Shown: piece by piece, positions 1 through 32,894 of the stretch | Layout of the letters: each line of letters begins with the position of its first letter | How positions within the stretch are numbered: the first letter of the stretch is position 1 | Source of the DNA: Dehalococcoidia bacterium | GTDB lineage: Bacteria > Chloroflexota > Dehalococcoidia > DSTF01 > JACRBR01 | Direction of reading: 5' to 3' | Assembly (NCBI GenBank): GCA_021731085.1 | Contig: JAKFYB010000032.1 | Location: 1-32,894, forward strand | DNA: 32,894 bases | Notes under the pieces: model-generated | Told to the model about the DNA's origin: nothing | What the model saw: the letters and a program-made list of their open reading frames with translations, nothing else | Databases searched by the model: none | Position numbers and translations under genes: made by a program

Positions 1-83
1 TAGTCCGCCCCCGCCTCAGCCGCCGCCGCCAGCAACGAAAGGTCTTTCCCAAACCGATGCCCAATAATCAGCGGCCGCTTCAT
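1..83 (-). CDS. Glycerophosphodiester phosphodiesterase family protein, N-terminal fragment
   Basis: Only the first 27 codons are inside the window; the rest lies beyond position 1. The visible protein begins MKRPLIIGHRFGKDLSLL and continues to AAEAGADY. A short beta strand ending in a His-Arg pair, followed by a helix and GADY, is the usual start of the glycerophosphodiester phosphodiesterase TIM barrel, where His-Arg helps form the active site and GAD(Y)xExDV follows. The usual ENT motif after His-Arg is absent from the visible part, as in divergent members. The ATG lies 6 nt after the stop of the enolase-superfamily gene, so it is the third gene of that operon. The family call rests on very few residues and is tentative. 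Confidence 0.5.
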   Translation of the reverse strand, partial: MKRPLIIGHRFGKDLSLLAAAAEAGAD

Positions 84-89
84 GCGCGA

Positions 90-1274
90 TCACCCAACCC
101 GGTACTCCTCAATCCGATCCCAATCGACCTCAACACCCAACCCCGGCGCATCCGGCAGCGACACCCACCCATCCTCCATCACAATCGGCGACGCCAGCAT
201 GAAGTCCCGTCGCTCCGGCGTCCAGTTCGGCGGGTCGTACGCGTACTCGACGAATGGCGCGGTTCCGAACCCCGAGCTCGCGCACGCAGCGACCACCTGC
301 AGGTTCGCCATAAGCACCAATCCGTCGCCCCACGTGTGCGGCGTGTACATCACGCCAGCGTCCGCCGCCTTCCGCGCGATCTCGACTCCGCGGCGCACGC
401 CCGTCGTCCACGCCACGTCGGGCTGCAGGACATCGAACGAACCGTGCGCGAGATACTCGTCGAACTCCGCAAGCTCGCGATTGCCCTCGCCACCGGCGAT
501 CTTCACCGTCGACCACTTCTTCAGGTACGCGAGGTCGCGATAGTCGTGCCGGTCAAGCGGCTCCTCCAGCCAGTACACGCCCAACCTTGAAAGCTGATCT
601 GCAACATCGAGCGCCGTCTTCACGTCCCACGCCGGCGAGATATCCCAAGGCATCCGCCATCCCTGGTTTGCATCGACCATGATCTCCATCGACGAACCAA
701 CAGCCTCCCGCACCGCCCGCACGACAGCGATGTCTTCAGCAGGATCCTCCGCATGAAACCGCACTTTGATCGCCGGGAACCCTGCATCCCGCAGAACCAC
801 CGCTGAAGCAGCGCGCTCCGCAGCAGAAACCCGCTCTCCCGTCGACGCGTATACCCGCACCCGCCCAGCGGCAAACGCCCCATCGCCATGTAAGGGCGCC
901 GCTTGCTGCGCCCTCGTCGAATCGGCTTGATGTTCGTGCTCGACGACCAGGCGCCACAACGGCAGCCCGCGAATCTTCGCCGCGAGATCCCAGATCGCCA
1001 CCTCTACCGGCCACATCCGCCCGTAGTGAAACGACAGATTCTCGCAAACCCGCGCATGCCGATCGAACGCAAACACATCCTCCCCGATAAACAGTCCGCC
1101 GCAGTCCGCGAGCCCAGGCATCGCGTCGCCAGAACCAACGCCCTCGAACCCACCAGCCCGCACCCGCACGATGTGCGACGTAAACGACGTCCGCGGCACC
1201 GGATCCCACGACGCACGAAACGCCGGCTCCAGCGGAATCCGATACGCCGTAACCCCGATCGATTCGATCTTCAC
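90..1274 (-). CDS. Enolase-superfamily enzyme, mandelate racemase/muconate lactonizing type
   Basis: Predicted 394-residue Mg-dependent enzyme that abstracts a proton alpha to a carboxylate; the substrate cannot be told. Visible active-site set: K170-x-R172 (KxK-like), metal ligands D201 (VDANQGW), E237/E238 (WLEEPL) and E263 (GGEGNRE), then the Asp-His dyad D286 (QPD) and H313 (TPHTWGD), which is the mandelate racemase subgroup pattern. The start is the GTG at 1274. It overlaps the stop of the upstream acetyltransferase by 4 nt and has GGAG about 10 nt upstream; the longer ATG start at 1325 would overlap the upstream gene by 55 nt. Odd feature: residues about 111-137, between LPLWRLV and RVRVYASTGE, form an insertion relative to the usual family loop, partly encoded by a dispersed palindromic repeat. 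A dehydratase, racemase or epimerase are all possible. Confidence 0.88.
   Translation of the reverse strand: MKIESIGVTAYRIPLEPAFRASWDPVPRTSFTSHIVRVRAGGFEGVGSGDAMPGLADCGGLFIGEDVFAFDRHARVCENLSFHYGRMWPVEVAIWDLAAKIRGLPLWRLVVEHEHQADSTRAQQAAPLHGDGAFAAGRVRVYASTGERVSAAERAASAVVLRDAGFPAIKVRFHAEDPAEDIAVVRAVREAVGSSMEIMVDANQGWRMPWDISPAWDVKTALDVADQLSRLGVYWLEEPLDRHDYRDLAYLKKWSTVKIAGGEGNRELAEFDEYLAHGSFDVLQPDVAWTTGVRRGVEIARKAADAGVMYTPHTWGDGLVLMANLQVVAACASSGFGTAPFVEYAYDPPNWTPERRDFMLASPIVMEDGWVSLPDAPGLGVEVDWDRIEEYRVG
889..917 (-). repeat. Palindromic repeat family B copy inside the enolase-superfamily gene
   Basis: On the plus strand this reads GTAAGGGCGCCGCTTGCTGC followed by GCCCTCGT. It matches the intergenic copies at 13038, 16330 (reverse) and 27298, whose core is GTAGGGGCGCTGCTTGCC then GCGCCC. 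The arms GGGCGC and GCGCCC form the hairpin. The copy is read in frame as part of a loop insertion of the enzyme (roughly STRAQQAAPLHG). Confidence 0.75.
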
Positions 1275-1756
1275 GAGCGAGCGAGCTCCGCCAACGCATC
1301 GCCCGTTAGCCGGTATACCGTCCACTCATCCATCGCCACCGCACCCAACGACCGATAGAACGCGATCGAAGGCTCGTTCCAGTCGAGCACGCTCCACTCC
1401 AGCCGCCCGCACCCACGTTCGACCGCCAGCCGCGCGAGATGCGACAGCAACGCCTTCCCGTGCCCGCCGCCCCGATGCTCCGGCTGCACGAACAGGTCTT
1501 CGAGATAGATCCCCGGCCGACCCAAAAAAGTCGAATAGTTGTGAAAGAACAGCGCAAACCCGACGACGGCACCGTCGTCCGACTCATGGTTGGCTTCGGC
1601 CAGCACCACCTCCGCATACGGCCGCACCCCGAACAGATGCTCCCGCAGCACTCCCTCATCGAGCACAACCTGATCCGCCAGCCGCTCATATTCAGCCAGC
1701 CCGCGGATCAACTCGGCGATAACGGGAATGTCGTCAGGCGTAGCGGCGCGTATCAC
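1271..1756 (-). CDS. GNAT N-acetyltransferase, spermidine/spermine acetyltransferase (SSAT)-like
   Basis: A 161-residue single-domain GNAT enzyme that would transfer acetyl from acetyl-CoA to a primary amine, in the cytoplasm. The N-terminus IRAATPDDIPVIAELIRGLA is the first strand and helix of the fold. The segment ending GRPGIYLEDLFVQPEHR (residues about 80-95) closely follows SSAT, and R95-G-G-G-H-G100 is the pyrophosphate-binding loop. N127-E-P with Y134 (NEPSIAFYRSLGA) is the usual end of the CoA site and catalytic Tyr. The length is normal. It is the first gene of a minus-strand operon: its TGA overlaps the GTG of the enolase-superfamily gene, implying translational coupling. A diamine or other small-amine substrate is inferred from family resemblance only. 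Confidence 0.85.
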   Translation of the reverse strand: MIRAATPDDIPVIAELIRGLAEYERLADQVVLDEGVLREHLFGVRPYAEVVLAEANHESDDGAVVGFALFFHNYSTFLGRPGIYLEDLFVQPEHRGGGHGKALLSHLARLAVERGCGRLEWSVLDWNEPSIAFYRSLGAVAMDEWTVYRLTGDALAELARS

Positions 1757-1941
1757 ACGCCGATGGTATCGAAGCCGCCGCCAGAGCTACAGCGCCAGCC
1801 ACTCCCCCATCCGGATGAGATCCGCGGTCATACCAACGGCTGCGAAAACTCCAACCTCCGAACGGCGCATCCCACCCGCGCGCCGTCGTACGATGCAGGC
1901 ATCAAGAAGAGATGAAAGAAGAACGACACAAGGAGCCCGAC

Positions 1942-2334
1942 ATGTCCCTGGAAGACAACAAGCAGATCTCACGACGCTGGTTCGAGGCAGGCTACGGCCG
2001 CGGCGACACGGAGACGATGACCAAGCTCATGCCACTACAGATGCTCGAAGAGGCGTCCCTCCGCGAGCAGATCGTCGCCTATCGCACGGGATTCCCCGAC
2101 CTCACGGTGACCATCGACGAACAGCTCGCCGAGGGCGACCGCGTACTCACGCGCGTGACCTTCCGCGGCCACCAGACCGGCGACCTCCTCGGCATCGCCC
2201 CCACCGGCAAGCCCATCGAACTCACACTCGCCGAGATCCACACCATCCAGGACGGCCAGATAGTCGACGTGTGGAACGACTTCCATCCCGTCCGTGTGCT
2301 ACAGCAATTGGATCTGATTGTTGGGAAGGAGTGA
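1942..2334 (+). CDS. SnoaL-like/NTF2-like ester cyclase family protein
   Basis: A 130-residue alpha+beta barrel protein. The start is ATG 1942, because AAGGAG at 1930-1935 lies 6 nt upstream; an in-frame ATG at 1912 lacks such a site. The N-terminal helix SLEDNKQISRRWFEAGYGRGD, the FPDLTVTID strand, and the C-terminal GHQTGDLLGIAPTGKPIEL...IHTIQDGQIVDVWNDFHPVRVLQQL are typical of the SnoaL polyketide-cyclase-like group, which contains ester cyclases, isomerases and many proteins of unknown role. Between the first helix and YRTGFPDL the protein is shorter than usual: the stretch that normally carries a DFVDH-type motif is reduced to LMPLQML, so catalysis is doubtful. It converges on nuoN with a 7-nt gap and no visible terminator. 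Confidence 0.8.
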   Translation: MSLEDNKQISRRWFEAGYGRGDTETMTKLMPLQMLEEASLREQIVAYRTGFPDLTVTIDEQLAEGDRVLTRVTFRGHQTGDLLGIAPTGKPIELTLAEIHTIQDGQIVDVWNDFHPVRVLQQLDLIVGKE

Positions 2335-2341
2335 TCTAGCT

Positions 2342-3793
2342 CTAAACGAACAGCACGTCCGTAGCAGCTTCGACGACATCAAACAGCGCCTGCGGATACA
2401 AACCGATGTACAGCACCCCGACCATCAGCGCCGCCGCCAACCCGTTCATCAGCAGCGGCACCGGCAGGCGCGACTCTTCGCCCTCTGCCGGCTTTTCGAC
2501 GAACGCCTGCCGCATGATCTGCAGGTAGTAGTACAGCGAAACCACGCTCGTCGTGGTCGCGATCGCGATCAGCCAGTAGAAGCCCTCGTTCCACACCGAC
2601 TGGAACAGCACGAACTTCGTCACGAACCCCGCGAACAGCGGCAGCCCCGCCAGCGAGAACAGCGCACCCGCGAGCACCCAGGCCAGCAGGGGCGCTCGCT
2701 CGCGCATGCCGCGGAAGTCGGCGATCTCGTCCTTCCCCGTCATGTTGTACCAGGCGATGATCACGATGAAGACGGCCATGTTCGACACCATGTACCCCAC
2801 CAGGTGAACCAGCAGTGCCTGCGCCGTGTCCGAGTTCAGCGCCGCAATCGCCATCAGCATGTAGCCGACCTGCCCGATCGATGAGTACGCCATCAGCCGC
2901 TTGATGTTGTGCTGCTGCAGCGCCACCAGGTTGCCGAGGATCATCGTCGCCGCCGCGATCCCCGCGATCATCCACGACCAGTCGTCGTGCACAACCTCGA
3001 ACGCTTGCGAGAACAGCACGAGCATCAGCGCGAACCCTGCCGCCTTCGATGTCGTCCCGAGATAGGCGGTGATCGGCGGGAACGCGCCTTCGTACGCGTC
3101 CGGCGTCCACATGTGGAACGGCACCGCCGCCACCTTGAAGCCCAGCCCCGTCACGATCAGCACCAACCCCATCAGCATCGCCCACTGGAAGTCGCCCGTC
3201 GGGTTCTGCAACCCGACCGCGATCTCGCTGTAGTACGTCGAACCCGTGATGCCGTAGATCAGGCTCATGCCGTACAGGAACATCGCCGAGGCGAACGCGC
3301 CCAGCAGCAGGTACTTCAGCCCGCCCTCGTTCGACTTCGCATCGAACTTCTGGTAGCTCACCAGCACGTACAGGCTGAACGACAGCAGCTCGAGCGAGAT
3401 GTACGCGGTCATCAGTTCGCGCGAGGCGGCCATCCCGATGGCGCCGATCGTCGAGAGGATGATCAGCGCGTAGTACTCGCCCGGATGCCGGAACTTCTCC
3501 GCCACCATCGTCGCCGAAGCGAGACAAATCACCGCCGCCGTCGCGACGAAGAACACGCGGAAGAACGTCGTGTAGTCGTCGACCACGATAATGTTCGCGA
3601 AGTTGTCGTCGGTGTCCCAGTACCCCAGCGACACCGCGCCGACGGCCACAAGCCCGGCTGCCGCGATGTACGCGAGCCACGTCTTCTTCATCTTAGGCGC
3701 GTACAGATCCAGCCCGACGATGGCCACGACGAGACCGACCAGCAAGAACTCCGGTATCAGCAGCGAGTAGTCCAGGTTCAGGCCTTCTGTCAT
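2342..3793 (-). CDS. nuoN: NADH-quinone oxidoreductase (complex I) subunit N
   Basis: A 483-residue polytopic membrane protein, one of the three antiporter-like proton-pumping subunits of the complex I membrane arm. The pump residues are present: E135 in the ISLELLSF helix, K220 in GFKVAAVPFHMWTPDAYEG, and a late-helix Lys in LAGLPLFAGFVTKF. The motif PFHMWTPDAYEGAP-like (here AFPP) is typical of NuoN rather than NuoM or NuoL. Length is normal. It is the last gene of the operon; its ATG overlaps the nuoM stop by 4 nt (ATGA). Confidence 0.97.
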   Translation of the reverse strand: MTEGLNLDYSLLIPEFLLVGLVVAIVGLDLYAPKMKKTWLAYIAAAGLVAVGAVSLGYWDTDDNFANIIVVDDYTTFFRVFFVATAAVICLASATMVAEKFRHPGEYYALIILSTIGAIGMAASRELMTAYISLELLSFSLYVLVSYQKFDAKSNEGGLKYLLLGAFASAMFLYGMSLIYGITGSTYYSEIAVGLQNPTGDFQWAMLMGLVLIVTGLGFKVAAVPFHMWTPDAYEGAFPPITAYLGTTSKAAGFALMLVLFSQAFEVVHDDWSWMIAGIAAATMILGNLVALQQHNIKRLMAYSSIGQVGYMLMAIAALNSDTAQALLVHLVGYMVSNMAVFIVIIAWYNMTGKDEIADFRGMRERAPLLAWVLAGALFSLAGLPLFAGFVTKFVLFQSVWNEGFYWLIAIATTTSVVSLYYYLQIMRQAFVEKPAEGEESRLPVPLLMNGLAAALMVGVLYIGLYPQALFDVVEAATDVLFV

Positions 3794-5307
3794 GAGACCC
3801 CCGGGAAGCTGCGTACGGTCTCACTGATCCGGTCGATAAACGGCGCCGGCCACAACCCCATGAAGAGCATGAACGTCAGCATCAACACGCCCGTCGCGCG
3901 TTCGAGATACGTCATCTCCTTGAGGTCCGGAAAGCGGTCGTCCGGCGGCCCGAACATCGCCATCGCCATCATGCGCAGGATGTACACCGCGGTCATCGCC
4001 GCCGCGAACACGCCGAGCGCCGCCGCCCACGGATACGTCTGGAACGTGCCCAGGAAGATGTTGAACTCGGCGACGAAGCCCGCGAGCCCCGGCAGGCCCA
4101 ACGACGCCAGCCCCGCGATCCCGAAGAAGAACACGAACAGCGGCATCCTATGCACGATGCCACTATAGAGCCGCATATCGCGCGTGTGCGTCTGGTCGTA
4201 GATCGACCCGACCATCGCGAAGAATGTCGCCGTCATCACGCCGTGCGCGAACATCTGCAGCACCGCACCATTGATGCCGATCACCGTCATCGTCGCAAGA
4301 CCCATGATCACGAGACCCATGTGGCTCACCGACGAGTACCCGATCATGTACTTGAAGTCGCGCTGCGCCGTCGCCGCAAAGGCGCCGTACACGACGTTGA
4401 ACGTCGCCAGGATCATCAACCCCGGCATCCAGAACTGCGCGCCCTCCGGCAGCAACTGAATGCCCAGTCGGATGATTCCGAACGCGCCGAGCTTCATCAG
4501 CACCCCAGCGTGCAGCATCGAGACCGCCGTCGGCGCCGAGACGTGGCCGTCGGGCGACCATGTGTGGAACGGCCACAGACCCGCCAGCACGCCGCACCCG
4601 ATCGCGAACAGCGGGAAAATGAGCTTCTGCGTGTCAGGGTCGAGCTGGTTCTCCGGCAGGTACAGCTCCTGCAGGTCGAATGTACCCAGTCCGGCTTCGT
4701 GGAACACGGCGAAGATGCCGATGAAGATCAGGATCGAAGCCGCGACCAGCATGATCGTCAGCTTCATCGCCGAGTATTCCTTCGTCCGCGCGAACGTCTC
4801 GAAGGCGCTGCTCGATCCCCAGATGGCGATCAGCAGGTACATCGGCAGCACGGCCACTTCGTACCAGAAGAAGAAGAAAAACAGGTCCAGCGCCGCGAAC
4901 GTCCCGTACACACCGGCGACCAGCACCCAGAACAGCACGAAGAAGTCTTTGTTGTGATGGTCGATCTTCCACGAGATCAACGCCCCGCCGAAGCACACGA
5001 TGCCGTTCAGCAGGATCATCGGCGCCGCGATGCCGTCGACGCCGAACGCCAGCGAGATCCCGTTCTCACCCAAAAAGCCCACGTTCTCAAGCCAGTTGTA
5101 GCGGCTGAAGAACTGGTACTGCTCGTCGCTCCCGACCTGGTACCGGAAGAAGATGTACGTGGATATCCCGAACAGCACAGCGCCAACGATCGCGCTGAAC
5201 CAGCGGACCACGTCCTTGCCCTGCGGCGTTTCGGGGACGAAAAGAATCAGCGCCGCTGCAATAAGCGGTATGCCGACCGTAGCCAGTACCCAGTAACCCG
5301 AATCCAT
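3790..5307 (-). CDS. nuoM: NADH-quinone oxidoreductase (complex I) subunit M
   Basis: A 505-residue antiporter-like membrane subunit. The start is ATG 5307 (MDSGYWVLATVGIPLI), with GAGG a few bases upstream; a longer ATG at 5346 would run into nuoL. Signature: FFWYEVAVLPMYLLI (E150 is the conserved pump Glu), PFHTWSPDGHVSAPTAVSMLHAGVLMKLGAFG (K272 is the TM8 Lys), and a late Glu in LPGLAGFVAEFNIF. Odd feature: the TM7 Lys that lies five residues before the PFH motif in E. coli NuoM is Leu here (L241, context VLAGLWPFHTW), although NuoL and NuoN of the same operon keep theirs. The stop overlaps the nuoN start. Confidence 0.96.
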   Translation of the reverse strand: MDSGYWVLATVGIPLIAAALILFVPETPQGKDVVRWFSAIVGAVLFGISTYIFFRYQVGSDEQYQFFSRYNWLENVGFLGENGISLAFGVDGIAAPMILLNGIVCFGGALISWKIDHHNKDFFVLFWVLVAGVYGTFAALDLFFFFFWYEVAVLPMYLLIAIWGSSSAFETFARTKEYSAMKLTIMLVAASILIFIGIFAVFHEAGLGTFDLQELYLPENQLDPDTQKLIFPLFAIGCGVLAGLWPFHTWSPDGHVSAPTAVSMLHAGVLMKLGAFGIIRLGIQLLPEGAQFWMPGLMILATFNVVYGAFAATAQRDFKYMIGYSSVSHMGLVIMGLATMTVIGINGAVLQMFAHGVMTATFFAMVGSIYDQTHTRDMRLYSGIVHRMPLFVFFFGIAGLASLGLPGLAGFVAEFNIFLGTFQTYPWAAALGVFAAAMTAVYILRMMAMAMFGPPDDRFPDLKEMTYLERATGVLMLTFMLFMGLWPAPFIDRISETVRSFPGVS

Positions 5308-5314
5308 CGTCCCT

Positions 5315-7228
<1,914 letters not shown>

Positions 7229-7285
7229 CCCAAATCCGCTAATCTCGTTCCCCCAACCTGCTTCTTCCGACCGGCTTATTGACCG

Positions 7286-7630
7286 CTACCACTTGAGCGA
7301 ATCGACCTCGTCCACGTTAGCCGTCCCACGGTTCCTGAACACGCGCAGGACAATGCCGAGCGCAAGCCCAACCTCCGCCGCCGCGATGGTGATGATGAAG
7401 ATCGCGAAGATGATGCCCACGAACATCGATGGCGCCGTGTACACCGCGAACGCCACCATGTTGATGCTCACCGCGTTCAGCATCAGCTCGACCGACATCA
7501 GGATCAGCACCGCGTTCCGCCGGGCCAGCACGCCGTACACGCCGATCGAAAACAGCACAGCGCTGAGCACCAGGTACTGCTGTAGCTCTACACCAGTCGT
7601 GATCGATTCTTGGAGAAGAAGTGCGGTCAT
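7286..7630 (-). CDS. nuoK: NADH-quinone oxidoreductase (complex I) subunit K
   Basis: A 114-residue protein with three membrane helices. The start is the ATG at 7630 (MTALLLQESITTGVELQQYL); a longer reading frame from 7789 only overlaps nuoJ. The conserved membrane glutamates are E48 (LMSVELMLNAVSIN) and E86 (IAAAEVGLALGI), part of the hydrophilic axis that relays charge from the quinone site to the antiporter-like subunits. The ATG overlaps the nuoJ stop as ATGA, so the two are translationally coupled. The N-terminus is some 10 residues longer than in short NuoK proteins. Confidence 0.96.
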   Translation of the reverse strand: MTALLLQESITTGVELQQYLVLSAVLFSIGVYGVLARRNAVLILMSVELMLNAVSINMVAFAVYTAPSMFVGIIFAIFIITIAAAEVGLALGIVLRVFRNRGTANVDEVDSLKW

Positions 7631-8121
7631 TGCTCGCCCTCCTCCTGCATCGCGATGATGATCGCCCCCACAAGCGCCACCAGCAGCACGCCCGACAACA
7701 ACTCGAACGGAACAGCCCAGCGCCCGAACAGCGCGTTCCCGATGTCGTTGAACGGCACGGTCGTGATTTGCCCGACGTCGCGCGGCCATTCAGTGTTAGC
7801 GAACGCCGCAATGAACGTCCCCAGAAGCACGAGCGCGGCAACGGCGGCCAGTGGTTTCTGGTCGCCGTCGAGGTTCTCTTTCAGCTCGCGTGTGCGCGTC
7901 AGCATCAATCCGAACAGGATCAACACCATCACGGCGCCGCCGTAAATCAGCACCTGCACCAGCGCCAGGAACTCTACCGACAGCAGGATGTAGATTCCCG
8001 CCACACCCAGCAGCGACCCGATCAGGCCCAACGCCGCATGCACGATGTTGCGAAGCAACACAACGCCCAGCGCGCCACCGATAACCGTCGCGGCGAAGAT
8101 GTAGAAAAAGACCTCTGTCAT
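7627..8121 (-). CDS. nuoJ: NADH-quinone oxidoreductase (complex I) subunit J
   Basis: A 164-residue membrane subunit with about five helices. The N-terminal helix FYIFAATVIGGALGVVLLRNIVHAALGLIGSLLGVAGIYILLSVEFLALVQVLIYGGAVMVLILFGLML is the standard NuoJ region containing the pi-bulge helix and the conserved Glu (SVEF) and Tyr-Gly-Gly. The C-terminal helix is FELLSGVLLVALVGAIIIAM. The length is close to the usual 165-200. Both ends overlap its neighbours by 4 nt (nuoI stop with nuoJ ATG, nuoJ stop with nuoK ATG). Confidence 0.96.
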   Translation of the reverse strand: MTEVFFYIFAATVIGGALGVVLLRNIVHAALGLIGSLLGVAGIYILLSVEFLALVQVLIYGGAVMVLILFGLMLTRTRELKENLDGDQKPLAAVAALVLLGTFIAAFANTEWPRDVGQITTVPFNDIGNALFGRWAVPFELLSGVLLVALVGAIIIAMQEEGEQ

Positions 8122-8582
8122 GCGCGCAGCCCCGGATCGACCTTGCCCGCCTTCGACTGCGACATCAGCATGTCGAGATCCATCACGAGCTCCTTGCGGT
8201 CGTACCGCGAAAGCTCATGCCCGGCCCACGTGTTGTTCATCCCGATCGCTTCGAAGTTACACACCTCGACGCAGATGTTACAGCGCATGCACCGTCCGTA
8301 GTCGATCCAGAATTCGTCGATGATCTTGCGGCGCTTGCTCTCGCCCGTCGCGTGCTTCGGATTGTCCTTCATCACGACCGTCATGCACTCCACCGGGCAG
8401 GCGCGCTCGCACGCGTGACAGCCCGTGCAGTACGGTTCATCGATGGGCGCATCCCACAGCAGGATCGGGAACGCACGGTCGCGATTCGGGATTTCGCGGT
8501 GGACCTCCGGGTACTGAATCGTCACCGGCTTCCGCCCGATCACGCGCACCACCTGAGTCAGGCTTCGCAGAATGCCGATCAT
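8118..8582 (-). CDS. nuoI: NADH-quinone oxidoreductase (complex I) subunit I, two 4Fe-4S ferredoxin-type
   Basis: A 154-residue peripheral-arm subunit that carries the two tetranuclear clusters (N6a and N6b) passing electrons to NuoB. Ligands: C52, C55, C58 and C62 in YCTGCHACERACP, and C98, C101, C104 and C108 in RCMRCNICVEVCN. The N-terminal amphipathic stretch GILRSLTQVVRVIGRKPVTIQYPE is the usual membrane-surface anchor. Start and stop each overlap a neighbour by 4 nt. Because no nuoE, nuoF or nuoG is present in this operon, NuoI may receive electrons from another donor; that is inference. Confidence 0.97.
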   Translation of the reverse strand: MIGILRSLTQVVRVIGRKPVTIQYPEVHREIPNRDRAFPILLWDAPIDEPYCTGCHACERACPVECMTVVMKDNPKHATGESKRRKIIDEFWIDYGRCMRCNICVEVCNFEAIGMNNTWAGHELSRYDRKELVMDLDMLMSQSKAGKVDPGLRA

Positions 8583-9769
8583 GTCGCCGCCCCTTCCACC
8601 ACCACATCAGCAGCAACAGCGGGCGCCGGCGGCGCAGCTTTCGCGGTCGCCCGCACCGGCACCATCGTCAGCGGCCGTCGCGGCTCTCCGCGCTTCACGA
8701 TGAACGCCGCTGAGTACACCAGCGCCGCAACGCCGAGACCGGAGAACAGCAGGAACGCCACATCCGGAAGGTCGTACACAATCACAAACCCGTTCGTCAC
8801 GATCTGGTACAGGGACAGCGGAATGAGCACCTTCCACGCGTACGACATCAACTGGTCCACCCGCAGGCGCGGCACCGTCGCCCGAATCAGCAGATAGAAG
8901 AAGATGAAGAACGACATCTTCACCATCGTGAGTAACAGTTGATAGCCCCAGCCGATGTCCGTCCCGAACGGCCACTCCCACCCGCCGAGAAACACGAACG
9001 CACCCAACAACGCGAACGCGTACATGTTCACGTACGACGAGAGCTGGAACATCGACCAGCGGATACCGCTGTACTCAATGAACACGCCGCCAGCGACTTC
9101 GGACTCACCCGTCGGTATGTCGAAGGGCGGCCGTTCGACCTCCGCGACCGATGCGATGAGAAAGATCCCGAACGCCAGCGGCTGCCATACGATCAGCGGC
9201 ACCGTGTCCTGATACAAAATCATCTGGTACACGTCGAGCGTTGACGTCACCATCACGACGGCGACCAGCGCAAGGATCATCGGGATCTCGTACGAAATCA
9301 GCTGCGCCGCCGCGCGCATGCCACCAAGCAGCGCGTACTTGTTGTCGCTTCCCCATCCAGCCAGCAGAAAGCCGATAAACGACAGCCCTGAGACCGCAAG
9401 AATATACAGCAGGCTCATCGGGATCGCGCTGATGTACCAGTCCGCAGTGAACGGCACCGCAACAAACACCATCAGTGCAGGAATGAAGATCGCGAACACT
9501 GCCGCCTCGAACGCGATGAAATCGGCCGTCGCCGGCCGCAAGTCTTCCTTCGTCAGCAGCTTGAACGTGTCCGCGATCGGTTGCAGCAGTCCGAACGGCC
9601 CCGTGCGCGTCGGCCCAAGCCGGTACTGCATCCGCGCGACGATCTTGCGCTCATACCACGTCGCGTACATCACGCCGACCGTCATCACCAGCGTGAACGC
9701 AATCAAACCAAGGATCCCGCTCAGGAAAGCGTTGTCGATATTGATTGCGGGAGCGGCGAGCAGCATCAT
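8579..9769 (-). CDS. nuoH: NADH-quinone oxidoreductase (complex I) subunit H
   Basis: A 396-residue, eight-helix membrane subunit that forms the quinone channel with NuoB and NuoD. Diagnostic segments: WYERKIVARMQYRLGPTRTGPFGLLQPIADTFKLLTKED, the E-rich loop VERPPFDIPTGESEVAGGVFIEYSG, and RATVPRLRVDQLMSYAWKVLIPLSL. The gene begins ATGATG 3 nt after the nuoD stop; either Met could be used. The C-terminus has an unusual Ala/Pro/Val-rich tail of about 25 residues (KAAPPAPAVAADVVVEGAAT) beyond the last helix, similar in composition to the tails of NuoB and NuoC. Confidence 0.97.
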   Translation of the reverse strand: MMLLAAPAINIDNAFLSGILGLIAFTLVMTVGVMYATWYERKIVARMQYRLGPTRTGPFGLLQPIADTFKLLTKEDLRPATADFIAFEAAVFAIFIPALMVFVAVPFTADWYISAIPMSLLYILAVSGLSFIGFLLAGWGSDNKYALLGGMRAAAQLISYEIPMILALVAVVMVTSTLDVYQMILYQDTVPLIVWQPLAFGIFLIASVAEVERPPFDIPTGESEVAGGVFIEYSGIRWSMFQLSSYVNMYAFALLGAFVFLGGWEWPFGTDIGWGYQLLLTMVKMSFFIFFYLLIRATVPRLRVDQLMSYAWKVLIPLSLYQIVTNGFVIVYDLPDVAFLLFSGLGVAALVYSAAFIVKRGEPRRPLTMVPVRATAKAAPPAPAVAADVVVEGAAT

Positions 9770-9772
9770 CCT

Positions 9773-10903
9773 CTACCTGTCCACATCACAGAGCACGATG
9801 TCCATCGAGCCCAGGATCATCACGGCGTCCGCCATGAACTGCCCGATGCACATCTCCCGCAGCGCCGAAAGGTTACAGAACGAGGGCGAGCGCATCTTCA
9901 GTCGATACGGCTTGTCGCCGCCCTTTGACACCAGATACACACCCCATTCGCCGCGTGGCGCTTCTACTTTAGAGTAGACCTCGCCCGGAGGCGTCCGCAG
10001 CCGCCGCGGCAGCTTCTCCGCCACGATGGGTCCCTCGGCCGGCAGCTGCTCCAGCGCCTGCTCGATGATGTTCACCGACTGCCGCATCTCCTCGAGCCGC
10101 ACCAGGTACCGGTCGTACACGTCGCCATGATTGCCGACCGGAATCTCGAAGGTGAAGCGGTCGTACACGCTGTACGGGTCGTCCTTCCGCAGGTCCCACG
10201 GCACACCAGACGCCCGCAGCATCGGACCTGAAAGCCCGTACGCGATCGCCTGATCCGCCGTGAACGCGCCGATGCCCTGGCACCGCACCATGAAGATCTC
10301 ATTCTTCGTCAGCAGTTCGTCGAGGTCGCGCAGACCCTGCCGCGTGTGCACCAACACTTCGTGCACGCGCTGCACGAAGTTGTCCGTCACTTCCCATGCC
10401 AGACCGCCGACGCGGAAGTACGCGTACATCAGCCGGTCGCCGGTCACTTCTTCGAACAACTCCTGGATGTATTCGCGTTGCGGGAACGCATACGTGAAGC
10501 TCGTCGCGAACACGCCGGCGTCGATGCCGAACGCACCCATGAACATGAAGTGGCTCGAAAGCCGGTTCAGTTCCGTGAGGATCACGCGAATGTACTCCGC
10601 ACGATCAGGTATCTCCAGCTCCATCAGCCGCTCGACGGCCATCACGTATCCAAGCTCCGCGCTGAACTGCGCGAGATACTCCGTCCGGTCGCAGTAGCCG
10701 ATGCCCTGGCGGAAGTCCATCGCCTCCATCAGCTTCTCGCCGCCGCGGTGCATGTAGCCGATGTGCGGGATGACGTCCTTGCACACTTCACCATCGAGCA
10801 CGAGCACCATGCGGAACACACCGTGCGTGCTCGGGTGCTGCGGCCCCATGTTGATTGGGATGTCGACGACTTCGAGCGATCGGTCGTGTTGTTCGGTGAC
10901 CAT
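9773..10903 (-). CDS. nuoD: NADH-quinone oxidoreductase (complex I) subunit D
   Basis: A 376-residue 49-kDa-type subunit of the peripheral arm, related to NiFe-hydrogenase large subunits but without the metal-binding Cys pairs. It keeps the quinone-site His in GPQHPSTHGV and the Tyr in DRTEYLAQF, plus YMHRGGEKLME and the C-terminal PSFCNLSALREMCIGQFMADAVMILGSMDIVLCDVDR. The start is ATG 10903, which shares one base with the nuoC stop (TAATG). The in-frame extension upstream to 11278 is Arg/Gly-rich antisense-frame noise overlapping nuoC and is not part of the protein. Confidence 0.97.
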   Translation of the reverse strand: MVTEQHDRSLEVVDIPINMGPQHPSTHGVFRMVLVLDGEVCKDVIPHIGYMHRGGEKLMEAMDFRQGIGYCDRTEYLAQFSAELGYVMAVERLMELEIPDRAEYIRVILTELNRLSSHFMFMGAFGIDAGVFATSFTYAFPQREYIQELFEEVTGDRLMYAYFRVGGLAWEVTDNFVQRVHEVLVHTRQGLRDLDELLTKNEIFMVRCQGIGAFTADQAIAYGLSGPMLRASGVPWDLRKDDPYSVYDRFTFEIPVGNHGDVYDRYLVRLEEMRQSVNIIEQALEQLPAEGPIVAEKLPRRLRTPPGEVYSKVEAPRGEWGVYLVSKGGDKPYRLKMRSPSFCNLSALREMCIGQFMADAVMILGSMDIVLCDVDR

Positions 10904-11772
10904 TATTCGTCGTCCCCCGCGCCCTCGACGAGGTTCTCGCCTTGCCACTCCTCGATCTCCTGAAGCGGATTGTCTTTCCGCAGCGGGAAGTGATCCGTCA
11001 TGTCTTCCGGCAGCAACAGCGGGCGCAGATCCGGATGCCCAGGAAAGTCGATCCCGAACATGTCCCGCGCCTCGCGCTCGTGCCACTCCGCCGCGGGATA
11101 CACCGCTGCGACGCTGGGCACGCTCGCGTCCGCGTACGTGATGCGCGTCTTCACCGTCAGCTTGTGCGGCTTCGTGAAGGACGACAGGTGATACACCACC
11201 TCGAGTCCCTCTTCCTGCCAGTCCACACCCGAAAGACACCGCAGATACTTCAGATCCAGCCGCGCATCGTCCCGGCAAGCCGTTAGCACCGCCGACACAT
11301 CATCGCGCCCAACCTCAACAGCCACGCTCGTGCCCTTCAAGTCCGGCACCAGGTACGCCTCGATCTTCACATCGCCGATCGCTGCGGCAAGAATCTCGTT
11401 CACGCTGCCCGCAGGCGGCGCGACCTTAGGCGCAGTCTTTGGCTCTGGCTCTTTCGCCGGCCGCGCAGCCTTCGCCGCAGGCTTCGGCTTCTCGCCTTCA
11501 GCTGATGGAGGACGGGCGCCCTCGCCCGTCGCTGCGGCCGCCGGAGCCTCGGCGCTCGGTGGCTTGGGTTCCGCGTCTGTGACCTTTTCCTGATCGCGCT
11601 TCCCCGTCATCGGCGCTTCCGCCGCCTCAGGATCAACAGCAGGCGTCGTCCCCGCGTCCTCGATGCGCGCGCCTTCTGCACCGCTCGGCGTGTTCTCAGG
11701 CGCAGGTGCCGAAGTCACCTCGGGCCGTTCAGCCGACGTCTCCGAACCATCCTGCCCGTCGGGAAGCGTCAT
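10903..11772 (-). CDS. nuoC: NADH-quinone oxidoreductase (complex I) subunit C with a long Ala/Pro-rich N-terminal extension
   Basis: A 289-residue peripheral-arm subunit (30-kDa family). The conserved domain occupies about residues 124-280: KYLRCLSGVDW, then WHEREARDMFGIDFPGHPDLRPLLLPEDMTDHFPLRKD, the family signature. Residues 1-123 are a low-complexity Ala/Pro/Glu/Lys-rich extension without recognisable domain; NuoC proteins are usually 150-220 residues. The ATG directly follows the nuoB stop (TAGATG). An internal Met at residue 55 could be an alternative start but would still leave a long extension. A copy of the dispersed palindrome D lies inside the extension (encoding roughly ATGEGARPPSAE). 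Confidence 0.94.
   Translation of the reverse strand: MTLPDGQDGSETSAERPEVTSAPAPENTPSGAEGARIEDAGTTPAVDPEAAEAPMTGKRDQEKVTDAEPKPPSAEAPAAAATGEGARPPSAEGEKPKPAAKAARPAKEPEPKTAPKVAPPAGSVNEILAAAIGDVKIEAYLVPDLKGTSVAVEVGRDDVSAVLTACRDDARLDLKYLRCLSGVDWQEEGLEVVYHLSSFTKPHKLTVKTRITYADASVPSVAAVYPAAEWHEREARDMFGIDFPGHPDLRPLLLPEDMTDHFPLRKDNPLQEIEEWQGENLVEGAGDDE
11508..11532. repeat. Palindromic repeat family D copy inside nuoC
   Basis: Plus strand GGAGGACGGGCGCCCTCGCC followed by CGTCG. Arms GACGGGCG and CGCCCGTC (11511-11530) form an 8-bp stem. The same unit occurs twice after the MerR gene (24787-24843). It is translated in frame in the NuoC N-terminal extension, around residues 81-88. Confidence 0.75.
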
Positions 11773-12417
11773 CTACTTGTTCCGCTCTTCCATGATCTTC
11801 GCCTGCAATGCCAGGAATCCATCCATCAACGCCTCCGGCCGCGGCGGACACCCCGGTACATACACGTCGACCGGAATGATCTTGTCTACGCCCTGCAGCA
11901 CACGGTCGTACCGCGTGTACGGGCCGCCGTTCGTCGCGCAGGCGCCCATCGAAATCACCCACTTGGGATTCGGCATCTGCTCGTACAGCAGCTTTACGGC
12001 CGGCGCCATCTTCTTCGTCACCGTCCCAGACACGATCATCACGTCCGACTGCCTCGGCGATGGCCACGGCACAATGCCGAAGCGGTCGAGGTCGTGTCGG
12101 GACATGAACGTCGCGATCATCTCGATCGCGCAGCACGCTAGCCCGAACGTCATCGGCCACAGCGAGGACTTCCGCGAGATCGCCAAAATCGAGTCCACGG
12201 GAACCTGCATGATGCCCGGCAGCACCTGCCGGTATAGCGCCGTCCCCGGCTCGTACGGCACCGGCGTCAAGGTGAGCGCCTCGCGGTCGACGCTGGTCTG
12301 CTCCCGCTGCGGCACAACAATCGGTGCGCCTTCTACTTCTTTATCAGGCAGTGTTGGCGCTGCCGGAGCTGCCGGTGCGGCTGGCTCCGCGGCGCCAGGT
12401 GCTACTCTCGGTTCCAC
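11773..12417 (-). CDS. nuoB: NADH-quinone oxidoreductase (complex I) subunit B
   Basis: A 214-residue PSST-type subunit holding cluster N2, the last Fe-S cluster before quinone. Ligands C95 and C96 ([10 protein letters not shown]), C160 ([14 protein letters not shown]) and C190 ([14 protein letters not shown]) are all present. About 45 extra N-terminal residues, starting [20 protein letters not shown], precede the normal beginning of the domain. The start is a GTG at 12417, inside the end of nuoA (16-nt overlap), with GGGAG 7 nt upstream. A later start inside the Ala/Pro stretch cannot be excluded. Confidence 0.96.
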
Positions 12418-12779
12418 TGCAGCACTCCCTTCTTCCAGGCGTAGGCCAGTCCCGCGCCCAGAACGCCGATGAACACGATCATCTCCCAGAAGGCCGTCTT
12501 GCTCGCGTCAACAAGCGTCACCGCCCACGGAAAGAGGAACACGGCTTCGACGTCAAAGATAATGAAGAGGATGGCGAAAATGTAGTACCGGAAGCTGAAT
12601 TGCGCCCGCGTACTGCCAATCGGCGTCATGCCGCACTCGTACGACGTGCGCTTGTTCTCTTCTTTGGAGAATGGGGCCAGCAGCCGCGCCGCGATCAAAG
12701 CGGTTGCGATGAGACCAAACCCGACGATCGTCGCCAGGAATACAGCGAGATAGTTGCCGAGCAGCGCGTCAAATGGCAC
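12402..12779 (-). CDS. nuoA: NADH-quinone oxidoreductase (complex I) subunit A
   Basis: A 125-residue subunit with three membrane helices, first gene of the operon. Signature: [45 protein letters not shown], containing the Cys and acidic residues near the quinone cavity. The start is a GTG at 12779 with GGGAG about 9 nt upstream. It lies about 80 nt downstream of the candidate promoter at 12865-12893. Normal length. Confidence 0.97.
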
Positions 12780-12864
12780 GCAAATCGTCTCCCTGGATCA
12801 GGTATTCCGCCGCTGTTTGCGCACACGGCGAAACTGCCGCTGGGACTCCCCCAATCCACCGCGA

Positions 12865-12893
12865 AGCCTATCAACGCCCCAATTGTAGGTCAA
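12865..12893 (-). promoter_or_regulatory. Candidate sigma70-type promoter of the nuo operon
   Basis: On the minus strand TTGACC (12893-12888), a 17-nt spacer and TAGGCT (12870-12865). The same -35 hexamer, TTGACC, precedes both secreted-protein genes in this window. Predicted start near 12858 would give an untranslated leader of about 80 nt before nuoA. Found by eye only. Confidence 0.45.
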
Positions 12894-12968
12894 TTCACAA
12901 AGTCCGTTTGGAGCCGTCGGATCACGAAATCACGGGCCCTTGGAGCTGGATACGAATGACTGTGGTAA

Positions 12969-12988
12969 CGGAGCTTTAGCTCCGCCGC
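12969..12988. repeat. Palindromic repeat family C (GGAGC-TTTA-GCTCC type)
   Basis: CGGAGCTTTAGCTCCGCCGC: hairpin arms GGAGC/GCTCC. Other copies lie at 26312-26333 and 28063-28086. It sits in the 516-nt gap between nuoA and the binding-protein gene, together with a family B copy; the rest of that gap holds the two promoters and the structured leader described separately. Confidence 0.7.
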
Positions 12989-13037
12989 GATCCTTCGCAA
13001 CAAAACGACGGCTGCTTTTGGGCGATCAAACGATGTC

Positions 13038-13063
13038 GTAGGGGCGCTGCTTGCCGCGCCCTG
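13038..13063. repeat. Palindromic repeat family B, intergenic copy
   Basis: GTAGGGGCGCTGCTTGCCGC followed by GCCCTG; arms GGGCGC and GCGCCC with an imperfect centre. It matches copies at 889-917 (inside a gene), 16330-16353 (reverse) and 27298-27322. Confidence 0.75.
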
Positions 13064-13150
13064 CCTCGTGTGGCAGAGAGCTACCGGCGACAGAGCCAGC
13101 ACCCCACTGCCCCGAATCCCGGGCGACTTCGCGCCGATGCTCGATCCTTC

Positions 13151-13181
13151 TTGACGCCCTCACGCACGCTCGCGGTATCCT
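13151..13181 (+). promoter_or_regulatory. Candidate promoter for the BtuF/FecB-like gene
   Basis: TTGACG at 13151-13156 and TATCCT at 13176-13181, spacer 19 nt (18 if GTATCC is used). It would start transcription near 13188 and leave a leader of about 108 nt that contains the structured element at 13216-13279. The spacer is long, so this is a weak call. Confidence 0.3.
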
Positions 13182-13215
13182 CGTGCAACGACCAACAAGC
13201 AACCTGCGATATGTA

Positions 13216-13279
13216 GGACAGGATCGTAGAGGCGGCCCTATGTGGCCGCTCATAGCGCTGTCCAGACACCGCCGCCTCT
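13216..13279 (+). promoter_or_regulatory. Structured leader with two mutually exclusive folds upstream of the binding-protein gene
   Basis: Fold 1: outer stem GGACAG (13216-13221) with CTGTCC (13258-13263), enclosing hairpin GCGGCC (13232-13237) with GGCCGC (13244-13249). Fold 2: 9-bp perfect stem AGAGGCGGC (13228-13236) with GCCGCCTCT (13271-13279), enclosing CTATG (13238-13242) with CATAG (13251-13255). The two folds share bases and exclude each other. Fold 2 ends 5 nt before the Shine-Dalgarno GGAG (13285-13288). It does not match the cobalamin riboswitch consensus that I know. A regulatory role is inferred. Confidence 0.45.
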
Positions 13280-13295
13280 CATTCGGAGTAACGTT

Positions 13296-14321
13296 ATGCA
13301 AATGCGAGCGCCCCGGAACCACGGCGCCCTCTCGATCCTTCGTATCGGCGTCGTGGCCACAGCGGCCTTCATCCTCGCCTTCACCGTCGCCTGCTCCGGC
13401 GACGACAACGGCGGCAGCAACGGCGATGCCAACACGCCCGCCTTCACCGACGACCCCACGCCCATCGAGGGCGTCTCCACCATCGCCCAGTTCCCCGTCG
13501 AGATCCCCCGCAGCGATGGCAAGACGCTCACCCTCAACGCTGTCCCCACGCGCATCGTCTCCATGTCGCCCGGCGCGACCGAGATCATCTACGCGATCGG
13601 CGCCGAGTCCGTCCTCATCGCCGTCGATACCGAGTCCGACTACCCGACGGAGGTCGCGACGCTCTCCGCACGCATCCCACCAGGGCCAGACGCCGCGGCC
13701 CAGATCGCCGCGCTCAATCCCGACCTCGTCATCATCAACCAGGATAGGGGCGGCCTCGTCGCCGCGCTCGACCAGCGCAACCTCCCCGTCTACTACCAGG
13801 ACGCCACCACCGCGCTCACCACGGTTGAGCAGGTTCTCGGCCAGATCGCACTCATCGGCAAGGCCACCGGCAAGACCGACGAAGCGAGCGCGCTTGTCGC
13901 CAGCCTCGGCGCCCGGGTGCAGACTGTCACGGCCGCCGTCCAGGGCGTGAACTCCACCACCAGCCCGCGCGTCTTCCACGAACTCAGCGCCGCCCTCCGC
14001 ACCGCCTCAGACGGCAGCCTCCCCGGCGACCTCTACCGCATCCTTCACGCGCAGAACATCGCCGGAGACGGTGGCGGCGCGCCCTACCCGCAGATGACCG
14101 AGCAGGCCGTCGTCGCCTCGCTGCCCGACATCATCATCATCGCCCACCCCGACGCCACCGCCGCATCCATCGCCGCCCGCCCCGGCTGGAACACAATCCC
14201 CGCAGTCACAGACAACGCCATCACCGCCGTCGACCCGGCCTCCGCCATCCGCCCCGGCCCCCGCATCGTCGACGCCCTCGAAGCCGTAGCCAAAGCCGTC
14301 TACCCCAACCGCTTCCAGTAG
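13296..14321 (+). CDS. Periplasmic-binding lipoprotein of the BtuF/FecB (helical-backbone metal receptor) family
   Basis: A 341-residue exported solute-binding protein. The start is ATG 13296, with GGAG 7 nt upstream. The hydrophobic signal ILRIGVVATAAFILAFTVAC ends in a lipobox-like TVAC; the Cys is followed by an acidic/Gly/Asn linker (SGDDNGGSNGD), as in lipid-anchored receptors. The fold is recognised by LNAVPTRIVSMSPGATEIIYAIGAESVLIAVDTESDYP, then AAQIAALNPDLVIINQDR and the second lobe IAHPDATAASIAARPGWNTIPAVTDNAI. The family binds vitamin B12, haem or iron-siderophores. cobO lies 375 nt downstream, which favours a corrinoid ligand, but no permease or ATPase gene is adjacent. Signal peptide residues give no ligand information. 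Confidence 0.85.
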   Translation: MQMRAPRNHGALSILRIGVVATAAFILAFTVACSGDDNGGSNGDANTPAFTDDPTPIEGVSTIAQFPVEIPRSDGKTLTLNAVPTRIVSMSPGATEIIYAIGAESVLIAVDTESDYPTEVATLSARIPPGPDAAAQIAALNPDLVIINQDRGGLVAALDQRNLPVYYQDATTALTTVEQVLGQIALIGKATGKTDEASALVASLGARVQTVTAAVQGVNSTTSPRVFHELSAALRTASDGSLPGDLYRILHAQNIAGDGGGAPYPQMTEQAVVASLPDIIIIAHPDATAASIAARPGWNTIPAVTDNAITAVDPASAIRPGPRIVDALEAVAKAVYPNRFQ

Positions 14322-14696
14322 GCTGCGAACGTCGACCACCGGCTGACTCCGGCTTCGGTTGATTGTTTAATTGTTCTCTGCGCGATTTTCGTTCTCCAGA
14401 TTCACGTCAGTTGGCGCGCGGTCGCCCGCAGCTTCGAATGTCTGATCGTGTCTGATTGCTTTTGATTGTCTTTGATCGTTGCGTTGAGAAGCGATCAAAC
14501 GCGACGTGGTCGATTGCGCTTGCGTAGGTGTGGGGCTGGAGAGTGGCGTCGGCGTGGATCATGGCGGCGCTAACATGGGTCAACGCGAGTGGAACACCAA
14601 GCGGCGGATGGCACTCCGGCTCCGTAGGGGCCGTTGGGCCGCATGTCCGGCAAGATGTCGTGACCGGCGACCGGCGGCCAGTGCTAATCTTCACCT
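14322..14696 (+). other. Intergenic region, 375 nt, without a supported gene
   Basis: This stretch between the binding-protein gene and cobO is locally AT-richer, with several short repeats of GATTG/TGATTG type around 14360-14480. No open frame in it looks coding on either strand. I looked for cobalamin riboswitch motifs because of the neighbours and found no convincing match. The last 40 nt contain the putative cobO promoter. Confidence 0.5.
14660..14690 (+). promoter_or_regulatory. Candidate promoter of a leaderless cobO transcript
   Basis: GTGACC (14660-14665), spacer 19 nt, TAATCT (14685-14690). The -10-like hexamer ends 6 nt before the ATG at 14697 and there is no Shine-Dalgarno sequence, so transcription would start at or next to the start codon. 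Confidence 0.3.
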
Positions 14697-15236
14697 ATGT
14701 CCGACGAACCCAAAGCCCCCAAGCACTCCCTCGTCGTCGTCAACACAGGCAACGGTAAGGGCAAGACGACCGCCGCCCTCGGCGTGCTCTTCCGCGCCTG
14801 GGGCCGCGGCCTCAACGTCTGCATGCTCCAGTTCATCAAGTCCACCACCAGCAACTACGGCGAGAACAAAGCCGCAAGGAAGGCCGGCATCGAGATCATC
14901 GGGCTTGGCGGCGGCTTCACGTGGCTCTCCACAGACATCGAGAAGGACAAAGCCCTCGCCCGCGAGCTCTGGGACCAGTGCAAGGAAAAGATCGCCTCAG
15001 GCGACTACGACGTCGTCGCCCTCGACGAGTTCACGTACCCGCTCGCCTATGGCTGGCTCCCGACGGAAGAAGTGATCGAGTTCCTCAAGCAGCGTCCGAA
15101 ACGCACCCACGTCATCATCACCGGCCGCGACGCCCCCCAAGAACTCATCGACTACGCCGACCTCGTCACCGAAATGAAGGAAATCAAACACCCCTTCCAG
15201 CAAGGCATCAAAGCCCAACCCGGTATCGAGTTCTGA
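14697..15236 (+). CDS. cobO: Cob(I)alamin (corrinoid) adenosyltransferase
   Basis: A 179-residue cytoplasmic enzyme of the CobA/CobO/BtuR family. It transfers the 5'-deoxyadenosyl group of ATP to the cobalt of a reduced corrinoid, giving the adenosyl form used as coenzyme and for salvage or synthesis. The unusual P-loop NTGNGKGKTT (residues 16-25) is diagnostic. Further motifs are LDEFTYPLAYGWL (Walker B-like), VIITGRDAPQELIDYADLVTEMKEIKHPF, and the C-terminus QQGIKAQPGIEF. Normal length. The upstream binding lipoprotein suggests that imported corrinoid is the substrate. No Shine-Dalgarno is visible before the ATG, consistent with a leaderless start. Confidence 0.95.
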   Translation: MSDEPKAPKHSLVVVNTGNGKGKTTAALGVLFRAWGRGLNVCMLQFIKSTTSNYGENKAARKAGIEIIGLGGGFTWLSTDIEKDKALARELWDQCKEKIASGDYDVVALDEFTYPLAYGWLPTEEVIEFLKQRPKRTHVIITGRDAPQELIDYADLVTEMKEIKHPFQQGIKAQPGIEF

Positions 15237-15260
15237 GCGAGCGCAACACGCGCGCCGACT

Positions 15261-15284
15261 GTAGCGCGGGCCTTCAGCCCGCGC
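15261..15284. repeat. Palindromic repeat family A (GTAGCGCGGGC type)
   Basis: GTAGCGCGGGCCTTCAGCCC then GCGC: 8-bp perfect stem GCGCGGGC/GCCCGCGC around a CTTCA loop. Located 25 nt after cobO, where it could also act as a 3' hairpin. Further copies at 16403-16422 (reverse) and 26244-26270. Confidence 0.75.
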
Positions 15285-15320
15285 GGTTCGAGGGCCAGTA
15301 CACATGAATTCGATCCGCTG

Positions 15321-15346
15321 TCACCTGTAACCACTCACCTGTAACC
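15321..15346 (+). repeat. Tandem 12-bp direct repeat just before the rhomboid start codon
   Basis: TCACCTGTAACC occurs exactly twice, at 15321-15332 and 15335-15346, with a 14-nt period, ending 10 nt before the ATG at 15357. The spacing of about one and a third helical turns and the position at a likely -10 region make an operator possible; duplication by chance slippage is the alternative. Confidence 0.6.
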
Positions 15347-15356
15347 TACCCTCAAC

Positions 15357-16121
15357 ATGATCCCCGTCGCCGACCCCGGCCGCCGCCACACCACCCCCTA
15401 CGTCAACTACACCCTCATCGCCATCAACTTCGCCGTCTTCCTCTACCAGCTCTACCTACAGGGCCAGACGTGGGTCGGGCCTTATAGCGAACTCGATCGC
15501 TTCATCGCACACTGGGGCAACATTCCGCCCTGCACCTTCGACGCGATCGGCTGGGACCAGGGCTTCATCGGCACCGGGCGCACCTGCAGCATGCAGCCCG
15601 CGCCTGCGCTCACACCGCTGACGGCGATGTTCATGCACATTGGCTGGCTGCACATCCTCGGCAACATGCTGTTCCTCTGGATCTTCGGCGATAACGTCGA
15701 GGAGGCGATGGGGCACATCCTGTACGCCGTCTTCTACCTCGTCGTCGGATCGGTCGCTGCAGTCACTCACGGCCTCGTCAACATGGACACGCTCATCCCC
15801 GCCGTCGGAGCATCCGGCGCGGTCGCTGGCGTTATGGGCTCGTACATCGTCCTGTATCCGCGCTCGACGGTGATCGCCTTCATCCCGCCCATTTTCATCC
15901 CGCTCCCCATCCCCGCGGCCATCGTCATCGGTGTCTGGTTCATCGTCGAACTCTTCCTCGGCTTCTCGTCGCTCGGGCCTGATTCCGCCGGCGTCGGCTC
16001 CGGCATCGCCTACTTCGCCCACATCGGCGGCTTTGTTGCAGGGGCGTTGCTTGTGAACGTGTTCGCGATCCATAAAGATCGCGCCCGCGCCCTGAACCGC
16101 CCCCGGCGACGCGCGTCCTGA
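15357..16121 (+). CDS. Rhomboid-family intramembrane serine protease
   Basis: A 254-residue membrane protein that would cleave substrates within the lipid bilayer. The catalytic dyad is visible: S153 in the GASGAVAG motif and H222 in AYFAHIGGFVAGAL. The oxyanion-side H98/N103 pair lies in MFMHIGWLHILGNMLFLWIFGDNVE. Six or more hydrophobic segments are seen, starting NYTLIAINFAVFLYQLYL. A large loop after helix 1 (about residues 40-85, with two Cys) is longer than in GlpG. The Arg-rich C-terminal tail is cytoplasmic by the positive-inside rule. No Shine-Dalgarno precedes the ATG; the 12-bp direct repeats lie immediately upstream. Substrate unknown. Confidence 0.93.
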   Translation: MIPVADPGRRHTTPYVNYTLIAINFAVFLYQLYLQGQTWVGPYSELDRFIAHWGNIPPCTFDAIGWDQGFIGTGRTCSMQPAPALTPLTAMFMHIGWLHILGNMLFLWIFGDNVEEAMGHILYAVFYLVVGSVAAVTHGLVNMDTLIPAVGASGAVAGVMGSYIVLYPRSTVIAFIPPIFIPLPIPAAIVIGVWFIVELFLGFSSLGPDSAGVGSGIAYFAHIGGFVAGALLVNVFAIHKDRARALNRPRRRAS

Positions 16122-16238
16122 ACACGAACCTCTGCGCCCGTTCTGTTGATGACGAAAACACAGTGACACCGAGGATCGAACTGCTCCTGTATGAGGTCTC
16201 GTTGGCGCTATCGCATGTCGGCGCGGTGATGTCACAGG

Positions 16239-16280
16239 CAAGATCCTTCGTCCTTCCGGGAAGGACTCAGGATGACTCGT
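16239..16280 (-). repeat. Family E dispersed repeat, degenerate reverse copy
   Basis: On the minus strand this reads approximately GAGTCATCCTGAGTCCTTCC then CGGAAGGACGAAGGATCTTG. It resembles the GTCATTCTGAGCGAAGCGAA element at 27978-28008 but with a symmetric AAGGAC/GTCCTT centre. Elements of this kind occur widely in bacterial genomes; mechanism unknown. Confidence 0.55.
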
Positions 16281-16329
16281 CCTGCGAGTGCCTTCGCTGT
16301 CGCATGTTGGACCGGGTTCCGCACGACGA

Positions 16330-16353
16330 GGGCGCGGCAAGCAGCGCCCCTAC
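16330..16353 (-). repeat. Palindromic repeat family B, reverse copy
   Basis: The reverse complement reads GTAGGGGCGCTGCTTGCCGC then GCCC, followed by TCGTCG. The flank CTCGTCG matches the copy inside the enolase-superfamily gene, so the repeat unit extends beyond the hairpin. Confidence 0.75.
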
Positions 16354-16402
16354 ACCCACGCGATGTGGCGCTGTCGCAGGAGGCGGTTTCACAACACGAC
16401 GA

Positions 16403-16422
16403 CGCGGGCTGAAAGCCCGCGC
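16403..16422 (-). repeat. Palindromic repeat family A, short reverse copy
   Basis: CGCGGGCTGAAAGCCCGCGC: stem GCGGGCT/AGCCCGC with a GAA centre, matching the family A core on the opposite strand. It ends 28 nt before the Eis-like start codon. Confidence 0.7.
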
Positions 16423-16450
16423 TCCGGCCATCGGCTAAACTGCGCGAACT

Positions 16451-17704
16451 ATGACGCTGGAAATTCGACCCTACGCACCCGAAGAGAAGGACGCGTTTAA
16501 TCGCGTTCCATCCATCGTCTTCGGCAACTACACCGGGCGCTCCTACAGCGAGACCCCGGAGGCCGAGCGCGGCCCCGACATGATCCCTCCCGAGATCTCG
16601 CTCTGCGCGTTCGAGGACGGCACGCTGGCCAGCACGTACGCTGCGTACCCGTTCACGATGCGGCTCAACGGCGCGAAGGCTCCCGTCGCCGGCGTCACGT
16701 GCGTTGGCACGCTGCCGCAGTTCCGCCGCCGCGGCCACCTACGCAAGATCATGGAGACGGACTTCAAGCGCCGCTATGAACAACAGATGCAGCCGATCGC
16801 CGCGCTTCTCGCATCGATCGCCGCCATCTACCAGCGCTACGGCTACGCGATCTGCTCGTCGCGCTACGCCTACTCCATCGACCCGCGCGACATCAAGATC
16901 GTCCCGTCGATCGCACCCGCAACGGGCACCTGGCGCGAAGCGTCGAAGGACGAACTGCCGCTGCTCCAGTCGATGTACCGCCAGTACACAGCACCCCGCA
17001 ACGGTTACTTCCACCGCTCGATGCCCGTCGTCTGGGATGCCGGCGTGCTCGGCACCGTGAACGCCGGCGGCGGCGACGGCTTCGGCCCGAGCCTCCTCGC
17101 CGTGTACGAAGAGAACGGCGCACCGCGGGCCTACGTCGCGTATGCCGCGAAGAACTTCGGGCAACACGAAGACAACGCAGGCCCCGGACAGCGCGTAATG
17201 ATCCGCGACTACGTCTGGCACAAGCCGTCGGCATATCGCGCGATCTGGGATTACATGAAGAACTTCGATCTCGCCAAGCGCATCATGGTCGAGAAGGCGC
17301 CGACCGACGACCCCGCCTTCGACATCATGCTCGACCCGCGCGAGTTGCACCCCACGCGCCACGACTGGCTCCTCGGCCGCATCATCGACGTCGAGCGCGC
17401 GCTGCCGCTTCGACCCTACGGCGAAGGCCGCGTCGTCTTCGACCTCACCGACGAGATGTGCCCCTGGAACGCCGACCGCTGGGCGCTCGAGTCCGGCCCG
17501 GAAGGCGCGCTCATCACGCGCACGAAAGAAACTCCGACGCTGGCGTTGGATGTGTCGTCGCTGGCGCAGTTGGTTTTTGGCCAAACATCGCCGACGCAGG
17601 CAACGCGCATAGGCCGCGCCGAAGCGACGCCGGACACGGACCTCGCGCTGTGGGACACGATCTTCAAAACCGCCTACGCCCCCTTCTGCCCCGACGGGTT
17701 CTAA
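16451..17704 (+). CDS. GNAT acetyltransferase of the Eis family
   Basis: A 417-residue protein with the three-part Eis layout. The N-terminal GNAT domain has GVTCVGTLPQFRRRGHLRKIM (acetyl-CoA binding, RRRGHLR at about residues 92-98). A second GNAT-like domain follows (roughly residues 150-290). The C-terminal sterol-carrier-like domain starts near LPLRPYGEGRVVFDLTDEMCPWNADRW and ends in Phe (CPDGF); in Eis proteins the terminal carboxylate acts as general base. These hexameric enzymes acetylate amines, including aminoglycosides, at several positions; the natural substrate here is unknown. There is no Shine-Dalgarno, and TAAACT lies 9 nt before the ATG, suggesting a leaderless mRNA. Confidence 0.92.
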   Translation: MTLEIRPYAPEEKDAFNRVPSIVFGNYTGRSYSETPEAERGPDMIPPEISLCAFEDGTLASTYAAYPFTMRLNGAKAPVAGVTCVGTLPQFRRRGHLRKIMETDFKRRYEQQMQPIAALLASIAAIYQRYGYAICSSRYAYSIDPRDIKIVPSIAPATGTWREASKDELPLLQSMYRQYTAPRNGYFHRSMPVVWDAGVLGTVNAGGGDGFGPSLLAVYEENGAPRAYVAYAAKNFGQHEDNAGPGQRVMIRDYVWHKPSAYRAIWDYMKNFDLAKRIMVEKAPTDDPAFDIMLDPRELHPTRHDWLLGRIIDVERALPLRPYGEGRVVFDLTDEMCPWNADRWALESGPEGALITRTKETPTLALDVSSLAQLVFGQTSPTQATRIGRAEATPDTDLALWDTIFKTAYAPFCPDGF

Positions 17705-17807
17705 GAGAACACTGGCCCTCGACGCCGAATGTAATGATGCCCCTCCGTTTTGAGTCTCCAGTGATGCGCGCTATGTCCGCCTCAACGTCCTCGGTTACGA
17801 GGCCGAT

Positions 17808-18200
17808 TTGAAAGGTTGGCCTCCTGACGACTGGTTGATGATCGAGCTTGATGCGTCCGACGGTCACGAGAGTTGGCATCGAGAGAGTTCGGCGCTTGAA
17901 GTCGCCGACGTCGGACGACTCGCAACATTCCTTCGCGATGCTGCAGAAGGCAAGGAGCTTCCCCGCTGGAGCTGGGGCGCTACAGAATCCGATATTGAGC
18001 TAGCGATCGAGTCTGGCACGCCGACTGGACAGCAGGTGGTGACAGTTCGACTCAATTGTCACTTTCATCGCAACTACGTCGGCGAGCCGTGCTTTCGAGA
18101 TTGGCTTGAACTGCCCTCTGCTCTTTCGAACAAGGACTTGATGCGACTCGCCGCCGACGCTGACGAGATAGTGTCCCGCTTCCCCGAACGTAGGCGCTAG
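17808..18200 (+). CDS. Small hypothetical protein with an apparently frameshifted N-terminus
   Basis: The open frame from TTG 17808 gives 130 residues (LKGWPPDDWLMIELDASDGHESWH...). The frame is open further upstream to a stop at 17751 and reads SSDARYVRLNVLGYEAD before the TTG, with no ATG or GTG available. One frame over, ATG 17734 or 17737 reads MPLRFESP and then runs into a stop. Joining the two with a -1 shift near 17758-17761 gives MPLRFESPSDARYVRLNVLG, a plausible intact start. The layout (short beta strands, WLMIELDASD, Trp-rich middle, C-terminal helix ending RFPERRR) recalls small proteins of the WapI-immunity/DUF type, but I do not firmly recognise it. It is a sequencing error, a recent mutation or a true frameshift. 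Confidence 0.6.
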   Translation: MKGWPPDDWLMIELDASDGHESWHRESSALEVADVGRLATFLRDAAEGKELPRWSWGATESDIELAIESGTPTGQQVVTVRLNCHFHRNYVGEPCFRDWLELPSALSNKDLMRLAADADEIVSRFPERRR

Positions 18201-18247
18201 CTCTGAGATGTCTTCGGTGTCGACGCGCGTCGAAGCAAGCTCAGCAG

Positions 18248-18287
18248 CTCTGCGCTCCTCTGCGGATTTCTGCGCCGCTGCGTTGAA
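18248..18287 (-). repeat. Family F text repeat (CGCAGAGG type)
   Basis: The minus strand reads TTCAACGCAGCGGCGCAGAA then ATCCGCAGAGGAGCGCAGAG: four imperfect iterations of a CGCAGA(G/A)-like unit of about 9-12 nt. It lies in the 111-nt gap between convergent genes. Only one clear copy is in the window, so calling it dispersed rests on general resemblance to intergenic repeats of other genomes. Confidence 0.4.
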
Positions 18288-18311
18288 GAGATTTAGCACT
18301 AGTCGCAAGCA

Positions 18312-19157
18312 CTACCCGTGCGACAGGCCCCATCGGTTAGCAACCCACGACTCCAGCGGCCCGAAGATCAGCCGGTCGAACAGCAATCCGATCGCCACGA
18401 TGACACCCATCACGGCGATCACCAGCGCCATGTTGTTCAGGTCGCGTCCGATCTGCAGCAGGTAGCCCAGTCCGCCGCTGACGAACAGCAGCTCGCCCGC
18501 CATCAGCGACCGCCACGAAAACGACCACCCCAGCTTCAGTCCCTGCGCCATCGACGGCAGCATTCCCGGCAGCGTCACGTAGCGCACCGTCTGCCAGCGG
18601 CTCGCGCCGAACACCTGCGCCGCTCGTCGTTGCAGCTTCGGTATGTTCCGGACACCGTCGCGCGCCGAGATCGCGATCGCGAACACAGATCCCATCAGCA
18701 CGACGAAGATGATCGCCTTCTCGCTCAGCCCGAACCAGAGGATTGCGAGCGGCAGCCACGTGATGCTTGGCAGCGACTGCATGCCAAGCACCAGTGTGCC
18801 CAGCGTCTGGTCCACCCACTTCATCGTCCCGCAGGCTACGCCCATGATCATCCCGACGACGAAGGCCAGCGTGAATCCGATCGCCAGGCGCTCCATCGTC
18901 GCCCTGATCGACTTCCACAACAGGTCGTTCTCCGTCGTCTGCTTCAGCTCTTCCCACACCTCCGACGGCGACGGGAACAGGTACGGCGACCAGATCTCCG
19001 CCCGGTACAGCATCTCCCAGATCAGCAGCAGCCCCAAATAGAACACGGCCACGCGGAAGATCAGCCACGGGTTGATCTTCTCGGCGAGCCCACCAAGGCG
19101 CGCGAAGAACCGATCGCCGGAGGACTCGCGGCTCGGCGCAATGATCTCAGATGACAT
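18312..19157 (-). CDS. Sulfonate/taurine/nitrate-type ABC transporter permease (SsuC/TauC/NrtB family)
   Basis: A 281-residue inner-membrane protein with about six helices. The start is ATG 19157 (MSSEIIAPSRESS), which overlaps the ATPase gene by 11 nt; the longer ATG at 19274 would lie inside the ATPase coding sequence. It has LFPSPSEVWEELKQ at the periplasmic side, typical of SsuC/TauC. The EAA loop is RRAAQVFGASRWQTVRYVTLPGMLPSMAQGLKLGWSFSW, which contacts the ATPase, followed by GGLGYLLQIGRDLNN. It is the last gene of the minus-strand operon that starts with the YezD-like gene. Substrate class comes from family resemblance; nitrate, cyanate, taurine and other sulfonates are all possible. 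Confidence 0.9.
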   Translation of the reverse strand: MSSEIIAPSRESSGDRFFARLGGLAEKINPWLIFRVAVFYLGLLLIWEMLYRAEIWSPYLFPSPSEVWEELKQTTENDLLWKSIRATMERLAIGFTLAFVVGMIMGVACGTMKWVDQTLGTLVLGMQSLPSITWLPLAILWFGLSEKAIIFVVLMGSVFAIAISARDGVRNIPKLQRRAAQVFGASRWQTVRYVTLPGMLPSMAQGLKLGWSFSWRSLMAGELLFVSGGLGYLLQIGRDLNNMALVIAVMGVIVAIGLLFDRLIFGPLESWVANRWGLSHG

Positions 19158-20097
19158 AGCCACCTTCCGGCTTCGATACGGCGTACTCGTCGTGCTGCAA
19201 CTGCTTCCGGATCTCCGCCGCAAAGTCCACGACGGCATGCGTGTCAGGATCGCGCGGCCGCTGGAGCGGGACATTGATCTCGGCCTTGATGCGGCCGGGG
19301 CCCGGCGTCATCACCAGCACGCGGTCCGAGAGCAGCGCCGCCTCGCGCACGTTGTGCGTGATGAACAGGATCGTCGCGCCCGTCCGCAGCCAGATGTCCT
19401 GCAGTTCCGCCTGCAGCACGTCGCGCGTCTGCGCATCGAGCGCGGCGAACGGCTCGTCCATGAGCAGCATCCGCGGCTCTACGGCCAGCGCCCGCGCGAG
19501 CTGTACGCGCTGCTTCATGCCGCCCGACAGCTCGTGCACGAACGCCTTGTCGAACTTCGTGAGATTGACCAGCTCCAGGTAGCGGTCGGCCACCTTGCGG
19601 CGCTCCTTGCCGCGAATGCCCTTCATCTTCAGCCCGAACTCGACGTTCGCGCGAACGTTGAGCCACGGATACAGTGCCGCGTCCTGGAACACGACGACCC
19701 GCTCGGCGCTCGAACCCTTCAGCGGCTTTCCGTCAAACGTGATCGTGCCCGATGTCGCCTTGTCGAGCCCCGCCACGATGTTCAACAGCGTCGACTTCCC
19801 GCACCCCGATGGGCCGACGACGCAGACAAACTCCCCCGCCCGGATCTCCACATCGATGTCGTCGATCGCGGTCGTGTCATGGCGGCTCGTGACAAACCGC
19901 TTCGTCACGCCCTTCAGCGACAACAGCGGCGCGGCGGCGGCAGCGGCGACGGTGTCTCGCACAGGGGCGACGTTCGCCGCTTCGTCCGCGGGCGGAGGCG
20001 CGGTCTCAAGATCATCGCCGGCGCCGGCCGCCAGACTCCCGTTCACCGCACCAGCAGATCCAGAAGCCCGACGACCGACGACCGACGACCAGTTCAC
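19147..20097 (-). CDS. Sulfonate/taurine/nitrate-type ABC transporter ATP-binding protein (SsuB/TauB family)
   Basis: A 316-residue ATPase of the import complex. Walker A is GPSGCGKST (residues 95-103), Q137 the Q-loop, LSGGMKQR (189-196) the signature, LLMDEP (210-215) Walker B, and H247 the switch His. The D-loop FAALDAQTRDVLQAELQDIW is typical of SsuB/TauB/NrtD. The GTG start shares one base with the stop of the binding-protein gene (TAGTG). Residues 1-57 are a low-complexity extension not found in the family. Its beginning is encoded by a 7-bp tandem repeat, GACGACC three times on the plus strand at 20070-20090; copy-number change there would shift the frame. A start further in is possible, but no Met occurs before the domain. 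Confidence 0.92.
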   Translation of the reverse strand: MNWSSVVGRRASGSAGAVNGSLAAGAGDDLETAPPPADEAANVAPVRDTVAAAAAAPLLSLKGVTKRFVTSRHDTTAIDDIDVEIRAGEFVCVVGPSGCGKSTLLNIVAGLDKATSGTITFDGKPLKGSSAERVVVFQDAALYPWLNVRANVEFGLKMKGIRGKERRKVADRYLELVNLTKFDKAFVHELSGGMKQRVQLARALAVEPRMLLMDEPFAALDAQTRDVLQAELQDIWLRTGATILFITHNVREAALLSDRVLVMTPGPGRIKAEINVPLQRPRDPDTHAVVDFAAEIRKQLQHDEYAVSKPEGGYVI

Positions 20098-21200
20098 TAG
20101 CTCGTTACCTCCGGGAGCCCAAGCTCACGCAAGATCGCGTTGAGCGGCTCCAGCACGTAGATCGTCGACAGGTCAGGGTTCTCGTCGAGGAAGCCGATCT
20201 CGGCCGCGTCTTCCGCGGACTTGTAGAGACTCGACGCCACGGGGTCGTCGGTGATCTCGATGTTCTCCCACGCTGCGTCAATCACCGCCTGCGCCAGCGG
20301 CTTCGACGTGATCTCCTCGATGCTCGCGTTCACGAGCGTCTTCGCTTCGACGGGGTTGGCATTGATCCACTCCGTGGTCTCGACGTGCGCGCGCAGCAGA
20401 TCCTCGACGACGTCCGGGTGTTCCTCGAGAAACTCGGTGCGCACAATGAGGTGCGTGGTCACGAACTTACCGTCCGGCCAGAGGTCTGCCTCATTGAGGA
20501 ACTCGACTCCACCGGCTTCCTGCTCAAGGCGTGTTGCCCACGGCTCCGGCGACCATGCGCCGTCGATCTCGCCGTTCTGGAAGAGTGTCAATTGATCCGC
20601 GTTCGCCGTCGGCAGCACCTGTACGTTGCCGCCCTGCTCGACCGCGTTCAGCCCGTTCTCGCCGAGCCAGGCCCGGAGCGCGACGTCCTGCGTGTTGCCG
20701 AGCTGCGGCGACGCGATCTTCTTGTTGGCAAAATCCGCGGCTGTCGTGATGTTCGCTTCGGGCCGGACGATGAGGCGCGCACCGCCCGACGTCGCGCCGG
20801 CGATGATGCGGATGGCTTCGCCGTCCGACTGCACGAAGCCGTTGATCGCCGGGTTCGGGCCGATGTAGCTCGCGTCCAGCTCTCCGGCGAAGATCGCCGT
20901 GATCACGTCTGGCCCCGCGTTGAACGTCTGGGTCTCCAACGTCACGTTGTCACCCAGGTTCTCCTCGTATGTCCCGCGCGCCAGACCGACCTGCGGCTGT
21001 GCGTGGGTGACGTTCGCGAAGTAACCAAGCCGCAGCGTCACCGGCTCGGTCGATGCGGGCTCCGTCGCGCCGCCGGCCGTCGCCTCGTTCGTCGCTCCCG
21101 ACGTTACATCACCGCCGTCATCCCCGTCGTCATCGTCTCCACAAGCCACCGCCGCGAATACCAACACGGTCGATAGCAACAACAATCCGAAACGCTTCAC
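20097..21200 (-). CDS. Sulfonate/taurine/nitrate-type ABC transporter substrate-binding lipoprotein (SsuA/TauA/NMT1 family)
   Basis: A 367-residue lipid-anchored receptor. The GTG at 21200 is chosen as start because GGAGG (21210-21214) is 9 nt upstream and the product begins with a clean lipoprotein signal: VKRFGLLLLSTVLVFAAVAC, then an acidic linker of Gly and Asp. The binding domain starts VTLRLGYFANVTHAQPQVGLARG and contains AGPDVITAIFAGELDASYIGPNPAINGF, IASPQLGNTQDVALRAWL and GAWSPEPWATRL, all characteristic of the SsuA/TauA periplasmic-binding group. The long in-frame extension to 21293 has no signal-like feature. Ligand not determinable; the YezD-like gene upstream points to sulfur. Confidence 0.9.
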   Translation of the reverse strand: MKRFGLLLLSTVLVFAAVACGDDDDGDDGGDVTSGATNEATAGGATEPASTEPVTLRLGYFANVTHAQPQVGLARGTYEENLGDNVTLETQTFNAGPDVITAIFAGELDASYIGPNPAINGFVQSDGEAIRIIAGATSGGARLIVRPEANITTAADFANKKIASPQLGNTQDVALRAWLGENGLNAVEQGGNVQVLPTANADQLTLFQNGEIDGAWSPEPWATRLEQEAGGVEFLNEADLWPDGKFVTTHLIVRTEFLEEHPDVVEDLLRAHVETTEWINANPVEAKTLVNASIEEITSKPLAQAVIDAAWENIEITDDPVASSLYKSAEDAAEIGFLDENPDLSTIYVLEPLNAILRELGLPEVTS

Positions 21201-21296
21201 GTTCTTTTTCCTCCAACTTTGGCATCTTCCATCGCCGATACCCCCGCTCACCGGGGGGCGCGACAGCGCCGCCGGCCAGGTGACCGGGAGCAAAGC

Positions 21297-21326
21297 AAAA
21301 GGCCCCGCACTGTTCGTGCGAGGCCT
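21297..21326 (-). terminator. Rho-independent terminator or attenuator between the YezD-like and binding-protein genes
   Basis: On the minus strand AGGCCTCGCAC, loop GAACA, GTGCGGGGCCT followed by TTTT. The stem has 10 pairs and one mismatch. It lies 40 nt after the YezD-like stop and 97 nt before the binding-protein start, so it would reduce or control transcription into the ABC genes. Downstream, on the same leader, are further hairpins GGCGC/GCGCC and CCCCC/GGGGG (21241-21270). Confidence 0.7.
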
Positions 21327-21365
21327 CCAGTCGTCTGGTCAGCCGCATGTGCGCTGGGACGCGTT

Positions 21366-21533
21366 TCAGCGATCAAGGCGCTTCTTCTCCACGGTTTCGA
21401 TCTGGACAGCGCGACCGTCCTGGATCACGACCTGCACCGACCCGTGCCGAACAGCCCGCAACCCGCGAAGAACCTCCGCCAGCACGCGCTGCTCCAAGCC
21501 AGTGACCTCTCCCGCAGCCATTCCAGAGCTCAT
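21366..21533 (-). CDS. YezD-like (DUF2292) small protein
   Basis: A 55-residue gene, too short to be caught by usual length limits. The product starts MSSGMAAGEVTGLEQRVLAE. It contains LRGLRAVRHGSVQVVIQDG followed by RAVQIETVEKKRLDR, matching the YezD pattern: helix, then IxxGSVxVxVQDGxVVQIExxEKxRL. The family is often found beside sulfate, sulfonate or cysteine genes; its biochemical role is unknown to me. It is the first gene of a minus-strand unit, preceded by a near-consensus promoter and an operator-like dyad, and followed by a terminator hairpin and the ABC transporter genes. A second in-frame Met is residue 5. Confidence 0.85.
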   Translation of the reverse strand: MSSGMAAGEVTGLEQRVLAEVLRGLRAVRHGSVQVVIQDGRAVQIETVEKKRLDR

Positions 21534-21540
21534 AGTTGAT

Positions 21541-21562
21541 AATACCTACTGATTTAGTCAGG
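21541..21562 (-). promoter_or_regulatory. Operator-like dyad in front of the YezD-like/ABC operon
   Basis: Plus strand AATACCTACTGATTTAGTCA followed by GG(ATT). Half sites AATACCTACT and AGTCAGGATT are inverted around GATTT with one displaced base per half (ACT/AGT, CCT/AGG and AAT/ATT pairs). It lies directly downstream of the -10 box and covers the expected start site, where a bound repressor would block initiation. It resembles the sites of Rrf2-family sulfur regulators (CymR/IscR-like), but the regulator is not identified. Confidence 0.55.
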
Positions 21563-21591
21563 ATTTTACAGAGCTGTTTGCTGCCTGTCAA
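21563..21591 (-). promoter_or_regulatory. Near-consensus sigma70 promoter of the YezD-like/ABC operon
   Basis: On the minus strand TTGACA (21591-21586), exactly 17 nt spacer, TAAAAT (21568-21563). This is the best promoter match in the window. The expected start is near 21556, about 23 nt before the YezD-like ATG. Confidence 0.8.
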
Positions 21592-21636
21592 CCCCTGAGA
21601 TCCAGCTTCGAAGAACTCGTCAATCAGTCCACAGCC

Positions 21637-21666
21637 TTGACCGCTACCTCGCAAGCACCGTAGCCT
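21637..21666 (+). promoter_or_regulatory. Promoter shared by design with the second secreted-protein gene (beta-helix gene copy)
   Basis: TTGACC (21637-21642), 18-nt spacer, TAGCCT (21661-21666). The last 13 nt of the spacer, CTCGCAAGCACCG, and both hexamers recur identically at 28156-28185 in front of the second large gene. Conservation between paralogous genes supports function. Confidence 0.6.
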
Positions 21667-21696
21667 GCCTCCAACCCCGCCAGTCAGGAACATCAC

Positions 21697-24180
21697 GTGC
21701 GACGCATCCTCACCGTCTGCGCCCTCGCGCTCGTCGCCGCCTCCCTCACCCTGTATCACTTCGCGCCATCCTCAGCCGCGACAACCATCAAGGTCCCCGC
21801 CGACTACCCGACGATCCAAAGCGCGATTAACGCGGCAGCCGACGGCGACACTGTGCTGGTTGCCCCTGGTACGTACTTGGAGAACCTCGACTTTGGTGGC
21901 AAGGCCATTGACGTTGTCGGTGCCGGCGCCGCAAGTACGATCATCGACGGTCAGTCGCTCGATTCCGTGGTCAAGATGGGCACGCAGAATGGCTTCGCGG
22001 ACATCGAGGGTTTCACACTCCAGAATGGACTCGCGGAGTCGGGTGGCGGCGTATTCGTCCGCGCCGGTGCCGCTAGGATCGCCAAGAACGTGATTCGCGC
22101 AAACAGCGCGTGCTTCCTTGGTGGGGCGATTGGCACTTCTCTCGAAGCCTTTCAGCTCGTCGTGATTGAAGACAACCTGATCACCGACAACCGTCTGGAA
22201 GCATGCCCGGGCCAAGTGGGCGGCACTATCTTCGTACAGGCCTCGCGTCTGTCTCGGAATACGATTACGGGCAACGAGGGAGCTGTCGGAATCGCAGGGG
22301 GAACGGGCGTAGTCATCGAAAACAACTTCATCAGCACGAATGGCCCACAAGGCCTTTCGCTAGGGAGCACCGAGGCACTCGTTGTTCAGAACAGGATTCA
22401 AAGCTCGGGCGATGGAATCGTTCTGGGCAACGTGGCCGATGTCGATCTAGTGAACAACTCTGTGCAGAGTTCGTCCTTTGCGTTCGCCGACGCGGGAATC
22501 CTAAACAGAACTTTCCTCGCTAACAACATCTTCGTCACCACCGGGTCGGAAGCGGTAGTGTTCTGTTTTGACGCTGAGGTCTTCCCCGACGAGCGTGTGA
22601 TCCACGCCAACAATTTCTATCGAGCAACCACCGGACCGATCTTTGAGAACTGTCCAGACGTGATTGGGCAAGATCTCAACATCTCGGAAGACCCTGTGTT
22701 TGTTTCGGCGGTCGATTTCCACTTGCAACCGACGTCGCCTTCGATAGACGCGGGTAACAATTCGGTTGATGACGTTCCTCAGGCCGACCTTGAAGGCCTG
22801 GTCCGCATTGCCGACGGTAACGGCGACACCGGTGCGGTGGTTGATCAGGGCGCCTACGAGTTCGGCAGCACGATCGCGCCAACGCCAACGCAGACGCCGA
22901 CATTGCCTGACCTGCGGATAACATCGGTTGCCGTCGAGCTTGAATCCGGGAATTCATGCGGCTCGCCCGCTGACGCCTTTGGCGTGCGAGTCACCGTGAA
23001 GAATCAGGGGGATGCTCTAACCGGATCATTCGTTGTGAACGTCAATGGCGGTGAGCAGACGGTAGCTGGTGGATTGGCCGCCGGGCAGATGGCGCAACTT
23101 TGGTTTGGAGTCCTAGCACCGGATGACATCCAGGATGTCGCCGTGGACTCCACGTTTCTCGTCGCTGAATTCAACGAATTCAACAACACCCTCTCGCAGT
23201 TCGTGCCGGTCCCTGCCCAGCCGCCGACGTGCACATCAACTGCTACAACGACTCCATCTGCAACAGCAACACCCACGCGGACTCCTACAAGCAGCGCCAC
23301 TTCATCGGCTATAGTCGGCCCTGGGATCGCCAAAATCCCCGAAGGCAACGCCAACAACACCGACCTCAGCATCCCCGCAGCCAACCTCTGGATCTGCGAA
23401 GCGCCCGCCGCATGCGCAGGCCCCGGCGAGGGCGCCCTCCGCGTCGTCGAGCGCGCGTCCAACGTCGTCGAAGGCCTCGGTGCCTACGAATTTACCGTCG
23501 AGTACGACAACTTCGTCATCCAGTCCGTGAACCCGTGCGACCTCGTCTTCGGCCCCGGCGGCGCAGGCAGCGCACGTGGCCCCGTCGACGAACTCAACAC
23601 CTCCGCCATCAACCCCGACTGCGCGCCCGATCCCAACAATCTGACGAACGGCACCTGCGCGATGTCCCTCGTGCTCGAAAACCTCGTGCACTTCGGCTGC
23701 GTGTCATCAGGGCAGGCCGCAGGCCCGACCGGCAGCGTCGACCTCGCGTCGCTGCTGCTGATCCCGCACCCGGATCTCAACAACGATCTCTTCCCTGGCA
23801 ACAACAACGGCGTACCCACGGTGCTCAAGGACAACGGCTGCGAACTCGTCGACACGCTCGGCCACCCGGTGTCCGGCAGCATCAACGGCGGACTCACACC
23901 GTACTGCCGCGACCTCGCTGTCACCGTCCGCATCCTCGAAGGCGACCTAGATCTCGACTGCGATGTCGACCTCACCGACGCCCAGGCGATCGCTTCACGT
24001 TACGGCGCCTTCTTCGGCGGCCTCCTCTACAGCAAGTGGTACGACCTCGAGCCCCAGTTCCACGATCTCGACATCGACATCAAGGACGTCCAGAAAGTCT
24101 TCGGCCGCCAGGACTCCACCTGCCAGATCCCGATCCCCGCCCAACCACCACTTGGCCCCCCGACGACCTTCGGCGACTAG
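21697..24180 (+). CDS. Secreted beta-helix protein with CARDB-like, cohesin-like and dockerin-like domains
   Basis: An 827-residue exported protein starting at GTG 21697 (AGGA upstream). Residues 1-27 are a signal peptide (MRRILTVCALALVAASLTLYH, cleavage after SSAA). Residues about 28-395 form a right-handed parallel beta-helix: TIKVPADYPTIQSAINAAADGDTVLVAPGTYLENL, then repeated NxI/NNFIS/LVVQNRI turns. About 402-512 is CARDB-like (DLRITSVAVEL...VKNQGDAL...EFNEFNNTL). A Thr/Pro linker covers 512-540. About 541-747 is a Cys-rich cohesin-like domain (LGAYEFTVEYDNFVIQSVNPC). Residues 748-806 resemble a dockerin, with Ca loops DLDLDCDVDLTD and DLDIDIKD; a Pro-rich tail follows. No catalytic residues are evident; ligand or polysaccharide binding is possible. 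Codon use in the first 1.6 kb is less biased than in the last 0.85 kb. Confidence 0.85.
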   Translation: MRRILTVCALALVAASLTLYHFAPSSAATTIKVPADYPTIQSAINAAADGDTVLVAPGTYLENLDFGGKAIDVVGAGAASTIIDGQSLDSVVKMGTQNGFADIEGFTLQNGLAESGGGVFVRAGAARIAKNVIRANSACFLGGAIGTSLEAFQLVVIEDNLITDNRLEACPGQVGGTIFVQASRLSRNTITGNEGAVGIAGGTGVVIENNFISTNGPQGLSLGSTEALVVQNRIQSSGDGIVLGNVADVDLVNNSVQSSSFAFADAGILNRTFLANNIFVTTGSEAVVFCFDAEVFPDERVIHANNFYRATTGPIFENCPDVIGQDLNISEDPVFVSAVDFHLQPTSPSIDAGNNSVDDVPQADLEGLVRIADGNGDTGAVVDQGAYEFGSTIAPTPTQTPTLPDLRITSVAVELESGNSCGSPADAFGVRVTVKNQGDALTGSFVVNVNGGEQTVAGGLAAGQMAQLWFGVLAPDDIQDVAVDSTFLVAEFNEFNNTLSQFVPVPAQPPTCTSTATTTPSATATPTRTPTSSATSSAIVGPGIAKIPEGNANNTDLSIPAANLWICEAPAACAGPGEGALRVVERASNVVEGLGAYEFTVEYDNFVIQSVNPCDLVFGPGGAGSARGPVDELNTSAINPDCAPDPNNLTNGTCAMSLVLENLVHFGCVSSGQAAGPTGSVDLASLLLIPHPDLNNDLFPGNNNGVPTVLKDNGCELVDTLGHPVSGSINGGLTPYCRDLAVTVRILEGDLDLDCDVDLTDAQAIASRYGAFFGGLLYSKWYDLEPQFHDLDIDIKDVQKVFGRQDSTCQIPIPAQPPLGPPTTFGD

Positions 24181-24233
24181 CACACCTCAGACCCTCAATT
24201 CCCTCTAAGAGTCCGCAGCTCTGCCCGCCAACC

Positions 24234-24263
24234 TTGACGTGCACGTAAACGACAGGCTACGAT
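24234..24263 (+). promoter_or_regulatory. MerR-type promoter with operator palindrome in the spacer
   Basis: TTGACG (24234-24239), 18-nt spacer, TACGAT (24258-24263). The segment TTGACGTGCACGTAAA (24234-24249) is an almost perfect 16-bp palindrome around ACGTGCACGT. A dyad between -35 and -10 with a long spacer is the classic MerR-family arrangement, so autoregulation is likely. The -10 box ends 7 nt before the ATG: leaderless mRNA expected. Confidence 0.6.
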
Positions 24264-24270
24264 CGAACCG

Positions 24271-24780
24271 ATGACCCATAAGCGCACCCATACCCACACA
24301 CCAGAACCCAACCCAACCACACAGGCGCCGACCCACGCCTACCTCCAGATCGGCGAGGTCGCAGAGCGCACCGGCGTCACGCAACGCACACTCCGCTTCT
24401 ACGAAGAGAAGGGCCTCCTCAAACCACCCACCAGGCTCGACGGCGGCTTCCGCCTCTACTCCGAGGACGACGTCCTCCGCGTCGAGCAGATCAAGCGCCT
24501 CCAGGGTCTCCTCGGTTTCACGCTCGCCGACATCAAGGATATGGTCGAAGCCGAAGAAGTGAAGTCGCAGATCAAGGCCACCTACCGCAAGGACGCCGAG
24601 ATCTCGGAGCGCCGCGACAAACTCCGCAAGGCGAAAGAGGTCACCGTCGGCCAGGTCGCCGTCATCGACCAGAAGCTCGCCGCGCTTCACGACATGAAGT
24701 CCCACCTCGAGGAAAAGCTCGACCAGTACGACACCTGGCTCCAGCACCTCGAAGAACAGTCCCGCGCGCAGGCCCGCTAA
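24271..24780 (+). CDS. MerR-family transcriptional regulator
   Basis: A 169-residue DNA-binding protein. After a 25-residue low-complexity, His/Thr/Pro-rich start (MTHKRTHTHTPEPNP), the winged helix-turn-helix is clear: YLQIGEVAERTGVTQRTLRFYEEKGLLKPPTRLDGGFRLYSEDDVLRVEQIKRLQGLLGFTLADIKDMVE. The C-terminal third is a long helix (about residues 100-165) that would form the dimer coiled coil. There is no Cys, so metal sensing of the MerR/CueR type is unlikely; the domain order fits the small effector-less or organic-ligand group. An operator palindrome is in its own promoter. The MFS exporter gene follows 106 nt downstream on the same strand and is a candidate target. Confidence 0.92.
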   Translation: MTHKRTHTHTPEPNPTTQAPTHAYLQIGEVAERTGVTQRTLRFYEEKGLLKPPTRLDGGFRLYSEDDVLRVEQIKRLQGLLGFTLADIKDMVEAEEVKSQIKATYRKDAEISERRDKLRKAKEVTVGQVAVIDQKLAALHDMKSHLEEKLDQYDTWLQHLEEQSRAQAR

Positions 24781-24786
24781 GCGCAG

Positions 24787-24843
24787 GAGGACGGGCGCCC
24801 CCGCCCGTCACGCAATGCAAGCAGGACGGGCGCCCCGCCCGTC
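24787..24843. repeat. Two tandem copies of palindromic repeat family D
   Basis: GGAGGACGGGCGCCCCCGCC then CGTC (24787-24809), and AGGACGGGCGCCCCGCCCGT then C (24823-24843). Each has arms GACGGGCG and CGCCCGTC and they are separated by 13 nt. They lie between the MerR and MFS genes. A third copy is inside nuoC. Could act as transcript-end hairpins. Confidence 0.75.
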
Positions 24844-24886
24844 GCGATCAAGAGAAAGGCAAGGCGCTTCAGCAGGCGCCTTCGAC

Positions 24887-26206
24887 ATGAACGAGGGATC
24901 CCCGGAACCGCGACCTATTGCAGCCAGCGGCTGGCGCAATACCTTCGCGTCTCTCTCCGTCCCCGAGTACAACCTCTATTTCTGGGGCATGCTCGCGTTC
25001 TTCTCCGCGATGAACATGATGATCGTCCTCCGCGGCTATCTCGTGTACGACCTCACGGGCGATCCCAAATCCCTCGCCGCCGTCATGCTTGGTGTCGCAC
25101 TACCCATGCTCTTCATCGCACCGATCGCCGGAGTCGTCACCGACCGTGTCGACCGCCGAACATTGATGATCGTCGCGCAACTCGCCGTCGCCTTCGTCAA
25201 CCTCATCAACACCGTCCTCATCCTCACCGACACCGTCGCGATGTGGAACCTCGTCGTCATGTCCGTCGCGTCCGGCGTCGCGTTCTCGTTCAACATGCCC
25301 GCCCGCCAGGCGACCGTGCCCAACCTCGTCCCGCGCCACATGCTCATGAACGCGATGTCCCTCAGCTCCAGCGCAATGAACGGCACGCGTATCATCGCGC
25401 CGGCCATCGGCGGTCTGCTGATCGCCCCGATCGGCATCGGCGGCGGTTTCGCCGTCCTCACAGCCCTCTACTTTCTCGCAGCGTTCCTCACCCTCGGCCT
25501 CCCGAAGATGCCGGCGAAGGATCGCGACCGCACCGTCACCTTCCTCAGCGACTTCAAAGGCGGCTTCTCATATATAAAGGGAGACAAGCTCGTCATGGGC
25601 CTCCTCTTGCTCGGCACCATCCCGATGATTTTCGCGATGCCCTACCAGACGCTCCTCCCTGTCTTCACGGAGGACGTCTGGGATGTCGGCCCGACTGGGC
25701 TCGGCGTCATGCAGGCGATGGCCGGCGTCGGCGGCCTCATCGGCACGCTCATCACCGCCAACCTCGACAGCTCGCCGCGCAAGGGCTGGATTATGCTCAT
25801 GGCCGCCATCGGCAGCGGCCTCTTCTTGATGGCCTTCGCCTACAGCGTCTTCGGCGTCGCCCTCCTGATGATCGCGCTCGTCGGCCTCTCGCAGATGATG
25901 TTCATGACCATCAACAACACGATGATCACATCCCTCATCCCGGACAACGTCCGCGGCCGCGTGTCCAGCGTCCTCATGATGACGTTCGGCCTCATGCCGC
26001 TCGGCGTCGTCCCGGCCAGCATCCTCGCCGGCATCATCGGCGTCGAAGCCGTCGTCGCCATCGGCGGCGGGCTGCTCATCATCAGCGTCCTCATCACCTA
26101 CGCCGTCTTCCCCCAGTTCCGCACCCTCGACACCGCCGTCAAAGCACAGCGCGCGGAACGCGAAGCTATCTGGGAAGCCGAAGCCGCCACCGCGGCGGGC
26201 GGCTAA
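24887..26206 (+). CDS. MFS transporter, EntS/MFS_3-like exporter
   Basis: A 439-residue polytopic protein with twelve predicted helices. The start is ATG 24887 (MNEGSPEPRPIAASGW); the longer frame from 24815 only translates repeat D. The conserved MFS loop between helices 2 and 3 reads GVVTDRVDRRTLMI. Helix 4-5 region FNMPARQATVPNLVPRHMLMNAMSLSSSAMNGTRIIAPAIGGLLIA and the later MTINNTMITSLIPDNVRGRVSSVLMMTFGLMPLG are hallmarks of the MFS_3 group, which exports siderophores (EntS) and drugs. No good Shine-Dalgarno is seen; a hairpin AAGGCG/CGCCTT lies 3-27 nt before the ATG. Possible control by the upstream MerR regulator. Substrate unknown. Confidence 0.9.
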   Translation: MNEGSPEPRPIAASGWRNTFASLSVPEYNLYFWGMLAFFSAMNMMIVLRGYLVYDLTGDPKSLAAVMLGVALPMLFIAPIAGVVTDRVDRRTLMIVAQLAVAFVNLINTVLILTDTVAMWNLVVMSVASGVAFSFNMPARQATVPNLVPRHMLMNAMSLSSSAMNGTRIIAPAIGGLLIAPIGIGGGFAVLTALYFLAAFLTLGLPKMPAKDRDRTVTFLSDFKGGFSYIKGDKLVMGLLLLGTIPMIFAMPYQTLLPVFTEDVWDVGPTGLGVMQAMAGVGGLIGTLITANLDSSPRKGWIMLMAAIGSGLFLMAFAYSVFGVALLMIALVGLSQMMFMTINNTMITSLIPDNVRGRVSSVLMMTFGLMPLGVVPASILAGIIGVEAVVAIGGGLLIISVLITYAVFPQFRTLDTAVKAQRAEREAIWEAEAATAAGG

Positions 26207-26220
26207 CAAGCCTGAGCGTT

Positions 26221-26333
26221 TGTAGCGCGATGTTCGTTGCCAGCTGTAGCGCGGGCTCTTCAGCCCGTGCGGTGTGGTATCGCAGCCCACGCGCGGCAAG
26301 CCACCCGTACCCGCGGAGCTTCAGCTCCGCCGC
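26221..26333. repeat. Cluster of palindromic repeats: partial A, full A and C
   Basis: In the 248-nt gap after the MFS gene: a truncated family A start TGTAGCGCG (26221-26229), a full family A copy TGTAGCGCGGGCTCTTCAGC then CCGTGC (26245-26270), and family C CGCGGAGCTTCAGCTCCGCC (26312-26333). The duplicated TGTAGCGCG 15 nt before the full copy suggests repeated insertion at one place or copying of the element edge. Confidence 0.7.
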
Positions 26334-26454
26334 AGTCGTCCACGTACGTCTTGTGTAGGTGTGGCACACCCGGCCCGGGGCGGTGTACGCTCGACGCGTG
26401 AGCAAGCTCGCCTGGGCGAGAGCGTTCGCAATCGCAACGGAAGGATCACCCCGC

Positions 26455-26919
26455 ATGGCCAACCCTTTCGCAAAATCTAAGACATTCCACAAGATCGGGC
26501 ACGTCACAAACACGACGCCCTGGCGCTTCCTCCCGACACCCGACGGCCTCGCCGTCGTCACCACCACCGGCCGCAAGACCGGCAAGCAGCGCCACCGCGC
26601 GATGCGCGTCGTCCGCGACGGCAATCGCGCCTATGCCGTCGCCCTTCTCGGCACAACGGCCGCCTGGATCCACAACATCCGCGCCGAACCCAACGTCCGT
26701 ATCAAACTCGGCGGCAAGACGTACGCCGCCAAAGCCAGCGAAATCACCAGCACGACGGACCTCGCCCGCGCCGCCGAGATCTACCGCCCCGTCGCCGGCT
26801 GGTACGACTACGTAGACTTCGCGAACTTCGTCTGGAGCATCCCCACAAGCGACAAGCTCCTAAACATCCACGACGAGTGGTTCCAAACGGGCACCCGAGT
26901 CGTCTTCGAACTGCAGTAG
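26455..26919 (+). CDS. Deazaflavin (F420)-dependent nitroreductase family protein
   Basis: A 154-residue split-barrel protein. The start is ATG 26455 (MANPFAKSKTFHKIGHV), with GGAAGGA 9 nt upstream; GTG 26398 (VSKLAWARAFAIA) is an alternative that gives a longer N-terminal helix but has no Shine-Dalgarno. The family core is visible: LAVVTTTGRKTGKQRHRAMRVVRDGNRAYAVALLGTTAAWIHNIRAEPNVRIKLGGKTYAAKA, then the C-terminal Tyr-rich region RPVAGWYDYVDF. Members such as Ddn bind F420 and reduce quinones or nitro compounds. This suggests that the host makes F420, a point of interest because its complex I lacks the NADH module. Exact substrate unknown. Confidence 0.85.
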   Translation: MANPFAKSKTFHKIGHVTNTTPWRFLPTPDGLAVVTTTGRKTGKQRHRAMRVVRDGNRAYAVALLGTTAAWIHNIRAEPNVRIKLGGKTYAAKASEITSTTDLARAAEIYRPVAGWYDYVDFANFVWSIPTSDKLLNIHDEWFQTGTRVVFELQ

Positions 26920-26952
26920 AGCGCCCCATCGGAAGCCCCAGTGACCAATGAC

Positions 26953-27246
26953 CTACTCTTCCTCGTCCGCCTCCGAATACACGCCGACCACCGCCCCACG
27001 CCACACCGTCACGACGAAGTCCGCACGATCCGCATCGTGCGACAGCACCAGGCGCTCGTCGATCTCCGCGATCAAATCCTCGATGTCCGCGTCATCGAAT
27101 GCCGTCGGCACGCACAACGTCCCGGCCACGGCCGACGACGCCAGAAAGTGCAGGTCCACGCGCCCCATCGCCTCGCCCTCAACCTCGATCACATACCCCT
27201 CCGAAGACCCCGTCCGCGCCTCCCGCGAAAATCCATAGTCAGACAT
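26953..27246 (-). CDS. Small acidic hypothetical protein
   Basis: A 97-residue cytoplasmic protein that I do not recognise. The start is ATG 27246 (MSDYGFSREARTGSSEGY), with AAGGAGG ending 6 nt upstream; the ATG at 27252 would touch the Shine-Dalgarno. The sequence alternates short strands and helices: YVIEVEGEAMGRVDLHFLASSAVAGTLCVP, then an acidic helix DDADIEDLIAEIDERLVLSHDADR and a final strand DFVVTVWRGAVVGVYSEADEEE. It has no signal peptide or membrane segment. It is read toward the F420-type gene, convergent with it, and nothing in the context suggests its role. The strong ribosome-binding site and codon use support a real gene. Confidence 0.75.
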   Translation of the reverse strand: MSDYGFSREARTGSSEGYVIEVEGEAMGRVDLHFLASSAVAGTLCVPTAFDDADIEDLIAEIDERLVLSHDADRADFVVTVWRGAVVGVYSEADEEE

Positions 27247-27297
27247 CAACATCCTCCTTCAACGTAATGGTCACACGCCACGAACTGCCGTCGCATT

Positions 27298-27322
27298 GTA
27301 GGGGCGCTGCTCTGCCGCGCCC
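27298..27322. repeat. Palindromic repeat family B, intergenic copy
   Basis: GTAGGGGCGCTGCTCTGCCG then CGCCC, 51 nt upstream of the small acidic gene. Matches the copies at 13038 and 16330 with a one-base difference in the centre. Confidence 0.7.
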
Positions 27323-27459
27323 ATCACTGACCGGAACCACCGCCCCTTGTGACTGCGTCACGCCGACGCACCTCACCATGCGATAGCGCGAACAGAACCT
27401 CATGGAAGACTTCGATCCTCTGTCCCTCTGTGTTTTTCATCCGCCCGGCGGCCAACAGA

Positions 27460-27487
27460 AAGGCCCGGCGCAACAGCACCGGGCCTT
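27460..27487 (-). terminator. Terminator hairpin of the cold-shock gene
   Basis: Minus strand AAGGCCCGG, loop TGCTGTTGCG, CCGGGCCTT then TCTGTT. A 9-bp perfect GC-rich stem 29 nt after the stop codon of the cold-shock gene; the trailing T run is short. Confidence 0.65.
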
Positions 27488-27515
27488 CCCGAATCTTCGA
27501 ACCGGAGTCTACGCT

Positions 27516-27731
27516 CTAGCCAACCGCGCGCACGTTGATCGCACGCTGGCGGCTCGGGTCGCGCTCGTCCGGCGCCTGGTCGAACTCCACGTTCTGACCC
27601 TCGTTCAGACTGTCGAACATTCCCCCGTCCACCGCTGAGGTGTGGAAGAAGATGTCCTGACTCGCACCGTCCGGCCGGATGAATCCGAACCCGCGGTCGC
27701 GAGCGAGACGCTTGATCTGTCCTGTTGCCAT
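27516..27731 (-). CDS. Cold-shock domain protein (CspA family)
   Basis: A 71-residue single cold-shock domain (OB fold) that binds single-stranded RNA and DNA in the cytoplasm. RNP1 is RGFGFI (residues 13-18), where Lys-Gly is Arg-Gly, and RNP2 is DIFFHTS (26-32). The N-terminus MATGQIKRLARDRGFGF and the C-terminal segment NVEFDQAPDERDPSRQRAINV complete the usual five strands. GGAGG at 27742-27746 is 10 nt upstream of the ATG. The leader is long (about 190 nt if the promoter at 27929-27956 is right), with a hairpin GCGCGC-TCCCCA-GCGCGC (27829-27846), as is common for temperature-regulated csp genes. It has its own terminator. Confidence 0.95.
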   Translation of the reverse strand: MATGQIKRLARDRGFGFIRPDGASQDIFFHTSAVDGGMFDSLNEGQNVEFDQAPDERDPSRQRAINVRAVG

Positions 27732-27928
27732 GTTCTGAGAACCTCCATCGCCGCTTCTTCACCCACCGGATCTACGAATCGTCCGGAAGGCCACGGCGTT
27801 CTACACATACCGACGCGCACAACAAATTGCGCGCTCCCCAGCGCGCCCCAAAACCGGCGAAGTCCGTGTGTGCGTCTCGGCGTACCGTGCGAACAGGAGG
27901 ACCACCAATGAGGCTGCGTTACTCCAGC

Positions 27929-27956
27929 ACTATACCAACCTGAGTGCGCACGACAA
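27929..27956 (-). promoter_or_regulatory. Candidate promoter of the cold-shock gene
   Basis: Minus strand TTGTCG (27956-27951), 16-nt spacer, TATAGT (27934-27929). Predicted start near 27922, giving a leader of about 190 nt. The -10 box is good, the -35 moderate. Confidence 0.5.
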
Positions 27957-27977
27957 CATCCAGTACGCACTGGGAAT

Positions 27978-28008
27978 CATGTCATTCTGAGCGAAGCGAA
28001 GAATCTTG
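27978..28008 (+). repeat. Family E dispersed repeat
   Basis: CATGTCATTCTGAGCGAAGC then GAAGAATCTTG. The centre GAGCGAAGCGAAG and flanking CATTCT/AGAATC are partly self-complementary. A related, degenerate copy is at 16239-16280. Confidence 0.65.
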
Positions 28009-28062
28009 CAACATCCAGCGTCGACGTGATTGCGCCAGCGCGATCGCTGCCCAGCGCCAACA

Positions 28063-28086
28063 GTAGCGGCGGAGCTCTAGCTCCGC
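28063..28086. repeat. Palindromic repeat family C
   Basis: GTAGCGGCGGAGCTCTAGCT then CCGC: arms GGAGC/GCTCC around TCTA, with the GTAGCG start shared with family A. It lies 70 nt before the promoter of the second large secreted-protein gene. The 485-nt gap 27732-28216 otherwise holds the csp leader and promoter, the family E copy and this gene's promoter. Confidence 0.7.
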
Positions 28087-28155
28087 TCAATCGTCGCACA
28101 CCTCAGGGGGCGTTCGCGCGGAGTCGGCCCCACGAGTGCGCTTGACTCCCCGCAC

Positions 28156-28185
28156 TTGACCACTGGCTCGCAAGCACCGTAGCCT
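28156..28185 (+). promoter_or_regulatory. Promoter of the double-propeller gene, same as that of the beta-helix gene
   Basis: TTGACC (28156-28161), 18-nt spacer ending CTCGCAAGCACCG, TAGCCT (28180-28185). The following leader also matches the other gene: CCCCGC(T/C)AGTCAGGA and CACGTGCGACG at the start codon. Confidence 0.6.
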
Positions 28186-28216
28186 TATCCCAATCCCCGC
28201 TAGTCAGGATCACCAC

Positions 28217-31200
28217 GTGCGACGACTCCTCACCGTCTGCGCTCTGGGCAGCCTCGCGTTCTGCATCGCCGCAGCTACGTTCCTGGCCGACAACCAGCTC
28301 GCGCAACGCCGCACTGCATCAGCCGCCTTCGACGAAGTCGTGCTCCCCTTTGCGGCCACCGACGTTGTCTTTGACGCCGACCGCGGCTACATCTACGCCA
28401 CGCAGAAGGCGACGAAGAAGCTCTACTTCATCGACCTCGATGACGGGACGATCGCTGAAGAGTTCGACTTCACCTACATGCCCGAGTCGCTGACGATGAC
28501 GCCAGACGGCTCGCGCCTCTTCGTCGCGCTGCTCACCCGCGAACACAGCGATCAATGGTTCGATGGCGACCACGAGGGCTACGTTGCATCATTCGACCTC
28601 GATGCACAGGTCAAGGACCGCGAGTTCCACATCACGGAAGATCCGTTCGACTTAGTCGCCACCGACGACGGCTACCTCGTCGTCTCTTCCGGTTCGGGCC
28701 AGCACACATTCGTGCGTAGTTTCGACGCGATCACCGGAGCGGAACTTGGCGCCACAACCGGCGTGTATGAACAAACGCGGCTGGTCTTGCACCCTTCCGG
28801 TCACCGCGTGTACGGCGCAGACACGGTCATCAGCCCATCCGATATCGAGCGAATTGACATACTTCCCGGCGGCGACATCGAATACCGCGGCGATTCGATC
28901 TATCACGGCGACCACCGCATGTGGGGAAACGTCTGGCCAAATCCAGCCGGCAACCGCCTCATCACGCGCGGCGCCGACGTATTCACGGCCGATGACGACA
29001 TCACCAAAGACATGCGCTATGTACAGGGATTGTCCGCGAATACGATCGAGGCCCTCGCGTACGATGCCGCGCACGACACCATCTTCACCGGCGAAGGTGC
29101 GAACCTCCGTTACTACAACCTCGACACCTACCTCGAGTTCGGAAGCGTGCCAGCCACCGGCAACATTGACTTCGTCGGGCAATACGGCGCCGTCGTGTTT
29201 GCCGTCGAGGTAGATGGCGGCCAGACGCGCATCGAGTCGTTCGCGCACCCATCATTAGCTGCACCAACAAACACAGCACCGACCGCTGCCTTCACCGTGA
29301 CTCCGCCGACCGCCGCTACGACGGCCACCAACATCCTGTTCGACGCCAGCGGGAGTACCGACGCGCAGGACTCACTCAGCGCGCTCGCGTTTCGATGGGA
29401 CTTCAACAACGACGAGATCTGGGACACGCCATTTACGAACAGCCCGACACACTCACGTCAGTTCAGCGCTGCCGGAACGAAGATCGTCCGGCTCCAGGTC
29501 CGTGACTCCCTGGGCCTGGGCGACGATCACGTGATTCTCGTAGACGTCGACTTCGCGGGCGATCCGGGGACGCACTACGAAGTCGAGCTTCCCTTTCCGA
29601 CGACCCACGCCGTATTCGATCCGGTTCGGCCGATGATGTATGCGTCTCATAAGGACGATGGGAAGGTCTACTTCGTTGACCTGACAACGGGCTTCATTAC
29701 GCATCGGTTCGACGTCAGCTACATGCCTGAGACGCTCGCCATCACCCAGGATGGTGCATCGCTGTATGCGGCGCTGCTGACGAGGGAGCACAGTTGTTGC
29801 TGGTTCGATGAGGATGGACACGAGGCGTACATTGCGTCGTTCGATCTCGCCACACAAACGAAAGTTAGCGAGTTCAGGATCGGTGAGGATCCGTTCGACC
29901 TCGCGGCTACGACCGATGGCCACCTGATCGCCACCTCAGGATCAGGCCAGCACACGCATATTCGCGCATTCGATGCGACAACAGGCGCTGAGACCGGCGC
30001 GAGCGAGGGCATTTACTATCAGAACCGGCTCGTGCTGCATCCGTCTGAGACTCGGCTCTACACGAGCGACACTGCGTCGATTCCGGAAGATCTCGCCCGG
30101 ATTCACATCAGCCCGGCAGGCAACCTGACGTACGTGGACGACTCTACATATCACGGCCAACATCGGATCGGTGGCGAGGTCTGGGTCACACCAGCAGGAG
30201 ACTTCATCGTTACTCAGCGCGGCGATGTGTTCACGTCAGCACCCGCCCTCTTCGACGACATGCAGTATGTCCAACCACTCTCGGCCGGCTACATCGACGC
30301 GCTCAGCTTCGATGCGGCCACGAACATGATCTTCACGGGAGAGAACGGCGTCCTCCGCTTCTACAACCTCTCTTCGCTGCAACCGTTCGGCAGCGCGACA
30401 ACCGCTCGCCCGATCGACTTCGTCGGCAGCTCGCCCACGGAGGTCTTCGCCGTCGAAAGTGAAACGATTTACACAGCGCTCGAAGTATTCGCGCATCCCG
30501 CCCCGGACGGCGCTCCACAGACATCACCCACGCCAACACGCACAGCCACACCTACCGGCACAAACACACCGACACGCACGCCCACACGCACGCGAACACC
30601 CACACCCACACACACGATTACACCAACATTCACGCCAACCCCGACGCTGCCACCCGGAACGACGGCCACGCACACGCCGACGCCGTTCGGCACCAACTTT
30701 GGCGTCTTCATCGACTGCAACGTGGCGGTCGCCGGCATTCAGAGCGCATGCGGCGTGCCGCTTGACGCGGGCATCGTGACCGTTGACATCTATGTCACGA
30801 ACAGCTCGGGGCAGCCCACAACCTTTGGCGGTTTCAGTATTAACGTGGACAACCCCGTGCTCAGCCGTCTCGACGCGTTGCCCTCACCCCCGTGTGCTTC
30901 CCTGGGGCTCGACTGCAATCCCGACTTCAACCAGGCGATTGGCGGGACCAACTGGCAATGTGGCCCACCCTTCCCAACGGATGACGTGTTTCCCGCGCCG
31001 CCCGAAGAGAGCTACCTCGGGTGCTTCACGACGAGCGTTGCACCAACGCTCCCCGCATCAAGCCAGACCAAACTGGCAAGCCTGACCTACGCCATCGCGC
31101 CGGGCGCGACCGTAGGTAGCGTGCCACTCGCGTTGCGCGACGTCACCGGCTACGACAAAGACTTTGGCGAACTCTATAGCTGCAACATCGTCATCAACAC

Positions 31201-32894
31201 CGAAGGTACGTGCGTCGGCGCAACCATCACGCTGGAACCGCCGACTGGCCTGCCGACGATCACGCTCACACCAACGCCGGGAGCACCAGCGCCTACGCCG
31301 ACCTCAGCGGGCACCGGCCAGCCTCCATCCGCAACGCCAACCGCACCGCACTACTTCGTCGTCGACTGCGATGCGCGCACACCGGGATACCAGGCGACGT
31401 GCACGTACCCGACGACGGCCGGCTTCGTCGACGTCTCGGTCTGGTACTTCCGGACAGGCGGCGACAGGTTGAGCACATTCATCTTCGAACTGCAGAATCC
31501 CGACCGAAGCCGGCTGGTGCCGCTCGCTGGCCAGGACATGAACTTGAATGGGAACCCGGACTTCAATGAGGCCCTTCTCGGCCAGTCGTTCAACTGCCTG
31601 AATGGCGCCGGCCCGCAGCCCGACACGGGCGAAGGTGGCCCAAACGCGTCCGTCTCAGCGATTGGCTGCACCAAGGACTTCCCGAACTACATCGTCCCGC
31701 TCTCTGGAGTCGAGCTTGCGACGGTGCGATATGCAATCCCTGGTGGCGCGCTCCCGGGGACCATCCAGCTCACCCTGCCTGATGGCTACGTAGCTGGCGG
31801 GAACATTAGCGACTTCAACTGCGACCCGAACTACGACCCGTACATCATGCCTTGCCTGCCAGCATCCATCACGCTCGTAGAACCTCCAACCGTCACGCCT
31901 ACCGCCACCCCGTCGCACACGCCGACAGCGACAAGCACAAGCATGCCGACGATCGCCGTCCCCGGCATCGAAAAGATCCCCGACGGCAACGAGAACAACA
32001 TCGACCTCGATGTCCCCGCCGCCAACCTCTGGATCTGCGAAGCGCCAGCTGCATGCTTCGGCCCCGGCGAAGGCGAACTCCGCGTCGTGGAACACGCATC
32101 CAACGTCCACAGCGACACCGACGCTGACAACATCCCCGACGGAAGCGACCCTTGCGTGTGCACCGGACGCGGCCCTGATAACACCATCGGCACCGCGGAT
32201 GACACCAACCCCATCGCGCCGCCGTTCACCGACTTCGGTCTGGGCGCGTACGAGTTCTCCGTCGAGTACGACAACTTCGTCATCCAGTCTGTGAACCCGT
32301 GCGACATCGTCTTCGGGACAGGCAGCCCGCCCGGAGCCGGCGCGAATCGCGGGCCCGTCGATGAACTCAACTCGTCGGCGGTCAACCCGGACTGTTTTGG
32401 CGATCCCGGCTCGGCCGCACCGGGTTCCTGCGCGTTCTCCCTCATTCTCGAGAACATCGTGCATTTCGGGTGTGTGTCCGGCGGCCAGAACCTCGGCCCC
32501 ATCGGCGACATGGACCTCGCGTCCCTGCTGCTGATCCCGCATCCGGACCTCAACAACGACATCTTCCCCGGTAACAACAACGGTGTCCTTACGGTGTTGA
32601 AGGACAACGGCTGCGAACTCGTCGATACCGTTGGGCACCCGGTGTCCGGAAGCGTCAACGGCGGACTCACCCCGTACTGCCGCGACCTCGCCGTCACAGT
32701 GCGCATCCTTGAAGGCGACCTCGATCTCGACTGCGACGTCGATCTCACGGACGCCCAGGCCATCGCCTCACGCTACGGCGCCTTCTTCGGCGGACTGCTC
32801 TACAGCAAGTGGTACGACCTCGAGCCGCAGTTCCACGACCTCGACATCGACATCAAGGACGTGCAGAAAGTCTTCGGCCGCCAGGACTCCACCT
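28217..32894 (+). CDS. Secreted giant protein: two beta-propellers, PKD, three cohesin-like domains and a dockerin-like end (3' truncated by window)
   Basis: The frame from GTG 28217 stays open for 1559 codons to the window edge. Residues 1-38 are a signal region (MRRLLTVCALGSLAFCIAAA). About 40-345 is a YVTN/WD-type propeller (GYIYATQKATKKLYFIDLDDG, YMPESLTMTPDGSRLFVALLTREHS). About 348-446 is a PKD domain (TAAFTVTPP, FDASGSTD, FRWDFNNDEIWD). About 451-762 is a second propeller, clearly a duplicate of the first (YMPETLAITQDGASLYAALLTREHS). A Thr/Pro linker follows (767-821). Two diverged cohesin-like domains, with NPDFNQA and NPDFNEA motifs, occupy about 825-1011 and 1045-1223. The third (about 1249-1495) matches that of the 21697 gene but carries a thrombospondin-3-like insertion (DTDADNIPDGSDPC). 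The dockerin-like segment starts at 1497. Likely a cell-surface or matrix protein; no enzyme motif is seen. Confidence 0.85.
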   Translation, partial: MRRLLTVCALGSLAFCIAAATFLADNQLAQRRTASAAFDEVVLPFAATDVVFDADRGYIYATQKATKKLYFIDLDDGTIAEEFDFTYMPESLTMTPDGSRLFVALLTREHSDQWFDGDHEGYVASFDLDAQVKDREFHITEDPFDLVATDDGYLVVSSGSGQHTFVRSFDAITGAELGATTGVYEQTRLVLHPSGHRVYGADTVISPSDIERIDILPGGDIEYRGDSIYHGDHRMWGNVWPNPAGNRLITRGADVFTADDDITKDMRYVQGLSANTIEALAYDAAHDTIFTGEGANLRYYNLDTYLEFGSVPATGNIDFVGQYGAVVFAVEVDGGQTRIESFAHPSLAAPTNTAPTAAFTVTPPTAATTATNILFDASGSTDAQDSLSALAFRWDFNNDEIWDTPFTNSPTHSRQFSAAGTKIVRLQVRDSLGLGDDHVILVDVDFAGDPGTHYEVELPFPTTHAVFDPVRPMMYASHKDDGKVYFVDLTTGFITHRFDVSYMPETLAITQDGASLYAALLTREHSCCWFDEDGHEAYIASFDLATQTKVSEFRIGEDPFDLAATTDGHLIATSGSGQHTHIRAFDATTGAETGASEGIYYQNRLVLHPSETRLYTSDTASIPEDLARIHISPAGNLTYVDDSTYHGQHRIGGEVWVTPAGDFIVTQRGDVFTSAPALFDDMQYVQPLSAGYIDALSFDAATNMIFTGENGVLRFYNLSSLQPFGSATTARPIDFVGSSPTEVFAVESETIYTALEVFAHPAPDGAPQTSPTPTRTATPTGTNTPTRTPTRTRTPTPTHTITPTFTPTPTLPPGTTATHTPTPFGTNFGVFIDCNVAVAGIQSACGVPLDAGIVTVDIYVTNSSGQPTTFGGFSINVDNPVLSRLDALPSPPCASLGLDCNPDFNQAIGGTNWQCGPPFPTDDVFPAPPEESYLGCFTTSVAPTLPASSQTKLASLTYAIAPGATVGSVPLALRDVTGYDKDFGELYSCNIVINTEGTCVGATITLEPPTGLPTITLTPTPGAPAPTPTSAGTGQPPSATPTAPHYFVVDCDARTPGYQATCTYPTTAGFVDVSVWYFRTGGDRLSTFIFELQNPDRSRLVPLAGQDMNLNGNPDFNEALLGQSFNCLNGAGPQPDTGEGGPNASVSAIGCTKDFPNYIVPLSGVELATVRYAIPGGALPGTIQLTLPDGYVAGGNISDFNCDPNYDPYIMPCLPASITLVEPPTVTPTATPSHTPTATSTSMPTIAVPGIEKIPDGNENNIDLDVPAANLWICEAPAACFGPGEGELRVVEHASNVHSDTDADNIPDGSDPCVCTGRGPDNTIGTADDTNPIAPPFTDFGLGAYEFSVEYDNFVIQSVNPCDIVFGTGSPPGAGANRGPVDELNSSAVNPDCFGDPGSAAPGSCAFSLILENIVHFGCVSGGQNLGPIGDMDLASLLLIPHPDLNNDIFPGNNNGVLTVLKDNGCELVDTVGHPVSGSVNGGLTPYCRDLAVTVRILEGDLDLDCDVDLTDAQAIASRYGAFFGGLLYSKWYDLEPQFHDLDIDIKDVQKVFGRQDST

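Follow-up and report, generated by a model that had tools for sequence, protein, structure and literature searches.

The window analyzed here, a stretch of 32,894 nucleotides from a Dehalococcoidia bacterium, carries an enolase-superfamily gene of the mandelate-racemase/muconate-lactonizing type (PF13378) that harbors a copy of a dispersed palindrome, read here as a repetitive extragenic palindrome (REP; Table 1). The open reading frame that begins at the GTG at 1325 comprises 411 amino acids; since homologues begin with MKI, the GTG at 1274 (394 amino acids) is more likely to be the true start. The gene departs from the codon usage typical of the genome (mean log-odds of 0.11 versus 0.30 to 0.34), so that its expression and activity are predicted only, and its best homologues fall outside the genome's own family. 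Given these two features, the gene may have been acquired first and hit by the repeat afterwards. Identity to one and the same set of homologues is about 60% for both of its halves, so that the gene is no chimera.

Table 1. Positions of the genes, the insertion, and the repeat copies discussed in the text (plain numbers refer to the window).
Feature	Position	Strand	Remarks
Enolase-superfamily gene (MR_MLE_C)	90-1325	-	PF13378, E 2.2e-55
Net insertion VEHEHQADSTRAQQAAPLHGDG, 66 nt/22 codons	879-944	-	Residues 128-149 of 411; not present in homologues; edges defined to within a few codons
REP copy GTAAGGGCGCCGCTTGCTGCGCCCTC in the enolase-superfamily gene	890-915	+	Tag reads GTAA (mutated from GTAG); shared flank reaches 919 (CGTCG)
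REP copy	13038-13063	+	Between divergent nuoA (12402-12779, -) and Peripla_BP_2 gene (13242-14321, +)
REP copy	16328-16353	-	Between rhomboid gene and GNAT/SCP2 gene
RAYT P0002	C16:19947-20483 (= L013:1215-1751, G000)		PF01797; NF047646 below its cut-off
REP copy	C16:19806-19837		About 110 nt before P0002
REP copy	C16:20232-20257		In frame inside P0002, residues ~96-104
REP copy	C16:20599-20624		About 115 nt after P0002
Radical SAM gene L140	L140:12-2288	-	53-residue insert, residues ~254-308; REP and second repeat
NUDIX-methyltransferase gene	L166		REP in interdomain linker; also present in same-genus genome G001
Molybdopterin oxidoreductase gene	L181		REP in linker; G001 REP elsewhere in that linker
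Terminase-like gene	L144		REP in variable loop; genus g3 gene (L243) has its own, different REP there

The extra linker segment of the enolase-superfamily protein

When the protein was aligned with 104 homologues (Chloroflexota, Bacillota, Actinomycetota, Armatimonadota, and others), it was the only sequence in which 22 additional residues separate PLWRLV from RVRVYASTGE. These residues were found in none of the about 100 homologues that cover the site, where the linker is of near-constant length, and the nearest solved relatives carry a short linker only. At the DNA level, nine of the closest homologues lack exactly 66 nt. An earlier note on this DNA had placed a loop-lengthening insertion between LPLWRLV and RVYASTGE from residue 111 onward, a position that holds with the start at 1274, and its expectation that distant phyla would lack the residues was borne out. 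Protein identity to the best homologues is about 60%, and no empty site at high DNA identity was found in a close relative. Inspection of the junction alignment by eye showed no target-site duplication of the kind that classical MITEs have along with terminal inverted repeats; at a homology of about 60%, this alignment does not resolve the insertion edges.

The palindrome TGTAAGGGCGCCGCTTGCTGCGCCCTCGTCG at 889-919 shows 90% pairing with 16324-16354 of the window, and its core differs by one mismatch in 26 from the consensus GTAG-GGGCGCYGCTTGCYGCGCCC-TC, which has three matches in the window and none in shuffles. It codes for about 10 of the 22 inserted residues. Together with the shared flank, the recognizable REP accounts for about 31 of the 66 inserted nucleotides, or about half; for the other half, about 35 nt, no clear counterpart was found. 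Between the copy at C21:27006 and the copy in the enolase-superfamily gene, similarity continues past the REP on the side of the tag, but this is suggestive only. That all 66 nt might be a composite unit of the REP with flanking TGCGACAGCGCC motifs was unsupported (P of 0.40 and 0.14), and this 12-nt motif, which flanks many copies, was not significant at the insertion.

As the earlier note had stated, the catalytic and metal residues are intact: K187, R189, D218, E254, E280, and H330 are invariant in an alignment of 36 sequences. An AlphaFold2 model of the protein has a mean pLDDT of 90, and residues 131-150 fall to 74 and 56. In this model the inserted stretch is coil, the first inserted residues extending the adjoining helix, so that the insertion is placed as a low-confidence loop between the capping domain and the barrel. 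The loop is predicted to be disordered. An inserted hairpin could also have been recruited for a role in RNA stability or translation pausing or for a new loop function. The 31-mer hairpin does fold better than shuffles (z about -2.4), and REPs elsewhere have been proposed to act as RNA elements (PMC3733652); however, the larger segment of 87 nt shows no folding advantage over shuffles (z of 0.37), the loop is predicted to lack order, and the GTAG tag has already decayed to GTAA, which makes such a role improbable.

Copies of the palindrome in the genome and its relatives

A search of the 3.58-Mb genome with GTAGGGGCGCNGCNNGCNGCGCCCTC at up to three mismatches listed 39 and 29 places (68 in total), compared to 0 and 1 for the reversed control, and these correspond to about 67 distinct copies. 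The unit is thus repeated far beyond chance, and its presence as a dispersed palindrome in frame within the gene, the central claim of the earlier note, was upheld. Two subfamilies can be told apart, namely, B1 (GTAG-GGGCGCYGCTTGCYGCGCCC-TC) and B2 (GTAGGGGCGCAGCCTGCTGCGCCCGC). Nearly all copies are tagged GTAG, the exception considered here being the GTAA of the enolase gene copy. Direct repeats of TGCGACAGCGCC lie about 12 nt before the GTAG in 18 of 46 B1 copies and, on the same strand, about 22 nt after the unit in 17 of 46; examples of this composite are the window copy at 16328-16353 and those of L128, L153, and L188. No such composite was found around B2 copies, and the palindrome had no match in Rfam. 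In 12 copies (for example, in L148, L160, and L168) the upstream gene uses the TAG of the tag as its stop codon, which suggests that these REPs trimmed gene ends or abut them. Two more dispersed palindromes, GCGGGCTTTCAGCCCGC and CGGAGCTTTAGCTCCG, occur in the window (15263-15283, 16403-16423; 12969, 26314, 28070).

The majority of the 67 copies examined are intergenic, and about six are clearly in frame within genes as judged by coding score, Pfam, or homologues. The view that the other copies lie only between genes holds for the two further window copies but not for the genome as a whole. At least six genes have an in-frame copy, including the enolase-superfamily gene and the RAYT gene described below. 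Apart from these two, the clearest case is the radical SAM gene L140, whose insert is missing from seven family members of 68 to 75% identity and in which a second dispersed repeat, GTCATTCTGAGCAAAGCGAAGAATC (peptide RHSEQSEES), lies in frame beside the REP. The coding score also flagged the L180 kinase gene; its REP match is weak and probably due to chance, and the gene was discarded.

Ordinary indels could also have enlarged the enolase loop, in which case the palindrome would be a chance product or the result of conversion of sequence already present. This would be in line with the unmatched half of the insert and with the terminase-like L144 loop, which varies in length in all relatives. 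However, a single mismatch in 26 to a genome-wide repeat, with none expected by chance from shuffles, and the near-constant length of the enolase site in about 100 homologues render this explanation very unlikely. A further reading concerns the family as a whole: the terminase-like loop has different REP families in two genera, and a nuoG-type linker has REPs at differing places in two species. On these grounds it is conceivable, though doubtful, that in this Chloroflexota family the same protein linkers receive in-frame REPs again and again in independent events, the spread of REPs thus acting as a recurring source of new protein loops.

The abundance of B1-type units differs among relatives. 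The present genome has 42. The same-genus genome G001 has 11, mostly B2-like, and two species of genus g5 have 49 (G006) and 72 (G007), compared to none in the third g5 species; none were found in G002 to G005 or in genera g2 to g4. Such patchy copy numbers within one family fit a mobile element. In G007, the same REP also forms tandem arrays with regular spacings of 54 and 32 nt (G007:C212:2259-2607 and G007:C225:331-515).

A RAYT transposase associated with the repeat

One REP-associated transposase (RAYT), P0002, was detected in the genome. The genome profile search with PF01797 missed it, probably because the inserted REP splits the profile match, and hmmscan on the ORF finds it. Judged by its sequence, P0002 is a subclass 2.4-like TnpAREP, with the motifs NHMH (HUH) at 78, WQ at 139, and YIEDNP at 160, which differ little from those published, and with a REP between the HUH and Tyr motifs. 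It resembles the REPtrons of TnpAREP subclass 2.4/RAYT group 4 (Quentin et al. 2018, PMC6006769) in its HUH, WQ, and YIxDNP motifs, flanking REPs, and in-frame internal REP, whereas the typical motifs there are NH[IFV]H and YIxNNP, and the lineage of P0002 is not detailed in that study. RAYT homologues across the class (L190 to L218) have other GTAG palindromes in frame right after the HUH motif, which belong to differing families and encode peptides such as VGAGLKPAPT, RGGSRTAPT, and RGTVHRAPT. In the RAYTs of G001 and G003, the internal copy is the same as the flanking copies. In the homologue L214 (G007:C153), this loop contains a long tandem repeat of VGATGP. A REP in frame within a subclass 2.4 transposase gene has already been described (PMC6006769), and the copy inside P0002 was not retained as a novelty.

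GTAG REPs, Rickettsia palindromic elements, and the origin of the insertion

Among known elements, a GTAG-tagged REP is the best reading of this repeat, and not a Rickettsia palindromic element (RPE). It is short, has many mainly extragenic copies with GTAG at one foot, and the RAYT is flanked by the same REP. It shares with the GTAG REPs of Di Nocera et al. 2013 (PMC3733652) a dispersed palindrome of 20 to 40 nt, some in-frame intragenic units, the use of the TAG as a stop codon, and the RAYT association. Differences exist as well: the intragenic inserts described there, found in several species, are 20 to 30 residues long and mostly encoded by dimers, whereas here a single unit lies in a total insertion of 66 nt; the lineage is a different one, within the Chloroflexota; and the 12-nt motif occurs at fixed distances around many copies. 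That work distinguishes 24 REP families; the resemblance described here is one of general features.

The earlier note had likened the palindrome to RPEs, and this likeness stands for the behavior, in that a palindrome in frame within genes adds a surface peptide while the gene is kept, but not for membership. RPEs belong to the Rickettsiales; RPE-1 is about 100 to 150 nt long and, to our knowledge, has neither a GTAG tag nor a RAYT, whereas the unit of about 26 to 31 nt described here is GTAG tagged and RAYT associated and has its relatives in the Chloroflexota. Di Nocera et al. have classed RPE-4 and RPE-6 as CGTC-type REPs (PMC3733652). An RPE-like system in its own right, that is, a coding-adapted selfish element that prefers genes, would agree with the in-frame insertion, the preserved fold, and the number of genes with in-frame copies. 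However, most copies are extragenic in a genome that, as is usual in bacteria, is mostly coding, so that genes are avoided rather than preferred, and the unit is short, tagged, and tied to a RAYT. Such a system is hence highly improbable.

It is very probable that a GTAG-type REP was inserted in frame into the enolase-superfamily gene and that its family was most likely spread by the genome's own RAYT. The REP, together with some neighboring sequence, would have entered where a linker joins the capping domain to the TIM barrel. As 66 nt is a multiple of three, the strand is read in frame without stops, and this linker lies at the surface, the gene would have stayed open and the enzyme probably active. 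P0002, as a TnpAREP/RAYT a HUH single-strand nuclease, is the likely spreader of the about 67 copies because units of this REP lie on both sides of its gene and within it. Gene-breaking insertions would have been lost, and those that fell between genes, at the ends of genes, or into loops that tolerate them would remain.

No report of intragenic REPs in this lineage was found in open PMC papers, and to this extent the suggestion that the phenomenon was undescribed stands; in bacteria at large it is known (PMC3733652). With intragenic REPs and REPs in RAYT genes already published (PMC3733652, PMC6006769), the present case is a clear new example of a known phenomenon. The case is a clean one: about 100 homologues show the site empty, a structure of the protein was predicted, and a transposase can be identified in the same genome. 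It adds an uncultured Chloroflexota lineage to those with intragenic REPs, and the frequency with which mobile hairpins are incorporated into proteins thereby becomes a practical question.
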